A stretch of DNA of 64,000 nt, taken from assembly GCA_026418535.1 (NCBI GenBank), contig JAOABC010000006.1:62001-126000 (forward strand), written 5' to 3'. This DNA comes from Hydrogenothermaceae bacterium (GTDB taxonomy: Bacteria > Aquificota > Aquificia > Aquificales > Hydrogenothermaceae). Below the pieces are notes generated by a model, which saw only the letters and a list, made by a program, of their open reading frames with translations, was not told where the DNA came from and did not search any database. The translations under genes were made by a program, and so were the position numbers. Shown here one piece after another: positions 1-64,000 of the stretch (position 1 is its first letter; each line of letters starts with the position of its first letter).

Positions 1-75
1 TGGCCGAAGGAGCAGCACTGGAAATGCTGTGTAGTGGTAATCCCGCTACCGCGGGTTCGAATCCCGCCCCATCCG
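1..75 (+). tRNA. tRNA-Ser(GGA), 5' end missing
   Basis: The window opens inside a class II tRNA. The anticodon arm loop reads CTGGAAA, giving anticodon GGA (Ser). A long variable arm follows, then the T arm (GCGGG-TTCGAAT-CCCGC, 51-67) and the 3' acceptor strand CCCATCC with discriminator G at 75. The 5' acceptor strand lies before base 1. CCA is not encoded. The SRP RNA follows about 10 bases later, so the two are probably co-transcribed. Confidence 0.93.
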
Positions 76-85
76 CTTCGCTTTT

Positions 86-174
86 CGGGGCTCTCCAGGT
101 AGGAGACGGTGAACCTCCCCAGGTCCGGAAGGAAGCAAGGATAAGCCGAACCTCCTATGCTGGAGTAAGTCCCG
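86..174 (+). ncRNA. ffs: Signal recognition particle RNA (4.5S type)
   Basis: This is the small bacterial SRP RNA, which binds Ffh and joins it to FtsY for co-translational membrane targeting. The diagnostic apical loop GGTCCGGAAGGAAGCA is at 122-137. The flanks can pair: GGGGCTCTCCAG at the 5' end with CTGGAGTAAGTCCC at the 3' end, closing one long hairpin of about 90 nt. Size and lack of an Alu domain match the short E. coli type. Ends are approximate. Confidence 0.93.
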
Positions 175-180
175 GTAAAA

Positions 181-234
181 CTGTTAAAATCTCTTAATAT
201 TCCCTTAAAAATCCATTAAACATAACTTTATACA
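181..234 (+). promoter_or_regulatory. PHO-box-like operator (four 11-bp units) and -10 element
   Basis: Four units with the core TTAA start at 184, 194, 205 and 216, so they repeat every 10-11 bp on one face of the helix. The units begin CTGTTAAAAT, CTCTTAATATT, CCCTTAAAAAT and CCATTAAACAT. This is the geometry of PhoB/PhoP boxes, where direct repeats replace the -35 element. A -10-like TATACA is at 229-234, 13 bases after the last core. The genes behind it encode a PsiE-like protein and a PhoB-like regulator, which supports autoregulation by that regulator. Confidence 0.6.
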
Positions 235-242
235 ATAATAAT

Positions 243-677
243 ATGGAAAGTTTAGGTGTAATAAAGAGAGTGAATATTTTAGATTTCTCTATAGGGGTTA
301 CACTGTTCGTTTTAGAAGTTATAATATCTCTTGGTCTGGTATTAGGGGTTTATAATCTTATATACAGTGTTTATGAGAGTTATCCAGATACTAACCAGAT
401 GTTCAAACATTTCATCCACCATACTCTATCTCTCTTTGTGGCAATAGAAGTGATAAAGAGTATAAACGACTACTTTAAATACCGGAGAATCCGGATATAC
501 TTAATCATAGATGTGTCAATCATAATAATACTGAGAGAACTGATCCTTGGTCTTTACCAACACAGCATATCAGAAGTTTTTGCTCTTACTTTAACTTCTA
601 TAGCTTTTTTACTCATCTTAATGAGGGTTATAGCGATAAAATTTTCACCTAATAGATACCAGGAGATGGAGAGATGA
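243..677 (+). CDS. PsiE-like integral membrane protein (phosphate-starvation-inducible E family)
   Basis: This 144-residue protein has about four hydrophobic segments (roughly 16-40, 55-70, 85-103, 112-132). The motif IIIILRELILG near residue 95 and the layout match the PsiE family, whose biochemical role is unknown. There is no clear ribosome-binding site before the ATG, and the -10-like element lies only 8 bases upstream, so the mRNA may be nearly leaderless. Its stop overlaps the start of the response regulator gene by four bases, so the two are translationally coupled. The family call rests on the RELI motif and topology. Confidence 0.6.
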   Translation: MESLGVIKRVNILDFSIGVTLFVLEVIISLGLVLGVYNLIYSVYESYPDTNQMFKHFIHHTLSLFVAIEVIKSINDYFKYRRIRIYLIIDVSIIIILRELILGLYQHSISEVFALTLTSIAFLLILMRVIAIKFSPNRYQEMER

Positions 678-1363
678 CAACAAAGATCTACATCATAGAA
701 GATGATGAAGATATCAACGAACTTCTAAGTTATAACTTTAAAAAGGAGGGCTTTGATGTAAAGTCTTTTCCAAATGGAAAAGTAGCTTTTGAGAACATCA
801 AGAAGGATATGCCGGATGTGGTAGTGTTAGACCTCATGATGCCTGAGATGGATGGACTTGAGTTCTGTAAAACAGTGAAGTCTGATGATGAAATTAAACA
901 TATACCACTTATAATGCTTACTGCAAAGAGCACAGAGATAGACAAGATAGTAGGTTTAGAACTTGGAGCAGATGATTATGTAACTAAACCTTTCTCATTC
1001 AGAGAGCTACTTGCAAGGGTAAAAGCAATCCTGAGAAGAACGAAGAACATCCATTTTATATCGGCGAAGAACGAGTATAAATTTGGTAATTTAAGGATAC
1101 TTCCGGATAAGTTCGAAGTCTTAGTGGATGGGAAACCTGTAAACATAACAACCACACAGTTTAAACTCCTTATGGCGTTGGTAAACGCAAACGGTAAAGT
1201 CCTCTCAAGAGATTACATAATGGAGTATATATGGAAGTGGGACAAAGATGTGTACGATAGAACCATAGACGTTCACATAAAAAAGCTACGGGATATACTG
1301 GGTAAATACGGAGATTGTATAAAAACAGTTAGAGGTGTAGGGTATAAGTGGGAGTGTGATTGA
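674..1363 (+). CDS. PhoB/OmpR-family response regulator
   Basis: This 229-residue DNA-binding response regulator has an N-terminal receiver domain (about 1-120) and a C-terminal winged helix (about 130-229). The receiver has the acidic pair in IEDDED, the phospho-acceptor Asp in VVLDLMMPEMDG and the conserved Lys in TKPFSF. The winged helix ends with the usual RTIDVHIKKLRDILG and TVRGVGYKW. No histidine kinase gene is adjacent. The linked PsiE-like gene and the PHO-like repeats upstream make it a good candidate for PhoB/PhoP, but other OmpR-family roles are possible. Confidence 0.9.
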   Translation: MTTKIYIIEDDEDINELLSYNFKKEGFDVKSFPNGKVAFENIKKDMPDVVVLDLMMPEMDGLEFCKTVKSDDEIKHIPLIMLTAKSTEIDKIVGLELGADDYVTKPFSFRELLARVKAILRRTKNIHFISAKNEYKFGNLRILPDKFEVLVDGKPVNITTTQFKLLMALVNANGKVLSRDYIMEYIWKWDKDVYDRTIDVHIKKLRDILGKYGDCIKTVRGVGYKWECD

Positions 1364-1376
1364 CTCCCACTATACC
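1341..1376. terminator. Bidirectional hairpin between convergent genes
   Basis: A 14-bp stem with one bulged A (GGTATA plus GTGGGAGT pairing with ACTCCCAC plus TATACC) closes a 7-base loop. It spans the stop codon of the response regulator gene and ends four bases before the stop of the convergent DUF302 gene. There is no long T run on either side, so its strength as an intrinsic terminator is uncertain. Confidence 0.5.
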
Positions 1377-1379
1377 AAA

Positions 1380-1886
1380 CTACATATTTGGAAAGTTCTG
1401 TTTTTTATGGAACCTATCAGCTGTATTTTGAAGTATAGACTTCATCTCTTCTGATATCTGAGCTAAGAAACTCTTAAACATAGTATCCTCTATTCCAAAC
1501 ATGTTACTGTACCCCTCCACATCCTCAACCAGTATCTTCACATTATTACCGTCTTGATATATAGAGATTCTACAAGGTATAACAACACTTATAACATTTT
1601 TATTAAACCTTATACCCCTCTCAAGATAATCACTCCTACAGAGTAGGTAGGTTTTATGCGGAACTGGAGAGTGGGTAGATTTATCCACGTTAATCGTATG
1701 TATTACTCCCCATTTATGACTTTTTATCTCCCCCTGTAAAATAGTATTTACAGCTTCAAACTTTACATTCTTTACAACTACATAATAATAGCCTTTCTCA
1801 AAGTTAACATTACCATAGTCCTGGGCTGAAGAAAGACCTACAAAGGTAAAAAACAGAAGGATAAAAAATCTCCTCAAAGTTTTCAT
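1380..1886 (-). CDS. Exported DUF302-family protein
   Basis: This 168-residue protein has a signal peptide (Lys/Arg-rich start, hydrophobic core 7-18, likely cut after LSSAQ). The mature part resembles the DUF302 domain, which is common in sulfur- and metal-oxidising bacteria and has no settled function. Two Cys (in LLCRS and VIPCR) could form a disulfide in the periplasm. AAGGAGGTC lies 6 bases before the ATG. It stands alone, convergent with the response regulator gene. Confidence 0.6.
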   Translation of the reverse strand: MKTLRRFFILLFFTFVGLSSAQDYGNVNFEKGYYYVVVKNVKFEAVNTILQGEIKSHKWGVIHTINVDKSTHSPVPHKTYLLCRSDYLERGIRFNKNVISVVIPCRISIYQDGNNVKILVEDVEGYSNMFGIEDTMFKSFLAQISEEMKSILQNTADRFHKKQNFPNM

Positions 1887-1965
1887 GATATTGACCTCCT
1901 TGATGTTTAGTAATAAAAATAGAGAGGCCCTATTTACAGTTCAACACTAAAAATTATGACTTACA

Positions 1966-2541
1966 TCAGAAAGATCTTCTATACACCCAAATGGTCCTCT
2001 GCAGGACTGTGAAGTTTGATCCTATAGCCAGTATCCAGATGGATATTGTAGGTATGTTTAGGATAAGGCCAAGAATTAAGACTACTGACCTTTCAGGCCT
2101 CTCAAAAAGGCCGACGTTACAATCGACCCCTAAACCTTCAGCTCTTGCTTTAACATAGCTTGTCATCAGAGAGCCTGATATTGCAAGTATAGTCAGAACC
2201 GAATAAAAAAAACTTTCTTTAAAGAGTAACAAAATAGAAAAGAGAGGAATCATATCAGCATACCTATCTACCACAGAGTCTAAAAAAGCACCAAACTTTG
2301 AGACTAAACCATACTTTCTTGCAAGAGCACCATCAAGGGCATCGAAGATATTACCTATGAGGATAAAGATACCACCTAACAAAAATTCCTCTATATATAC
2401 AAAGTATGATCCAACAACTACAAACACAATGCTAAAAACTGTAAGGAAGTTAGGTGTAATCCTAACTCTGTACAACAGGTCTAAGATAAAAGAACTCTTC
2501 TCCTCCCAGATAGGTTTAAGGCTTTTCATAATCTGACTCAT
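1966..2541 (-). CDS. CDP-alcohol phosphatidyltransferase family protein
   Basis: This 191-residue integral membrane enzyme transfers a phosphatidyl group from a CDP-activated lipid to an alcohol. The full family signature is present: DALDGALARKYG, then GAFLDSVVDRYAD, fitting D-x2-D-G-x2-A-R-x8-G-x3-D-x3-D. Several membrane helices surround it. The later YVKARAEGLG and FERPERS are seen in the phosphatidylinositol-phosphate or archaetidylinositol-phosphate synthase branch and some PgsA-like proteins, so the acceptor alcohol is not settled. The start overlaps the trpF stop by four bases. Confidence 0.82.
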   Translation of the reverse strand: MSQIMKSLKPIWEEKSSFILDLLYRVRITPNFLTVFSIVFVVVGSYFVYIEEFLLGGIFILIGNIFDALDGALARKYGLVSKFGAFLDSVVDRYADMIPLFSILLLFKESFFYSVLTILAISGSLMTSYVKARAEGLGVDCNVGLFERPERSVVLILGLILNIPTISIWILAIGSNFTVLQRTIWVYRRSF

Positions 2542-3152
2542 CCTTTTACAGCCCTTATGAACCTTTTTACCTTCTCTAAATCCTTTATACCTGGGGATAT
2601 CTCCAACCTGGAGGAAGCATCTAACCCAAAAGGTTTAACCTCCTTGAGTAGTTGCTCAACATTTTCATCTGACAGACCTCCAGCTACTATCATCTTATCC
2701 CATATCCCAACTAAGTCTCTCAGTAGCTCTACATCAAGACGGCTACCTGTTCCTCCGTACTGCCCTTCTACGTAGGCATCCACTAAGACAGTGTATCCTT
2801 TTTCTATAAATGACTTTAACTTATCTAAATCTCTCTTATCTCTGATTCTAAATGCCTTTATAACTCTTTCCTTTGGAAACTGCTCCAGGACCTCTAAACT
2901 CTCATTACCATGAAACTGGATGATATCAACCATCTTCAAGAGCTCTTCCACAAGCTCTCTATCAGGATCTACAACAACAGCCACTAACTTGGTATTTCCA
3001 GAAATAGCATCCTTTATATCCCTAACATCTTTTAAACTTACATTCCTTGGACTTTTAGGATAGACAACAACACCTATATAGTCAGCCCCAAGCAAGGATA
3101 TATCCCTTCCTTGTTGAGGCTGGGTAATACCACAGATCTTTACTTTTGGCAT
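2538..3152 (-). CDS. trpF: Phosphoribosylanthranilate isomerase
   Basis: This 204-residue TIM-barrel enzyme converts N-(5-phosphoribosyl)anthranilate to CdRP, the third step of tryptophan synthesis. The N-terminal VKICGITQPQ carries the catalytic Cys. The catalytic Asp lies in VLVDAY, and the phosphate-binding loops IVAGGLSDENV and GLDASSRLEISPGIKD are intact. It sits in a mixed operon and overlaps the transketolase C-half upstream by 13 bases. trpD is about 11 kb away, so the trp genes are dispersed, as is usual in Aquificota. Confidence 0.96.
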   Translation of the reverse strand: MPKVKICGITQPQQGRDISLLGADYIGVVVYPKSPRNVSLKDVRDIKDAISGNTKLVAVVVDPDRELVEELLKMVDIIQFHGNESLEVLEQFPKERVIKAFRIRDKRDLDKLKSFIEKGYTVLVDAYVEGQYGGTGSRLDVELLRDLVGIWDKMIVAGGLSDENVEQLLKEVKPFGLDASSRLEISPGIKDLEKVKRFIRAVKG

Positions 3153-4114
3153 TTCTTGGAGAGAGCCTGTCTTATTTTTGATTTTAAGCCACTTACAGAC
3201 AGTCCAAGCTCATCCATAACTTCCCAGGCTGGACCAGAAAGAGCAAATCTGTCCTCAATACCATGTCTAACTAGAACTGCATTACAACCTTCCTCAGAGA
3301 GAACCTCTGAAACTGCACTACCAAGTCCACCTATCACAGAGTGTTCTTCCGATGTAACCACTGCTCCTGTTTTTGTAGCCGTCTGCTTTATAAGCTCCCT
3401 GTCTATAGGTTTTATGGATGCCATGTTTACAACTTCTACAGATATACCTTCCTCTTCCAACTCATAGGCTGCCTGTAAAGCTATAGATACCATAACTCCA
3501 CAGGCTATAACTGACACATCATCTCCTTCTTTTAGTAAGAAACCCTTACCTAACTCAAACTCATAGTCTACAGGCATGATAACTGGAAACTTCTCTCTTC
3601 CCATCCTTATGTAGAAAGGCTCTTTCATATAGTGAACTTTCTCTAAAACTTTCTCCATCTCAACACTATCTGCGGGAACTATCACGTTCATGTTTGGCAG
3701 GGCTCTCATAATGGCTATATCTTCATTCATCTGGTGAGAGGCTCCATCTTGACCAACAGAGACACCACCGTGAGAGGCGACTAACTTTACGTTCAATCCG
3801 TTGTAGGCTATCTGCTGACGTATTATTTCCCATGCCCTTCCAGAGAGGAATATAGCAAATGAAGAGGCGTACACGGTTCTACCTGTATAGGCAAATCCTG
3901 CCGATAAACCCAGCATATTCTGTTCTGCTATACCTGCGTTGAAAAATCTATCCGGAAAAGTGATATGAAACTTATGCGTCTTTGTAGACTCAGAAAGGTC
4001 AGCATCTAAGACCACCATATCCGGGTCTTCTTTCCCTAACTTTACCAACATCTCTCCATAAGTGTCTCTCAGGGCTTTTTTCGGTGCGTTCTTTATATCT
4101 GTAACAGCCATCAT
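3140..4114 (-). CDS. Transketolase, C-terminal subunit
   Basis: This half holds the pyrimidine-binding and C-terminal domains of a split transketolase, which moves two-carbon units in the pentose phosphate pathway. AGIAEQNMLGLSAG carries the catalytic Glu that activates thiamine diphosphate. The later PVDYEFELGKG and LSGPAWEVMDELGL belong to the C-terminal domain. AGGAGG is 7 bases before the ATG at 4114, so I prefer that start over a TTG at 4117. The N-terminal half lies immediately upstream with an 11-base gap, and the two should form a heterotetramer. Confidence 0.93.
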   Translation of the reverse strand: MMAVTDIKNAPKKALRDTYGEMLVKLGKEDPDMVVLDADLSESTKTHKFHITFPDRFFNAGIAEQNMLGLSAGFAYTGRTVYASSFAIFLSGRAWEIIRQQIAYNGLNVKLVASHGGVSVGQDGASHQMNEDIAIMRALPNMNVIVPADSVEMEKVLEKVHYMKEPFYIRMGREKFPVIMPVDYEFELGKGFLLKEGDDVSVIACGVMVSIALQAAYELEEEGISVEVVNMASIKPIDRELIKQTATKTGAVVTSEEHSVIGGLGSAVSEVLSEEGCNAVLVRHGIEDRFALSGPAWEVMDELGLSVSGLKSKIRQALSKKCQK

Positions 4115-4125
4115 CAAATAACCTC

Positions 4126-4977
4126 CTAAACAGTTAATTCAGCTAAAGCTCTCTCGTAGTCCTCTCTACTTGGAGCGACACCATGCCACTTGAAGTTGTT
4201 CTCCATGAAGGAGACCCCTTTACCCTTCACTGTCCTTGCTATAATCACAGCAGGTTTACCTTTTGTAGCCTTTGCTTTCATGAATGCGTCGTATATCTGC
4301 TTATGGTCGTGTCCATCTATATCCACCACATGCCAACCAAAAGCCTCAAACTTCTCTTTGAGAGGATGGATGTTTACAATTTCCCTCACATCTCCATCTA
4401 TCTGAAGATTGTTGTTATCCAGGATTGCACAGAGGTTATCCACCCTGTGATGACCGGCAAACATAACAGCTTCCCATACCATACCTTCCTGAATCTCTCC
4501 ATCCCCAAGCATAACGTATACTCTACTATCCTTTCCCCAGAGTTTAATGGACAGAGCTTGACCTATTCCCACAGATAATCCTTGACCAAGAGAGCCAGTA
4601 GAAGCTTCCACTCCTGGGGCTCCGTGTTTATTGTGTTGCCATGCTGGATGTCCTTGGAGTCTACTGTATCCATCTAAAGCAAAACCTTTAGTCTTTCTGT
4701 ACGTGGAGAGCTCCTCTCTGGGGAAGTATCCTGCGTAAGAGAGGACGGAGTACAAAGCGGGAGAGGCATGCCCCTTAGACAGTATAAACCTGTCTCTGTC
4801 TTCCTTGTCCGGGTTGTTTGGGTCATACCTCAACACTCCACCAAAGTACAGGACGGTTAGGATGTCTATTGCGGAGAGAGACCCTCCTGGATGTCCGGAT
4901 TGGGCATTGTAAACCATGTTGATTATCTCTTTCCTCAGCTCTCTTGCAATCTTTTCTAACCGATCAAAATCTACCAA
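4126..4977 (-). CDS. Transketolase, N-terminal subunit
   Basis: This is the thiamine-diphosphate-binding half of a split transketolase, 283 residues. The motif from GDGEIQEG to NNLQIDG is the diphosphate/Mg-binding signature, and GHPGGSLSAIDIL and FILSKGHASPALY are typical of the N-terminal domain. The start is TTG at 4977, five bases after GGAGGTGTG. Split transketolases are common in Archaea and in some thermophilic bacteria. The partner subunit is encoded next in the same operon. Confidence 0.94.
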   Translation of the reverse strand: MVDFDRLEKIARELRKEIINMVYNAQSGHPGGSLSAIDILTVLYFGGVLRYDPNNPDKEDRDRFILSKGHASPALYSVLSYAGYFPREELSTYRKTKGFALDGYSRLQGHPAWQHNKHGAPGVEASTGSLGQGLSVGIGQALSIKLWGKDSRVYVMLGDGEIQEGMVWEAVMFAGHHRVDNLCAILDNNNLQIDGDVREIVNIHPLKEKFEAFGWHVVDIDGHDHKQIYDAFMKAKATKGKPAVIIARTVKGKGVSFMENNFKWHGVAPSREDYERALAELTV

Positions 4978-4998
4978 AACTACACACCTCCAAAGGCT

Positions 4999-5622
4999 TT
5001 ATTTTTTCTCAAAGTTTACACTTGAAAGGTTTATTTTTATAAGAGTATTAGCACCATCTTTTACCTCTATCTGGCTGTTCAAACCATACTCAACTCTGTA
5101 GTTTTTGTATACTATCTGACTCAGACTTCTGTCTTGATAGATTAAGGTGTAATCTTTCCTTAAGACTTTCAGATAGCTTCCATCACACTCATACTTATCA
5201 GAATCTGTTAGGAAAAATTTCTTTGAAACAAAACCTTTAAGGATATTAATATCTGTAAATGACTGAGCTTGTGGAATATAGAGAGATACCATCGAGAGTA
5301 TCTTATCTCCATCACAGGACTGAAAACCATCCATCCTCACACACAGTGTTCCTCCTTTCTTCTGCATGGTTAATACAGTCTTACCAAAGGGTGATGATAT
5401 CTTTACAGAGTCTCCCTCTTCTGAAAAACTACCGTTAACTATGACAGGAAGTCCAGATACCAAGGCAGAAGCAGAAAAGTTAAAATTCTCTGGAATAGCA
5501 TTGTCTATAAGCTTCTGCTCCCTAAAGAGATTATCACAGTATCCAGGCTGAAAGACTTTAGAAGCACAGGAAGACAGGAGAAAAACAACTCCAAAAACAA
5601 AAAAGAAAAGAACTCTCTTCAC
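4999..5622 (-). CDS. Putative outer-membrane lipoprotein, LolB-like
   Basis: This 207-residue protein has a lipoprotein signal (MKRVLFFFVFGVVFLLSSCAS, lipobox LSSC, Cys at about residue 19). Its mature part is rich in beta strands (SASALVSGLPVIVNGSF, SVKISSPFGKTVLTM, YRVEYGLNSQIEV), recalling the half-barrel of LolB or DUF4292 lipoproteins. Downstream placement after a large TPR protein mirrors the TPR-lolB pairing seen in Proteobacteria. LolB receives lipoproteins from LolA in the periplasm. The family call is an inference from fold features and context. Confidence 0.5.
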   Translation of the reverse strand: MKRVLFFFVFGVVFLLSSCASKVFQPGYCDNLFREQKLIDNAIPENFNFSASALVSGLPVIVNGSFSEEGDSVKISSPFGKTVLTMQKKGGTLCVRMDGFQSCDGDKILSMVSLYIPQAQSFTDINILKGFVSKKFFLTDSDKYECDGSYLKVLRKDYTLIYQDRSLSQIVYKNYRVEYGLNSQIEVKDGANTLIKINLSSVNFEKK

Positions 5623-5632
5623 GTTAACCTCT

Positions 5633-7300
5633 CTATCTGAGCTTTTTTAAGACTCTCTCTTTCTGTCCCGGCTCTCCTTCTCCTTTTTCTTTGATGAGCT
5701 TAAGGGCATTCTTGTAATACTTAACAGCATCTTCCTTTTTGCCAAGCTTCAGTAGAACGTCTCCATAGTGTTCATTTAGCACCGGGTCGTCAGGCATTTT
5801 CTCTAGAGCTTTTTCTATATACTTCAGAGCCTCCTGGTAGTTGCCTTTCTTATAGTAGCCCCATCCTAAACTGTCAAGGTATGCCGCACTGTTTGGAACC
5901 ACCTCTAATGCTTTTTTAACCAGTTCCATCCCTCTGTCTATGTCTATGTCTCTATCGATGTATGTATATCCCAGGTAGTTAAGGGCATCTCCGTAGTCTG
6001 ACCTTAGATCTAAAGCTCTATAGAGAGACTTCTCTGCATCTTTCCATCTTCCCAGTTTATCCAGGTACACAGCCTTTACAAAGTGAACTGTAGGGTCATC
6101 TCCCTTTATCCTCTCAGCCTCAGATGTAAGTTCTAGAGCCTGCTTTATATTACCTCTCTTATCCTCAATATCAGCCATGATAAGTAATATTCTGTAATCT
6201 TTAGGGTTTGAGATGTAGAGCTTATTGTAGAGGTCCAAGGCTTTGTCATACTCTTTAAGAGAGACGTATACCTGTCCTAACCTGTCTGCCAGCTCTGGGT
6301 CTTGGTTGGTATTGTATAACTCTTCGTATATCCCCTTTGCCTTCTTTAACTCCTTATCAGACTCATAGGCCATTCCTAAGATATACTTAAGAGAGTAGTT
6401 ATCTGGATCATCCTTAACTGTATTCTCTATTTGAGATATTATCTCTTTAATTTTTCCAGCTTTTAGATACAACATAAACTTCTTCAAGAGGACATCCTTA
6501 TCCTTAGGATTTAGAAGGATTATCCTGTCTATCGTCTTTGCCGCATTTGGAAAGTCATCTTTATCAACATAAACCTGAAAGAGTCTATTTAGGGCTTCTA
6601 AGTTGTTTTGGTCTTCCTTTAAAATTGTGGTGTACACATCTATGGCTTCATCGAAGCTCTTTGTCTGCCTGTATATCTCTCCAAGCAAAGACCAGCTCTG
6701 TCTGTAGGATTTGGACACTTGAAGAGATTTCTTTAGGTTCTCAACAGCTTTTTTAATCTGGTTTTTGAAAAGGTATATCCTCGCTATCCGATAGTATACT
6801 GAAGGGTCTTCCTTTTTAAGCTCGGCCAATCTGCTCAGTATGGATACAGCTCTATCAAAATCTTTAACCTCTATGTAGGCGTCAGAGAGAGAGGTCATTA
6901 TCCTCTCATCTTCCGGAAATTTTCTCAAACCATCACTTAAAATAGATATAACTTTATCGTTCTCCTTTGTAATAGTGTAGAAAACAGAGGCAAAAAGATA
7001 ACTATCAGGTGTATCCCTAAAAACTTCAAGATATTGTTTAAGTAGCTTTTCAGCTTCTTCTCTCTTGTTTAAAGACAGAGAGAGCATTATAGTCTCTCTA
7101 TGGAAAGAGGCTGTGTAAGGAGACAGCTCCAGAGCTCTCTTACAGTATATGTAAGCAGTATTTGTATCGCTTCTATCTCTTGCTACTTTACATACACCAT
7201 AGTAGAAGAGAGGATTATCTGACTTTATGTCTAAAGTCATTCCGGAGGATGATAAAACAAAGCCGGTAAGAACCAAGAAAGCTAAAAAGCTACCCATCAT
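5633..7300 (-). CDS. Exported protein with many tetratricopeptide repeats
   Basis: This 555-residue protein has an N-terminal hydrophobic signal (FLAFLVLTGFVLSSSG) followed by about a dozen TPR units filling the rest. Typical TPR consensus can be read in ALNYLGYTYIDRD, YLDSLGWGYYKKGNYQEAL and LNEHYGDVLLKLGKKEDA. Such arrays form superhelical protein-binding scaffolds, here probably in the periplasm. The ATG at 7297 may be used instead of 7300, because GGGGAG abuts the first. It overlaps the universal stress gene by 11 bases and precedes the LolB-like gene by 10 bases. Confidence 0.85.
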   Translation of the reverse strand: MMGSFLAFLVLTGFVLSSSGMTLDIKSDNPLFYYGVCKVARDRSDTNTAYIYCKRALELSPYTASFHRETIMLSLSLNKREEAEKLLKQYLEVFRDTPDSYLFASVFYTITKENDKVISILSDGLRKFPEDERIMTSLSDAYIEVKDFDRAVSILSRLAELKKEDPSVYYRIARIYLFKNQIKKAVENLKKSLQVSKSYRQSWSLLGEIYRQTKSFDEAIDVYTTILKEDQNNLEALNRLFQVYVDKDDFPNAAKTIDRIILLNPKDKDVLLKKFMLYLKAGKIKEIISQIENTVKDDPDNYSLKYILGMAYESDKELKKAKGIYEELYNTNQDPELADRLGQVYVSLKEYDKALDLYNKLYISNPKDYRILLIMADIEDKRGNIKQALELTSEAERIKGDDPTVHFVKAVYLDKLGRWKDAEKSLYRALDLRSDYGDALNYLGYTYIDRDIDIDRGMELVKKALEVVPNSAAYLDSLGWGYYKKGNYQEALKYIEKALEKMPDDPVLNEHYGDVLLKLGKKEDAVKYYKNALKLIKEKGEGEPGQKERVLKKLR

Positions 7301-8153
7301 CTCCCCTTGATACCAACACTGAAACTGGAGAGTTCCTCAAGACCTCTAATGCAAGACTTCCTAAGAAAATTCGCGACTTGTCTGTTGGATTTCTCCTTCC
7401 TATAACAACAAGGTCAAAGCTGTTTTGGTTTATAATCTTCAAAACCTCTTCCTTAGGGTTTCCTTTTATAAGTAAAGTATCCATCTCTACATCTTTATAC
7501 TGATTTCTTATATCTTCAAGGAGGGTTTTCTTCTTCTCTAAAACTTTCTGGTATATGGATCTTAGATGGGTATGGTGTTCCTCGTTGTCTACGTGAAGAA
7601 GGATTATTTTGGAACCAAACCTTTTTGCTATAGCAAGAGCTTTCTCAAAGGCTTTTATGGATGTTGGAAGGAAATCGTAATTTACAAGGATCCTACTTAT
7701 CTCTGTAAGAGGTTTGCCTTTGATCACTAAAACGGAGGAGCTTGCTTTAGAGGATACCCGTAGAGACACACTTCCAAGGGCTCTTAACTCAACTTCAGTC
7801 TTCTTGTGGGAAGGCATGACTATCAGTTCTATCCTTCTCTCTTTAGAGAAGTCCAGTATAGACTCCACCTCATCACCCTCTAAGATGGAGTACTCCACAT
7901 CCACACCTTCTGAAGATATTTCAGAGGCGTATCCTTCTAAGGTTTCCTTGGTCTGTTCTTTTAACTTCTCCTGGAGAGACATAAGAGCGTCAAACTCTTC
8001 TCGTACTATATCAGAAGGAATATTCCTTATAGGTTTTAGGACATACAGAAGGTAGAGTTTACTACCAAACTTCCTTGAGATCTCTTTTCCAGTCTCTATC
8101 CCTATATGGGAGACTTCTGTAAAGTCTATCGGAACTACTATCCTATCCAGCAT
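7290..8153 (-). CDS. Tandem-domain universal stress protein
   Basis: This 287-residue protein has two UspA domains (about 1-146 and 150-287). The first begins LDRIVVPIDFTEVS, and the second begins ISRILVNYDFLP. The ATP-binding loop G-x2-G-x9-G-S/T is recognisable in the C-terminal domain (IGRRNPTDKSRIFLGS), but the second Gly is Asn, so nucleotide binding is uncertain. Usp proteins respond to growth arrest and stress. Overlaps of 11 bases with leuD upstream and with the TPR gene downstream place it inside one operon. Confidence 0.9.
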   Translation of the reverse strand: MLDRIVVPIDFTEVSHIGIETGKEISRKFGSKLYLLYVLKPIRNIPSDIVREEFDALMSLQEKLKEQTKETLEGYASEISSEGVDVEYSILEGDEVESILDFSKERRIELIVMPSHKKTEVELRALGSVSLRVSSKASSSVLVIKGKPLTEISRILVNYDFLPTSIKAFEKALAIAKRFGSKIILLHVDNEEHHTHLRSIYQKVLEKKKTLLEDIRNQYKDVEMDTLLIKGNPKEEVLKIINQNSFDLVVIGRRNPTDKSRIFLGSLALEVLRNSPVSVLVSRGDDG

Positions 8154-8643
8154 TCCTTAACCTTTCCTTTGCGTATTCCATAAGACCTCCTGCTTTCATA
8201 ATCCTCTGTAGATTCTCCGGAAGAGGTCTAAATGTGTACTCCTTACCAGTAGTCATATCCCTTATTATACCTTTATCAACATCTATCTCCACCTCATCTC
8301 CTTCCATGATCTCCCTCGCAGCCTGAGGAGACTCTATGATCAATAGTCCAAGGTTTATAGCATTTCTAAAGAATATCCTTGCAAAAGACTCAGCTATCAC
8401 AGCGGATATACCAGCACCTTTTATAGCTAAGGGAGCATGCTCCCTTGAGGAACCACAACCAAAGTTCTTTCCGGCTACTATTATATCTCCTTCTTTTACC
8501 TTGGTTGGAAAAGTAGGATCGGCGTCTTCCATTACATGCTTAGCTAACTCTTTCGGATCTGTTGTAACCAAATATCTTGCAGGTATTATAGCGTCTGTAT
8601 CTACATCATCTTTAAACTTCCAAACTCTGCCCTTTATAGCCAC
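8143..8643 (-). CDS. leuD: 3-isopropylmalate dehydratase small subunit
   Basis: LeuD is the swivelling-domain subunit of isopropylmalate isomerase in leucine synthesis and pairs with LeuC, which holds the 4Fe-4S cluster. VWKFKDDVDTDAIIPARYL and NFGCGSSREHAPLAI are diagnostic. I chose the GTG at 8643 (MAIKGRVWKF, 166 residues), 8 bases after AGGAGG. A longer reading frame to 8700 has no supporting site or homologous residues. It is the first gene of a long minus-strand operon. leuC is not in this window. Confidence 0.95.
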   Translation of the reverse strand: MAIKGRVWKFKDDVDTDAIIPARYLVTTDPKELAKHVMEDADPTFPTKVKEGDIIVAGKNFGCGSSREHAPLAIKGAGISAVIAESFARIFFRNAINLGLLIIESPQAAREIMEGDEVEIDVDKGIIRDMTTGKEYTFRPLPENLQRIMKAGGLMEYAKERLRNAG

Positions 8644-8741
8644 GGTTTTATCCTCCTGTTTAGTTTTCAGGATGATATTATAACATTCAAAAATCCTCAA
8701 GTATAATATTCTCTTAAAATACAGTATTCAGGAGTGATAAT

Positions 8742-9914
8742 TTGAGAATAGTTAGCGGTATGCGTCCAACGGGAAAGCTTCACTTAGGACACTATCTCGG
8801 AGTTATAAAGAACTGGTTAGAACTACAGAGTAGTGAGGAATGCTTTTTCTTTGTTGCAGATTGGCATGCCCTTACAAACAGATACACAGATACAAAGGAT
8901 TTAAAAGATAACATAAAAGACTTGGTTAGGGATTGGGTTGCCTGTGGTATAGACCCAACCAAAAGTACAATTTTCCTCCAGTCATCAGTTAAAGAACATG
9001 CGGAGCTAAGCCTCCTCTTCGGAATGATAACACCAAAAAGCTGGCTTGAACTCAACCCCTCTTATAAAGACCTGAAGTTCAACCTTTACTTCCAGTATGT
9101 TAGAGACTTTCTTTTGGGGAAAGGTATAAAAGTGGATGAAGAACTTCTGAAAAGTACAATCCATGAAGCTTTTTACTACAAGAAAGAAGTAGATTTTGAA
9201 TCTATCAAGTCTAAACTCCTGGATACAGGATTAAAGGAGGAAAGTGTTTCAGATATGATACAAAACCTTACAGAGGGAGAGATAGGGAAGAAGATAGACA
9301 CTTTTGGTTTTTTTGGATATCCGGTTTTAATGGCTTCAGACATACTTGTATACAAGGCAGAGACTGTTCCCGTTGGAGAGGACCAGCTTCCTCACGTAGA
9401 GATAACCAGAGAGATAGCAAGAAAGTTCAACAGACTCTATAACGAGATTTTCCCTCTTCCAAAGGCACTACTAACAGAAACTTCGAAGATACTAGGTATA
9501 GATGGTAGAAAGATGTCCAAGTCTTACAACAACGCCATATACTTATTCGATACTCCAGAAGAGCTATCTAAAAAGGTCTTATCTATGAAGACAGACCCTC
9601 AGAGAGTAAAAAAATCAGACCCAGGAAGACCAGAGGTTTGCAATGTATACACATACCATACAGTATTCAGTTCGAAAGAGACTGTCTCATCTATATACGA
9701 AGGATGTAAGAATGCCCAGATCGGTTGCATTGAGTGCAAGAGAACGATGTTGGAAAACTTAGAAAGATTTCTAGAACCTGTGAGAGAAAAGAGAAAGTCC
9801 ATATCTGATGACGATATACACAGAATCCTAAAATCTGGTAAAGATAGAGCACAGCAGATTGCAAAACAGACATTAGAAGAAGTGAGAAACTGTATGAACC
9901 TCTGGCAGGATTAG
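8742..9914 (+). CDS. trpS: Tryptophan-tRNA ligase with Fe-S-type Cys motif
   Basis: This class I synthetase charges tRNA-Trp. The HIGH motif appears as HLGH (14-17) and the second signature as KMSKS (257-261). At 390 residues it is longer than the usual 330. About 80 residues (roughly 110-190) are inserted between NPSYKDL and the normally adjacent FGFFGYPVLMASDIL. Cys300, 322, 329 and 332 give C-x21-C-x6-C-x2-C, close to the C-x22-C-x6-C-x2-C 4Fe-4S motif known in Thermotoga TrpRS, where it helps read the anticodon. The start is TTG. First gene of trpS-JAMM-aroK-acpS. Confidence 0.95.
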   Translation: MRIVSGMRPTGKLHLGHYLGVIKNWLELQSSEECFFFVADWHALTNRYTDTKDLKDNIKDLVRDWVACGIDPTKSTIFLQSSVKEHAELSLLFGMITPKSWLELNPSYKDLKFNLYFQYVRDFLLGKGIKVDEELLKSTIHEAFYYKKEVDFESIKSKLLDTGLKEESVSDMIQNLTEGEIGKKIDTFGFFGYPVLMASDILVYKAETVPVGEDQLPHVEITREIARKFNRLYNEIFPLPKALLTETSKILGIDGRKMSKSYNNAIYLFDTPEELSKKVLSMKTDPQRVKKSDPGRPEVCNVYTYHTVFSSKETVSSIYEGCKNAQIGCIECKRTMLENLERFLEPVREKRKSISDDDIHRILKSGKDRAQQIAKQTLEEVRNCMNLWQD

Positions 9915-9924
9915 GAGGTAGTGT

Positions 9925-10347
9925 ATGCTTATACTTAACTCTTCACTTTTGGAACAGATTAAAACCCAGTCAGAGAAAGGGTATCCTTTTGAGATATGTG
10001 GCTTTATGGTTGGGAAAGTAGATTACCAGTCGTCAAACATAAGGGAGGTTTTTGAAGTCGTCCAGGTAGAGAATCAGAATAGAGAGAGAGCTAACGACAG
10101 ATTCGAAATATCTCCAAAGGACTACATGAGGGTAGAACAGTTAGCAGACTCTAAAGGATTACAGATAGTAGGCGTATACCACTCCCATCCAGACCATCCA
10201 GACAGACCATCTCAAACAGACCTTGAGTATGCAGTAGAAGACATCTCCTACATCATACTGTCTGTAAAAGGTGGTAAAGTGGAGAGTTTTAGAAGTTGGT
10301 ACTTGGTTGAGGGTGAATTTCAGGAAGAAGAGGTTAAGATAGTTTGA
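9925..10347 (+). CDS. JAMM/MPN (Mov34) family metalloprotease
   Basis: This 140-residue single-domain protein has a complete JAMM zinc site: Glu in FEICGFMVG, then HSHPDHPDRPSQTD, fitting H-x-H-P-x6-S-x2-D. Bacterial stand-alone JAMM proteins usually trim C-terminal residues from ubiquitin-like sulfur carriers (ThiS, MoaD or CysO type) or act as deubiquitinase-like peptidases. No carrier gene is adjacent, so the substrate is unknown. AGGAGG lies before the ATG, and the stop overlaps the aroK start. Confidence 0.85.
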   Translation: MLILNSSLLEQIKTQSEKGYPFEICGFMVGKVDYQSSNIREVFEVVQVENQNRERANDRFEISPKDYMRVEQLADSKGLQIVGVYHSHPDHPDRPSQTDLEYAVEDISYIILSVKGGKVESFRSWYLVEGEFQEEEVKIV

Positions 10348-10841
10348 GGAACATATACCTAGTTGGTTTTATGGGAAGTGGTAAATCTACGATCGGAAAA
10401 CTACTTGCTCAAGAGTCAGGGATGAAGTTTGTAGACATAGACAAAGAAGTAGAAAAGTCTCAATGTATGAGTATAAAGGAGATGTTTGAAAATCTTGGAG
10501 AAGAATACTTCCGGAAAGCAGAGAAAGATAAACTGATGGAGTATATAAAAAGAAGTGGATTCGTCGTATCTACCGGAGGTGGATTAGGAGCTGATAAAGG
10601 TATGATGGAACTTATGAAGAATTCTGGAACAGTTATCTGGATAAAAGTCAGTATCCATACGATACTAAGTAGATGCAAGAACGACCAAGACAGACCTCTT
10701 TTGAAGCTTCCAGAGGATAAACTCCTTGAGCTGTTTGAAAAAAGGAAGGAAGTCTACAGCCTGGCGAACATATCCGTAACATCAGATGATAAGACTCCTT
10801 TCCAAGTACTTCAGGAGATACTACAGAAGATAAACAGATGA
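10344..10841 (+). CDS. aroK: Shikimate kinase
   Basis: This 165-residue P-loop kinase phosphorylates shikimate at O-3 in the chorismate pathway. The Walker A is GFMGSGKSTIGK. DIDKEVEKSQ carries the shikimate-binding Asp, and FRKAEKD with STGGGLG form the substrate-binding loops. DQDRPLL in the lid carries the catalytic Arg. The start is TTG at 10344, overlapping the JAMM gene stop by four bases. The end overlaps acpS by four bases. Confidence 0.95.
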   Translation: MRNIYLVGFMGSGKSTIGKLLAQESGMKFVDIDKEVEKSQCMSIKEMFENLGEEYFRKAEKDKLMEYIKRSGFVVSTGGGLGADKGMMELMKNSGTVIWIKVSIHTILSRCKNDQDRPLLKLPEDKLLELFEKRKEVYSLANISVTSDDKTPFQVLQEILQKINR

Positions 10842-11206
10842 AGATCTTCTCTGGAGTAGATCTAATAAGTAACAGAAGGATAGAGAGGGCTTACAGTAGG
10901 TTTGGGGAGAGGTTTTTAAATAGAATTTATCTCCCATCCGAAGTATACTACTGTAAATCAAAAGTGGAGTTTATCAACTGTCTCTCCGCAAGATTCGCAG
11001 GAAAGGAGGCTTTTATAAAAGCCTTCTATAAAGCTTTTGGAGAAGTTCTGTCCTTTAGAGACATAGAGATTGTGGGTAAAAGTGGTAGACCTGCAGAAGT
11101 CATACTGCACCACAGAAAAGAAATATTAAATAACTGTCAAATAGATATTTCTCTCTCTCATGAGAGAGAGTTTTCATTAGCATACGCTCTTATCATTCTT
11201 ATGTAG
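10838..11206 (+). CDS. acpS: Holo-[acyl-carrier-protein] synthase
   Basis: AcpS transfers the 4'-phosphopantetheine arm of CoA to acyl carrier protein. This 122-residue form has GVDLISNRRIERA with the Mg-binding Asp, and FAGKEAFIKAF with the second Mg ligand Glu. The C-terminal ISLSHEREFSLAYAL is the usual ending. It is last in the trpS-JAMM-aroK-acpS operon and is followed by the separate promoter of the sigma-factor gene. Confidence 0.94.
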   Translation: MKIFSGVDLISNRRIERAYSRFGERFLNRIYLPSEVYYCKSKVEFINCLSARFAGKEAFIKAFYKAFGEVLSFRDIEIVGKSGRPAEVILHHRKEILNNCQIDISLSHEREFSLAYALIILM

Positions 11207-11264
11207 TGCAACATTAAGTTTGCACTCTTATTTTTTAACCTTTTATATTCTCTACTGTCGATTG

Positions 11265-11281
11265 TTGGCACGTCTTTTGCT
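11265..11281 (+). promoter_or_regulatory. Sigma-54 (RpoN) promoter for fliA
   Basis: The stretch TTGGCACGTCTTTTGCT matches the sigma-54 consensus (YTGGCACG-N4-TTGCW) essentially perfectly. The invariant GG (11267-11268) and GC (11279-11280) are separated by 10 bases. Initiation about 12 bases after the GC would fall near 11292, giving a short leader that still contains the AAGGAGG site of fliA. It implies that this sigma-28-type factor is produced only when RpoN and an enhancer-binding activator are active. Confidence 0.85.
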
Positions 11282-11313
11282 AATATAATCTCAAAATGGA
11301 GAAGGAGGACATC

Positions 11314-12048
11314 ATGCATGATAGAGTCCAAAATAGAGATCAGATAATAAAAGAGTTCCTCCCAAAGATACAATACATCGTGAAGAGCATAAAACATGAG
11401 AATCTCCCACCGATTGTAGAAGAGGAGGATCTGATTCAAGTTGGTGTTTTGGGTTTAATGGATGCCCTTGACAAGTACGACCAAAACAAGGGTATAAAGC
11501 TGTCCACATATGCAGAGATAAGGATAAGGGGGCAAATTATAGACCACCTGAGGGAGTTAGATTGGACTCCAAGAGGTATAAGGTCTAAATTGAAGAACCT
11601 GGAGAACAAAATCATAGAGTTAGAAACGAAGTTAGGTAGACAAGCAAAGACAGAAGAGATCGCAGAGTATTTAGGAATGGATGTTAAGGATTATATACAG
11701 TACGCCGAGAGTATCTCTAACAAGATACTAATATCCTTAAACTCCAGTATAAACGATGAAGATGGAGAAGAACAAGCCCTGTGGCAGTTCATAGCCACAG
11801 ATGACGATACTCCAGATAAGATAGTTGAAGAGGAAGAGTTAAGGAGTATACTCCTAAACATCATTAAAAACCACCTTAATGATAGAGAGAGACTTCTGAT
11901 CACCTTATACTACTACGAAGAACTCTCTATGAAGGATATAGGATACATTATGAACTTAACAGAGTCAAGGATATCCCAAATGCATACAAAAATTATGTTA
12001 AAATTAAAGAAAGAAATTTCAAAATACCTTTATAAAGAGGAGTTATGA
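11314..12048 (+). CDS. fliA: RNA polymerase sigma factor, FliA/WhiG type (sigma-28)
   Basis: This alternative sigma factor directs flagellar and chemotaxis genes in motile bacteria. Region 2 reads EDLIQVGVLGLMDALDKYD and STYAEIRIRGQIIDHLRELD with WTPRGIR, typical of FliA. Region 4 reads LSMKDIGYIMNLTESRISQ. I start at the ATG at 11314 (244 residues), 5 bases after AAGGAGG; an ATG at 11296 lies before that site. The sigma-54 promoter just upstream puts it in the middle of a flagellar hierarchy. No flagellar structural genes lie in the window. Confidence 0.92.
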   Translation: MHDRVQNRDQIIKEFLPKIQYIVKSIKHENLPPIVEEEDLIQVGVLGLMDALDKYDQNKGIKLSTYAEIRIRGQIIDHLRELDWTPRGIRSKLKNLENKIIELETKLGRQAKTEEIAEYLGMDVKDYIQYAESISNKILISLNSSINDEDGEEQALWQFIATDDDTPDKIVEEEELRSILLNIIKNHLNDRERLLITLYYYEELSMKDIGYIMNLTESRISQMHTKIMLKLKKEISKYLYKEEL

Positions 12049-12530
12049 ACGAAGAACAGATAAACATACTGATAGCAGATACGGAGACATTCATCTATTT
12101 TCAGCAGAAAAAGATAAACAAGATCATAGAGAGTGAAGAGGTAATCTCTGCAGAGAATATAGCCAAAATCCTAAAACATTTCTCAGACAGTTTAGACAGA
12201 ATATCCAGGCTTTTAGGCAAAGTAATGGATATAAAAAGTCAAGAGAAGTTAAGTGAGATCTACGACATATCCCTCAGCACTCTAGCATGGATAGTATATA
12301 CCTTTCCCTCTTTAGAACTTTACAACAGCCTGTTTCCAGAAAACTTCATCTTAAAAGATAAAGACATGTTAGACTTCTTAGCCTACAACATGATGGAACT
12401 TGAAAATATAATGAACAACACGAAGAGCTTGAAGAGCTTTACTCTTGATGTTTCCGATAACCTCCAAGAGGCATCCGCTCTACTTGGCTACCTCTCAGAG
12501 ATATCTGACAGAAGTTCCTACTTTAACTGA
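12045..12530 (+). CDS. Hypothetical protein coupled to fliA
   Basis: I do not recognise this 161-residue protein. It is acidic, has no signal peptide or membrane segment, and looks almost entirely alpha-helical with Leu/Ile heptads (for example IAKILKHFSDSLDRISRLL and DMLDFLAYNMMELENIM). Its ATG overlaps the fliA stop by four bases, so the two are translationally coupled and share the sigma-54 promoter. A role tied to the sigma factor or motility is plausible on context only. Its stop shares the palindrome TGATCA with the stop of the convergent fabL gene. Confidence 0.6.
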   Translation: MNEEQINILIADTETFIYFQQKKINKIIESEEVISAENIAKILKHFSDSLDRISRLLGKVMDIKSQEKLSEIYDISLSTLAWIVYTFPSLELYNSLFPENFILKDKDMLDFLAYNMMELENIMNNTKSLKSFTLDVSDNLQEASALLGYLSEISDRSSYFN

Positions 12531-13319
12531 TCATTTTCTGCCTCTTACTAGAGAGAGACCTCCATCTACAACGATTGTCTGACCTTGTATCCATCTTGCT
12601 TCTTCCGTGCATAGGAAAGCAACCACATCAGCCAAGTCCTCTGGTTGTCCCATCCTACCTAATGGGGTTAACTTTATAGTTCCTTCCTTTACCTCTTCGT
12701 AGTTTGGGAAGAGTTGTATAGCTTCTGTATCTATAGGACCTCCAGACACACAGTTAACGTTTATACCCATCTCACCAACTTCAACAGCTAAATATCTCAC
12801 TAATGTCTGGAGTGCAGCCTTTGCTGAGCCATGTATAGCATAGTTTGGCATATAGTCTGTTGTTCCTGTTGAGGATATGGCAACTATCTTCCCTTTCCTC
12901 TCTTCCATCAGTTTTACCGCTCTCTGGGAAGACCATATAAAACCGAAAGTTGTGATATTGTATATCCTTAGAGTTCCTTTCTCTTTGAGCCTTAGAAAAG
13001 GAGCAAAACCTCCTATCACTTCCCTTCCGGAAGCAACTGCATTACTCACGAATATGTCCAAATATCCGAACTTCTCAGTGATCTCATCGAATACTCTATC
13101 TATCTCTTCTCTTACTCCGAAGTCTCCTTGGATAGTGTACCCCTTCCTTCCAAGGTTTTCTATCTCTTTTACAACCTCTTCTGCTTTCTCTCTGTTCTTG
13201 TAGTAGTTTACTATAACGTCAGAACCCATAGATGCAAGTTTCAAAGCTATAGATCTTCCTATTCCTCTACTTGAACCTGTAACAAAGGCTAACTTCCCTT
13301 CCAAAGGCTTACAGTTCAT
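12531..13319 (-). CDS. fabL: Enoyl-ACP reductase, FabL-like short-chain dehydrogenase
   Basis: This 262-residue Rossmann protein has the nucleotide loop FVTGSSRGIGRSIA and VSNAVASGRE. Its active-site pair is spaced Y-x6-K (NYAIHGSAKAAL), as in enoyl-ACP reductases of the FabI/FabL group, instead of the Y-x3-K of FabG-type dehydrogenases. VNCVSGGPIDTEA and QGQTIVVDGGLSL follow FabL closely. It would reduce trans-2-enoyl-ACP in the last step of the fatty acid elongation cycle, probably with NADPH. It is a single gene, converging on fliA's partner. Confidence 0.8.
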   Translation of the reverse strand: MNCKPLEGKLAFVTGSSRGIGRSIALKLASMGSDVIVNYYKNREKAEEVVKEIENLGRKGYTIQGDFGVREEIDRVFDEITEKFGYLDIFVSNAVASGREVIGGFAPFLRLKEKGTLRIYNITTFGFIWSSQRAVKLMEERKGKIVAISSTGTTDYMPNYAIHGSAKAALQTLVRYLAVEVGEMGINVNCVSGGPIDTEAIQLFPNYEEVKEGTIKLTPLGRMGQPEDLADVVAFLCTEEARWIQGQTIVVDGGLSLVRGRK

Positions 13320-13358
13320 ACCACCACCTCTATTTTTTTAATATCTATTATACCTTAC

Positions 13359-14366
13359 TTACAGACTCCTGAGTTTCTCTAGTATCTCCATAGGTTTCCC
13401 AGAGTGTATAGTCTCTTTTGATATCTCAACACCTTCTTTTACTGTACTTGCGACCCTTATCAGATGCAAGGAGAACGCTGAGTTTAGAGCCACAAAATCG
13501 GTCTTTGGACTGTTATCTTTTCCGGATAGAATGTCTATGACTATCTTCTTGTTTAACTCTACATCTCCACCTTTCAAAAAGTCTAGGTCTACCTTCTTTA
13601 AACCAAAATCCTCAGGTTCAACTGTGTATACCTCTACCTCTCCATCTTCTAATCTGCCAACTAACGTCTTGTTAGAGAGAGAGACTTCATCTAAACCCTC
13701 TAAACCATGGACTACATAAGCCCTCTTTAGCCCAAGCTCCTTTAAAACATTCGTGACAGGTTCAACAAGATCCTTATCATAAACTCCTATAAGCTGATAA
13801 TGTGTCTGTGCTGGATTTGAGAGCGGTCCTAAAATATTAAATATAGTCCTAACTCCAATCTCTCTCCTCTGTCTTATAACGTTCTTCATAGCCGGATGGA
13901 AGAGAGGGGCAAACAGAAACCCAAGCCCAATTTCATCGATAGCTTTGGCTACCTTCTCTACTGGCATCTCTATATCAACCCCAAGGGCTTGCATTATGTC
14001 TGCACTTCCACACTTAGAGGATACAGACCTATTCCCATGCTTTGCAACTTTTCCTCCAGCAGCAGCAACAACAAAAGCTGATATGGTAGATACGTTAAAC
14101 GTGTTTACTTTATCACCACCGGTTCCACAGGTATCCACCAGCTTCGATCTGTCCCTAACATCAACCCTTACAGCCTTCTCCCTCATTACCTTAGCAGCGG
14201 AGGATATCTCCTGTATACTCTCCCCTTTCATCTTCAGACCTATAAGGACTGCACCTATCTGAGCATCCGTCAGGTTGCCTTCCATTATGTTCTCAAACAG
14301 ATACTCCATCTCTGAAGAAGTCAGGTTTTCCCTGTTTACAACCTTTCCTATCAATTCTTTTATCAT
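13359..14366 (-). CDS. trpD: Anthranilate phosphoribosyltransferase
   Basis: TrpD joins anthranilate to PRPP, the second committed step of tryptophan synthesis. This 335-residue protein has the diagnostic [17 protein letters not shown] (PRPP-binding glycine-rich loop), [17 protein letters not shown] and [14 protein letters not shown] with [13 protein letters not shown]. Length matches the family. It is downstream of rnhB with a 3-base gap, so it belongs to the der-rplS-rnhB-trpD unit. Confidence 0.96.
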
Positions 14367-14369
14367 CTA

Positions 14370-14957
14370 TCATTCCCCTCTATTGAGCTTAAAGCTCCTC
14401 CTGTGGATTGGTGTAATACCAAAGATCTTTATTTCTCTGTAGTGCTGAGCTGTTGGATAACCTTTATGTCTGTGGAAGGAGAAATTAGGGTAAATATCTC
14501 TATACTCCAACATAACCCTATCTCTCACCACCTTAGCTATTATACTTGCCGCAGCCACACAGTGAACAGTTTCATCCGCCTTTCTTAGAGAAAGCTGATT
14601 TTTTAGGGATAAGTCTAAGTAATCTGTAATAACAAAGTCAAAGGACACTTTTAGGTTTTCCAAGGCTCTCTTAGATGCAAGTTTGGTAGCATTAAGGATG
14701 TTAAGCTGGTCTATCTCCTCTGGAGATGCAAAACCTGCACTTACGGCTATAGCTTTATCTAAGATGATATTGTAGAGATTTAACCTTTCTTTTTCTGATA
14801 GTTTCTTTGAGTCTATATCTATGAAGGGACGTATATCTTTTGGGAGTATAACAGCAGCTGATACAACAGGACCCGCTAAGGGTCCTCTACCAGCCTCATC
14901 TATACCTACTATTCTCTCGTACCCTTTACTGTAGATTTCCTTCTCAAGACTGTCCAT
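14370..14957 (-). CDS. rnhB: Ribonuclease HII
   Basis: RNase HII nicks RNA in RNA-DNA hybrids and removes misincorporated ribonucleotides. This 195-residue enzyme has the [15 protein letters not shown] motif with catalytic Asp and Glu, the ITDYL Asp, and [14 protein letters not shown] followed by HKGYPTAQH. It overlaps rplS by 14 bases, the common bacterial neighbour order. Confidence 0.96.
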
Positions 14958-15357
14958 TATTTCTGTTTTCTGTTGCAGCTTTTGACTCAGCAGCTCTCTT
15001 CTTAATTTCCCACTCTTTGAGCTCTCTGATCTTAGCAGCTTTACCTTTGAGATTTCTGATGTAGTAAAGTTTAGCTCTTCTGACGATACCTCTCTTAACT
15101 ACTTCTATTTTCTGTATAGAAGGACAAGCTATTGGGAATATTCTCTCCATTCCAACTCCGTAAGAGACCTTCCTGACAGTAAACGTCTTTCCAAGACCAG
15201 AACCTCTAACCCTTATCACCAATCCTTCAAAGATCTGTGTTCTCTCCTTCTCACCTTCCTTGACTTTCAGGTGTAGTTTTACAGTATCTCCGGGTCTAAA
15301 CTCAGGTATGTCTTGAGGCATATACTTCTGTTCGATCTCTCTTATAAGCTGGTGCAT
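14944..15357 (-). CDS. rplS: 50S ribosomal protein L19
   Basis: This 137-residue protein begins with the L19 core: [16 protein letters not shown], then [16 protein letters not shown], and [13 protein letters not shown]19 lies at the 30S-50S interface. It is slightly longer than the usual 115-120 residues because of a charged C-terminal tail ([15 protein letters not shown]). A gap of 48 bases separates it from der upstream. Confidence 0.97.
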
Positions 15358-15405
15358 TACATTCCTCCATCTAAAAAATTTTTAGCTAAAAATTATACCA
15401 CACTT

Positions 15406-16740
15406 TTACTCTTCTCTTTCCTCTTCTTTTCCTCTAAACAGGAGCTTTATTGGACTATTTTCAAATCCGAATATTTTTCTGAGGTTGTTCTCTAAGAACT
15501 TTACGTAGTTATCTTTAAAACCCTCTTTCTTGTTTACAAACAAGAGGAAGGCAGGAGGTTTTCCATCAAGCTGGGTTGCATAGTATATTTTTAAAGGCTT
15601 TCCTTGGTAAGAAGGAGGTTGTCTAAGAGATAGTATCTGCTTTATAGCTCTGTTTAACTGACCTGTTGAGACTCTCTTAAAGGATTCTTTGTAAACTTCC
15701 TTCACTTTCTCTAAGACTTCGTCTATTCCTATACCCTTCTTGGCAGATGTTAAGACTAACGGTGCATAGTCTATAAAGTAAAGCTTCTCCCTGGTCTTCT
15801 TTACAGACTTTTCCACCTTTTTAGTATCTAACGTGTCTATCTTGTTTAGAACTACTATTGCTGGTTTGTATTGCCTCTGGATTAGGCCAGCTATCTTTGT
15901 ATCCTGCTCTGTTGCTCCTTCCTCTGCGTCTATAACCTGGACTACTACGTCTGCATCCTCTATAGCCCTTATACTCCTTCCTACTGAGAAAAACTCAACA
16001 CCGTACTCTACTTTAGACCTCTTCCTGATTCCGGCTGTATCCAGAAAAAGATATTTATCTCCATCTTTCTGATAAAGGATATCAACCGCATCCCTTGTGG
16101 TTCCAGGTATCTCAGAGACAAGGACTCTCTCTTCACCCAGTATCTTATTCAGTAGAGAAGATTTTCCTGCATTTGGTTTTCCCACTATGGCAACTTTTAT
16201 ATAATCTTTCTCTTCTTCCTCTTCTTCTTGATATAGCTCCTTCTCATATTCAGGAATCTTTTCGTATATCTTATCAAGTAGATCTGCTACTCCGAACTTC
16301 TGTATAGAAGATATCGGTACAACTTCCTCAAATCCAAGCTCATAAAACTCATAGGCTAATTTCTCTTTCTCCGGGTCATCTATCTTGTTTGCCGCTACCA
16401 CTACAGGTTTTTGAACTCTCCTTAGCATATCTCCTATCTCTTTATCCACAACGGTTGTCCCTTCTCTACCGTCAACCACAAGGACAAACATATCAGACAG
16501 TTCAAGTTCCTTCTTTATCTGTTCTCTTATGTGTTGGGCAAACTTATCCTCATCTTCGGTTATGTATCCCCCTGTATCTACTATCTCAAACTTTATCCCC
16601 CTCCACTCTGTAGTTGAGACTATCCTATCCCTTGTGACTCCCGGAATGTCTTCCACTATAGACTTCCTTCTTCCTATTATCCTGTTAAAAAGGGATGACT
16701 TTCCCACGTTTGGTCTTCCTACGATGGCTACTCTGAACAT
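15406..16740 (-). CDS. der: Ribosome assembly GTPase Der (EngA)
   Basis: Der has two tandem GTPase domains and a KH-like C-terminal domain and acts in 50S subunit maturation. In this 444-residue protein the first P-loop is GRPNVGKSSLFN and the second is GKPNAGKSSLLN. DTGGYI and DTAGIRKRSKVEYGVE are the G3 elements, and NKID occurs in both domains. A run of Glu (EEEEEEKD) links the domains. The C-terminal IKQILSLRQPPSYQGK begins the KH-like part. Confidence 0.97.
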   Translation of the reverse strand: MFRVAIVGRPNVGKSSLFNRIIGRRKSIVEDIPGVTRDRIVSTTEWRGIKFEIVDTGGYITEDEDKFAQHIREQIKKELELSDMFVLVVDGREGTTVVDKEIGDMLRRVQKPVVVAANKIDDPEKEKLAYEFYELGFEEVVPISSIQKFGVADLLDKIYEKIPEYEKELYQEEEEEEKDYIKVAIVGKPNAGKSSLLNKILGEERVLVSEIPGTTRDAVDILYQKDGDKYLFLDTAGIRKRSKVEYGVEFFSVGRSIRAIEDADVVVQVIDAEEGATEQDTKIAGLIQRQYKPAIVVLNKIDTLDTKKVEKSVKKTREKLYFIDYAPLVLTSAKKGIGIDEVLEKVKEVYKESFKRVSTGQLNRAIKQILSLRQPPSYQGKPLKIYYATQLDGKPPAFLLFVNKKEGFKDNYVKFLENNLRKIFGFENSPIKLLFRGKEEEREE

Positions 16741-16789
16741 CTTCGCTCCTGTTATAATAGTTTTAACTTCAATCAGAGAGGTTAAATTG

Positions 16790-17212
16790 ATGAAGCTTTC
16801 AATCTTTTTAGCTCTAATAATTATATCTCATGGGATGGCTTTTTCAAATAAAGTGGTTGACCAGTCCTCTGAAGAGCCATACACAAAGTTCTACACCCAT
16901 TATACTGAGTATAAGAAAGGTCAGAAGGTCTGTTTCATTTTTGAAAACCTCTCTGGAGGGGATATAATCCTTCCTTCCTCAGCTCCATGGGCCATCTTCT
17001 CTGAGGATAAACCGGAGAGTCCAATCTTCTCCCCGATGTCTCTTCAAGTGATCACAAACATAAAAAATACAGAGAAAAAAGAGTGGTGTTGGAACAGTCA
17101 AGACATGGAAGGTAAAGAAGTCCCAAGTGGGAACTACTTTGTAAGGATAACCTTCTTTGATAACAAGGGAAACAAGTTCTTTAAGAGGACATCCTTCCGG
17201 ATAAGGATCTGA
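16790..17212 (+). CDS. Exported protein with a likely Ig-like (BsuPI/FlgD-type) fold
   Basis: I start this at the ATG at 16790 (140 residues). The open frame upstream only shadows der. A signal peptide (MKLSIFLALIIISHGMAFS) is followed by a beta-rich domain. The pattern VCFIFENLSGGDI, WCWNSQDMEGKEVPSGNYFVRITFFD recalls the BsuPI-like or FlgD-type Ig modules, but I cannot name a function. Its stop overlaps the murJ start by one base, so it is probably co-translated with the lipid II flippase. Confidence 0.65.
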   Translation: MKLSIFLALIIISHGMAFSNKVVDQSSEEPYTKFYTHYTEYKKGQKVCFIFENLSGGDIILPSSAPWAIFSEDKPESPIFSPMSLQVITNIKNTEKKEWCWNSQDMEGKEVPSGNYFVRITFFDNKGNKFFKRTSFRIRI

Positions 17213-18729
17213 TGAACTTTATCAAGAACACAATAATATTCTCCGTAGCTACATTTATAAGTAGAATATTGGGATACATAAGGGATGCTACTGTTGCTTA
17301 CTACTTTGGTGCAAATGCTCTCACAGATGCCTTCTACGTTGCCTGGAGATTACCAAACACTCTCAGACAATTGGTAGGGGAAGGTAGTTTTAACGCAGCC
17401 TTCATTCCCATATACTCCCAACAGGAGAAGGTTTCTCCGGAGAATGCAAGACTGTATGCATCCTCTCTTTTTAGCTACTACACTCTTATCCTCTCTGTCA
17501 TAACCTTTTTAGTGGTGATCTTTGCCCCTTGGTTCGTCAAGGTGCTTGCTCCCGGTTTTAAAACTTCTGAAAGTTTTGAGATAACTGTCGAACTAGTGAG
17601 GATAGTTTTCCCCTACTTAATCCTGATAGGTTGGACATCTTTCTTTATGGCTCTTTTAAATACAAAAGACAGATTCTTTATTCCTGCTGTCTCTCCAGCT
17701 TTACTTAACCTATCTTTTATATTCACATCTATCTTCCTTGCAGATATTTACGGCATATACGCCTTGGCTTACGGTGCCCTTCTTGGAGGGTTCTTACAGT
17801 TTGCCATTCAGATGCCTCAAGCTTTCAGGGAAGGTTTAATCTTTAGGCCTACATTGAAGAGACATCCACAGATAAAGACAACCTTAAATAGGATGCTTCC
17901 AGCTTTTGCAGCTTTTGGTGTAAGTCAGTTCTCTTTCGTGATAGATACTGTTCTGGCCTCCTTCCTGTTTACAGGAGCGATAACGTACCTCTACTACGGA
18001 AACAGGATTTTTCAACTTCCGTTGGGAGTATTCATCATAGGTCTTGGGAATGCCCTACTGGTATCTCTTTCAAAACAGCATGTAGAAAACAGGATGAAGG
18101 AATTCTATGAAAGTATACAGACAGGGATGAAGTTCTCTATATTCATATCTCTTCCTGCTACAGCTGGTATGGTATTCCTCGGCCAAGAGATAGTGGACAT
18201 CCTCTTAGTCAGGGGTAACTTCAGTCAGGAGGATGCCACCCTTACTTACTATGCCCTCGTAGGCTACAGTGTAGGGTTCTTAGGATATGCCCTAACTAGA
18301 CCCTTTAAAAGTGGATACTTTGCAAAGGGTGACATGAAAACTCCCCTTGTGTCAACAGCCTTTGGAGTGTTTGGAAGTGTAGTATCTGCCCTTGTATTCA
18401 CATTCATCCTTGGCTGGGGTGTATTTGGACTTGCCTTTGCTTCTTCTCTAGGGGGGTTTTTAAATGTAGCTTACCTCTACTTTAAGTCCCACTTCCAGTT
18501 GGACATGAGAGATATATCTATCTCTTTTCTAAAGAACCTTTTAGCAACCGCATCTATGGTTATAACGATCGAAGGTGTAAAACTATTAGGTATTGATCCA
18601 GTGTTTTCGCTTTTTATTGGTATAGTCCTGTCATCTGTAGTATACTTTATAGTTAACCTTCTCCTGAAGGACTCTAACAGCTTGATGTTCTTAAATATCC
18701 TTCAGAAGAGACTTAAAGCCCGGCTATAG
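17212..18729 (+). CDS. murJ: Lipid II flippase MurJ
   Basis: MurJ moves lipid-linked peptidoglycan precursor across the inner membrane. This 505-residue MATE-like protein has about 14 membrane helices. FISRILGYIRDATVAYYFG and DAFYVAWRLPNTLRQLVGEGSFNAAFIP are the N-terminal MviN signature with the essential Arg residues. Its last 17 bases overlap the tail of the convergent ridA gene. Confidence 0.95.
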   Translation: MNFIKNTIIFSVATFISRILGYIRDATVAYYFGANALTDAFYVAWRLPNTLRQLVGEGSFNAAFIPIYSQQEKVSPENARLYASSLFSYYTLILSVITFLVVIFAPWFVKVLAPGFKTSESFEITVELVRIVFPYLILIGWTSFFMALLNTKDRFFIPAVSPALLNLSFIFTSIFLADIYGIYALAYGALLGGFLQFAIQMPQAFREGLIFRPTLKRHPQIKTTLNRMLPAFAAFGVSQFSFVIDTVLASFLFTGAITYLYYGNRIFQLPLGVFIIGLGNALLVSLSKQHVENRMKEFYESIQTGMKFSIFISLPATAGMVFLGQEIVDILLVRGNFSQEDATLTYYALVGYSVGFLGYALTRPFKSGYFAKGDMKTPLVSTAFGVFGSVVSALVFTFILGWGVFGLAFASSLGGFLNVAYLYFKSHFQLDMRDISISFLKNLLATASMVITIEGVKLLGIDPVFSLFIGIVLSSVVYFIVNLLLKDSNSLMFLNILQKRLKARL

Positions 18730-19087
18730 CATCTATCTCGATTAAAGCATCTTTAGGAAGTCTACTTACCTCTACGGTGGCTCTTGCCGGTCTATGGTCT
18801 TTAAAGTAATGACTGTATATCTGATTTACTACCACAAAGTCCTCAAGATTCTTAAGGTATATAGTGGTCTTTACCACGTGGTCTAGGTTCAGACCAGCCT
18901 CTTGGAGTATAGCTTTGATATTCTCTAACACTCGAGCTGTCTGCTGTTCTATCCCACCACCTATAAACTGGTTACTCTCCGGATCTATAGCAATCTGTCC
19001 GGATATAAAGATAAGATTTTCATACTTTATAGCCTGAGAGTATGGACCTATAGCCCGTGGAGCTTTATCTGTCTCTATAATCTGCAT
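18713..19087 (-). CDS. ridA: RidA family enamine/imine deaminase
   Basis: RidA hydrolyses reactive 2-aminoacrylate-type enamines released by PLP enzymes. This 124-residue protein matches the family in length. It has KAPRAIGPYSQAIK at the start, LIFISGQIAIDPES, VKTTIYLKN, and RPARATVEVSRLPKDALIEIDAIA with the substrate-binding Arg. It follows dnaE by 16 bases, so it is likely expressed from the same transcript. Confidence 0.95.
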   Translation of the reverse strand: MQIIETDKAPRAIGPYSQAIKYENLIFISGQIAIDPESNQFIGGGIEQQTARVLENIKAILQEAGLNLDHVVKTTIYLKNLEDFVVVNQIYSHYFKDHRPARATVEVSRLPKDALIEIDAIAGL

Positions 19088-19103
19088 ACTTCACCCACTC
19101 TTT

Positions 19104-22100
19104 TTAGTAGTATATCTCAACATCTCTCTCACCAACAACCTTAAACAATCTGTGCTTAAACTCATCGTCGTATCTAACATGAAAGTCCGTATGGAGCATT
19201 ATCTCACAGTAGAAATTCCCATTTTCGTATACACATAGTATCACCTCTTTATCTCCTCTATGTTGGATAAAAATCTCTTTTAGGCTATCAACGATACCGT
19301 TCATAGCCTTCTCTTTAGAGAGTTTTATCCTTAAACCTCTCATGTCCTCTAAAAACTTATCTATCTCTGAAACTTTACTTACTGTCATTGTCAGTATCTC
19401 CTGTTCTTCATCTATTTCCACTGTGCCCTCTACAACTACTATACTATCATCTGCTATTATACTCTTATTCTCTAACTTATCTGGAAAAGCTCTCATATCT
19501 ATCTGCCCCGTCTCGTCTGACAGAGAGAAGACCATCATCGTGTTTCCTGCTTTCGTTTTCTTATACTTTAGACTGTCAACAACTCCTGCTATAGTAGTTT
19601 TAAAACCTGACTGTATTTTTTTGGTTGAAAAGGCTTCATCGTATAACTGAGATATTTTTTTAACCTTTCCTCTTAACTCTTTTTTGTAAACACTAAGAGG
19701 GTGTCCAGAGAGATAGAATCCCAGAACCTCTTTCTCCATCTTTAATTTCTCTCTTTCTGTTAACTTTTTAGAACCTTCATATGTATGTTTTACAGGAGCA
19801 GATTGAGACACTATCCCAAAAAGAGAGTTCTGACCAGACAGCTTACCCTCCCTCATCTTTTGACCGTTACTTATGGCTTTATCAACATTATCTAAAAGAA
19901 TACCTCTATCTACACCTTCAAAATCAAAAGCCCCTGCCTTTATAAGAGCTTCCAGAACTTTCTTGTTCAAACTCTTTGAGTCTAACCTCTCACATAAGTT
20001 AAAGATATCTGTGTACCTTCCATTTTTCTCTCTTTCTTCCACGATCTTAACGGCTGATTGTTCCCCAACTCCTTTAATCTTTGAAAGACCAAATCTTATA
20101 GTCTTCTTATCTTCTATCCAAAACTCAGATCCACTTCTGTTTATATCCGGAGGTAATAACCTTATATCAAAGTTCTCCATATCGTTTAGGATGTTCAGGA
20201 ATTTAGTATCATTACTTTCTGTAGATAGCTTAACTGTAAAGAACTCTTCTGGATAGTATGTCTTCACCCATGCAGTCCAGTAGGAAAGGTAGGCGTATGC
20301 GGTAGAGTGGGACTTGTTAAAGGAGTAAGAGGCAAACTTCTCTATATCTTCCCAGAGCTTTGTAATCTTTTCCCTATCAAAACCCCTCTCTACAGCACCT
20401 TCTATAAACCTGTCCCTCATCTTAGCCATCGTCTCCGGATTTTTCTTACCTATAGCCTTCCGTAGTGTGTCTGCTTCTGCCATGGTAAACCCAGAAAGGA
20501 TATTAGCTATGAACATTATCTGCTCTTGATAAACTATCAGTCCGTAGGTCTCAGCCAGTATATCTTTTATCTCCATAAACGGGTATACAATCTCTTTTCT
20601 ACTATGCTTTCTCTCTATGTATTCGTCAACCATCCCACTCATCAGAGGTCCTGGTCTAAATAGGGCAAGGATAGCTATAATCTCATCAAAGTGGTTCGGC
20701 TTTAGTCTGGCGAGTAGGTCCTGCATACCCTTGCTCTCGAGCTGGAAAACTCCCGTGGTTTTTCCGGATTGCAAGAGGTTAAAAACATTCTCATTATCCA
20801 AACCTAGGGCGTTGTAATTCAAGTCTATACCATGTCTCTCTTTTATGAGTTTCTTCATCTGGTTTAGTTCTGTGAGGGTTTTTAGGCCAAGAAAGTCCAT
20901 CTTCACTAATCCAAGCTGTTCAATGGTCTTCATCTCAAACTGTGTGACAAACTGACCGTCCTTATCTGTGTAAACCGGAACATAGTCATCTAACGGTCCA
21001 GGGGCTATAACGATACCTGCTGCATGTATCCCAGTATGCCTTGCAGAACCTTCTAGCTTTCTTGACAGATCTAAAAGCTCTCTTACCTGTGGGTTTGTAT
21101 CGTACAGATGCTTAAAATCCGGATGAGCCTGTAAGTTCTCCTCTATGGTTAGAGTGGAACCTTGTATTGGACCTGGAAGTATCATCTTGGCTATTCTGTC
21201 CGCCTCTTGGTAAGAGAAACCAAGCACCCTTGCTACATCTCTTATGACCATTTTAGATTTCATAAAGTTAAAGGTTATAATCTGGGCTACAGAGTCTTTA
21301 CCATATTTCTGTCTAACATAATCTATAACCTTATCTCTGTTATCCATACAAAAGTCAACGTCTATATCTGGCATGGATATTCTGTCTGGATTTAAAAACC
21401 TTTCAAATATAAGTCCATGCTTTAGAGGATCTACTTCAGTTATACCCAAAGCATAAGCAACCAAAGAACCTGCTGCACTACCCCTTCCTGGACCAACAGG
21501 AACTCCATTCTTCTTAGCATAGTTTATAAAATCCTGGACTATTAGAAAATACTCCGAAAAACCCATACTCTTTATAACATTTATCTCGTACTCCAACCTT
21601 TCTACATATTCTCTTCTCCTCTCCAGAGAGAGATTCTTCTTCCTTTCCAAAATTCTGTCTAAACCATCTTTAGAGAGCTTTTCGAAGTAATCAGATGGAG
21701 ACATATCACAAAACTTTGGAGGTATCTCAAACTTAGGGAACAGATATCCCCTTGTTTCTACTGTATCAATCTCAAGCTCACACTTCTCTGCCACCTCCAT
21801 AGTGTTAAGCAAGTATTCCTCATAACCCTTAAACTTCTGGTACATCTCCTCTGGTCTTGTGAAGTGAAGTCCCCTAACTTTAAAAGCCTTTCCTTTTTCC
21901 TTAAGGTCCTTTAGAGTGCTCTTCATCTGAAGAGCTTTTATGATATCGTGAGCTGTAGCATCATCTTCGTTCAGGTAGTGAGAGTCGTTTGTAGCCACCA
22001 CCTTTATACCTAAATCTTTCCCAATCTGGATGATACCTCTATTGGCTAAGTCTTGCTCCTCTAAGCCGTTATTCTGTATCTCAAGATAAAGGTCATCTCC

Positions 22101-22613
22101 GAATATATTTTTCAGTCTCTTTGCGTACTCTTTAGCTTCTTCTAGTTTTCCACTGGCTATCAAGTACGGAACAAACCCCTTTAAACATGCTGTCTGACAG
22201 ATAAGACCCTCACTGTACTTCTCTAACAGTTCCCAATCAATCCTCGGTTTATAGTAAAACCCCTCTGTATAGGCTATAGAGGACAACTTCATCAGATTTT
22301 TAAACCCTATCTTGTTTTTAGCATGTAGTATAAGATGGTAGTTTTTATCTGTTAGAATATCATCAGAACCTTCACCCTTTTTCTCAAATCTGTTATTTGT
22401 AAAGTAGGCTTCCATACCTACTATAGGCTTAACCCCTACCTTCTTCATCTCTTGGTAGAACTCTATAGAACCAAAGATGTTTCCATGGTCCGTGAGGGCT
22501 ACCGCCTTATATCCGTAATCTCGAGCCTTCTTTGCCAATTCCTTTATTTTTATAGCTCCATCGAGTAGAGAGTAGTGGGAATGCAGATGTAAATGCACAA
22601 AATCCTTAGACAT
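19104..22613 (-). CDS. dnaE: DNA polymerase III alpha subunit
   Basis: DnaE is the replicative polymerase catalytic subunit. This 1169-residue protein starts with the PHP domain (HLHLHSHYSLLDGAIKIKEL, ALTDHGNIFGS). Residues near 390-420 carry PGRGSAAGSLVAYALGIT and MPDIDVDFCMDNR, with catalytic Asp residues. A helix-hairpin-helix region (FGLSKIKGVGEQSAVKI) and a C-terminal OB domain (TTIAGVVDSLKYKKTKAG) follow. A likely extended -10 (TGGTATAAT on the minus strand) covers 22653-22661, about 40 bases upstream. Confidence 0.97.
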   Translation of the reverse strand: MSKDFVHLHLHSHYSLLDGAIKIKELAKKARDYGYKAVALTDHGNIFGSIEFYQEMKKVGVKPIVGMEAYFTNNRFEKKGEGSDDILTDKNYHLILHAKNKIGFKNLMKLSSIAYTEGFYYKPRIDWELLEKYSEGLICQTACLKGFVPYLIASGKLEEAKEYAKRLKNIFGDDLYLEIQNNGLEEQDLANRGIIQIGKDLGIKVVATNDSHYLNEDDATAHDIIKALQMKSTLKDLKEKGKAFKVRGLHFTRPEEMYQKFKGYEEYLLNTMEVAEKCELEIDTVETRGYLFPKFEIPPKFCDMSPSDYFEKLSKDGLDRILERKKNLSLERRREYVERLEYEINVIKSMGFSEYFLIVQDFINYAKKNGVPVGPGRGSAAGSLVAYALGITEVDPLKHGLIFERFLNPDRISMPDIDVDFCMDNRDKVIDYVRQKYGKDSVAQIITFNFMKSKMVIRDVARVLGFSYQEADRIAKMILPGPIQGSTLTIEENLQAHPDFKHLYDTNPQVRELLDLSRKLEGSARHTGIHAAGIVIAPGPLDDYVPVYTDKDGQFVTQFEMKTIEQLGLVKMDFLGLKTLTELNQMKKLIKERHGIDLNYNALGLDNENVFNLLQSGKTTGVFQLESKGMQDLLARLKPNHFDEIIAILALFRPGPLMSGMVDEYIERKHSRKEIVYPFMEIKDILAETYGLIVYQEQIMFIANILSGFTMAEADTLRKAIGKKNPETMAKMRDRFIEGAVERGFDREKITKLWEDIEKFASYSFNKSHSTAYAYLSYWTAWVKTYYPEEFFTVKLSTESNDTKFLNILNDMENFDIRLLPPDINRSGSEFWIEDKKTIRFGLSKIKGVGEQSAVKIVEEREKNGRYTDIFNLCERLDSKSLNKKVLEALIKAGAFDFEGVDRGILLDNVDKAISNGQKMREGKLSGQNSLFGIVSQSAPVKHTYEGSKKLTEREKLKMEKEVLGFYLSGHPLSVYKKELRGKVKKISQLYDEAFSTKKIQSGFKTTIAGVVDSLKYKKTKAGNTMMVFSLSDETGQIDMRAFPDKLENKSIIADDSIVVVEGTVEIDEEQEILTMTVSKVSEIDKFLEDMRGLRIKLSKEKAMNGIVDSLKEIFIQHRGDKEVILCVYENGNFYCEIMLHTDFHVRYDDEFKHRLFKVVGERDVEIYY

Positions 22614-22907
22614 ACTATATTCACCTTCCCAGGTTTTTATTTAAGGATACAAATTATACCAGCTTTACTGACTTCGCTTTTATAAGCCGATCTATATGAA
22701 AGTGTATTATCGAAAGAGCAGCTAGAAATAAACAAATAAACCTAATCTAAAAACTAACTAGAGTATTACAGATCCTAACACAATACTATAACATCATCGT
22801 GTATTAACGGTTTCTGTTTTTTAAAACAGCCTCAACTAAATATTACAAAACTAAAGCTTTATGGTAAAATTTAAGCCTAAAATACTTAGAATTTCAGGAG
22901 AGAGAAG
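22614..22907. other. Divergent intergenic region between dnaE and the BCAM0308-like gene
   Basis: This AT-rich gap of 294 bases has no plausible reading frame. It holds the probable dnaE -10 (minus strand, 22653-22658) and a -10-like TATGGTAAAAT region before the plus-strand gene at about 22860-22870. A perfect inverted repeat CTGTTTT-TT-AAAACAG lies at 22814-22829. I see no structured RNA that I can name. Confidence 0.5.
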
Positions 22908-23384
22908 ATGAGCACCAGAAAAGACAAGTTAATTCAAGAGTACGTCCATGATCCTTACTTTACAAAAGAGAAGTATCATGACCCTTCTGTCTGTGAGAAA
23001 TGTGGGGTGGTTTTTCACGATGGTATATTTGAGTGGCCTAAGGAAGTTCCAGAAAACGCTGAGAAGATAATCTGTCCTGCTTGTAGAAGGATTACGGATA
23101 ACTACGAAGGTGGTGTAACATACCTAAAAGGAGAGTTCTTACAAAAACACAAGGATGAGATCATGAATCTAATTAGGAATGTAGAAGAGGAGGAGAAAAG
23201 ATACAGACCATTAGAAAGGATCATAGATATTGAGGAAGAGGAGGGACAGACAGTCATAAGGACCACCTATGAGCATCTGGCAAGAAGAATAGGGGAGGCA
23301 GTTCATAGAGCTTACAAAGGTGACCTAAAACTAAACTATCCGGAAGGATGGAAGTATATAAGGGTTTACTGGGAAAGAAACTAA
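22908..23384 (+). CDS. Small zinc-ribbon protein, BCAM0308-like
   Basis: This 158-residue soluble protein has one four-Cys metal site, CEKCG and CPACR about 30 residues apart, followed by an acidic helical region (RNVEEEEKRY) and a basic-aromatic tail. The layout resembles the BCAM0308/NMD3-like zinc proteins of uncharacterised function found next to heat-shock or housekeeping genes. The ATG follows CAGGAGAGAGAAG. It is the first gene of a unit with radC and mtnC (9-base gaps). Confidence 0.55.
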   Translation: MSTRKDKLIQEYVHDPYFTKEKYHDPSVCEKCGVVFHDGIFEWPKEVPENAEKIICPACRRITDNYEGGVTYLKGEFLQKHKDEIMNLIRNVEEEEKRYRPLERIIDIEEEEGQTVIRTTYEHLARRIGEAVHRAYKGDLKLNYPEGWKYIRVYWERN

Positions 23385-23393
23385 GCTATAGCC

Positions 23394-24086
23394 GTGAAAC
23401 AGGAAAGAGGCTTATACAGAAAAAGTGTAAAAGAGCTACCTGTAGAGCTGTTACCTAGAGAAAAAGCCTTAAAGTACGGAATAGAGTCACTCTCTGATGA
23501 GGAGCTGTTGGCTCTATCTCTTGGTTCTGGAACAAAAGGTCTAAATGTGATTGGCTTATCAGCAAAAGTTCTTGCTGGTAGTAAAGGTATAAAATATTTA
23601 AAAGATGTGAAGTTAGACCAATTAGAGAGAATAAAGGGGATAGGTAAGGCTAAAGCTCTGCAGATAATGGCTATAGGAGAGATGATAAGGCGCTCGGGAG
23701 AAGATGGGGAGAAAGAAAAAATATCCAGTGTTTTGGACGCGGTTAAATATCTGAAGTACCTCTCTAAAGAAAGACAGGAAACATTGGTTGCTCTCTATTT
23801 AAATAGTTCAAACGAGATAGTACACAGACAGACAGTGGCTGTAGGTTCTTTAAACGTAGTTAGGGTTTTGCCTAGAGATGTACTGTTTTATGCTCTTAAG
23901 TATAACTCAAATGGTATAATCCTATCTCATAACCATCCGGAAGGATCTGCTAAACCTTCCAGTGAGGATATAGAGTTTACAAAAAGACTAATGCATCTGT
24001 CTAACGAGATGGGATTTGAACTCTTAGACCATATAATAATCGGCAAAAAGGACTATTACAGCTTTGCAGGAAACAGTCTAATATAG
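23394..24086 (+). CDS. radC: RadC family JAMM-domain protein
   Basis: This 230-residue protein has the RadC layout. A UPF0758 N-terminal region (LPREKALKYGIESLSDEELLA) with a helix-hairpin-helix (QLERIKGIGKAKALQIM) precedes a JAMM domain with LSHNHPEGSAKPSSEDI, a complete H-x-H-P-x7-S-x2-D site. RadC is widespread, and its DNA-repair role is disputed. The start is GTG at 23394. It is one of two JAMM proteins in this window. Confidence 0.95.
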   Translation: MKQERGLYRKSVKELPVELLPREKALKYGIESLSDEELLALSLGSGTKGLNVIGLSAKVLAGSKGIKYLKDVKLDQLERIKGIGKAKALQIMAIGEMIRRSGEDGEKEKISSVLDAVKYLKYLSKERQETLVALYLNSSNEIVHRQTVAVGSLNVVRVLPRDVLFYALKYNSNGIILSHNHPEGSAKPSSEDIEFTKRLMHLSNEMGFELLDHIIIGKKDYYSFAGNSLI

Positions 24087-24095
24087 AGGTGGTAC

Positions 24096-24785
24096 ATGAA
24101 AATAAGAGCTATAATAACGGACATAGAAGGGACAACTACACCTATATCCTTCGTTAAAGAAGTCCTGTTTCCTTTCTCTTACGATAGGATGGAAGAGTTT
24201 CTAAGAGAAAACTGGGAAAATCCGGATGTTAAGAAAGCTATCGATGAAGTAGAAAAGATAGAGGGAAAAAGTCTATCGTTCCATGAAATTGTAAATACCC
24301 TCAGAGTGTGGATAAAAGAGGATAGGAAGATTACACCTCTGAAGCAGATCCAGGGAATGACCTGGGAGGGTGGTTATAGATCTGGAAACATTACTGGTCC
24401 TGTCTACCCGGATGCATACAGAAAGTTAAAAGAATGGTGGGAGAAAGGTATAAAGCTATACGTGTACTCATCTGGATCTGTAAAAGCTCAAAAACTTCTT
24501 TTCTCTCATACAGACTATGGAGATATAACATACCTATTCTCTGGCTACTTTGATACCACAATAGGCAGTAAAATTGAGGAAGACTCCTATAGGAGGATAT
24601 CTCAGTGTATAAATTTACATCCCCAAGAAATCCTTTTCCTTTCTGATAACCCTCAAGAAGTTCTATCTGCATCAAAAACAGGAATGAGAGTTTACAGAGT
24701 TGTAAGGGAAGGAGATGCTAAATGGATAGAGAAATTTAACAATCCTCAGATCCGTTCCTTTGAAGAAGTAGATCTGTTTGCATAA
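24096..24785 (+). CDS. mtnC: Enolase-phosphatase E-1 (methionine salvage)
   Basis: This HAD-family enzyme performs enolisation and dephosphorylation of diketomethylthiopentyl-1-phosphate in the methionine salvage pathway. The nucleophile motif is TDIEGTTTPISFV. YVYSSGSVKAQKLLF and FLSDNPQEVLSA are the second and third HAD motifs. At 229 residues it matches the family. It is separated from radC by 9 bases, and no other salvage genes are nearby. Confidence 0.94.
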   Translation: MKIRAIITDIEGTTTPISFVKEVLFPFSYDRMEEFLRENWENPDVKKAIDEVEKIEGKSLSFHEIVNTLRVWIKEDRKITPLKQIQGMTWEGGYRSGNITGPVYPDAYRKLKEWWEKGIKLYVYSSGSVKAQKLLFSHTDYGDITYLFSGYFDTTIGSKIEEDSYRRISQCINLHPQEILFLSDNPQEVLSASKTGMRVYRVVREGDAKWIEKFNNPQIRSFEEVDLFA

Positions 24786-24806
24786 ATGAAAAAATTTTCA
24801 TATAAT
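24777..24806 (+). promoter_or_regulatory. Promoter of tRNA-Leu(UAA)
   Basis: A -35-like TTTGCA (24777-24782), overlapping the mtnC stop region, is followed 18 bases later by a consensus -10 TATAAT (24801-24806). The tRNA begins 17 bases downstream. This is a good sigma-70 arrangement by eye. Confidence 0.6.
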
Positions 24807-24822
24807 ATTTTAACTATCAGTT

Positions 24823-24909
24823 GGGAAAGTGGCGGAACTGGCAGACGCGAGGGACTTAAAATCCCTTGGGGGTAACCCCGTGAGGGTTCGATTCCCTCCT
24901 TTCCCACCA
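24823..24909 (+). tRNA. tRNA-Leu(UAA)
   Basis: This class II tRNA has an acceptor stem GGGAAAG/CTTTCCC and anticodon TAA in the loop CTTAAAA. The long variable arm is GGGGGTAACCCC-like, and the T loop is TTCGATT. The discriminator A is followed by an encoded CCA (24907-24909). It is the only tRNA in this window with CCA encoded in the DNA. Confidence 0.95.
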
Positions 24910-24943
24910 TCTACTCAATCATCTGTCCACAAACAAACTGTGC

Positions 24944-24972
24944 TATAATATTTAATCTATAAATTTTTATAG
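24944..24972 (+). promoter_or_regulatory. rpsO promoter and leader hairpin
   Basis: An extended -10, TGCTATAAT, ends at 24949. The leader includes a 7-bp inverted repeat, CTATAAA-TT-TTTATAG (24957-24972), just before the AGGAGG of rpsO. The -35 is not convincing, as expected for an extended -10 promoter. The AT hairpin so close to the ribosome-binding site could affect translation. Confidence 0.5.
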
Positions 24973-24986
24973 TTTAGGAGGTATGT

Positions 24987-25271
24987 ATGTCTATAACTTC
25001 TCAAAGGAAACAAGAAATTATCAAGCAGTTTGCTCTGCACGAGAATGATACAGGTTCTCCAGAGGTTCAAATAGCTGTTCTTACAGAGAGAATTAAAAAC
25101 TTGACAGAACATATAAAAGCTAACAAAAACGACCTACACTCAAGAAGAGGACTTATAGGCTTGGTTAATAAGAGAAGAAAACTACTAAACTATCTAAAGA
25201 GAAAGAGTGAAGAAAGATACAGAAAAGTAGTGGAGACCCTAGGGATAAGAGAATCCACAGGAAATAAGTAA
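24987..25271 (+). CDS. rpsO: 30S ribosomal protein S15
   Basis: S15 is an early-assembling protein that binds the central domain of 16S rRNA. This 94-residue sequence matches in length and has the conserved [40 protein letters not shown] and [19 protein letters not shown] precedes the ATG. pnp follows, as in the rpsO-pnp operons of many bacteria. Confidence 0.98.
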
Positions 25272-25377
25272 GCTACGAAAGTTATAGGGGTATCAAAACA
25301 TATCGGAGTTCTCCAGAAGTCCAGGACTCCAGATCCCTCTGGCTATCTAAACCTAAACACCATTAAAGAGGGGAAAG
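25272..25377 (+). promoter_or_regulatory. rpsO-pnp spacer with two candidate RNA hairpins
   Basis: The 106-base gap between S15 and PNPase can form GGAGT...ACTCC around 25305-25330. It also holds CCAGA-TCCC-TCTGG at about 25329-25342, just before the pnp ribosome-binding site (GAGGGGAAAG). E. coli has an RNase III processing hairpin at this position that mediates PNPase autoregulation. Function here is inferred by position only. Confidence 0.35.
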
Positions 25378-27489
25378 ATGAAAGAGATAAAAGTCCAAAC
25401 TGAGATGAACGGTACTATTTTTTCCATAGAGACAGGCTACTTTGCAGGCCAAGCTAACGGTGCAGTCATAGTCAGACAAGGAGATACTGCAGTTTTAGTG
25501 ACAGCTGTGATGTCTGAAGAACCTCAGGAGGATACAGACTTTCTCCCCCTCACAGTAGAGTACAGAGAGAAGTCATATGCTTACGGTAAGATACCTGGTG
25601 GTTTTGTAAAGAGAGAAGGGAAACCTTCAGACAGAGAAGTCCTTGTAGCAAGAAACATAGATAGACCTATTAGACCTCTCTTTCCAAAAGGCTTTTATAA
25701 CGATGTTATAATCACAGTCTACACTCTATCTGCAGATGACCAGTTTGACCCTGATGTACTTGGTATAGTGGGAGCTTCCGCTGCTTTGCACATAAGTGAT
25801 ATCCCCTTTGATGGTCCTATAGCAGGAGTGCGGGTCTGCAGAGTTAGTGGTGAGTTTATAGTGAACCCTACATACCAGCAAAAGAACGACTCAGACCTAG
25901 AGATAGTGGTGGCAGGCTCTGAAGACGCTATAGTGATGGTAGAAGGTGGTGCTAATGAAGTTCCGGAGGATGTTATACTACAGGCTATGCTATTTGGTCA
26001 CCAGGAAATAAAGAGATTAATCCATCTCCAGAGAGAGTTAAGAGATAAGTTCTCCAAACCAAAGTACAAAGTTCAGGTAGACGAAGAAGCAGAGACTCTA
26101 AAATTGAAGATCAAAGAGTTCTCGTACGATCGAGTAAAAGAGGCATTTTTAATAGAAGATAAAAAGCAGAGAAACGGTGAGATAGCTAAAATCTTCCAAG
26201 AAACCCTGACATCCTTAGAAATTCCGGAGGATAAACACAAAAAAGCCTCTTTCCTATATAAAGAAATAGTAAGTGAGGTCATGAGAGACCAGATACTAAA
26301 AGAAGGAAGGAGGATAGACGGAAGGAAACCGGAAGAGATAAGACCTATCTGGATTAAGGTGGGAGTATTCCCAAGAAACCACGGCTCTGCTATATTCACA
26401 AGAGGTCAGACACAAGCTTTCGTCACCACTACTCTAGGCTCTCCGTCAGAAGGACAGATAGAGGAGAGTATAGAGGCAGGAGAGGTTATGAAAAGATTCA
26501 TGCTCCACTACAACTTCCCACCATTTAGTACAGGTGAAGCAAAACCACCGAGGGCTACCTCCAGAAGGGAGATAGGACACGGAAATTTGGCAGAGAGAGC
26601 TTTAGAACCTCTAATACCTTCAGAAGAGGAATTCCCATACGTTATAAGAGTGGTATCCGATATATTAGAGTCTAACGGTTCTACATCTATGGCTACAGTA
26701 TGTGGTGGCTCTCTTTCTCTATTTGATGCAGGTGTGCCTATAAAAAAACACGTTGCTGGTATAGCTATGGGTCTTATAAAAGAAGGGGACAGATTTGTGG
26801 TTCTATCAGATATACTCGGGGATGAAGACCATCTAGGAGATATGGACTTTAAAGTTGCTGGAACGAGAGATGGTGTAACCTCTATCCAGATGGACATAAA
26901 AGTCAAGGGGTTAACGAAAGAGATCTTAGAGAAAGCCCTGCAACAGGCAAAAGCTGGAAGGGAGTATATCTTAAACCTTATGTACCAAGCAATTTCAGAA
27001 CCTCGTAAGGAACTATCTCCATATGCTCCGGTAGTTACAAAATTAAGGGTGCTACCTGAGAAGATAAGTCTTATAATAGGACCTGCAGGAAAGAACATCA
27101 AGAAGATAATAGATGAAACTGGTGTCAAAATAGACATACAGCAGGATGGTCTTGTGAAACTATACGCTTTACACAAAACATCAGCAGAAAAAGCTATCTC
27201 TATGATAAATGAGCTGATAATGGAGATAGAACTCGGAGAGGTATATCTTGGGAAAGTAACCAGAGTAGAAGACTACGGAGCATTCTTAGAGCTGATGCCA
27301 GGTAGATTATCCCTTTTACACGTATCCCAGATAAGTAGAGAGAGAGTAAAGTCAGCAAAGGATGTTATAAAGTTGGGAGAGATACTGAAGGTTAAAGTGA
27401 TAGATATAGACGAGCAAGGTAAGATAAAGGTGTCCCTAAAAGATGCTCCAGATAACGTCGAACCAAAGAATAAGTTCCTCTTTGAGTAA
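25378..27489 (+). CDS. pnp: Polyribonucleotide nucleotidyltransferase
   Basis: PNPase degrades RNA 3' to 5' with phosphate. This 703-residue protein has two RNase PH domains (first near 10-140, second from about 310 with RPIWIKVGVFPRNHGSAIFTRGQTQA), joined by the helical domain. A KH domain (IIGPAGKNIKKIIDETGVKIDI) and an S1 domain (VTRVEDYGAFLELMPGRLSLLHVS) follow. ILGDEDHLGDMDFKVAGT holds the active-site Asp residues. Length is normal. Confidence 0.98.
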   Translation: MKEIKVQTEMNGTIFSIETGYFAGQANGAVIVRQGDTAVLVTAVMSEEPQEDTDFLPLTVEYREKSYAYGKIPGGFVKREGKPSDREVLVARNIDRPIRPLFPKGFYNDVIITVYTLSADDQFDPDVLGIVGASAALHISDIPFDGPIAGVRVCRVSGEFIVNPTYQQKNDSDLEIVVAGSEDAIVMVEGGANEVPEDVILQAMLFGHQEIKRLIHLQRELRDKFSKPKYKVQVDEEAETLKLKIKEFSYDRVKEAFLIEDKKQRNGEIAKIFQETLTSLEIPEDKHKKASFLYKEIVSEVMRDQILKEGRRIDGRKPEEIRPIWIKVGVFPRNHGSAIFTRGQTQAFVTTTLGSPSEGQIEESIEAGEVMKRFMLHYNFPPFSTGEAKPPRATSRREIGHGNLAERALEPLIPSEEEFPYVIRVVSDILESNGSTSMATVCGGSLSLFDAGVPIKKHVAGIAMGLIKEGDRFVVLSDILGDEDHLGDMDFKVAGTRDGVTSIQMDIKVKGLTKEILEKALQQAKAGREYILNLMYQAISEPRKELSPYAPVVTKLRVLPEKISLIIGPAGKNIKKIIDETGVKIDIQQDGLVKLYALHKTSAEKAISMINELIMEIELGEVYLGKVTRVEDYGAFLELMPGRLSLLHVSQISRERVKSAKDVIKLGEILKVKVIDIDEQGKIKVSLKDAPDNVEPKNKFLFE

Positions 27490-27498
27490 AAACCTAAA

Positions 27499-27520
27499 GG
27501 GCAGGGTTTTTACCCTGTCC
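27499..27520 (-). terminator. Terminator hairpin between pnp and dprA
   Basis: GGACAGGGT-AAAA-CCCTGCCC forms a stable stem on the minus strand. It is followed by TTTAGGTTTTT, giving a T-rich tail in the dprA direction. The dprA stop codon lies inside the hairpin. On the plus strand the same stem follows pnp by about 10 bases but lacks a clean T run. Confidence 0.65.
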
Positions 27521-28589
27521 TATAATAGTAACCTCCTTCCTCTTGTATCATCCCCTTCAAAACTAAACAGATTAAAGCCTCATCGACCCTGCTGTCAAAA
27601 TTAAACCTCTCTAAGATCTCATCTGTATGTTTTGGTACCCCTAAAAAATTCAAGAGCTCAACTTCCAACTCTGAAAGTTTTTCACCCCCTAAGTATGGAG
27701 AACTATTCTCTCTATTTCTCAGGAATGGTAGTTCTGTGTACAGATCCTCTAAGGAGTTAATGGGAACAGCTATACCCTGCCTTATAAGAGAGTTGTTTCC
27801 AGAGAGGGTAGGCATATTTATATTTCCCGGGACTGTGAGAATCAACCTTGAATACTGATGGGCAAACTGAGCAGTAATAAGAGATCCGGATTTATCCGGA
27901 GCCTCTACAATGAAGGTGACATAAGATAAAGCGGCAATTATCCTGTTTCTACTTGGAAATGTGTACTTGGAAGGTTTAGCTCCTATCGGCAACTCTGAGA
28001 TCACACAGCCATTCTCCTGTATCCTATAGTAGAGTTTTCTACTTTCCGGAGGATAGACTACATCTACCCCACTACCTAAAACCGCTACTGTCACACCACC
28101 TTCCTCCAGTGCAACACTGTGGGATAAGTAGTCTATTCCCGTTGCCATTCCGGAAACTACACAGATCCCCTCTTTAACAGCAGGCCTCAATAAATTCTCC
28201 ACCACATACTTACCATAATTAGAGGGCTTTCTTGTCCCCACCACAGAGAGTAGATTCTCATCTGGAAGACTATTTCCCTTCACGTATAACACAGGAGGAG
28301 GGTCTGGTATACTTTTTAGCAATCTTGGATATTCTGCAGAGGTGTAAGGAATTATCCTGATATTCAATTTCTGAGCCTTTTCCATCTCTCTGTAAGCTTT
28401 CTCAAAGTCTTCTTCCTTCACGGAAGAGATAATATCCACTACAGTCTTATCAAACTTAGAAACTCTCTCCTTATCTATACTTAAAACCATCTCTCCACTA
28501 CCAAACTCATCAACAAGGGCTTTGAAAGTCCTACTTCCAATCCTTTTCAAACCACTGAGAACTAAGCAGGATAAGATCTCTCTCTCCAT
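27510..28589 (-). CDS. dprA: DNA processing protein DprA (Smf)
   Basis: DprA loads RecA on single-stranded DNA entering during natural transformation. This 359-residue protein has a SAM/HhH-like N-terminal region. The Rossmann core is next (SVVGTRKPSNYGKYVVENL, GIDYLSHSVALEEGGVTVAVLGSG, VYPPESRKLYYRIQ, SELPIGAKPSKYTFPSRNRIIAAL). A C-terminal winged helix (DEILERFNFDSRVDEALICLVL) closes the protein. It is a single gene, divergent from the PilZ pseudogene. Confidence 0.96.
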   Translation of the reverse strand: MEREILSCLVLSGLKRIGSRTFKALVDEFGSGEMVLSIDKERVSKFDKTVVDIISSVKEEDFEKAYREMEKAQKLNIRIIPYTSAEYPRLLKSIPDPPPVLYVKGNSLPDENLLSVVGTRKPSNYGKYVVENLLRPAVKEGICVVSGMATGIDYLSHSVALEEGGVTVAVLGSGVDVVYPPESRKLYYRIQENGCVISELPIGAKPSKYTFPSRNRIIAALSYVTFIVEAPDKSGSLITAQFAHQYSRLILTVPGNINMPTLSGNNSLIRQGIAVPINSLEDLYTELPFLRNRENSSPYLGGEKLSELEVELLNFLGVPKHTDEILERFNFDSRVDEALICLVLKGMIQEEGGYYYRTG

Positions 28590-28646
28590 ACAAATACCAT
28601 AAATTTTTATGTTAAAATTATAACAGTAAATAGCAAGGATAAAGAG

Positions 28647-29267
28647 ATGGAGACTCAGGAAACCATAAAGGCACTGATAGAAAAAATAAAGAAAGATAAG
28701 AAGTTAGAGGTTTACCTATTCTACCATGAAGCACCTATAAAACAGGTTCTTGATATAAACGATGTGGAAGAATCTAGAAAACAGATTGAGTTTAAAATAA
28801 ACGGTAAGATAGAAGCCGCCATAAATGAATCCAAAGAGCTGTACATAAAGTTCAACAAAGATATATTAGTCCTCAGACCTATAATATGGAACAAAGAGTT
28901 CTTGATCACATCCTTTCCATCCTACGCTATAAAACCAAAACTAAAGAGAAAGTACCCTCGTGTAAAGTGCTCTACCAAAAACCCCATAACCCTTGAAGAT
29001 AAGTCTATAGGAGTATGTCTACACGTAAGGGACATATCGGAAGGAGAATAGGGTTCAAGATTCCGGAAAACTTAGAAATTAGGGAAAACAATATCCACGA
29101 CGTGAAATTAAACATCTCTGGAAAATCTTACCCTACAAATAAGGATACTCTACAAAGTGAGAGCGTCTTTTGTTGATATCTCAGTAAGATTAAGTGATGC
29201 TATAGCTAAGTATGTTATGAACAGGCAGATGGAGATGGCAAGGGTACTAAATACCTTTGCAGACTAA
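28647..29267 (+). pseudogene. PilZ-domain (c-di-GMP-binding) gene with two frameshifts
   Basis: The frame opens at 28647 and codes for a YcgR-like N-terminal region, then the PilZ start KRKYPRVKC (R-x3-R motif) and VRDISEG before a stop at 29049-29051. A one-base loss near 29046 explains this: with a G restored the text reads DISEGGIGF, the D-x-S-x2-G motif of PilZ, and continues KIPENLEI and VKLNISGKSY. A one-base gain near 29131 then returns the frame to LQIRILYKVRASFVDIS and a stop at 29265-29267. Total length is divisible by three. It is either a decayed gene or two sequencing errors. Confidence 0.75.
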
Positions 29268-29920
29268 GGGAGGTTCATAAGTTTATGGCACTGAGGTATA
29301 ATCCTACTTTCAACACCAAACCTCAACAGTTTATCCTGTAAGCCCAGAGCCTTCTGGACCATTTCCTTTCTATTGCTCTCCGGCTGTAGGATAACAACAT
29401 CTGTTTTTAGTATATCTCTGTAATCATCTTTGAATATATGAGACAGATCCAAGTTCTCATCAACCACAAACTTAAGTTCTCGTATGTAGGGTATAAGATT
29501 TTTATGAACAAAGTAGAAAGGTGGTTTAGGTGAACAGATTATGTAGATTTTTCCCCAGTTTAAACTTGAAAAGTTATCATTCCAGAGAGTTCCGTTTGTC
29601 TGGATAAAAACAGTGTAACCATCCTCTACTAGCCTCTCTACGAGTATATGTAGGTTTTTCGAGAAGAAAGGCTCTCCTCCAGTTATACACACTCTCCGGA
29701 CATTGAAGTTAGATACCTCCTCTAAAACTTCATCTACTGATAACTCTCTGTAACTCTTCCCATCGTAGGAGTATGCTGTATCACACCAGCTACACCTTAG
29801 ATTACACCCTTCAAGACGGACAAATACAACTGGAAGACCGACCCACTTTCCTTCCCCTTCAACACTCCGGAATATCTCAACAACCTTTACCTTATACAGC
29901 TCTTTCTTCAACAACCTCAT
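29264..29920 (-). CDS. queE: 7-carboxy-7-deazaguanine synthase
   Basis: QueE is a radical SAM enzyme making the 7-deazaguanine core of queuosine. The short-form cluster motif is CNLRCSWC in a protein of 218 residues. [24 protein letters not shown] is the QueE N-terminal signature, and [12 protein letters not shown] is typical. It overlaps the end of infB by 29 bases, and no better start lies downstream. Its last bases overlap the stop of the PilZ pseudogene. Confidence 0.93.
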
Positions 29921-32615
29921 AGGCTTCTATCAGGTCTCCAACTTTTATATCATTGAAGTTTTTCAAGGTGATACCACATTCAAAACCCCTCTGAACTTCT
30001 TTCACATCATCTTTAAACCTTTTCAGGGAAGATATCTCTCCATCGTATATAACTACACCGTTTCTAACCAGCCTTGCCTTTGCACTTCTCTTTATAAAAC
30101 CCTCTGTAACATAACATCCTGCTATAGTTCCAACCGCTTTTGCTTTGAAGGTCTGTCTCACTTCAGCTACACCAAGGAGTACCTCTTTCAGAGTAGGTGC
30201 TAACATTCCCTTCATAGCTTTTTCTAACTCTTCTATCGTCTGATAGATAATGTTGTACAGTTTGATATCGATGTTCTCTTCCTCTGCTGCTTTCCTTGCT
30301 CCTGCATCAGGTCTAACGTTAAAGCCTATTATGATGGCGTTGGAAGCTGCAGCAAGCATTACATCACTCTCTGTTACAGGACCAACTGCAGTATGGACTA
30401 TATTGATACTCACCTCTTCAAATTTAGAGGATAGTTCCTCTATAGACTTTTTAAGAGCTTCTAAAGAACCCTGAACATCTGCCTTTACTATGAGGTTTAT
30501 CTCTTTTACCTCTGACAGATTCTCAAGATGTATCCTCGTTTTCTTGGCAAGGAGCTCCTCTTCTCTCTTCTGTTTCCTAACCTCTGCAAGTAATTTAGCC
30601 TCTCTTTCTGTAGCCTTAGCTAAGAACTTATCCCCTGCCGAAGGAACTTCGTCGAACCCCAGAACCTCGATTGGAGTAGCAGGTCCGGCAGACTTCAACC
30701 TTTCCCCTCTCTCATTGAACAGGGCTTTAACTTTTCCCCAACTGTATCCTGCTACAAAGTAGTCCCCTACATGGAGAGTACCGTTCTCTATCAAAACTGT
30801 GGCAACAGGTCCTTTCTTCGGGTCAAGTTTAGATTCTATAACTGTTCCTACCGCTAATCTATCAGGGTTAGTCTTTAGCTGTTGTATCTCAGCTACGAGC
30901 AATACCATCTCAAGGAGCTCTTCCACATTCTTTCCTGTTTTTGCGGAGATATCTACGAATATAGTATCTCCACCCCACTCTTCCGATATGAGACCATACT
31001 GGGTAAGTTCTTGTCTTACTCTGAGAGGGTCTGCTCCTGGCTTATCTATCTTGTTAACTGCCACTATTATCGGAACCTTGGCACTCTTTGCATGGTTTAT
31101 CGCCTCTACAGTTTGAGGTTTAACTCCATCATCAGCAGCAACTACGAGAATAGCTATATCCGCTACTTTAGAACCCCTTGCTCTAAGTGTTGTGAAAGCT
31201 TCGTGTCCTGGGGTGTCAAGGAATGTTATCTCTTTTCCGTTTGGTAGTTTTATTTTATATGCACCTATATGCTGGGTTATACCACCGTGTTCCTTTGCGG
31301 CCACATCAGTCTTCCTTATCGTATCAAGTAAGGTTGTCTTTCCGTGGTCTACGTGACCCATAACAGTGACTACCGGAGGTCTCTCTTTTAGGTTCTCTTC
31401 TAACTCTTCCTGTTTTTCCTCTACTACTTTCTCTTCCGTAGACTCTTCTCCTTCAACTTTTATCTCTGCAAGGAATCCGTGAGTCTCAGCTATCTCTAAT
31501 GCCACTTTAGGGTCTATAGTTTGATTAACGGTAGCCAGTATCTTTCTCTGCAGAAGATCCATCAGTATCTGGTTTACTGGAAGATTCAACATATCCGCTA
31601 ACTCTCGGACTGTTACAACCTCCGGAATAGAGACTATCTTCACCTCTTCCTCTTGAGAAACTTCTTCTTCTCTCTTATCTTTCTTCTGGGTTTTCTTCTT
31701 TTTTGGGTGAGCCTCCATCAGTTTTCTGAGAGCCTCCATCTCTTCTTTCTCTTCTTTAAGACGGAGTTCTCTCTCTTCTTTCGTCTCTTTCTTCTCTACT
31801 TTCTTCTCTTCGTTTATGGATTGAGGTAAAACTGGAGCTGTAAATCTCTCATCTCTCTCCTGCTTCCTTCCCTCTACTATACCTTTAGGCATCTCCTCTC
31901 TTTGAGGCTTCTTAAACCCTTCCCTCTTCTCAAAGGGTTTTTTCTGCTCTTCTCTCTTTTCAAAGGGTTTTTTCTCTCTCCTTTCAAACCTTTCCCTTTG
32001 TTCTCTACGTTCTGGCTTTCTCTCTTCGTATCTCTTAGGAAACCTATCTTTCCTTTGATATCTGTCCTCTTCTGTTACTACCCCTTCTATCACAGTAGGC
32101 TCTTCCTTTTTATCCGGCTGAGGAAGATCTACCTTTACTTCTTCCCTTTTTATGACAACAGGCTTTTCTAATCTTTCTTCTATTTCTTCTTTAGGTTTCA
32201 CTTCTTCTTTTGACTTTATCTTCTCTTCTTTCTTTTGCTCTTCTTTCTCTCTTTCTAGCCTTATCTGTTCTACTCTATCTCTTACTTTATCTGCAAATTC
32301 TCTTTCTATAATTGTAAGGTTATTAACCTCTTTCTGATACCCTACTTCCTTTAAGATTGAAGATAGCTCCTGTAAAGAGATACCTAAACTGTGGTAGAAG
32401 TCAAAGACTTTAACTCCCTCTACTTTTTCCTCCTCTACCACTACAACATCTTCTTTCTTAGAAAACCTCATCTTTACAATTTCTACTATCTCATCTTCTA
32501 ATTTATCATTAGCTTTTACTCTTCTACCTGTATCCTCTAATATGGCATTTTTCACATCTTCAGCAGATATTCCAAGCTCCTCAGCCAACTGTTTTACTGT
32601 GATGTTTCTAGGCAT
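29892..32615 (-). CDS. infB: Translation initiation factor IF-2
   Basis: IF2 is the GTPase that positions initiator tRNA on the ribosome. This 907-residue protein has N-terminal IF2N motifs ([20 protein letters not shown]; a second near 335) and a long Lys/Glu/Arg-rich linker (about 130-320) with repeats of the type KKPFEKRE. The G domain follows: [31 protein letters not shown] and [11 protein letters not shown]. The C-terminal domains end with [24 protein letters not shown]. Its start overlaps ylxQ by 22 bases. Confidence 0.98.
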
Positions 32616-32911
32616 TTTGCCTCCTTTAAAGTTTGTTCCAAAGTTCTCTCTATCTCTATCCCTAAGTTATCTCTCTTAATTATTACTACCCCTATACTGT
32701 TTTTACCGAATATACTACCTAATCTCTCCTTACTGAACAAAAAGTACGTTTTAAAGTTATACTTAGACAATATATCTCTCTTTGTTCTTTCAGAAAGATC
32801 TCCTGCAGCCAAGATAAAATAATTTCCTTTGAACTTTTTCAAAGTATCATAACCAAAGTTCAAACTACCTGCTCTGTAAGCTAACTGGAGTAAACTCACT
32901 AATCTTCTCAT
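32594..32911 (-). CDS. L7Ae/YlxQ-family RNA-binding protein
   Basis: This 105-residue protein lies between nusA and infB, the usual place of YlxQ, an L7Ae-fold kink-turn RNA-binding protein. [20 protein letters not shown] and [16 protein letters not shown] follow the YlxQ pattern (GLA-RAG--V-G, DAS-NT). [15 protein letters not shown] near the C-terminus fits as well. It overlaps both neighbours. Confidence 0.8.
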
Positions 32912-34023
32912 TTTGTCTTTAATTTCTGTACCCTCTCAAAATCTTCCTCACTGAGGATATCTATATGCCAACCAGTGAGTTTATGGGTAAGTTTAGCATT
33001 TATACCGTTCTTACCTATAGCCAAAGAAAGCTCATCTTTAGGTACCGCTATCTCTACCCTCTTCTCCTTGGTTAGGAGTCTATACTTCTTTGCCCTCGCA
33101 GGGGATATTGCCCTTATTATGAACTTAGCCGGATCCTCACTCCACTCTATAACGTCTATCTTCTCTCCTGAGAGCTCGTTAGAAATGTTCTGGATTCTGC
33201 TACCCTTAAACCCAACTACTACGCCCACGGGGTCTATGTTTTTATCTTGGCTGTAGACCGCAACCTTCGCTCTTTCACCCGGCTCCCTAGCCACAGCCTT
33301 TATCTCTATCTCTCTCTCAACTATCTCAGGTACTTCTATCTCCAGGAGTTTCTTTAACATATTAGGATGTGTCCTAGAAAGTATGACTATAGGTCCTTTA
33401 GATAGTCTTAAAACTCTTTTAACCTTATTTTTTTCTTTTATAACATAACTACTCTCTTTAGACACTTTCAAGATAAGGGCTCTTATTCTATCCCCTATAC
33501 TGTATCTCTCCTTATTTATCTGCTCTTCAGCAGGTAGTATAACTTCCAACCTCCCAAGGTCAACGATTATATCCTCGTTCTCGAACCTTCTTACAGTTCC
33601 AGTAACTATCTTCCCCTCAAGCTCTTTAAACTCTTCATAGAGGATGTCTCTTTCAACCTTCGCAACCTTCTGAGATATAACATCCTTTGCTACAGTGAGG
33701 GCTATCCTCCCTAGGTCCTCTAAACTCAGAGGAACTTCAACTATCTTCCCATAATCAGCGTTCTCATCGTAATTTTTGGCCTCTTCAAGAGCTATTTCAG
33801 AGATAGGGTCCGATACAAACGGAGACACCTTTTTCCTTAAAACAACCTTTAACTCATCTTTGTTTTTATCAAAGAGTACCCTAACTGCATCTCTATCTTT
33901 TATCTTAAACTCTTTCCTTACAGCAAGAAGTATACCCTCTTTCAAGGCTTTCTCTACAACTTCCTCTGGAATATTCTTCTCTTTTGCAACAGTCTCTATT
34001 ACGTTCTTTAGCTTTACAGGCAT
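32908..34023 (-). CDS. nusA: Transcription termination/antitermination protein NusA
   Basis: NusA binds RNA polymerase and nascent RNA to control pausing and termination. This 371-residue protein has the N-terminal domain, an S1 domain (IVTGTVRRFENEDIIVDLGRLEVILPAEEQ) and two KH domains (REPGERAKVAVYSQDKNIDPVGV and ELSLAIGKNGINAKLTHKLTG). The acidic repeats of the E. coli protein are absent, as in most non-proteobacterial NusA. rimP is 9 bases upstream. Confidence 0.97.
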   Translation of the reverse strand: MPVKLKNVIETVAKEKNIPEEVVEKALKEGILLAVRKEFKIKDRDAVRVLFDKNKDELKVVLRKKVSPFVSDPISEIALEEAKNYDENADYGKIVEVPLSLEDLGRIALTVAKDVISQKVAKVERDILYEEFKELEGKIVTGTVRRFENEDIIVDLGRLEVILPAEEQINKERYSIGDRIRALILKVSKESSYVIKEKNKVKRVLRLSKGPIVILSRTHPNMLKKLLEIEVPEIVEREIEIKAVAREPGERAKVAVYSQDKNIDPVGVVVGFKGSRIQNISNELSGEKIDVIEWSEDPAKFIIRAISPARAKKYRLLTKEKRVEIAVPKDELSLAIGKNGINAKLTHKLTGWHIDILSEEDFERVQKLKTK

Positions 34024-34032
34024 CCACCTCTC

Positions 34033-34476
34033 CTAAAATTCAAGTTTTGCTAAGGATATCTTATCTAAAGGAATCCTCACTACTCTCTCCTCTTCTTCAA
34101 GCAATACATCTTCATCCTCAAGTCCTAATAACCTTCCTCTAAAGACATTCCTCTCTTCTACTGGTCCAAATGTCTTTATCTTTATCTCTCTACCTTTAAA
34201 TATGTTGAACTCATGAGGGTTCTTCAACTTCCTGTCAAGTCCTGGTGAGGACACTTCTAACGTATAAGAGCTCTTTATAAGATCCTCCACATCAAGGATA
34301 GCCCCTATCCTTTTACTAACCCACTCACAGTCATCTATGGAAGTCCCTTCTGGATTGTGTATGTATATCCTTAAAACAGGTTTTTTTCCAGAGGAGAGTT
34401 CCACATCTACTAAATTCAGGTTCTTTTCCTTCAGTATAGGCTCTAAAAGTTCTCTAACCCTATCAACAACTTTCAT
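34033..34476 (-). CDS. rimP: Ribosome maturation factor RimP
   Basis: RimP helps assemble the 30S subunit. This 147-residue protein has VDVELSSGKKPVLRIYI, the conserved SIDDCEWVSKRI and YTLEVSSPGLDRKLK, and a C-terminal SH3-like region. It is the first gene of rimP-nusA-ylxQ-infB-queE. The 100 bases upstream contain AT-rich candidate promoter sequence on the minus strand but no clear hairpin. Confidence 0.94.
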   Translation of the reverse strand: MKVVDRVRELLEPILKEKNLNLVDVELSSGKKPVLRIYIHNPEGTSIDDCEWVSKRIGAILDVEDLIKSSYTLEVSSPGLDRKLKNPHEFNIFKGREIKIKTFGPVEERNVFRGRLLGLEDEDVLLEEEERVVRIPLDKISLAKLEF

Positions 34477-34576
34477 AAAAACCTCTAAAAAAGAATAAAT
34501 CCATAATAAAATATAAATTCTATCACAAAAAACAAAAGAGAAAAGAAGATGGTTCTTTGATGTACTCCTCTGCTGA

Positions 34577-35131
34577 TTATAGAGATAGGATCTCTTTTTC
34601 TTTCGCCTCTGTAAGCTTATTTATCTCTTCTGTATACTTATCTGTTAACTTCTGAAGCTTTTCTAGAGCTTTCTTCACGTCATCCTCAGAAAATCCTTCT
34701 TTTTTGAGCTTTTCTATGTTTTCTTTTTCGTCCCTTCTCACGTTCCTTACAGCTATTCTACCCTCTTCTGCAAGTTTGTGTAAGAGCTTCACAACCTCCC
34801 TTCTTCTCTCCTCTGTCATAGGTGGAAGGTTTAACCTTATAGTACTTCCCTCTGTCTGAGGGTTTGCTCCTAAGTTTGCCTCTATAAGAGCTTTTTCTAT
34901 AGACTTTACAGCTCCTTTATCCCAAGTTTGGATCATTATTTGAGATGGCTCCGGAGTAGAGATGGTAGCAAGCTGTTTTAAGGGTATCTCTGAACCATAG
35001 TATTCAACTTTTATATTCTCTACAAGACCAACTGAAGCTCTACCAGTTCTTATCCCAGCATACTCTTCCTTTAGCTTTAATACCGCTCCTTTCATCCTTT
35101 TCTCAGCTTCTTGTAGATACTCCTCTATCAT
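34577..35131 (-). CDS. frr: Ribosome recycling factor
   Basis: RRF splits post-termination ribosomes with EF-G. This 184-residue protein has the typical EEYAGIRTGRASVGLVENIKVEYYG, then IRLNLPPMTEERRREVVKLLHKLAEE and RNVRRDEKENIEKL. The C-terminus is coiled-coil rich in Lys/Glu. It is last in the rpsB-tsf-pyrH-frr operon, 21 bases after pyrH. Confidence 0.97.
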   Translation of the reverse strand: MIEEYLQEAEKRMKGAVLKLKEEYAGIRTGRASVGLVENIKVEYYGSEIPLKQLATISTPEPSQIMIQTWDKGAVKSIEKALIEANLGANPQTEGSTIRLNLPPMTEERRREVVKLLHKLAEEGRIAVRNVRRDEKENIEKLKKEGFSEDDVKKALEKLQKLTDKYTEEINKLTEAKEKEILSL

Positions 35132-35152
35132 CTTATACCTCCTTACATAACT

Positions 35153-35863
35153 TTACATAACTATTGAGCCAACATCTTCACCAAAGACTATCCTTCTAAG
35201 GTTCCCTTTCTGTTTTATATTAAACACAGCAATAGGAAGTTTGTTCTCCATACAGAGCGTCAGGGCTGTGTGGTCCATAACCTTGAGGTCTTTATTTATA
35301 GCATCAAGATAGGTTATCCTCTTTAAAAGCTGAGCATCCGGGTACCTTTTGGGGTCCTTGTCGTATATCCCATCCACCTTTGTAGCCTTAAGAAGTAGGT
35401 CTGCCTTTATTTCTGCAGCTCTGAGGGCACCAGTTGTGTCAGTGGTAAAGAAGGGACTACCTGTTCCGGCTGCGAATATAACTATCCTTCCCTTCTCAAG
35501 GTGTCTTATGGCTCTCCTTCTTATGTAAGGTTCTGCTATCTGTCTCATCTCTATAGCAGACATAACTCTTGTTGGGACATCCTTCTTCTCTAAAACATCC
35601 TGAAGAGCAAGAGCATTCATAACAGTTGCCAGCATCCCCATATAGTCTGCTGTTGCTCTATCCATCCCTATCTGAGTTCCTTGGATACCTCTGAATATAT
35701 TCCCACCACCTATAACTATGGCTATCTGGACACCTATCTCATAAACATCCTTAATCTCATCACATAGCTCATTAACGAAAGATGGGTCTATACCGTACTC
35801 CTCATCCCCCATAAGAGCTTCTCCAGAAAGCTTGAGCAATATTCTCTTGTATAGGATTGGCAA
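35153..35863 (-). CDS. pyrH: Uridylate kinase
   Basis: UMP kinase of the amino-acid-kinase fold makes UDP. This 236-residue protein has [43 protein letters not shown] and [22 protein letters not shown] with [11 protein letters not shown]. Length matches the family. It lies two bases after tsf, in the usual rpsB-tsf-pyrH-frr order. Confidence 0.97.
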
Positions 35864-35865
35864 GA

Positions 35866-36459
35866 CTACTCTCCAAGCTCAAATCTTACAAACCTTCTAA
35901 CCTGTATATTCTCACCGATCTTGGCTATGTACTCCTTTATAAGATCTTCTATAGTCTTTTTATCATCCTTTATGTATGGTTGTTCGTACAGACAGACTTC
36001 TTTATAAAATTTTTCCAACTTTCCTTCAGCAATCTTCTCAGCTATATGAGGAGGTTTGCCTTCGGCAATAGCAGCTTCTCTTGCTATATCTCCTTCCTTC
36101 TCTACAACCTCCCTCGGGATATCTTCCCTCTTGACATACTGAGGCTTCATAGCTGCTATTTGAAGAGCTATCTCATTGGCAAGCTCTTTAAACAGATCGT
36201 TCCTTGCGACAAAGTCTGTTTCACAGTTTAGTTCCAGCAGTACTCCTATCCTTCCTCCTGTGTGGATGTATGAGTGGATTAAACCTTCCTTTGTCTCTCT
36301 TCCTGCCTTCTTAGCTGCTTTTGCTACTCCCTTTTTCCTCAATATCTCAACGGCAGTCTCTAGATCTCCATTAGCTTCCTCTAGGGCAGATTTACACTCA
36401 AGCATACCAGCTCCTGTCATCTCCCTAAGTGTTTTAACAAGCTTTGCATCAACCGCCAT
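35866..36459 (-). CDS. tsf: Elongation factor Ts
   Basis: EF-Ts exchanges GDP on EF-Tu. This 197-residue form is short, like that of Thermus and other thermophiles, with one reduced dimerisation region. [25 protein letters not shown] and [14 protein letters not shown] (the TDF motif contacting EF-Tu) are clear. It follows rpsB by one base. Confidence 0.97.
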
Positions 36460-36460
36460 A

Positions 36461-37339
36461 TTACAGCTCCTCCTTAGCTTCTGCTAAATTTTCATCAATA
36501 TTCTCTATGGTTTCCTTTTTAATTATTTCAGACAGTTTCTCTTCCTTAGAGTGGTTTTTCGCTCCCATGTATCCGGATTCTATAACCTGAGACTCCTTGG
36601 CTAATAATTCCTCTTCTATGGATTTAGACTCAACAGTTAAACCTACAGACTCTCTTATCTTCTTACCTTCAAGCACTGCATCCGCTATCTTTGAAGTTAC
36701 CAACTGTATAGCTTTTATAGCATCATCATTTCCAGGTATAGGGTAGTCTATCTTGTCAGGGTCACAGTTTGTGTCTGCTATCGCAACTACTGTAACACCG
36801 AGCTTATTAGCCTCTGTAACTGCCAGATCTTCTCTGACAGTATCTACTACGTAGATTACATCCGGGATTCTGTCTAAGTTAACTATTCCGCTTAAATACT
36901 TTTCCAACTTCTCTTTCTGCTTTCTTAACCTCATAACTTCTTTCTTTGGAAGTATCTCGAAAGCACCTTCCGCTTCCATTCTCTGGAGCTTTCTGAGTTT
37001 CTCTATGCTTTTTCTAACAGTCTCAAAGTTTGTGAACATACCACCAAGCCATCTATAGTTAACGTAGTGAGCCCCACATCTCTTAGCTTCCTCTTCAATA
37101 ATGGTCTGAGCCTGCTTCTTTGTCCCTAGGAACAGTATCTCTGCACCGTTTGCAACCTCATTGGTAACAAACTCTAAAGCCTGTTTGAACAGAGGAACGG
37201 TCTTTGAAAGGTCGATGATGTGGATACCGTTTCTCTTGGTGTAGATGTAATCCTTCATCTTTGGATTCCATCTTCTGATCTGGTGTCCGAAGTGGACTCC
37301 TGCTTCCAAAAGTTCTCTCATACTAACTTCTACTGACAT
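36461..37339 (-). CDS. rpsB: 30S ribosomal protein S2
   Basis: S2 begins [20 protein letters not shown] at the ATG at 37339, with AAAGGAGGACTGTTTT upstream. An in-frame extension to 37405 would translate the structured leader and is rejected. [20 protein letters not shown] and [18 protein letters not shown] are diagnostic. The C-terminus carries an acidic tail of about 50 extra residues. First gene of the operon with tsf, pyrH and frr. Confidence 0.97.
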
Positions 37340-37446
37340 AAAACAGTCCTCCTTTAAGGGTTTTTTCTTCCACTCTCTGATAAAGAAAACCCCTAAACAG
37401 GGCAACCCTTTTATAGAGAGTGTGCTTAGTCAAGTAATTTATTATA
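37340..37446 (-). promoter_or_regulatory. rpsB promoter and structured leader
   Basis: On the minus strand a -10 TATAAT (37446-37441) is followed by a leader of about 90 bases. Its arms CACTCTCT (37422-37415) and AGAGAGTG (37378-37371) pair perfectly, with TAAA/TTTA extending the stem. A second GGG/CCC-rich element lies inside the loop. Such structure before rpsB fits the known autoregulation of S2 operons in other bacteria, though the fold here is only read by eye. Confidence 0.5.
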
Positions 37447-37456
37447 CCACAGCAGA

Positions 37457-38578
37457 CTACTCTGTTGCATAACTATGAAGTCCTGGGAAATAGAGGTTTA
37501 CTCCAAAGTAACAGATTAGCAACATAACAAAGCCAGCAACAGCTATCCAAGCAGATGTTCTACCTTTCCATTTTCCTATAGTTTTACCGTGTATGTACGC
37601 TGCAAAGAAAAGCCAGACTATGAATGCCCATGTCTCTTTCGGGTCCCAACTCCAGTAACTTCCCCACGCCTCATTAGCCCAGGCTCCCCCAAGCATTATA
37701 GATGCAGTCCATATAGGAAAGGATATAGCCACTGACTTGAACGCTATCTCAGACAGGATACTATCTTCTGGCAACCTGTTTCCAATAGGTTTTAAGACAA
37801 AGGTAGCAAAGTATAAAGATGAGATCAAAACGGTAAAAAACACAACTCCAATTATCAGGGTTTTGATATCTTTTGCACCGTGGAGTGTTAGATATCCAAA
37901 TAGAATACTGAGCAGACCACTGACAAAAAACCCTCCCAGATGTATAGGTTTTACCTGTTTATCCTCTTTATAGTTCTCCTTTATCAGGTAAGCAAATGAT
38001 GCTCCAAAAGCAACTGTAAATCCAGCATACCCTACAAAGGAGGCTATAACATGAAGGTAGAGCCAATAGCTTCTCAGAGCTGGAACGAGCGGGCTTATGT
38101 CGGTATTGAACTTATGTCCCCATATAACCAAGAAAGCCACTATAGGTAGAAAGAAAGCACCTATGAATTTTGTCTTGTACTCCCTCTCTATGTATAGGTA
38201 GAGACCTACAGCTAACCACGGGAAGAACATCAAAGATTCGTACAAGTTAGTCCATGGTGGATGGAATATACCCATTTTGTAAGACTCTATACCTCGGACA
38301 AACAGGCCTACCGTAGATGTAAGCCATCCTAAGAAGGCTGTGAGAGTAGCCAGGTTACCTATTCTCTCACTTTTAAAGAAAAATTGAAATATGTAGAGTA
38401 AAGCGGACAAACCATATATAAAACCAGCAAGCTGAAAGATGAATATATTACTGACTTTTCCACTGAGGATAGAAAGAGCTGTAGCACCAAGAACAGCGGA
38501 TAGGGTAAGAAATAAAAAAGTAGCCACTTCCAGATAATTTACTTTACCTTTACTTCTTACAACTATAATTTCTTCCAC
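37457..38578 (-). CDS. Cytochrome c biogenesis protein CcsA/CcsB (haem handling)
   Basis: This 373-residue membrane protein has about eight helices and the Trp-rich haem-handling WWD-type segment NEAWGSYWSWDPKETWAFIVW. Conserved His residues lie in the flanking helices (LHVIASFVGY, AAYIHGKTIG). This is the CcsA-type subunit of system II cytochrome c maturation, which delivers haem to apocytochromes. It ends the minus-strand trmD-to-ccsA gene run, 21 bases after the phosphatase gene. Confidence 0.9.
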   Translation of the reverse strand: MEEIIVVRSKGKVNYLEVATFLFLTLSAVLGATALSILSGKVSNIFIFQLAGFIYGLSALLYIFQFFFKSERIGNLATLTAFLGWLTSTVGLFVRGIESYKMGIFHPPWTNLYESLMFFPWLAVGLYLYIEREYKTKFIGAFFLPIVAFLVIWGHKFNTDISPLVPALRSYWLYLHVIASFVGYAGFTVAFGASFAYLIKENYKEDKQVKPIHLGGFFVSGLLSILFGYLTLHGAKDIKTLIIGVVFFTVLISSLYFATFVLKPIGNRLPEDSILSEIAFKSVAISFPIWTASIMLGGAWANEAWGSYWSWDPKETWAFIVWLFFAAYIHGKTIGKWKGRTSAWIAVAGFVMLLICYFGVNLYFPGLHSYATE

Positions 38579-38599
38579 TTTAAGAACCTCCTGAGAGCC

Positions 38600-39235
38600 T
38601 TAGAGTATTACTATACTATCATCTCTTATTTTTTCAAGGTGGAAAGACATATTTATAAACCTCACTGATAAATTTTTATTGAAACTCTCTATAAGAGATA
38701 TTCCGCTGTTGTCATGTTTAAACTTCCAAAGATTTTCCATACCAAGCTTCATGACAATACATATCAAACCTTGGATAGAACCTCCATGTCCAACCACTAA
38801 GATATTCTCTTCTTCGTATTTGTGGATATCCATCAAGAAGGAGTTTAGCCTCCTTTCGAAGGATAAGATCTCTTCCTGTTTTGGTAGAGGATACTTTACA
38901 GGGTTTGAAAGCCAGTTGTGGAAATCTTGGAGATGGTTTCTGTATATATGTTCATAACTGAGTCCTTCCCATGTTCCAAAGTACATCTCCCTTATCCTTC
39001 TATCTAAAACAACAGAAACCTGTAAAACTTCTCCTATCGTGAGGGCTGTCTGGTGGGCCCTCTTCAGGTCTGAGGATACTATCTTCTCTATTCGGTAGGG
39101 TTTTAAGAGCTCTCCGGCATGCTTTGCTTGTAGGATACCCTTTTCTGTAAGGTTCGTGTCTATGTGTCCCTGAACTATTTTTCTTAAATTGTACTCACTT
39201 TCGCCATGTCTCATCAAATATATACACTTTCTCAT
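38600..39235 (-). CDS. Histidine phosphatase superfamily protein
   Basis: This 211-residue protein has the RHG catalytic motif YLMRHGESEYN with QGHIDTNLTEKG and SSDLKRAHQTA. VVGHGGSIQGL is the second catalytic His. Similar proteins in Hydrogenobacter act as metal-independent phosphoserine phosphatases (PspA/PspB) rather than phosphoglycerate mutases, so the serine-pathway role is a good candidate. Sequence alone does not settle this. Confidence 0.8.
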   Translation of the reverse strand: MRKCIYLMRHGESEYNLRKIVQGHIDTNLTEKGILQAKHAGELLKPYRIEKIVSSDLKRAHQTALTIGEVLQVSVVLDRRIREMYFGTWEGLSYEHIYRNHLQDFHNWLSNPVKYPLPKQEEILSFERRLNSFLMDIHKYEEENILVVGHGGSIQGLICIVMKLGMENLWKFKHDNSGISLIESFNKNLSVRFINMSFHLEKIRDDSIVIL

Positions 39236-39236
39236 C

Positions 39237-39692
39237 TTAACCTAATCTTATGGATACAGGGATCTCTTTACAGTCGTTGAACTTCACACAGTGGATACAC
39301 TCTGTCCAAACTTTTTGGGGAAAGAGGGACTTGTCCGTAACTTCAAATCCCAGTTTTTTGAAGAACTCTGGAACATAAGTTAGGGCAAAGACCTGTTTTA
39401 TACCCAGCTGTTTTGCTTCCTCTAAACATGCCTCTACTATCTTGGTTCCTATTTTTTTGTTCTGGTAACCTTCCTCTACAGCTAAGGACTTTATCTCCGC
39501 CAGGTCTTCCCAGTATATATGTAGGGAACCTACTCCTACTATCTTTCCATCCTCTTCGTATACGAAAAAGTCTCTTATATTTTCGTATATACTGTTTAGA
39601 CTCCGTGGTAACAAAACCTCCCTAAAAGCAAAATGCTGCAGTATCCGGAAGATCTCTACAGCATCATTAACCTTAGCTTTCCGGAGAAACAA
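39237..39692 (-). CDS. GNAT acetyltransferase, short ArgA-like
   Basis: This 151-residue GNAT protein resembles stand-alone N-acetylglutamate synthases. [65 protein letters not shown] and [16 protein letters not shown] follow that family. The R/Q-x-x-G-x-G/A acetyl-CoA loop reads QNKKIG, so one Gly is Lys. It starts at TTG and overlaps the lon end by 20 bases. It would feed arginine synthesis. Confidence 0.7.
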
Positions 39693-42075
39693 CTTTATTA
39701 TCCCTTTTTTCTTCTAAGGCTATTTTAAAGACTTCATCTATGTTCTCTACAAAAACAAGCTCAATAGATTTCCTTACGTACTCCGGGAGATCTTCCATTA
39801 CCTCGTCTCTGTTATCCTTAGGAAGGATAACCTTTTTTATACCTGATCTTTTTGCAGCAAGTATCTTCTCTTTAAGGCCACCTATAGGAAGTACCTTGCC
39901 CCTTAGAGTTATCTCTCCTGTCATGGCAACATCGTTCCTTACAGGTGTTTCAGTGAAGATAGACATAAGAGATGTGGCTATAGCAATTCCTGCTGACGGT
40001 CCATCCTTAGGTATAGCTCCTGCAGGAACATGGACGTGAACATCGTACTTGTTAAAATCTTCTGGATCTATGTTATATTCTGGGGCTTTTGACTTTACGT
40101 AGGAATAAGCAGCTTTTGCAGACTCTTTCATCACATCCCCAAGGGAGCCCGTTAGTATCAGTCCTCCTTTTCCAGGCATCTTGGTTGCCTCTATCTTCAG
40201 AATCTCTCCACCAACTTCAGTCCAGGCAAGGCCGGTTACTACCCCAACCTCACTTTTCTCTTCTTTTTCGGGAGTGTGTATAGGTGATCCTAAAAGTTTT
40301 TTCACCATAGATGGTGTAACTTTGTAATCCTTTTTCTTATCTTTCTCTACAATCTCCTTAGCTATCTTCCTTATTACAGAGCCAATCTTTCTCTCTAAGT
40401 TCCTTATTCCTGCCTCTCTCGTATAACCCTTGATAATAAACTGGATAGATTTATCACTAAAAGTAACTGTGTTATCATCTAGGCCATTCTCTTTTAGTTG
40501 TTTTGGTATAAGGTACCTCTTTGCTATCATCATCTTCTCTTCTTCCGAGTAGCCTGATAGCCTTATAACCTCCATCCTGTCTAACAGGGGTCTTGGAATA
40601 GTATCTGTCCTGTTTGCTGTACAGATAAACATAACTTCAGAAAGGTCAAAAGGAACACTAAGGTAGTGGTCCACAAAGTCTTTGTTCTGCTCTGGGTCTA
40701 AGACCTCCAAAAGTGCTGCAGAAGGGTCCCCTCTAAAATCAGCTCCTATTTTATCAACCTCATCCATCATTATTACAGGATTTTTGGTACCTACTTGTTT
40801 CAGAGCCTGTATTATCTTACCCGGTAAAGCTCCAACATATGTTCTTCTATGCCCTCTTATCTCAGCTTCATCTCTAACACCCCCAAGGGATATCCTTACA
40901 AACTTCCTACCTAAGGACTCAGCTATAGACTTTCCTAAAGATGTTTTACCAACTCCTGGTGGGCCTACAAAACAGAGTATAGGACTTTTTATTGACCTGT
41001 TTTTGGTTTTCTCTTTCTTTATTTTTAAAACAGCAAGATATTCCAAGATCCTATCTTTGACCTTCTCAAGGTCATAGTGGTCTTTGTCTAAAATCTCCTT
41101 CGCAACCTTAAGGTCAAGCCTGTCTTTGGTTCTTTTACTCCATGGAAGCTCTACAAGCCAGTCAAGGTAGGTTCTAATAACCCCTGCCTCTGCAGAGTCT
41201 GGATGCATCTTTTCAAGTCTCTTTAGCTGTTTTTCCCCCTCTGCCCTCACTTCTTCTGGCATCTTAGCCTGCTCTATTTTCCTTCTATAGTTCTCTATCT
41301 CCTCTTTTCTTTCATCTTTCTCCCCAAGCTCTTCCTGTATAGCCTTTATTTGCTGTCTTAGAAAGTACTCTCTCTGGTCTTTCTCGATAGCTTCCCTTGC
41401 TGCAACTCTTATCTTGTTTTGAAGTTCCAGTATGGCAACTTCCTTTATCAGCTTATCGTGGACTACTCTTAACCTACCTACTTGATCTAAGATCTCAAGA
41501 ATCTCTTGGGCTTCTTCCGATTTTATGTTGAGAATAGAAGCAACAAGATCTGCTAGTTTTCCTGGTTCATCTATGGACTTTAGTATATCAACCAAATCTG
41601 GACTTATCTGTTTTCCAAAGGATATAGACTTGTCTATAAGGTCCTTAACAGAACCAATTAAAGCCTCAACTTCCAGGCTTTCCTCAAAGTTAGATATATC
41701 TTCAAGTATCTCTACGTCTACTTTGTAGTAGTTTTCTTGTTTATAGAGCTTGTTTATCTTTCCTCTGCTAACCCCCTGAACCAAGATTTTTACCCTTCCA
41801 TCTTCCAGCTTCATCATCCTTATTATGGTTGCTATTACACCTATCTGGTATATATCTTTCTTTGTTGGGGTCTCTATATCCTTATCCTTCTGAAGGGCGA
41901 GGAATATGTATCTATCGTTGTTTTCCAGAGCTTCTTCTACTGCTTTTATTGAAAAATCTCTCCCTATAAAAAGAGGAAATACCATAAAAGGGAATACTAC
42001 TATGTCTCTTGTGGGTATTAGTGGATAAGATGTTGGTAGTTCCAACTTCTTCTCTTCTTCTTCAAATGGCAGCAT
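39673..42075 (-). CDS. lon: ATP-dependent protease Lon
   Basis: This 800-residue Lon has the N-terminal LON domain ([20 protein letters not shown]), a coiled linker, an AAA+ module ([18 protein letters not shown]; sensor residues in [15 protein letters not shown]) and a Ser-Lys protease domain. The catalytic Ser is in [15 protein letters not shown] and the Lys in [18 protein letters not shown] precedes the ATG. hsp20 lies directly upstream, so quality-control genes are grouped. Confidence 0.97.
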
Positions 42076-42093
42076 TCGTACCTCCTGGAAGTT

Positions 42094-42435
42094 TTAAAAG
42101 ATTAATATTTTAAAGTAACCATCTATTATAAACTCGTTCTGAGCCTTAGGTATTTCAACCGTCAGGATACCGTTATGATAGGTTGCTCTGGCTTTAGATA
42201 GGTTTATTAAGTTTTTGAATTTGACAGTCCTACTCATAACTCCTTTTACCCTTTCCATAACTATGTACTTTCCGGAGGAGAAGTTTTTTTCGTATCTTAA
42301 AGCCTTTATGCTCACACTGTTTTCAGAACCTGTTATTTGTATGTTTTCCTTCTCTACTCCTGGTATATCAGCTATGATGGTATAGCTATCAGGACTCTCT
42401 ATTATGTCAACCGGTATCTTTATCACATTAACCAA
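42094..42435 (-). CDS. Small heat-shock protein (Hsp20 family)
   Basis: This 113-residue protein is little more than an alpha-crystallin domain. It has SYTIIADIPGVEKENIQI, a middle YEKNF and the C-terminal HNGILTVEIPKA, which follows the usual GILTI-PK pattern. The N- and C-terminal arms are very short, so large oligomers are less certain. It overlaps trmD by 8 bases and precedes lon. Confidence 0.85.
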   Translation of the reverse strand: MVNVIKIPVDIIESPDSYTIIADIPGVEKENIQITGSENSVSIKALRYEKNFSSGKYIVMERVKGVMSRTVKFKNLINLSKARATYHNGILTVEIPKAQNEFIIDGYFKILIF

Positions 42436-43195
42436 GTTTCTCCTCTTCTAAGAACTGTTGAAAGGTTTTATCTATTTTAATACAGTTTAGCATTTTTTTA
42501 TCTATATCTGAAAGATTAGCCTTCTTCAGTAAATCTGGTCTCTTTTTAACAGTCTTTTGAAGTTGATCCCATCTTCTGTAAAGCTGTATTAGTTTGTGGT
42601 TTCCAGATAGCAGGACTTCTGGAACTCTCATACCTCTGTACTCCACAGGTCTTGTATAGTTTGAGTATCCAACCAAACCATCACTGAAGGAGTCTACTTC
42701 TATACTTCTCTCATCAGATAATACCTCTGGAAGCAACCTTACTATACTGTCCACTATTATGAGAGCCGCAGGCTCTCCACCACTAAGTATAAAATCCCCT
42801 ATAGATACCTCCTCATCTACCAATGCCTTAACCCTCTCATCAACACCCTCATATCTACCACAGATTATCAAAATTTCTTCTTTTTTCGAGAGCTCTCTTG
42901 CAAGGTTCTGGTCAAACTCCCTGCCCCATGGCTCCGTTATGAGGGTGTAAGGGTTTGCTCCTTTTGACTTTAGATAGTCAAAAGCCTCAAATATAGGCTC
43001 TGGCTTAAGGAGCATACCTGGCCCTCCCCCGTATACCACGTCATCAACCGTTCTGTGTTTATCCTTGGCAAAATCTCTGATATTTATCGTCTCTATGCTA
43101 ACCTTACCATGATTTATAGCCTTTGCCACCATACCAACACTTTTAAAACAGTCAAAGTACTGGGGAAAGATGGTAAAGATGTATATCTTCAACAT
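42428..43195 (-). CDS. trmD: tRNA (guanine-N1)-methyltransferase
   Basis: TrmD methylates G37 of tRNAs reading CNN codons. This 255-residue protein has YIFTIFPQYFDCFKSVG, DVVYGGGPGMLLKPEP, ICGRYEGVDERVKALVDEEVSIGDFILSGGEPA and LSGNHKLIQLYRRWDQLQKT, including the trefoil-knot SAM site. I place the start at the ATG at 43195; a GTG two codons earlier is possible. First gene of trmD-hsp20-lon-acetyltransferase-phosphatase-ccsA. Confidence 0.96.
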   Translation of the reverse strand: MLKIYIFTIFPQYFDCFKSVGMVAKAINHGKVSIETINIRDFAKDKHRTVDDVVYGGGPGMLLKPEPIFEAFDYLKSKGANPYTLITEPWGREFDQNLARELSKKEEILIICGRYEGVDERVKALVDEEVSIGDFILSGGEPAALIIVDSIVRLLPEVLSDERSIEVDSFSDGLVGYSNYTRPVEYRGMRVPEVLLSGNHKLIQLYRRWDQLQKTVKKRPDLLKKANLSDIDKKMLNCIKIDKTFQQFLEEEKLG

Positions 43196-43219
43196 ATCCA
43201 CCTTTAAGATAGAGATTGG

Positions 43220-43562
43220 CTAACAGCCCTATAGTAAGCCGGATTCTGTTCTCTTGCAATTTATCTAAGCTCCCTACCCGAAGACTCGGCCGGGCAAGCC
43301 TAATAGCGCCTTCCTACTTGGGATTGCTCCGGGAGAGGGTTACCGACCTATGATGTCACCACCATAGGTAGTGGGCTCTTACCCCACTTTTTCACCCTTG
43401 CCTCCATGTCCTTACCTTATAAAGGTAAGCGGATTGGCGGTCTGTTTTCTGTGGTCCTGTTCTGTGAGGTTTCCCCCACCTGTCTTTCGACAGCTCCATG
43501 CCCTGTGGAGTCCGGACTTTCCTCGAGGTATAAACACCCCGTAGCAATCATAGGACTGTTAA
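43220..43562 (-). ncRNA. rnpB: RNase P RNA
   Basis: On the minus strand the RNA begins AACAGTCCTATGATTG and ends ATAGGGCTGTT, and these pair as helix P1. The universal P4 element GAGGAAAGTCCGGACT is at about 43524-43509 and its partner ACAGAATCCGGCTTA near the 3' end. GGTGGGGGAAACC-like and CCACAGAAAACAGACCGCC segments match the bacterial core. The length is about 343 nt. It lies between the rhodanese gene and trmD, and Aquifex itself has no such gene. Confidence 0.95.
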
Positions 43563-43623
43563 CCATCTATATATTTTATGCAATGCCAGCCATTTATTCA
43601 AAAGGAATCGATACAGCTTACTC

Positions 43624-44547
43624 CTATCTGTACTTTTCCTTCTCTAAAGGTAGAGATTCATCGTTTCCCCACTCGTACCAGCTTCCGGTATATATCCTTA
43701 GTTTCTTTGCTCCAAGGGCTTTTAAGAGTATAAACACAAAGGAAGACCTATTCCCAATGGTGCAGTAGAGAATTATATCCTTGTTTAAGTCAAGGTTTAT
43801 CTTCTTAATTTCTTCAGAGAGTCTATCGATTGGCTTGTAGGCAGTTTCCTTCCCTTCAAACCACCTCCAATATACAAATTTTGCTCCTGGAATGTGTCCA
43901 CTTCTCTTTATTTCTTCCATTTCTTGCCTTCCAGTAAATTCAAGAAATGTACGGGCATCTACAAGTATGATATTATCATCTACAGAGTTTTGATAATTTT
44001 TAACATGCCTGATAACATCCTCTTTTTTTGCTACAACGTCAAATCTTGGTTTTATCTGATAAGAGCTCTTCTTAGATACTCTCTCCTCCCCTTCTTCTGT
44101 TGGCATACCCTCCTCTATCCATCTCTGTAGTCCTCCATCCAATATTTTCAACTTCTTCTCATCGTGACCCATGGAGTAGAAGAGAAACCAAAGGTAGGTA
44201 GCTTTGTTCGGTGGATCCTGGGATGAGTAGAAGATTAAGGTATCTGAGTTAGATATACCCTTCTGAGAGAATATCTTAGCTGCAGTTTTTGGACAGAGAG
44301 GAAGATATCCACATCTCTGTTTTTCGTTGTTCTTTATAGCAATATCCTGAAGATATAGGGAATCTAAGTTTACAGCTCCTGGAATGTGAGATTTTTTAAA
44401 TATGTCTAGGTTCTCAGCGTCTACAAATACACTGTCATTATCCTTAAGGAGGTTATAGGCATCCTTTACAGATATAACATAAGGATTATCTACAGCCAGG
44501 GAAATACCTGACAGAGCCAGCATCAAAAGAGGTATTAGATTCAACAA
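43624..44547 (-). CDS. Exported tandem rhodanese-like sulfurtransferase
   Basis: This 307-residue protein has a signal peptide (LNLIPLLMLALSGISLAVD) and two rhodanese domains. The second has an active-site loop YCTIGNRSS with the catalytic Cys and SGHIPGAKFVYWRWF. The first has SHIPGAVNLDSLYL and FYSSQDPPNKA in place of a Cys loop, so it is probably structural. The periplasmic location fits a role in thiosulfate or polysulfide metabolism. Start codon is TTG, with AAGGAG 8 bases upstream. Confidence 0.8.
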   Translation of the reverse strand: MLNLIPLLMLALSGISLAVDNPYVISVKDAYNLLKDNDSVFVDAENLDIFKKSHIPGAVNLDSLYLQDIAIKNNEKQRCGYLPLCPKTAAKIFSQKGISNSDTLIFYSSQDPPNKATYLWFLFYSMGHDEKKLKILDGGLQRWIEEGMPTEEGEERVSKKSSYQIKPRFDVVAKKEDVIRHVKNYQNSVDDNIILVDARTFLEFTGRQEMEEIKRSGHIPGAKFVYWRWFEGKETAYKPIDRLSEEIKKINLDLNKDIILYCTIGNRSSFVFILLKALGAKKLRIYTGSWYEWGNDESLPLEKEKYR

Positions 44548-44674
44548 GTTATCTCTCCTTTAGTTTTTTTCTAAAATCTAATTTATAAAACTCTAGATTC
44601 GTATGATAAAATTCATCTTGTAATCTTCCTTGAGAACTTTTATTTTTAAGAAAAAATCTATTTTAGAGGATGGT

Positions 44675-45355
44675 ATGAAGATAGTTATAAGAGAAGATGG
44701 TCCATACATCGTAGAGGGTGGCATCCCATTAGACAGGTTGATACTTAAAGGAGATGGAGAGGTACCAGTAGAGTATGTGGAGGTTGAAACGTTTGAGGTA
44801 AGGCAGTCCTATACTCTATGTAGATGTGGGCTGTCTAAGAAGAAACCTTTCTGTGATGGCTCTCATAGGGAAAGGTTTAATGGTACTATAACTTATAAAG
44901 ACAAAGACTGCTACCAGAGTGCAGAGATAATAGAAGGAAGAGATCTTATACTCTATGATAACAAAGAGCTGTGTAGTGGAGCAGGGTTCTGTATAGGAGA
45001 TAAGAGTACTTGGGTCCTAATATTCAGTAAGGATGAGGAAAGGAGAAGGTTGGCTATAAAACAGGTGGAAAACTGCCCGTCAGGTAGATTAGTCTTAAAG
45101 GATAGAGAAGGGCGAGATTACGAACCTAAGCTTAGTAAGAGTATTTCTATACTTGAAGATGTATCCTTAAATATAAGTGGTCCACTTTGGGTAAAGGGAG
45201 GTATATCTATAGAGACAATCTCCGGAGAAAGTTTTAAACCAAGAAACAGAGTAACTCTCTGTAGGTGTGGACACTCAAAGAGGAAGCCCCTGTGTGATAG
45301 ATCCCACGTTAGTGTAAAATTTAGAGATGAAAGTTTTTATAGGGAAGATGTTTAG
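44675..45355 (+). CDS. CDGSH-Fer4_19-CDGSH triple iron-sulfur protein
   Basis: This 226-residue protein starts at the ATG at 44675, after GAGG. Three putative cluster domains can be seen in order. A CDGSH site reads CRCGLSKKKPFCDGSH (residues about 48-63). A divergent ferredoxin-like middle (Fer4_19) reads ELCSGAGFC and later ENCPSGRLVL. A second CDGSH site reads CRCGHSKRKPLCDRSH near the C-terminus, with Arg replacing the Gly. Two 2Fe-2S and perhaps one other cluster are expected. The flavodoxin-like reductase gene starts two bases after it, which suggests an electron partner. Confidence 0.85.
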   Translation: MKIVIREDGPYIVEGGIPLDRLILKGDGEVPVEYVEVETFEVRQSYTLCRCGLSKKKPFCDGSHRERFNGTITYKDKDCYQSAEIIEGRDLILYDNKELCSGAGFCIGDKSTWVLIFSKDEERRRLAIKQVENCPSGRLVLKDREGRDYEPKLSKSISILEDVSLNISGPLWVKGGISIETISGESFKPRNRVTLCRCGHSKRKPLCDRSHVSVKFRDESFYREDV

Positions 45356-45356
45356 A

Positions 45357-45938
45357 ATGGATGCCTTAATTTTGTATGCCCACCCAAATCCAACCAGCTT
45401 TAACAATAGCATAAAAGAGGCTACTGTAGAAAAGCTGACCAGTATGGGAAAGAGCTTCCAGGTTAAGAACTTATACTCAGAGAACTTCTATCCAGTGCTG
45501 ACAGGAGAGGAGCTTCAAGATATATTCGTAAACTCAAAGGTAAAGGAAGAGATAAAAAAAGAGCAGGAGATGATTAAACAGTCTAAAACCATCATAGTTA
45601 TACACCCTGTATGGTGGTCAGGGATGCCGGCTATTCTAAAGGGATACATAGATAGGGTGTTTACGTACGGCTTTGCTTACAAAGAGCAAAACGGAGAGAT
45701 AGTAGGACTTCTTGGAGACAAAAAGGTCCTGATAATAAACACCTTTGGAGCAGATGAAGGCGAGCTTAACAGCTTTGGAATAAAGGACTGTTTTGAAAAG
45801 ATATACTACTCGATATATGGTTTTTGTGGTATAAAAGAAGTTAAATCCAAGTTTTTATTTGCTGTTCCTTACGTTTCCAGAGAAGATAGAATTAAGATGC
45901 TTGAGGATATAAAAAGATTCGTCGAGGAAAACGTATAG
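45357..45938 (+). CDS. NAD(P)H:quinone oxidoreductase-like flavoprotein
   Basis: This is a flavodoxin-fold protein of the NQO1/MdaB/KefF group, with ILYAHPNPTSFNNSIKEA at the N-terminus, IVIHPVWWSGMPAILKGYIDRVFTYGFAY and LINTFGADEGELNSFG. It should bind FMN or FAD and reduce quinones with NAD(P)H. I start it at the ATG at 45357 (MDALILYAHP), because the frame upstream overlaps the CDGSH gene. ribD follows directly, so a flavin-linked context is consistent. Confidence 0.8.
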   Translation: MDALILYAHPNPTSFNNSIKEATVEKLTSMGKSFQVKNLYSENFYPVLTGEELQDIFVNSKVKEEIKKEQEMIKQSKTIIVIHPVWWSGMPAILKGYIDRVFTYGFAYKEQNGEIVGLLGDKKVLIINTFGADEGELNSFGIKDCFEKIYYSIYGFCGIKEVKSKFLFAVPYVSREDRIKMLEDIKRFVEENV

Positions 45939-47045
45939 GTGAACAGAGATAACTACTATATGAGAATTGCCTTAAACCTTGCTAAAAAAAGGAAAGGTCT
46001 GACTCACCCCAATCCTACTGTAGGTGCTGTGATAGTCAAGGATGGGAAGATAATAGGGAAGGGTTATCATAAGAAGGTTGGTCTACCCCATGGAGAAAGA
46101 GAAGCTATAGCAGACGCAAAAAGTAGAGGCTATGATCTTCGTGGTTCTACGATGTATGTAACATTAGAACCGTGTTGTCACTATGGCAGGACACCTCCTT
46201 GCACTCTGGCGATAGTAGAAGAGGGAATAAGTAGAGTAGTGGTCAGCATACTTGACCCAAATCCGATGGTTACAGGTAAGGGAGTAGAGTTCCTCCGTCA
46301 GAGAGGTATCAGAGTGGATGTGGGGGTGCTACAAGAAGAGGGAAGAAAGCTTAACGAGGATTTTTTTACGTATATAACAGAAAAAAGACCTTTCGTCCAT
46401 CTAAAGTTAGCTCAGACTCTTGATGGAAAGATCGCCACTAAGACAGGTAGCTCTAAGTGGATAACCTCTGAAGAGTCAAGGAAGTTAGTTCATAAACTTA
46501 GAAACGAAGCTACTGCTGTTTTAGTAGGTAAGAATACTGCTCTGAGAGATAATCCATTCCTAACAGTAAGGGGAGTAAAGATAGAGAGACAGCCTATCAG
46601 AGTTCTTATAGATAAAGACCTTCAGGTACCTTTGCACTATAACGTATATAACCCGGATACAAAAGTAATAGTGATCACATCTGAGTACACGAAGACAGAC
46701 AGTTTAGAGAAGTTCAAACATCTAAAACCTGTAAAGCTACCTCTAAACTCTGAAGGGAGGTTTGATCTTAAGGATATCCTACAAGCTCTCTTCCGTGAGG
46801 AGATAGTCCATCTTTTTGTAGAGGGTGGTAAAGATGTGTTTACTCAGTTCATTCTAGAAGGCATTTTTGATAAAATCTCACTGTTTATAGCTCCAAAGCT
46901 CATTGGGGAAGATGGTATAGATACTGTTGGCCTTCTTGGGTTTGAGGATATATCTGAAGTGAGAAGTTTCGATGTTCGGAAGATAAGGAAAGTTGGAAGA
47001 GACCTCTTACTTGAGATCTACAATACCGATAAGTCTAGCAGCTAA
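45939..47045 (+). CDS. ribD: Bifunctional riboflavin deaminase-reductase
   Basis: RibD performs the deamination and side-chain reduction steps of riboflavin synthesis. This 368-residue protein has a deaminase domain (TVGAVIVKDGKIIGKGYHKKVG, PHGEREAI with the Zn His, EPCCHYGRTPPC) and a reductase domain from about 145 (HLKLAQTLDGKIA, SSKWITSEESR, VEGGKDVF). The start is GTG. Its last 39 bases overlap the tail of pdxA on the other strand. Confidence 0.95.
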   Translation: MNRDNYYMRIALNLAKKRKGLTHPNPTVGAVIVKDGKIIGKGYHKKVGLPHGEREAIADAKSRGYDLRGSTMYVTLEPCCHYGRTPPCTLAIVEEGISRVVVSILDPNPMVTGKGVEFLRQRGIRVDVGVLQEEGRKLNEDFFTYITEKRPFVHLKLAQTLDGKIATKTGSSKWITSEESRKLVHKLRNEATAVLVGKNTALRDNPFLTVRGVKIERQPIRVLIDKDLQVPLHYNVYNPDTKVIVITSEYTKTDSLEKFKHLKPVKLPLNSEGRFDLKDILQALFREEIVHLFVEGGKDVFTQFILEGIFDKISLFIAPKLIGEDGIDTVGLLGFEDISEVRSFDVRKIRKVGRDLLLEIYNTDKSSS

Positions 47046-47981
47046 CCTTACAGCCTCTACTAAAGAAGAAGGGTCTGCAAGGTTTTTTCCTGCTATATCG
47101 TATCCTGTCCCATGATCTGGTGATGTTCTTATGAATCTCAACCCCAAGGTGATGTTGACAGCTCTCCTAAAACAGAGCATCTTCAGAGGTATTAAACCTT
47201 GGTCGTGATACATAGCTATATAGCCGTCGTAATCTCTGTAATTTACAAAAGCAGTATCTGGAGATAAAGGAAAAGTAGCATCCACACCCATACCCCAAAG
47301 CTCTTCAACTGCAGGGACGATTATCTTACCCTCTTCATCTCCTATGTTGCCGTTGTCTGAAGCGTGAGGATTGAGTCCGAGAATGGCTATCTTAGGTCTG
47401 TCTTTTCCAAGATAGTTCCTAAGGAAGTTGTTGAATAAAACAGTTTTAGAGACTATTCTATCCGTATCAACTTTAGTTGGAACTTCTCTAAGGGGAATAT
47501 GAGTTGTTATAAGACCTACTATCAAATCTGGACACATCAAAACCATCACATACTCTTTGACTTTTGAGACTTCTGCCAAATAATCCGTATGACCTGCATA
47601 CTTAAAACCGGACTCCATTATCCACCTTTTTGAAATAGGGAGAGTTACAAGAGCATCTACTTTATAGGATAAGACATCCTCTACAGCTCTCTGTAAGTAA
47701 GATACACTTGCTTTTCCCGATAGGGCTGATGGTCTACCAAACTCAAAGTCGTAGTTATCAATATCTATTAAGTAAAAACCTCTCTCCTTGATGTGATAGG
47801 TATTATGTACAATCTGGTAGCTAAAATCTGAAGATGTAAGACTTTTTGCCTTCTCTATAACATTGCTACTCCCATACACCACATAAGCCACATCAGGGGG
47901 AAAATAGTTATATCCTTTTACCAGTATCTCTGGAGATATACTCGTTGGATCTCCTAGGGAGATAGCGACCTTTTTTACCAT
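47007..47981 (-). CDS. pdxA: 4-hydroxythreonine-4-phosphate dehydrogenase
   Basis: PdxA oxidises 4-phosphohydroxy-L-threonine in the DXP-dependent vitamin B6 pathway. This 324-residue protein has AISLGDPTSISPEIL, YAGHTDYLAEVSKVKE, GLNPHASDNGNIGDEE and AMYHDQGLIPLKML, with TSPDHGTGYDIAGK, all conserved. It is last in the sulfur-relay operon, overlapping dsrH by 7 bases. No other B6 gene is near. Confidence 0.95.
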   Translation of the reverse strand: MVKKVAISLGDPTSISPEILVKGYNYFPPDVAYVVYGSSNVIEKAKSLTSSDFSYQIVHNTYHIKERGFYLIDIDNYDFEFGRPSALSGKASVSYLQRAVEDVLSYKVDALVTLPISKRWIMESGFKYAGHTDYLAEVSKVKEYVMVLMCPDLIVGLITTHIPLREVPTKVDTDRIVSKTVLFNNFLRNYLGKDRPKIAILGLNPHASDNGNIGDEEGKIIVPAVEELWGMGVDATFPLSPDTAFVNYRDYDGYIAMYHDQGLIPLKMLCFRRAVNITLGLRFIRTSPDHGTGYDIAGKNLADPSSLVEAVRLAARLIGIVDLK

Positions 47982-48217
47982 ACAACTACTTTGTACGCTT
48001 TTTCTATCACAGAGAGTATTTCCGGATAGTCTATAAGCCTATTTTCCGGAATCTTCACTGCCCTTGCCAAAGCATCTTCTTTACATGCATACCAGTTCTT
48101 TATAGCAGGCTGTCTTATAACGGCGTCTTGAATGAGTATAAGAATATCTTCATCCTGAATAACCTCAGCGAAGGGAAAATCTGCAGGCTTCTTGATTAGA
48201 TAGACAGTGTTTACCAT
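47975..48217 (-). CDS. DsrH/TusB-like sulfur relay protein
   Basis: This 80-residue protein has the length and position of DsrH/TusB in a DsrE-F-H set. IQDEDILILIQDAVIRQPA fits the family pattern (D-ILLLQDGVY). There is one Cys (YACKED), not at the usual DsrH Cys20 position. It probably assembles with the DsrE- and DsrF-like proteins upstream in a hexameric sulfur-transfer complex. Confidence 0.7.
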   Translation of the reverse strand: MVNTVYLIKKPADFPFAEVIQDEDILILIQDAVIRQPAIKNWYACKEDALARAVKIPENRLIDYPEILSVIEKAYKVVVW

Positions 48218-48558
48218 GTTAGAACAACCTCAGCATTTCTGATGAGCTTACATATCTCATCTTTTGATTTCTGCTGGATGTCTAGGTATTTTATAGATTT
48301 AACGAGCCCTCTTTCACTAACGGACTCTCTCTCTACGTAAATCCTGCCACCCAACATAAAAAGAGCCTCTATAGACTTATCTGAGGGAGGAACACCTATA
48401 AGATTTGGCTTCCAGTCTATAAGGGCATAGACACCGTCCTTTATAAAGACTACTGTAATATCATGATCCATTGTCATACCAACAGCCTGTCTCAACGCCT
48501 CGAAACTTTTCCAACCAAAAGGATTTGACTTGATTATAACTACTATCTTTTTCTTCAT
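48211..48558 (-). CDS. DsrF/TusC-like sulfur relay protein
   Basis: This 115-residue protein of the DsrE/F fold has VVIIKSNPFGWKSFEALRQAVGM followed by DITVVFIKDGVYALIDWKP, which is the TusC/DsrF pattern (S-PYG-EALD--LA, FI-DGV--L). It lacks the Cys needed for persulfide transfer, as expected for this subunit. It is between dsrE and dsrH. Confidence 0.75.
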   Translation of the reverse strand: MKKKIVVIIKSNPFGWKSFEALRQAVGMTMDHDITVVFIKDGVYALIDWKPNLIGVPPSDKSIEALFMLGGRIYVERESVSERGLVKSIKYLDIQQKSKDEICKLIRNAEVVLTW

Positions 48559-48566
48559 AATCTTTC

Positions 48567-48869
48567 CTACGTTAGAGCTATCACTTTGTCTACTTCCGAG
48601 ATCAATTTGGAGAGTCCGTACATACTACTACTCTCTGCAAAACTCTCCACCTGTATATTCCTCTGATGAGCATTGTGAGCACAGTAATAGATCTTAGCAC
48701 CTTTGGAAGCAAGCTCTTTAATTTCAGGTTGTAATAGACAGTATTCCCCATTTGCCATGAAGAATATATAAAGCTTGTCTCCTCTCTCTAATGAAGCGTT
48801 GGAAAGCTTTATAAGTGTGTTGTAGTCTGCAGAAAATGGATTACTTGCTGTTATGATGAGTAGCCTCAT
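48567..48869 (-). CDS. DsrE/TusD-like sulfurtransferase subunit
   Basis: This 100-residue protein has the DsrE fold: LLIITASNPFSADYNTLIKLSNASLERGD, then LYIFFMANGEYCLL, and KIYYCAHNAHQRNI. The Cys in YYCAHNAHQRN matches the position of the active Cys of DsrE/TusD, which carries a persulfide. It overlaps tusA by four bases. The family accepts sulfur from TusA and hands it to an acceptor for either tRNA thiolation or sulfur oxidation. Confidence 0.8.
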   Translation of the reverse strand: MRLLIITASNPFSADYNTLIKLSNASLERGDKLYIFFMANGEYCLLQPEIKELASKGAKIYYCAHNAHQRNIQVESFAESSSMYGLSKLISEVDKVIALT

Positions 48870-49099
48870 CTCACTTTTCTCACCAATACTTCCCAGAGAT
48901 TGTCCTCGATCTGGTTAACAGCTAAAACCTCTTGTCCTTCCATCTGAAAGCTTTTAGGAACATTGTCTACAGATGGTCTGTAATCAAGAATGACTCTCAA
49001 AACCTCTCCGGTCTTCATCTGTTCTATCATCAGCTTACTCTTAACAAAGGTAAAAGGACAAACTTCTCCCTTTAAATCTAACTCTCTATCTATCTCCAT
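48866..49099 (-). CDS. tusA: TusA-family sulfur carrier protein
   Basis: TusA takes a persulfide from a cysteine desulfurase or rhodanese and passes it to DsrEFH/TusBCD. This 77-residue protein has LDLKGEVCPFTFVKSKLMI, with the carrier Cys in the C-P-x-T/P motif. The rest fits the small two-layer fold. It is followed directly by the DsrE-like gene. Confidence 0.92.
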   Translation of the reverse strand: MEIDRELDLKGEVCPFTFVKSKLMIEQMKTGEVLRVILDYRPSVDNVPKSFQMEGQEVLAVNQIEDNLWEVLVRKVR

Positions 49100-49108
49100 A
49101 CTTAACCC

Positions 49109-49927
49109 CTAAAAGTGTATTTCACAAGCTTGCTCATACTCGATCAACTCTTTTATCTTCTGTTCTTCCCCACATAGATTACACTTTTTGTCTTTTCTTA
49201 AACGGACTGTCCTAAACTCCGTGTAAAGAGCGTCAAAGACTAAAAGTTTACCTACCAAAGGTTCTCCTATCTCAAGAATGAGTTTCAAGGCTTCATTTGC
49301 CTGAAGGGTTCCCATTATACCCCCTACAACTCCAAGGAGCCCTGCTTCCTGACAGCTTGGAACCATCCCCGGAGGAGGTGGCTCTGGAAACAGACATCTA
49401 TAACAGGGTGAGTTTTTTTTGTCTCTATAGTCGAAGACTGTAAGCTGTCCTTCGAACCTGAGTATAGCTGCAGAAACTAGGGGTTTACCTAAGAAATAGC
49501 ATGCATCATTTATAAGGAACCTGGTTGGGAAGTTGTCAGAGCCATCTAGGACTATGTCGTAGTCTTTTATTATATCAAGGACATTATTCTTCTGAATCTT
49601 CTCATTGTAAGCTATAACCTTAACATCCGGGTTTAAGGCTTCTATAGTCATCTTAGCTGACTCTACTTTTGGCACTCCAACTCTTGAAGTGTTATGGAGT
49701 ATCTGCCTTTGGAGGTTCGAGAAGTCTACTACATCAAAATCCACTATACCTATAGTTCCCACTCCAGCGGCTGCAAGGTAGTACAAGGAAGGAGAGCCAA
49801 GACCACCTGCCCCTATAACTAACACCTTTGCGTTTAGAAGTTTTTTCTGACCTACACCACCAACTTCCGGAAGGATTATATGCCTACTGTATCTCTTTAT
49901 CTGCTCTTCTGTAAAATCAAAAGACAT
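49109..49927 (-). CDS. ThiF/MoeB-family E1-like adenylyltransferase
   Basis: This 272-residue protein adenylates the C-terminal Gly-Gly of a sulfur carrier (ThiS, MoaD or similar). It has RYSRHIILPEVGGVGQKKLL, VIGAGGLGSPSLYYLAAAGVG (nucleotide site), the catalytic DGSDNFPTRFLINDAC, and Zn-binding CYRC and CNLC. No rhodanese domain is fused. Neither a MoaD nor a ThiS gene is nearby, so its partner and whether it is ThiF or MoeB are open. It heads the sulfur-relay operon with a good TATAAT on the minus strand at about 49963-49958. Confidence 0.85.
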   Translation of the reverse strand: MSFDFTEEQIKRYSRHIILPEVGGVGQKKLLNAKVLVIGAGGLGSPSLYYLAAAGVGTIGIVDFDVVDFSNLQRQILHNTSRVGVPKVESAKMTIEALNPDVKVIAYNEKIQKNNVLDIIKDYDIVLDGSDNFPTRFLINDACYFLGKPLVSAAILRFEGQLTVFDYRDKKNSPCYRCLFPEPPPPGMVPSCQEAGLLGVVGGIMGTLQANEALKLILEIGEPLVGKLLVFDALYTEFRTVRLRKDKKCNLCGEEQKIKELIEYEQACEIHF

Positions 49928-50127
49928 CTCTCACCTCTAAACTTTATTCAAAACTATAATTATATCACTTTTATATATAGCTTCAATGAGGCATTAAAGC
50001 TGTTTAAAAACTCCTAAAATCAGAATAAATAATGAGTTACGCTACACAATGATTAAAACTAACTTCTCATTCAACTTATAATAATAGTTTTGTAAAAAAA
50101 CAATCATCAAAAAGAGGTGGAGTAAAT

Positions 50128-50459
50128 ATGAAGCATAAAAAAGATGATATTTTGAATCTACTAACCCTTATCGAAGAATTAACACAGCAGTACTACTCTC
50201 AACCTGAAAAGCAGACCAAGAAAAAAGGCAGACCAACAACTTACAACAACTCTACTATATTACTGGCTCTAAGAGAGTCCACTATAAATTATCCTTCAGA
50301 AATATCCAACGGATACTAACAGAGCATTTAGGGCATTCTCCGGATTTTTCTACAATTTTCTACAGGTTAAAAATTTTAGACCAAGATATGGTGGCATACT
50401 TGGTAGAGAAAACAACCAAAATAGTAGAGGAGTTATCTTATACAAAGACCCAAAATTGA
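50128..50459 (+). pseudogene. Remnant of an insertion-sequence transposase (N-terminal part)
   Basis: The frame from 50128 codes for a helical, basic N-terminus (KKKGRPTTYNNSTILLAL), typical of IS4/IS5-type transposases. It then shifts frame at about 50283. The second frame reads KLSFRNIQRILTEHLG and PDFSTIFYRLKILDQD before a stop at 50457-50459. The catalytic DDE part is missing. The stretch 49928-50605 is the most AT-rich and least coding of this window, consistent with a decayed mobile element between thiF and fur. Confidence 0.65.
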
Positions 50460-50605
50460 TAGTAGCCAACACTGTAGAACTAAATTTAAAAGAGTATTGA
50501 TTAGGGAGCTCTAGAGATTTCAAGACGGGCAAAAAACTATTTTATATATACTGTCATATCAGATATAATATTAAGCCTTGTTTAAAATACGTTTTGAGTG
50601 GGTAG

Positions 50606-51043
50606 ATGTCTAAGATAAAGATTCCGGAAGGCTATAAGACTACAAAGCAGAGAAAGGCTATAATACAGCTCCTAGAGGAGAACATCACTCCTTTACACGC
50701 TGAGGAGATATACTTAAAGCTCAAGGAGAAAGGTATTGACCTTAGTCTCTCTACAGTCTACAGGAATCTTGATATGTTACAGAAACAGGGGATTGTGGTA
50801 AAAGCTTATATGTTGAATGAGGATAAGGCTCGTTTTGGACTAGCATCTAAGAAGAACTACCTTGTATGTCAGAGCTGTAAAAAGATAGTAATCATAGATA
50901 ACTGCCCTTTTGAGAAGTTTAAAGAGGAGCTGATAGAGGTCCACGGATTTGATATCCTCGGTCATAGTATAGAGGTATACGGTATATGTCCAGAGTGTAA
51001 GGAGAAATTATCTAAAAACTCGGAAAGCTCTAAAGATAGATAG
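50606..51043 (+). CDS. Fur-family metalloregulator
   Basis: This 145-residue protein has the Fur winged helix (TTKQRKAIIQLLEEN, LSLSTVYRNLDMLQKQGIV) and the structural zinc site with two C-x2-C pairs (CQSC and CPEC). The usual His-rich stretch before the first pair (HHHH-C) is replaced by SKKNYLVC. The C-terminal HSIEVYGIC His is kept. The regulatory metal site may therefore differ from Fur, Zur and PerR. Its tail overlaps the convergent membrane gene by 36 bases. Confidence 0.85.
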   Translation: MSKIKIPEGYKTTKQRKAIIQLLEENITPLHAEEIYLKLKEKGIDLSLSTVYRNLDMLQKQGIVVKAYMLNEDKARFGLASKKNYLVCQSCKKIVIIDNCPFEKFKEELIEVHGFDILGHSIEVYGICPECKEKLSKNSESSKDR

Positions 51044-51574
51044 TATGACGAAAAGCTCCAAAAACAGTAAAAGAAAGTGTAGATAGTAAACCTGATCTTG
51101 GTTATCCTTTACGTTAAAAGCCGTCTCCAGTATCTTATAAAACCCAAAAGAAAGAAACATTCCCAGTAAGTAGCCAGCCTGTTTTGATATATCTATCTTT
51201 GATAGGACTCTCACATGCCGGAGGAAAATCGTCTCAGCCCTGAGAAGGTAGCTTCCAAAGATAAAAGTTAGCTGGTATCCGGAGTAAAAAAGTAGAGCGG
51301 TCATGTAGTCGTAAGGTTTTATAAGGAAAAGAAGCATAACAGCCAGCAGAACTATCTCTACCAGAAGAGAAAAGGCAAAGAAGAAGTTTACTTTTAAAAT
51401 CCTGTTGTACATCTTTGCCAGGAGTATCATCCCTACAGAGAGTAGTATGCCTCCTATAGAGTATACAGTCTGGGGTAGAGGTGAGTAAACACTGAAAACA
51501 CTACCTACAGAAAGTCCTGTAAAGAGAGAGTTTAAGAATTTATAGTATATAAAGTCTTTGATACTTATCTTCAT
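51008..51574 (-). CDS. Hypothetical membrane protein
   Basis: I do not recognise this 188-residue protein. It has about six hydrophobic segments (for example YSIGGILLSVGMILLA, LLVEIVLLAVMLLFLI, LLGMFLSFGFYKIL, FLLLFLELFVILSIF) with Arg/Lys-rich loops. The length and spacing resemble half of a major-facilitator transporter. It overlaps pepQ by four bases, so it is the last gene of the purF-DJ1-pepQ unit. Confidence 0.6.
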   Translation of the reverse strand: MKISIKDFIYYKFLNSLFTGLSVGSVFSVYSPLPQTVYSIGGILLSVGMILLAKMYNRILKVNFFFAFSLLVEIVLLAVMLLFLIKPYDYMTALLFYSGYQLTFIFGSYLLRAETIFLRHVRVLSKIDISKQAGYLLGMFLSFGFYKILETAFNVKDNQDQVYYLHFLLLFLELFVILSIFRAFRVFR

Positions 51575-52641
51575 ATATGTATTACGTCTAAGGAGGTCTC
51601 TGTTAGAATCTTTGGACCTTCCTTAGTTGCAACTACTACATTTTCCAGCCTTACTCCTCCCAGTCCCGGAATATATATTCCGGGTTCTATAGTAAAGACA
51701 GTGTTCTCCATCAGTACATCTTCATTATCCTTGTAGACTCGTGGTTCTTCGTGTATATCTATCCCTATACCGTGTCCTGTCGAGTGGGTGAAGTATTCAC
51801 CATAACCATATTTATCTATAACAGAGCGGGCTCTTATGTCTATATCCTTTATGGGTATTCCTGCCTTTACAACAGATGTTGCCTCTATGTTAGCCTCTTT
51901 TACTACATTGTAAATCTCAAGAAGTTTTTTGTTGACTTCTCCTATAAACAATGTTCTTGTAAAATCACTACAGTAGCCGGAGAGTTTCATCCCCATATCT
52001 ACCAGTAAAGGGGTATTCTTCTCTATCTTGCTATCTGAGGTCTCCCAGTGGGGTATTGCTGAGTGGATAGAAGTTGCTACAATAGCTGGAAAACTCTCGC
52101 CACTACCCCCTTCTTGAAAAATCAGATCTACTATTCTCCTACGTATGGATAACTCTGTTGGAAAGTGGTCTATCTCTCTTATGATCTGTAAAAATACTCT
52201 ATCTGTTTTCTTCACAGCTTGCTGGATGATATCTATCTCCAGAGCTGTCTTTGTAATCCTAACTCTGTTTAAAAAGCCTATAACACCTTTTAGCTCGTAT
52301 TCAGAAAGTTCTTCTCTGAGTTTCTCATAGAAAGATACAGTAACCTTATCTTTTTCAAACCCAACAGTTTTAACCGAGTTTCCGGAGAGAATTTCTAAGA
52401 GTATCTCTTTTAGCTTCCTTTCCTTTATCTGAATGATTTCTAAACCTTCTATCCTATTTTTTGCGTTTTCGTAATACCTGCTGTCTGTTATGTAGTATCC
52501 CCTGTCTGGTAGAAGGAGAATGTAAGCATTGGAAGAGGAAAAGTTGGAGAGGTAGAAAAGATTGGAGCTTGAAGTAAAAAGGAAACTGTCTAACCCTGCT
52601 TTCTTTATCTCACACTGAGCTCTTCTTATGTGTTCTAACAT
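51571..52641 (-). CDS. M24B metallopeptidase (Xaa-Pro dipeptidase/aminopeptidase)
   Basis: This 356-residue pita-bread peptidase has the M24 metal site. VDMGMKLSGYCSDFTRTLFIG holds two Asp ligands, followed by STGHGIGIDIHEEP (His) and NTVFTIEPGIYIPGLGGVRLENVVV (two Glu). An N-terminal creatinase-like domain precedes it. It cleaves before Pro in small peptides. The start overlaps the DJ-1 gene by 7 bases. Confidence 0.92.
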   Translation of the reverse strand: MLEHIRRAQCEIKKAGLDSFLFTSSSNLFYLSNFSSSNAYILLLPDRGYYITDSRYYENAKNRIEGLEIIQIKERKLKEILLEILSGNSVKTVGFEKDKVTVSFYEKLREELSEYELKGVIGFLNRVRITKTALEIDIIQQAVKKTDRVFLQIIREIDHFPTELSIRRRIVDLIFQEGGSGESFPAIVATSIHSAIPHWETSDSKIEKNTPLLVDMGMKLSGYCSDFTRTLFIGEVNKKLLEIYNVVKEANIEATSVVKAGIPIKDIDIRARSVIDKYGYGEYFTHSTGHGIGIDIHEEPRVYKDNEDVLMENTVFTIEPGIYIPGLGGVRLENVVVATKEGPKILTETSLDVIHI

Positions 52642-53183
52642 TTAAAGAGCATAGCCCTCATTATGTTTTCTGCTGTTTCTCTACCCTTCAACCTCTCAAC
52701 TATTTTAAAGGCAAAACATGCCGCAGTAGCAGGCCCTCTACTTGTGAGGATGCTTTCGTCTTCCACCACATCCTCATCTAAATAAACGGCGTTAGTAATT
52801 TTCTCCTTGTACGTTGGGTAGGATGTGGCTTTTTTACCTTGTAGTATACCTGCGTTTGCCAGGACGTAGGGAGCTGCACATATAGCCCCGGTTAATTTTC
52901 CTTTTTGGGAAAACTCTATTAATAGTTCTTTTACTCTCGGGTCTGCGTTAAGGTTATCAGTTCCTGGCTGACCACCAGGTAAGACTATCATCTCAAAATC
53001 ATCTGCCTTAACTTTGTCTATAGTAGTATCCGGAAGAACTCTAACTCCTCTTGCACTCACAACGGGACCATCCTTTAAACCAGCTAAAACCACCTCCACT
53101 GAAGCTCTCCGGAGTATATCCACTATAGATAGAGCCTCTATCTCTTCAAACCCATCAGCTAAAGGTATCAGTACTCTCACCAT
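52635..53183 (-). CDS. DJ-1/PfpI family protein (YajL-like)
   Basis: This 182-residue protein has the DJ-1 features. FEEIEALSIVDILRRA carries the conserved Glu, and the nucleophile Cys is in GAICAAPYVLANAG with the preceding VLPGGQPGTDNL. YajL/DJ-1 proteins protect against oxidative and carbonyl stress, and glyoxalase or deglycase activity is debated. It starts 2 bases after purF ends. Confidence 0.9.
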   Translation of the reverse strand: MVRVLIPLADGFEEIEALSIVDILRRASVEVVLAGLKDGPVVSARGVRVLPDTTIDKVKADDFEMIVLPGGQPGTDNLNADPRVKELLIEFSQKGKLTGAICAAPYVLANAGILQGKKATSYPTYKEKITNAVYLDEDVVEDESILTSRGPATAACFAFKIVERLKGRETAENIMRAMLFKC

Positions 53184-53185
53184 CT

Positions 53186-54586
53186 CTACACCCCCTGAAC
53201 AGAGAATAACTCATCCAAAACAGGGTAGTTATGAGTAAAACAGGCTGTACAGAAACCTTTTGAGCTATCTGCAGCCTCTAACATTCCCTCTAAAGAGAGG
53301 TAATTCAGACTGTCTGCACCTATGAACTTCCTTATCTCCTCTACTGACAGATTAGCAGCAAGCAGCTCCTCCCTTGTAGGTGTGTCTATACCATAGAAAC
53401 ACGGACTTATAACCGGAGGGGAGCTGATTAACATATGTATCTCTTTAGCTCCGGCTCTCCTTAACATACTCACGATCTTCTTACTTGTAGTTCCCCTCAC
53501 AAGAGAGTCATCAACAACTATCACTCTCTTGCCCTCTATAACCTGTCTAACAGGGTTTAACTTTAGCCTTACACTAAGGTCTCTTATCTCTTGGGCTGGT
53601 TGTATGAAACTCCTACCTACGTAGTGGTTCCTGATGAGCCCTATCTCAAAAGGAATACCGCTTACCTCACTGTATCCCATTGCGGCCAAGAGTCCAGAGT
53701 CTAAGACAGGTATTACACAGTCAGCCTCTATTGGATACTCTTTTGCTAGCCTCCTTCCAAACTCTTTCCTTATCTGATATACCCACTCTTTGAATATCTT
53801 AGAGTCTGGTCTTGCAAAGTATACAAACTCAAAGATACACTTCTTCGGCTCCTCCGGAAACTCAAAAGGATAGTAGGACCTTATACCAGCATCGTCAATA
53901 ACTAGGACCTCTCCTGGGTTAATATCTCTAAGATACTCAGCATCGATTATGTCCAGAGCACAGGTCTCAGAAGCTACAAAATAACTTCCTGTTCTGTTTT
54001 TGCCTAAAACAAGAGGTCTAAAACCATAAGGGTCTCTAACGGCAATCAACTGCTTCTCCCGGAGTATAACCAGGGAGTAAGCACCCTTTACCCTCTTCAT
54101 AACTTCAAAAACATGGGGAAGGAAGTCCTCATCATTCTTATGGAGATTTATATGAGGGGGAGCAGGCTGTCTTGACCTTGCTATAAGATGGACGAACACC
54201 TCTGTGTCAGAAGTAGACCTAAAGATAGCTCCATCCTCTTCAAGCTCTCTTCTCAGTCTATCTGCGTTTACAAGATTACCGTTATGGGCTATTGCAAATG
54301 AACCTCCATAAAAATGAGCGAAGAACGGTTGGATGTTCTTCGGGTTTGAGCCCCCGGCTGTTGAGTATCTAACATGTCCTATTGATATATTCCCTCTTAA
54401 ATCCCGTAAGTCATTTTCTTTTACGACAGAGGTTACAATACCTTGACCCAGTTTTAGGTTTATGTCATATCCATCAGAAACAGCTATACCAGCAGACTCC
54501 TGACCTCTGTGCTGTAGAGCATGCAGACCTAAAAATGTTAGCTCTGCAGCAGATTTATTGTTATAAACACCAAAAACTCCACACAC
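53186..54586 (-). CDS. purF: Amidophosphoribosyltransferase
   Basis: PurF makes phosphoribosylamine from PRPP and glutamine, the first step of purine synthesis. The N-terminal glutamine amidotransferase begins CGVFGVY. I choose the GTG at 54586, which gives Met-Cys, so removal of Met exposes the catalytic Cys; AAGGTG lies 6 bases upstream. GTG at 54595 would add three residues. The PRPP loop VIVVDDSLVRGTTSKKIV and PFEIGLIRNHYVGRSFIQP are diagnostic. Length is 466. Confidence 0.96.
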   Translation of the reverse strand: MCGVFGVYNNKSAAELTFLGLHALQHRGQESAGIAVSDGYDINLKLGQGIVTSVVKENDLRDLRGNISIGHVRYSTAGGSNPKNIQPFFAHFYGGSFAIAHNGNLVNADRLRRELEEDGAIFRSTSDTEVFVHLIARSRQPAPPHINLHKNDEDFLPHVFEVMKRVKGAYSLVILREKQLIAVRDPYGFRPLVLGKNRTGSYFVASETCALDIIDAEYLRDINPGEVLVIDDAGIRSYYPFEFPEEPKKCIFEFVYFARPDSKIFKEWVYQIRKEFGRRLAKEYPIEADCVIPVLDSGLLAAMGYSEVSGIPFEIGLIRNHYVGRSFIQPAQEIRDLSVRLKLNPVRQVIEGKRVIVVDDSLVRGTTSKKIVSMLRRAGAKEIHMLISSPPVISPCFYGIDTPTREELLAANLSVEEIRKFIGADSLNYLSLEGMLEAADSSKGFCTACFTHNYPVLDELFSVQGV

Positions 54587-54661
54587 AACTCTCACCTTTT
54601 TTGAAGTTGAATTCTAATAAATAATATATCACTTTAACATTTTTTATCACTATTATTTTTG

Positions 54662-54687
54662 AATCTGGGGCTTTAAAGCCCCAGATT
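54662..54687. terminator. Perfect palindrome between purF and the PEGA-protein gene
   Basis: AATCTGGGGCTTT followed by AAAGCCCCAGATT is a 13-bp perfect inverted repeat with no spacer, located 4 bases after the stop of the PEGA-protein gene. It can form a strong GC-rich hairpin. No T run follows on either strand, so it may work in a different way. The core GGGGCTT(T)AAAGCCCC also occurs in the terminator at 61405-61419. Confidence 0.5.
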
Positions 54688-54691
54688 GATA

Positions 54692-56299
54692 TTATTCTAT
54701 AGTTTGAACCCATTTCTTAAGTAGATGTCCCTGATACCACAGGTTTACAGTTGGATTTTCTCTAGAAGAAGCGGTTATGGTTATATCCTCAGTTGTAAAA
54801 CCAACAGATACAGGAGCGTAGTTTAGGTTTATACTGTACAGCTTAGAACCGTCTAAAGACAAGACATCCACCGTTTTATCCAATTTTCCTACTATCAACT
54901 TAGCTCCTGACGGAGAGATGTTAACAGATAAAATAGGAGTTGTGATTGATACTGATTTTAAAATGGACATATCTGAGATGTTTATTAGCTTTACAGTCTT
55001 ATCTGCTGATGCTGTTATAACCGTTTTCCTATCCTTTGATACCTGTATATCGTTTATAGCTAAGGAATGAACAGAGACTTGGTTTGAGATACTGTCTGAT
55101 GAGGTGTCGTAAACTAATATCTTTCCAGAAGATGTCCCTAAATAAATCTTATCAGATAGAGATTTTACAGCTGTTATAGGCTCTCCTAAGGAGCTGTCCT
55201 TTAACTTGTTTCCTGTTTTTGCGTCTATGATGGCTACTCTTCCAAATTTATCGAATAGGTATACCTTTGAGGGATCTCTCCCAAAAGCCACAAAATCAGC
55301 ATTTAAGTCCAACAGTTTGTTTAGCTTAACAGTAGTAGTGGTGTTGTCCCACAGTATAAGTTTTAGAGGGTTTTTTAAATCCTTATACTTATAAGCTAGA
55401 GTCTTTATAGGTTTTAAACCGGCTGTAAACTTTCCATCTTCAGAAACTGTGAACGTAGAGAACTTATCAAAGTTTCTAACATCCTCCGGGTCCCATAGGG
55501 ATATATGGGGCTTTAGATCTTTCGTATCCCAGAAGTATATACCTACTTTACCAATGGATATGAAGTATCTGTAATCAATACTAAACATAAGGGGAGAATA
55601 GGCTCCTACATTAGGTAGCTGGACTTCTTGCAAATTAAATGTGACTCTAAATTCATCTCCTTTCTTAACTTTTAAGCTAAAGTCATCTTTGTAAACGTCT
55701 TTTTCTACTGTAAACTTGTGTAGACCTTCTTCCAGCTCTACAACCTGAGGAAAAGAACCAATCTTTTTACCATCTAAATAGAGAGTAGCATCCGAATAGT
55801 TGGCATCAAAGTGTAAAACAGCCTTCTGTAGATTGACCTTCAGATATGTCTCTTTTCCATACTCTATAGACACTTTTCTGGAAGTTCCAACTGCACCAAG
55901 TTTGAACACTATAAGATGTTGACCTGTTGGAAGATAATCTATGAAAGGTGTTCTACCTATCTCGTCTCTCTTCTCAATAACTACTGCTCCTTGAGGGATA
56001 GTATCTACCTTTAGTATTCCGGTAGGTTTTGGATTGAAGTCCAACTTAGTTATCTTATCGTAGTATATCCAAACACCCTTTTTTGTATCTCTGTCAAAAT
56101 CTGTAGTGGCTACAGTTATATCATACTTACCTTCCTTTAATTCCATGATTAATGGTGTTTTCCCAACACGCTTCCCGTTGATGTAAACATCTGCACCTTT
56201 TGGACTGTCTATCTGGAGCTTTCCTTTCCCTTCACAGGATGTGAGAATAATGACAGGAAAAACTAAAAAGAGAATAAACTTCTCAAACACTCTCAACAT
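54692..56299 (-). CDS. Lipoprotein with three PEGA domains and a WD40-like propeller
   Basis: This 535-residue lipoprotein has a lipobox (VIILTSC, Cys near residue 22). Three PEGA domains follow (about 28-95, 95-165, 160-225), seen as KGADVYINGKRVGKTPLIMEL, a second with IPQGAVVIEKRDEIGRTPF, and a third with DATLYLDGKKIGSFP. The C-terminal half has WD40-like blades (TVITASADKTVKLINISDMS, KLIVGKLDKTVDVLSLDGSKLY). It would be anchored to the outer face of a membrane. I start at the ATG at 56299, six bases after GAGGT. The function is unknown. Confidence 0.75.
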   Translation of the reverse strand: MLRVFEKFILFLVFPVIILTSCEGKGKLQIDSPKGADVYINGKRVGKTPLIMELKEGKYDITVATTDFDRDTKKGVWIYYDKITKLDFNPKPTGILKVDTIPQGAVVIEKRDEIGRTPFIDYLPTGQHLIVFKLGAVGTSRKVSIEYGKETYLKVNLQKAVLHFDANYSDATLYLDGKKIGSFPQVVELEEGLHKFTVEKDVYKDDFSLKVKKGDEFRVTFNLQEVQLPNVGAYSPLMFSIDYRYFISIGKVGIYFWDTKDLKPHISLWDPEDVRNFDKFSTFTVSEDGKFTAGLKPIKTLAYKYKDLKNPLKLILWDNTTTTVKLNKLLDLNADFVAFGRDPSKVYLFDKFGRVAIIDAKTGNKLKDSSLGEPITAVKSLSDKIYLGTSSGKILVYDTSSDSISNQVSVHSLAINDIQVSKDRKTVITASADKTVKLINISDMSILKSVSITTPILSVNISPSGAKLIVGKLDKTVDVLSLDGSKLYSINLNYAPVSVGFTTEDITITASSRENPTVNLWYQGHLLKKWVQTIE

Positions 56300-56319
56300 T
56301 TCCACACCTCTTATATTTA

Positions 56320-56335
56320 GTTAGTATTTACTAAC
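56320..56335. promoter_or_regulatory. Perfect inverted repeat between the PEGA-protein gene and pgi
   Basis: GTTAGTA-TT-TACTAAC is a 7-bp perfect inverted repeat with a 2-base spacer, in the divergent region of 110 bases. It lies 21 bases upstream of the PEGA-protein start and about 75 bases upstream of pgi. The dyad and length fit a dimeric regulator site. No regulator can be named from sequence alone. Confidence 0.45.
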
Positions 56336-56409
56336 ATAATTATAAATGAATTAAAGTTTTTTGTAGGACTTTTTATTATAATATTTTCAAAAGGTATGGA
56401 GGGAGATTA

Positions 56410-57750
56410 ATGATTAAGTTAGACTATTCAAACGTGCTTTCTGAGAGAATAGGGGAGGAGCATGGAATTTCTTTGGAAGATATAGAGTCTTTCCAGGAAC
56501 AGATTCCAAAGATAGAAGAAGAGATAAACCTCCGGAGAGATACAGACTTTTACTTTATGAATATGCCATTCCAGAATTTAGAAAGGATAAAAGAGGTAGG
56601 GAAAAATATCAGAGAAAACTTTGAATACTTTGTAGTTATAGGAATAGGTGGTTCTGCCCTGGGGAATCAGACATTAAACGAGAGTATAAATGGTCTGGGT
56701 TACAACTATAAAAAGTATCCAAAGTTCTTTGTCCTTGATAACGTAGACCCGGAGAAATTTTCCTCCGTCTTAGAACAGATAGACCTGAAAAAAACTGTAT
56801 TTAACATTATAACTAAGTCCGGCTCCACTACGGAAACTGTTGCTAACTTCTTAGTGATCCTAAATATGTTAAAGTCTTACGTAGGAGAAGACTGGAAAAA
56901 ATATCTCATAATAACTACAGACCCTCAAAGAGGTTTTTTGAGGAAGTTTGCAGACCAAGAAGGAATAATCTCATTTGACATTCCCAAAAACCTGGGAGGT
57001 AGATTTTCGGTCTTGAGCAATGTTGGACTTCTGTCTGCCATATCTTCTGGCATAGATGTGGAAGAGCTTTTAGAGGGTAGCAGGTATGCCTACACAGTCT
57101 GTAGTAATTCTAAAATCTTAGAAAACCCTGCCTACCTTATTGGAGTCATACACTACATAGCTAGTACAAAAAAGGGAAAGAGTATATCTGTTATGATGAG
57201 TTACAGTGAAAGACTTTCTCTATTCGTAGATTGGTATAGACAGCTCTGGGCTGAGAGTTTAGGAAAAGAAGGTTTGGGGCAAACTCCAGTAAAGGCTATA
57301 GGTTCTATTGACCAACACTCTCAGATTCAACTCTACATAGATGGACCGAAGGATAAAATAGTGACCTTTTTAAAGGTTGAGAGTATGGAGAGAGACTTTA
57401 AGATAGAAGGAGATGTTCCTGCGGAGCTTGAGTACCTAAAAGGAAAAAGTTTAAAACAGATACTGGACGCCCTGATGGAAGGAACTAAAACAGCACTGAT
57501 CAAAGCATCTGTCCCTAATCTAACCATATCTATAGAGAAACTAACCCCATACAGTATAGGAATGTTGATATACATCTATGAGATGGCAACAGGATTTTCT
57601 GGATTACTCTACGGTATAAATCCATTCGACCAACCTGCTGTAGAAGAAGGTAAGAACTTCGTATACGGACTAATGGGAAGAGAAGAGTTTGAGGAAAAAC
57701 TCCAAGAGTATAACCTCCTAAATAAGTCCAGTTCTATACTTGAGGTATGA
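56410..57750 (+). CDS. pgi: Glucose-6-phosphate isomerase
   Basis: Pgi interconverts glucose-6-phosphate and fructose-6-phosphate. This 446-residue protein is of the shorter class. It has VVIGIGGSALGNQTLNES, NIITKSGSTTETVANFLV, RFSVLSNVGLLSAISSGID and GLGQTPVKAIGSIDQHSQIQLYIDGP, which cover the active-site Arg, Glu and His. GGAGGGAGATTA precedes the ATG. The sir2 gene overlaps or abuts its end. Confidence 0.95.
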   Translation: MIKLDYSNVLSERIGEEHGISLEDIESFQEQIPKIEEEINLRRDTDFYFMNMPFQNLERIKEVGKNIRENFEYFVVIGIGGSALGNQTLNESINGLGYNYKKYPKFFVLDNVDPEKFSSVLEQIDLKKTVFNIITKSGSTTETVANFLVILNMLKSYVGEDWKKYLIITTDPQRGFLRKFADQEGIISFDIPKNLGGRFSVLSNVGLLSAISSGIDVEELLEGSRYAYTVCSNSKILENPAYLIGVIHYIASTKKGKSISVMMSYSERLSLFVDWYRQLWAESLGKEGLGQTPVKAIGSIDQHSQIQLYIDGPKDKIVTFLKVESMERDFKIEGDVPAELEYLKGKSLKQILDALMEGTKTALIKASVPNLTISIEKLTPYSIGMLIYIYEMATGFSGLLYGINPFDQPAVEEGKNFVYGLMGREEFEEKLQEYNLLNKSSSILEV

Positions 57751-57752
57751 TG

Positions 57753-58574
57753 ATGGACTACACAGATCGAGCAAAAGAGGTTCTCCAAACTGCCCAGGCT
57801 GTTCTGATAACAGCTGGAGCAGGGATGGGAGTAGACTCTGGACTTCCAGACTTTAGAGGTGATGAGGGGTTCTGGAGAGCCTATCCTCATGCAAAGAAGT
57901 TAGGTCTATCCTTTGAGGATCTAGCCAATCCAAGGTGGTTTAAATTAGAGCCTCATCTGGCATGGGCCTTTTACGGACACAGACTAAATATCTATAGAGA
58001 CACCAAACCCCATCAGGGGTTCTATCTTTTAAGGGAGTTCGTAAAAGGAAAACAGGACAACTACTTTGTGTACACCTCTAATGTAGATGGTCAGTTTCAA
58101 AAAGCAGGGTTCAGTGAGAGTAGAGTTATAGAAGTTCACGGTAGTATACATTTCTTACAGTGTAGCATGCCTTGCTCTGATGATATTTGGTCTGCTGAGG
58201 GTATTAGGATCGATGTAGATATGGAAACATTCAGAGCAAAAGAGCCTCTACCAAGATGTAGAAACTGTGGCAGGATGGCAAGACCAAATATACTGATGTT
58301 CGGAGACTGTAGTTGGATTCCAAATAGAACAGAAAAACAACAGGCAAATCTGTACAGTTGGTTAAGGTTAAATAGAGGAAAAAGGCTAGTTATTATTGAG
58401 ATTGGAGCAGGTGTAGCTATTCCTACAGTTAAGTTGTTTGGGGAGATGACATGTAGAGAGTATGGGGGAAATCTTATAAGGATAAACCCTCGAGACTACA
58501 ACATCCCAGAGTCTGTAAGTGGTATCCCTTTACCTATGGGAGCTTTAGAAGCTCTGAGGAAGATACTTATATGA
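57753..58574 (+). CDS. Sir2-family NAD-dependent protein deacylase
   Basis: This sirtuin removes acyl groups from Lys using NAD. It has ITAGAGMGVDSGLPDFRGDEGFW (NAD site) and YTSNVDGQFQKAGF with the catalytic His in EVHGSIH. A zinc ribbon of two Cys pairs follows (CSMPC, CRNCG), then RPNILMFGD. IEIGAGVAIPTVKL and RINPRDYNIP close the protein. I start at the third ATG (57753; GAGG is 7 bases upstream). The stop overlaps the zip start. Confidence 0.9.
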   Translation: MDYTDRAKEVLQTAQAVLITAGAGMGVDSGLPDFRGDEGFWRAYPHAKKLGLSFEDLANPRWFKLEPHLAWAFYGHRLNIYRDTKPHQGFYLLREFVKGKQDNYFVYTSNVDGQFQKAGFSESRVIEVHGSIHFLQCSMPCSDDIWSAEGIRIDVDMETFRAKEPLPRCRNCGRMARPNILMFGDCSWIPNRTEKQQANLYSWLRLNRGKRLVIIEIGAGVAIPTVKLFGEMTCREYGGNLIRINPRDYNIPESVSGIPLPMGALEALRKILI

Positions 58575-59335
58575 TACTAGAAGCTTTAGCTGGCAGTTTT
58601 TTAGCTGGAGTCCTTACAGCTGTAGGTGCTGTTCCTGTTCTATTTGGAAAAAGCATCTCTCCAAAGCTTCAGGATAGTCTACTTGGGTTCAGCGCAGGAG
58701 TTATGCTAAGTGCATCTTTCTTCTCTTTACTTTTCCCAGCTTTAGAGCTCTCAAAGTCCTTTTTACCTGAGATATACGCTGTTATAATGGTTTCCATAGC
58801 TTTCCTTGTAGGTGGCTTTATCTTCCTGATTTTAGACAAGAAAGTTCCAGATGACTACTTTCTAAGGGTAATAACAGACAAGAACACAGACTCTTTAAAA
58901 AGAGTATGGCTGTTTGTCCTTGCGGTCAGCTTACACAACTTTCCGGAGGGAATATCCTCTGCTTTAGGGTTCATGACAGGAAAGACAGAGGAAGGTATAA
59001 CCTTGTCCCTTGGTATCGGTATACAGAACATTCCCGAGGGATTTGCGGTTGCTCTTGCCCTGTACATGTTTGGTTACTCTAAGGTAAAATCTTTTAGAAT
59101 CTCCCTCTTTACAGGACTTATAGAACCACTGGGAGGTATATTTGCCATAACACTGTTTTACCCTTTCAGAGAACTTCTATTCTTAGGTTTTGCCTTTACA
59201 TCAGAAGCTATGTTTTTTGTAGTTATAAAAGAGATCATTCCTCAAATACAGAAAAAAGGTTTTGAAGTTTCTGCATCAACAGGTTTGCTTATAGGCTTTG
59301 TATTCATGATGATTTTAGATACAGTTATATCATAA
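58571..59335 (+). CDS. ZIP-family metal transporter
   Basis: This 254-residue membrane protein has about eight helices. The TM4-TM5 metal motifs are present: LHNFPEGISSALGFM and GIQNIPEGFAVALALYM, each with the His-Asn-x-P-E-G signature or its variant. It should import or exchange zinc, iron or manganese (ZupT type). It overlaps sir2 by four bases. Confidence 0.93.
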   Translation: MILEALAGSFLAGVLTAVGAVPVLFGKSISPKLQDSLLGFSAGVMLSASFFSLLFPALELSKSFLPEIYAVIMVSIAFLVGGFIFLILDKKVPDDYFLRVITDKNTDSLKRVWLFVLAVSLHNFPEGISSALGFMTGKTEEGITLSLGIGIQNIPEGFAVALALYMFGYSKVKSFRISLFTGLIEPLGGIFAITLFYPFRELLFLGFAFTSEAMFFVVIKEIIPQIQKKGFEVSASTGLLIGFVFMMILDTVIS

Positions 59336-59387
59336 AAAGTCCTGCATCAAAGAATAGATTTATCCAATAAAAAGGTGAGGTGTAAAG

Positions 59388-59543
59388 ATGGAATATTTTG
59401 TTCCCGTAGCTATATTCGTTCTGTCAACTTTGTTTCTCTACAAGAAGTTTAAACAGAGCTACGTGAAGGGAAAGTGTAGTGATTGTTCTGTAGCAGGAAG
59501 TTGTGGAAAGATAGAACTAGACCGGAGGGATAACTCTTGCTAA
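59388..59543 (+). CDS. Small Cys-rich membrane peptide (51 residues)
   Basis: A short frame from the ATG at 59388, preceded by AAAGGTGAGGTGTAAAG, codes for one N-terminal helix (YFVPVAIFVLSTLFLY) and a cytoplasmic-facing tail with KCSDCSVAGSCGK and a terminal Cys. This matches the layout of the FeoB-associated Cys-rich peptides, though feoB is not near. The Cys cluster could bind Fe-S or metal. Its last 7 bases overlap the start of the three-helix protein. Confidence 0.75.
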   Translation: MEYFVPVAIFVLSTLFLYKKFKQSYVKGKCSDCSVAGSCGKIELDRRDNSC

Positions 59544-59836
59544 GAAGGACTTTTCTTCTTGGTTCTTTCTTCCTGTATTTAGCATTCATATTGGAGGCGG
59601 TAACCGGTTACTGGATAGAAAAACCAAGGATATTAGGTTCTATGTTTTGGAACATAATAGACCGTAGAGACGCATATACCCTACACAGTTTTATACTTCC
59701 AGCAGTCATGTACGTCCTTTTAGGACTACATACCGCTATAACCTTCCGGAGGTATCTATTCAGAACGAGGTGGTTTGTTTTCATCTTTCTAAATACTCTA
59801 CTTCTAACTTTCCTGATATACCTACATCTAGTTTAG
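59537..59836 (+). CDS. Three-helix membrane protein, possible cytochrome b-type subunit
   Basis: This 99-residue protein begins with TTG inside the preceding gene. It has three helices (about 5-24, 49-69, 78-98). His50 and His65 lie at the two ends of the second helix, and His97 at the C-terminus. The layout suggests a small haem b membrane anchor similar to MsrQ/YedZ or DUF4405 modules, which pair with sulfite-oxidase-like molybdopterin proteins. The next gene encodes exactly such a protein, 9 bases away. The haem assignment is tentative. Confidence 0.55.
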   Translation: MLRRTFLLGSFFLYLAFILEAVTGYWIEKPRILGSMFWNIIDRRDAYTLHSFILPAVMYVLLGLHTAITFRRYLFRTRWFVFIFLNTLLLTFLIYLHLV

Positions 59837-59845
59837 GGGTTTATC

Positions 59846-60538
59846 ATGAAAAGGAGAGATTTTTTAGGATTTATAGCCTTATTGGGACTGAGCTTTAACA
59901 GAGGATTCTCTGGAGTATTAGACGCCTTTAGAAAACATAAGTCTTCACTTCCTCCACCTGGTAAATATACACCAGCTAGCCAGCTTTTTATCGTTGATAT
60001 AAAGGGTGTTCCAAATGCTATAAGAACACTGAAGGATTACACACTTAGAGTTTATGGTAAAGTTGAAAACCCAAGATATTTTACAATCCAAGATTTAAAA
60101 TCTCTACCTACAATTCGAAAAGAGGTTGTATTAGAGTGTGTATCAAACTCAAAAGGAGATAAAATCGGAAGAATACTAGTAGAAGGAGTAGATTTAAACA
60201 CAATATTATCTATAGTAAAGCCTCTACAGAAAGCAAGAAAGGTTGTGTTTAGGTCTTTTGATGATTACCACACAAGTATAGAGATTCCTTACGTGAAAGA
60301 GCTTTCTCCTATCTTAGCTTACGGTATAAACTATGATGAAGACGGAAAGGTTATAGACAGACTACCCTTAGACCACGGATATCCTGTACGAGTAGTCTGC
60401 CCAGAAAAGTGGGGCTACAAATCTGTAAAATGGATAAAAGAAATAGAGATAGTAGATTACGATTATAAAGGCTACTGGGAAAAAACTGGATGGAATGACA
60501 GAGCAACAAGAGGTGTAGACTACTTCGACTACAATTAG
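59846..60538 (+). CDS. Tat-exported sulfite-oxidase-like molybdopterin protein
   Basis: This 230-residue protein starts with a twin-arginine motif MKRRDFLGF and a hydrophobic stretch, so it is expected to be exported folded. The mature part is the sulfite oxidase/MsrP (YedY) molybdopterin fold: LRVYGKVENPRYFTIQDLKSLP, then VVLECVSNSKGDKIG, with Cys98 as the likely molybdenum ligand. GYPVRVVCPEKWGYKSVKWIKEIE closes the domain. The substrate is unknown. The membrane protein upstream is the likely electron donor or acceptor. Confidence 0.85.
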   Translation: MKRRDFLGFIALLGLSFNRGFSGVLDAFRKHKSSLPPPGKYTPASQLFIVDIKGVPNAIRTLKDYTLRVYGKVENPRYFTIQDLKSLPTIRKEVVLECVSNSKGDKIGRILVEGVDLNTILSIVKPLQKARKVVFRSFDDYHTSIEIPYVKELSPILAYGINYDEDGKVIDRLPLDHGYPVRVVCPEKWGYKSVKWIKEIEIVDYDYKGYWEKTGWNDRATRGVDYFDYN

Positions 60539-60641
60539 GTCAGTAGAATTAACATTCCTTTCTTTTAAAAATTTTTAACTCCATATTCTGCTACAAAATT
60601 AATTTCTCTAATTTACTTACCAAACGACCTCTTGGAACATC

Positions 60642-60670
60642 TTGAAATATTGAAGAAACATTGATATAAT
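60642..60670 (+). promoter_or_regulatory. Promoter of the tRNA-Lys-Glu-Leu cluster
   Basis: TTGAAA (60642-60647) and TATAAT (60665-60670) are 17 bases apart, a near-ideal sigma-70 arrangement. The first tRNA starts 15 bases later. The 100 bases before it are AT-rich and contain nothing else that I can identify. Confidence 0.8.
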
Positions 60671-60684
60671 ATTAATCTGTTTGT

Positions 60685-60757
60685 GAGTCGCTAGCTCAGT
60701 CGGTAGAGCACCGGTCTTTTAAACCGGTGGTCCTGGGTTCGATTCCCAGGCGACTCA
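60685..60757 (+). tRNA. tRNA-Lys(UUU)
   Basis: The acceptor stem GAGTCGC/GCGACTC closes a cloverleaf with anticodon TTT in the loop CTTTTAA. The D loop holds AGCTCAGTCGGTAGAGCA and the T loop GGTTCGATTCC. The discriminator is A at 60757, and CCA is not encoded. Confidence 0.96.
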
Positions 60758-60772
60758 TCTACAGTCGAATAT

Positions 60773-60847
<75 letters not shown>

Positions 60848-60866
60848 TTCTTTATGAGATCTATAT

Positions 60867-60950
60867 GCGAGTGTGGCGGAATTGGCAGACGCGCGGGACT
60901 TAGGATCCCGTGGTGGCAACACCGTGTGGGTTCGACTCCCACCACTCGCA
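60867..60950 (+). tRNA. tRNA-Leu(UAG)
   Basis: This class II tRNA has an acceptor stem GCGAGTG/CACTCGC and the loop CTTAGGA, with anticodon TAG. The long variable arm is TGGTGGCAACACCGT-like. The discriminator is A at 60950, and CCA is absent. TTCTTTTTAG follows, a T-rich end that may stop transcription. Confidence 0.95.
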
Positions 60951-61092
60951 TTCTTTTTAGATCCCAACAACATAGGCTTACCAAAAAAGAGTTAGACAAC
61001 CTACCTACAGTAACTCAATCACACCCTTAGCACTACTACTGAAAATCCAATACAAATTATCCTTCAATCTTCTATTCTTCAGATTACTCAGT

Positions 61093-61134
61093 TGTAATTT
61101 TAATGTAATCAGCATGTAATCTTTCTTTTATACT
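61093..61134 (+). promoter_or_regulatory. Three-unit 11-bp TGTAAT operator and -10 element
   Basis: TGTAAT occurs at 61093, 61104 and 61115, exactly 11 bases apart. A -10-like TATACT follows at 61129-61134. The distance from the last core (GTAA at 61116) to the -10 is 13 bases, the same as in the operator at 181-234. Promoters without a -35 where periodic repeats sit upstream are typical of PhoB-type activation. It would control the small exported protein that follows. Confidence 0.5.
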
Positions 61135-61167
61135 ATATCTTTTACCAAAAAACAGGAGGTATTTAAG

Positions 61168-61377
61168 ATGAAGAAGTTAGTAGTAGCAGCTCTCTCAGCG
61201 TCATTCTTAACAGTAGGAGTTTCTTTCGCAGAACAAGCTAAGAAAGAGACTCCAAAGGCTGAAGCTAAGCAAGAGGCCCCAAAGGCTGAAGCTAAGCAAG
61301 AGGCCCCAAAGAAAGAAGAGGAAAAAAAGCAAAAGAAAGTAGAAAAAAAGGAAGAGAAAAAAGAAGAAAAAAAGTAA
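61168..61377 (+). CDS. Small exported Lys/Glu/Ala-rich protein (69 residues)
   Basis: The first 22 residues (MKKLVVAALSASFLTVGVSFA) are a signal peptide with likely cleavage after SFA. The mature 47 residues are almost only Lys, Glu, Ala, Pro and Gln, with the unit PKAEAKQEA twice and a tail of KKEEKK-type repeats. No fold or active site can be assigned. A good AGGAGG lies upstream, and an intrinsic terminator follows. It is a single-gene transcription unit with its own regulated promoter. Confidence 0.75.
   Translation: MKKLVVAALSASFLTVGVSFAEQAKKETPKAEAKQEAPKAEAKQEAPKKEEEKKQKKVEKKEEKKEEKK
61252..61305 (+). repeat. 27-bp tandem repeat within the small exported protein gene
   Basis: Two perfect, adjacent 27-base copies begin at 61252 and 61279 and encode the nine-residue unit PKAEAKQEA. 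A partial third copy starts at 61306. Identical copies imply a recent duplication or homogenisation. Confidence 0.9.
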
Positions 61378-61397
61378 TAATTTCATTTTTTTTCTAC

Positions 61398-61426
61398 AAA
61401 AAAAGGGGCTTAAAGCCCCTTTTTTC
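61398..61426 (+). terminator. Intrinsic terminator after the small exported protein gene
   Basis: A run of A, the stem GGGGC-TTAAA-GCCCC and a run of T (TTTTTT) form a textbook Rho-independent terminator. The A and T runs can also pair to extend the stem. It ends the single-gene unit. Confidence 0.9.
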
Positions 61427-61478
61427 ATTTTTAGACTGATATAATAAATATAGAAACTTTCTTTTGGGAGGCTGGTTT

Positions 61479-61772
61479 TTGATAAGCTCAGAACTTTCAG
61501 AAAGGCTCAAAAATCCCCCTACTAAGAGTGTTAACATAGTAATTAAGTGTAATCCAGAGATGATGAACTTCATTTCGATGGTAATGAACGGTTATGATAG
61601 GATTACTCTACCAAGGACGAGGCATGGTAAAGAGGGTATACTGGACCTTTTAACTTCTCCAGATTTTGTAGAAGACCTCTATAGGATACTTGAAGACATA
61701 AAACAAAACTACGATTCAACTTTAGAGATAATCGGTGAACTAGGGGATGACTGGCTGGTAGCAGTAACTTGA
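61479..61772 (+). CDS. DUF4911-like protein
   Basis: This 97-residue protein has the pattern IVIKCNPEMMNFISMVMNGYDRITLPRT, similar to the DUF4911 family (NFIMEGYDGLA-style). I start at the TTG at 61479, 7 bases after GGGAGG. The in-frame upstream TTG at 61464 overlaps that site. No function is known. The stop overlaps the start of the membrane protease gene by four bases. Confidence 0.65.
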   Translation: MISSELSERLKNPPTKSVNIVIKCNPEMMNFISMVMNGYDRITLPRTRHGKEGILDLLTSPDFVEDLYRILEDIKQNYDSTLEIIGELGDDWLVAVT

Positions 61773-62260
61773 AACTATACTTTCTACTTTTACTATCCGT
61801 CCTCTTATCTAAATTTACCGGTCTGTATATCTTTACTTTCTTAGTTTTAGTGTCTCCTCTGATTTTCTTAGAACAGGATAGGCTTGAATTTAAGAGTATC
61901 TGGAGTTTTTCAGTTTTTCTTTTAGTTCCTTTCCTTTTGTTCCTTGAGTTTGAGTATGTTTTGTCTTTACTTTTACTAGCCTTTGCTGAGGAGCTCTTCT
62001 TCCGGGGTTATCTCCTGAAGTTATACTCAAACTTAACTGTCTCCCTCCTCTTTACATTACCCCACATCATCCTGTACACAGATATACATAGCATACTTAC
62101 CTTTTTCCCATCTTTACTGTTTGGGTTTCTTTATGAGAGGACAAAGAATTTGCCTTTAGTAAGTGTAGTCCACTTTATCTCTAACGTTATGTACGATAAA
62201 CTTCTACCTGTTCTCCTACCTGAACTTTTAAAGTCTCTCTTAAACTTCCCCTTGGGATAA
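61769..62260 (+). CDS. CPBP-family intramembrane metalloprotease
   Basis: This 163-residue membrane protein has the CAAX-protease/CPBP motifs EELFFRGYLL, LPHIILYT and HFISNVMYD, supplying the Glu and His metal ligands. The start is TTG. The last 74 bases overlap, tail to tail, with the SAM-hydrolase gene on the other strand, which is unusual. Confidence 0.85.
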   Translation: MKLYFLLLLSVLLSKFTGLYIFTFLVLVSPLIFLEQDRLEFKSIWSFSVFLLVPFLLFLEFEYVLSLLLLAFAEELFFRGYLLKLYSNLTVSLLFTLPHIILYTDIHSILTFFPSLLFGFLYERTKNLPLVSVVHFISNVMYDKLLPVLLPELLKSLLNFPLG

Positions 62261-62954
62261 ATAGTTCATAAAATCCAAAACTTCCCTTTATCAAGTTTGG
62301 TCTCTCTTCCTTTCCTTCCAAAAAGTTATTACATAAAGTGTCTATCTCAAAACCTTTAAATCTGACTTTAAACTTAGATGGTAACGACTCTAAGTTCGTT
62401 ACAGCATTTCCAAACCTATCAAACTTAAGAACTTTTCCTATTATTCTGTCTTCTTCTTTCTTTGGCTCTAAATTTTCTATTTTCACTATATGTTGGAGCT
62501 CTTTCCCAAAATTATGAAGAGGTTCCCCTTTTGATATGTACCCTACAACTGGAGCAAATATATCTCTACCATGAAAGGTGTTGGTGTCTGTTTTTAAAAA
62601 GTAATCTCTATTAGTTATACTGATGATACTTTCTATCATCTCTTCTTTCAATGGAAGGGTTAAAAGACCATTATCTGGAGACACAAAGATGTATTTACTG
62701 GTCTTTACTATTATCGCTTTCCTGTCTGTCCCGACTCCAGGGTCTACTACAGATAAGAATACAGTACCTGTTGGGAAGTATCTATACGTGGACTTTAGGA
62801 TAAGGGATGCTTCTAAGATGTCAAACGGTTCGATTTCATGGGATATATCTACTATGGTGATGTTTGGATTTATAGATAGCATTACTCCTTTAACAGCCCC
62901 CACAAAACCGTCTTTTGTTCCAAAGTCGGTTAGGAGGGCTACCACTTGAGCCAT
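62187..62954 (-). CDS. SAM hydroxide adenosyltransferase (DUF62 family)
   Basis: This 255-residue protein belongs to the family of the fluorinase and chlorinase that converts S-adenosylmethionine plus hydroxide to adenosine and methionine. ALLTDFGTKDGFVGAVKGVML, VVDPGVGT, FVSPDNGLLT and FHGRDIFAPV are the conserved motifs. It lies 2 bases after ompH in a minus-strand group. The long 3' overlap with the CPBP gene lies in its C-terminal portion. Confidence 0.9.
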   Translation of the reverse strand: MAQVVALLTDFGTKDGFVGAVKGVMLSINPNITIVDISHEIEPFDILEASLILKSTYRYFPTGTVFLSVVDPGVGTDRKAIIVKTSKYIFVSPDNGLLTLPLKEEMIESIISITNRDYFLKTDTNTFHGRDIFAPVVGYISKGEPLHNFGKELQHIVKIENLEPKKEEDRIIGKVLKFDRFGNAVTNLESLPSKFKVRFKGFEIDTLCNNFLEGKEERPNLIKGSFGFYELFIPRGSLRETLKVQVGEQVEVYRT

Positions 62955-62956
62955 AT

Positions 62957-63406
62957 CTACTTTATCTTTTCACCTTTTTCGTAGTTTGAGTCAAAGTACT
63001 TAAGAAACTCATCTGTCTTATCTAGCTCTGGTTTCCCGAAGAGGACAGCTTGCTTGTCTATTATTATTGAGTAACCCTTAGCTTTTCCATAAGATTCTAG
63101 ATTTTCCTGAACTATCTTCATAAACTTCTGAAGTAGTTCATCTCTTTTCTTTAAAACCTCTTGCTGTTTGTTTATTGCAAAAGCTTGAAACTCTTCCTGA
63201 GACTTTTGGTCATTTTTCAGAACTTTCTGCTTTGCTTCTACTTCAGATTGGGCCTTCTTTCCAACTTCCTCTAAAATCCCTTGGGCATCTTTACCTGCTT
63301 TTGACTGGTTCACTACAACTTGAACATCAATAAAAACTACTTCAGCAGCTTTTGAGTATCCAAACATAAATAGGACCACAAACAATAATGCTGTCAATCT
63401 TCTCAT
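62957..63406 (-). CDS. OmpH/Skp-family periplasmic chaperone
   Basis: This 149-residue protein has a signal peptide (RRLTALLFVVLFMFGYSKAA) and begins VVFIDVQVVVNQSKAG, typical of Skp/OmpH. A long charged helical hairpin with heptads follows, and the C-terminal YSIIIDKQAVLFG closes the domain. Skp holds unfolded outer-membrane proteins. The leader has a short AATTTTC/GAAAATT hairpin just before a GGAGGAG site. Confidence 0.9.
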   Translation of the reverse strand: MRRLTALLFVVLFMFGYSKAAEVVFIDVQVVVNQSKAGKDAQGILEEVGKKAQSEVEAKQKVLKNDQKSQEEFQAFAINKQQEVLKKRDELLQKFMKIVQENLESYGKAKGYSIIIDKQAVLFGKPELDKTDEFLKYFDSNYEKGEKIK

Positions 63407-63449
63407 ATCTCCTCCACAAAATTTTCTCAGAAAATTCTATCACAGATAT

Positions 63450-64000
63450 CTACTCTATCGTGCATACACTTTCTGGTCTCTTTATCCGGAGGGCCAATAT
63501 CTCAAAGACTCTAAAGTAATGGTCCATGTTGTCGTAGTTGTGATATGCTGTTATCATATCTTGGGATATAAATAGGTCCATGTTCTCTATACCTGTGGCT
63601 ACTGCCACCGCAGATTGTTGTGGGATAACCGGTGTAGTAAATACTCCCACATCGAATAGTTTTTTAATCTGGTCTATTTCCAGTATTCCGGAGTTACCGT
63701 AAAGTCTATGGAGCATGGCAAAATCTTTTGGATTTAAGATAAGGGCAAAATTTGAGTAAAATCCACTTTCATTTAGCTTAACCACTGCAGAGAGTATGTT
63801 AGAGAAAGCCTCTCCAACACTATTCCAATCAGACAGGTTTACTGTGTTTCTACCAGGGGCATTTAAAAGACCGTAGAATCCGGATTCTACATCTCCATGA
63901 AAGATCAGTTTATCTTCAGCTATAGATACTTGATGAGCTGCAGTTGCAGGTATACTTAGGTCTAAAGGTAATCCCATTTTGCTTGCAGTCTCTATATCCC
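63450..64000 (-). CDS. Family 1 encapsulin shell protein, N-terminal part cut by the window edge
   Basis: The frame is open to the last base, so the N-terminus lies outside. The visible 183 or so residues match the C-terminal two-thirds of encapsulins: AAHQVSIAEDKLIFHGD with GFYGLLNAPGRNTV, then FALILNPKDFAMLHRLYG, and DLFISQDMITAYHNYDNMDHYFRVFE, the HK97-like fold. Encapsulins self-assemble into about 24-42 nm protein cages that store enzymes such as DyP peroxidase or ferritin-like proteins. The cargo gene would be beyond the window. ompH and the SAM-hydrolase gene follow downstream. Confidence 0.88.
   Translation of the reverse strand, partial: DIETASKMGLPLDLSIPATAAHQVSIAEDKLIFHGDVESGFYGLLNAPGRNTVNLSDWNSVGEAFSNILSAVVKLNESGFYSNFALILNPKDFAMLHRLYGNSGILEIDQIKKLFDVGVFTTPVIPQQSAVAVATGIENMDLFISQDMITAYHNYDNMDHYFRVFEILALRIKRPESVCTIE

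Follow-up and report, generated by a model that had tools for sequence, protein, structure and literature searches.

Family 1 encapsulin of a Hydrogenothermaceae bacterium and its candidate trans-encoded, probably haem-binding tandem ferritin cargo

Which cargo is enclosed by the encapsulin whose gene leaves this locus at its right edge, and where is that cargo encoded? The window, by which we mean the whole stretch of 64,000 nucleotides that was analysed, corresponds to C26:62001-126000 of a genome that is 99.94% complete. The C-terminal 182 codons of the shell gene occupy 63450..64000 on the (-) strand, with the boundary at 63450 exactly where the earlier note had placed it. The 182-aa open frame at 63450-63998 (-) scored 172.4 bits with the NCBIfam model of the family 1 encapsulin shell, NF041155 (cut-off 100 bits), and 132 bits with Pfam Linocin_M18 (cut-off 24.3 bits). 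Extension past position 64000 completed the gene as a 278-aa ORF (C26:125450-126286, or 63450-64286 (-) in window numbering) with AGGAGG preceding its ATG, and the encapsulin model continued to the N-terminal side: the full protein reached 260.5 bits with NF041155 over residues 4-277, spanning nearly the whole model, and matched a solved encapsulin at E=2.8e-75. The gene cut off by the window edge thus encodes a genuine family 1 encapsulin shell protein, as had been claimed from its C-terminus, and the thermophile lineage assumed for the host was also right, the organism being a hot-spring bacterium of the Aquificota, Hydrogenothermaceae. The nearest solved shells (9i8e, Myxococcus xanthus EncA and 6nj8) gave 217-257 bits against the shell of the window genome, and that of T. 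maritima about 58 bits. For several of the closer solved entries 3 or 4 chains are given, a number that, taken by itself, would be compatible with T=3 or T=4 shells.

The neighbours of the shell gene are non-viral. Upstream lie ispD and a gene for a P-type ATPase, beyond which the contig soon ends, while an OmpH-like gene (62957..63406 (-)) stands directly downstream on the same strand and a SAM hydroxide adenosyltransferase gene (62187..62954 (-)) comes second. No portal or terminase gene was recognised among these ordinary chromosomal neighbours, the very phage context that had been named in advance as refuting an encapsulin. Together with encapsulin scores far above the cut-offs and homologues of the shell in 74 of 136 Aquificota genomes, this makes it a negligible prospect that the gene is part of a prophage and encodes an HK97-type major capsid protein, even though the HK97 fold is common to encapsulins, phage capsid families were weakly matched by the shell protein and eight phage records match it at 22-27% identity (a scan of viral contigs with the shell protein gave one match, of 23%). 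The cargo had been expected directly upstream of the shell gene, where ispD and the P-type ATPase gene were found instead. No cargo gene adjoins the encapsulin on the downstream side either, with the neighbours examined up to the contig end, so the arrangement with cargo beside shell, usual for family 1 encapsulins but not obligatory, does not hold in the window genome. Judging by its sequence, which carries no loading peptide, the OmpH-like neighbour is not a cargo; such a gene likewise lies 3' of the encapsulin in genera g1, g4, g9 and g10.

With the tandem ferritin-like protein of operon-type relatives as query, a homologue with 59% identity was found in the window genome on another contig (C11:295261-296172, 315 aa as called). 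It ends in AFTVGSLFKKGG; the predicted C-terminal targeting peptide on a ferritin-like protein is therefore present, but on contig C11. Between the gene and the nearer contig end lie ∼20 kb, and as C11 and C26 are separate contigs, the spacing of shell and cargo is not fixed by the assembly. In two relatives assembled as a single contig each (G099 and G097), a distance of 0.5 Mb or more separates shell and cargo, either way round. The closest solved relative of the cargo is the PDB entry 9viw, 'Bacterioferritin' (306 aa, 4 chains listed), which matches residues 13-289 of the window-genome protein with 132.6 bits, and whose C-terminal 139 residues, including the tail FTIGGL, are identical to a protein of genome G058 (family f2). 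This homology and the second of two Rubrerythrin matches, which falls below the cut-off, point to two four-helix bundles; both Rubrerythrin matches of the genome lie inside the tandem protein. With the bacterioferritin equivalog TIGR00754 the protein scored 27 bits against a cut-off of 125.55, and with the EncB family model 35.8 bits against a cut-off of 90 bits. By its sequence, it has the features of a dedicated family 1 cargo with a C-terminal loading peptide.

The Ferritin profile search of the window genome matched the tandem protein only. Since no other ferritin-family protein was found in the organism, the encapsulin and the tailed tandem ferritin are probably its iron store. The bacterioferritin-associated ferredoxin was not found in the window genome, and hence the usual partner for iron release is absent, a point against this reading. 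The earlier note had left the choice between iron-storing and peroxidase cargo; the former is the best candidate, while Dyp_perox_N had no match in the 136 Aquificota genomes (0/136), which excludes a DyP cargo at the sensitivity used.

Support for the pairing comes from the tail and from other genomes. Of 47 cargo proteins, 43 carry the motif [TS][VI]G.[LI] within their last 16 residues. Among 611 other ORFs with a length of 100 aa or above, taken from the window and from those fetched loci that span no less than 5 kb, none has it there; the tail of the cargo is therefore not chance. In the four exceptions, the motif stands slightly further in (G066 and G051), gives way to SVGKP at the end (G018) or is out of frame (G074). 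Encapsulin neighbourhoods of up to 18 kb were fetched for 20 of the 74 encapsulin genomes. In 8 Aquificota genomes of genera g2, g5 and g14 the encapsulin is followed directly by the gene of the ∼310-aa tandem protein, in every case with a TVGSL-type tail; adjacency was established by reading the neighbours in G068, G077 and G069 (Hydrogenothermaceae, g2 and g5) and G030 (g14, family f2), and by coordinates in G066, G067, G033 and G031. In the Firmicute Thermosediminibacter, the gene immediately upstream of the encapsulin codes for a cargo homologue whose C-terminus reads FTIGSL followed by a few more residues.

Cargo and shell also occur together. Counted by hand from matches at E below 1e-15, the cargo is present in 71 of the 74 genomes with an encapsulin, the other three being at most 87% complete, and in 4 of the 62 without one (G074, G098, G100 and G041), where two of the four copies are damaged; the Fisher value of 1e-29 comes from related and hence not independent genomes. 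That the tandem protein tracks the shell in this way, and adjoins its gene in two phyla, makes it improbable that the tandem ferritin is a secondary cargo and the real or main one a different protein whose loading peptide went undetected. A partial DNA pattern scan of the window genome for TVGxL tails, in which 48 of 102 sites were read (the first 30, and after them the sites where position 2 is V/I and position 4 is S/D/N/G/A), could miss divergent peptides or untagged proteins, yet within the sites read no protein other than the tandem ferritin had a convincing C-terminal tag; the lack of DyP across the Aquificota speaks against another main cargo as well.

The tandem ferritin might also form a cytosolic cage of its own, its tail serving mainly another purpose, or be encapsulated only in part. 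A 12-mer cage has been modelled for a Bfr-like FLP (2024 review, PMC11202242), and G100 (89% complete) and G041 (94%) carry a tailed cargo with no shell gene detected. We consider this quite unlikely, as the tail is kept in genus g20 despite a diverged bundle 2 and is out of frame in G074, where no shell gene was detected. As to the two damaged copies, the frame of the cargo in G074 (L075/L100) changes just before the loading peptide, and that in G098 (L139) is a fragment with a stop; in both genomes, which have no detected encapsulin, a sequencing error is possible.

In family f1 none of the 15 encapsulin genomes has a strong match to a conventional ferritin, while 17 other genomes have one (Fisher 3e-5 by our own count, with related genomes that are not independent). 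Family f2 breaks this exclusion, with both proteins in G036, G037 and G047. Many f2 genomes also show a third ferritin-family match. FastTree trees from 42 paired shells and cargos are broadly similar and recover the same main groups, namely f1, f2 (g14 excepted) and, nested in f1, a clade of g2, g5 and g14 that has a support of 0.99-1.0 in each tree. Their inner branching differs in places, for instance for f1 genera, g11 and g18, where support is often low. Genus g14 (G030/L045, G033/L019 and G031/L020), which belongs to family f2 by taxonomy, has an f1-type shell and cargo, and its position within f1 in both trees suggests joint movement; a horizontal transfer of shell and cargo together into this genus is probable.

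How the cargo might handle iron can be read from residue conservation in an alignment of the 47 cargo proteins. E27, E57, H60, E101, E131 and H134 of bundle 1 are invariant (47/47), with roles assigned by analogy, and match the di-iron site pattern of bacterioferritin. Bundle 2 is variable at positions 174 and 206, and its di-iron centre appears from the sequence to be degenerate. A complete ferroxidase site in bundle 1 next to a variable bundle 2 is the sequence pattern of the Bfr-like (Flp+Flp) cargos. Two methionines, M58 and M207, are likewise invariant in 47/47 cargos, and M207 is kept even in g20, where H209 is lost. In the g20 cargos (L136 and L137; G059 and G061), H209 is changed to L and H280 to F, and both methionines and the loading peptide are kept. 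With phmmer, M58 aligned to the Met of the EMxH motif in 9qq4 and in 5d8x (a 'Ferroxidase' entry), and the residue of the G058 protein that corresponds to M207 to the same Met of 9qq4, the Met of EMDH, which counting in the alignment places at residue 50. A Met in the ExxH motif occurs in some non-haem ferritins, too. In 9qq4, Met50 is the axial ligand of coprohaem, and this haem methionine is described as absent from ferritin family members outside mBfr and Bfr (PMC13168243). At the bundle interface, M58 and M207 thus occupy the place of the haem methionine of bacterioferritins, and haem binding by the cargo is by this analogy a reasonable prediction.

We propose, with a probability of roughly 0.83, that the shell is that of an iron-storage encapsulin and that its cargo is a fused bacterioferritin, encoded in trans, probably able to bind haem and docked by its C-terminal peptide. 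The two fused four-helix ferritin-type bundles would be a covalent version of the bacterioferritin dimer, held inside the shell by the tail. Fe2+ would enter via the shell pores and be oxidised at bundle 1, and ferric mineral would gather in the shell lumen. Since each bundle keeps the methionine that in bacterioferritins binds haem at the two-fold interface, a single haem would be expected where the halves meet, ligated from each side, and may carry electrons for iron release. That the degenerate bundle of the fused Bfr dimer is kept for an intramolecular bis-methionine haem, in a haem-wired trans-encoded store that replaces conventional ferritin, goes a step further, and there we see the chances as even.

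This cargo class is already known, so that the suggestion of a new system finds no support. Bfr-like (Flp+Flp) cargo of family 1 encapsulins was predicted in a small number of Aquificae (Andreas and Giessen 2021, PMC8346489; 2024 review, PMC11202242). The 2021 paper also calls the shell-within-a-shell logic of the class unknown, and the review models a Bfr-like FLP and notes that a single ferroxidase centre, that of the first bundle, is conserved. Those systems share with ours the family 1 shell, the two four-helix bundles, the C-terminal targeting peptide and the occurrence in Aquificae. They differ in that here the shell and cargo genes are far apart, on different contigs, and that roughly half of the 136 Aquificota genomes searched have the pair, instead of the small number published. 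What we add is this separation of the two genes and how widely they occur in Aquificota, measured against the main text of the surveys, whose supplements may list some of the same genomes; haem methionines in both bundles have no mention in the portions of text consulted from PMC8346489 and PMC11202242. The short haem-binding Bfr Mper-mBfr (9qq4) resembles the cargo in that both cargo bundles align to it with Met at Met50, but it is a single bundle, forms a 12-mer and holds its haem between two chains, and encapsulin is not mentioned in its paper (PMC13168243). M. xanthus EncA is among the closest solved shells (E=3e-74) and also has ferritin-like iron-storage cargo, EncB/EncC; EncB-type cargos are, however, short single-domain FLPs, in contrast to the tandem protein, which stays below the EncB cut-off.

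The partner lies elsewhere in most Aquificota genomes examined, which suggests that searches restricted to the neighbours of shell genes miss real cargo, and some encapsulins that earlier surveys list as unassigned may be served by partners encoded in trans. In this deep-branching thermophile, the only apparent iron store of the ferritin family would moreover be an encapsulin, and the predicted haem site at M58 and M207 is now testable for the Bfr-like cargo class.

Some observations concern gene context and regulation. In three f2 genomes (G029, G051 and G036; L092, L093 and L094) the cargo gene is flanked by one gene of ∼555 codons and another of ∼190 codons, in what looks like a conserved cluster. 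Perfect palindromes such as TAATAATCATTATTA stand just upstream of the encapsulin in G068, G077 and G069 (L042, L043 and L044). They resemble Fur/PerR boxes and precede the ribosome-binding region by a short distance in these operon-type lineages, with an AT-richness that makes chance likely for single cases. By eye, no shared promoter palindrome was seen for the split shell and cargo genes of the window genome and its near relatives. The window also encodes a Fur-family regulator at 50606-51043 (+) (Pfam FUR, 91.6 bits), a candidate iron or peroxide regulator.
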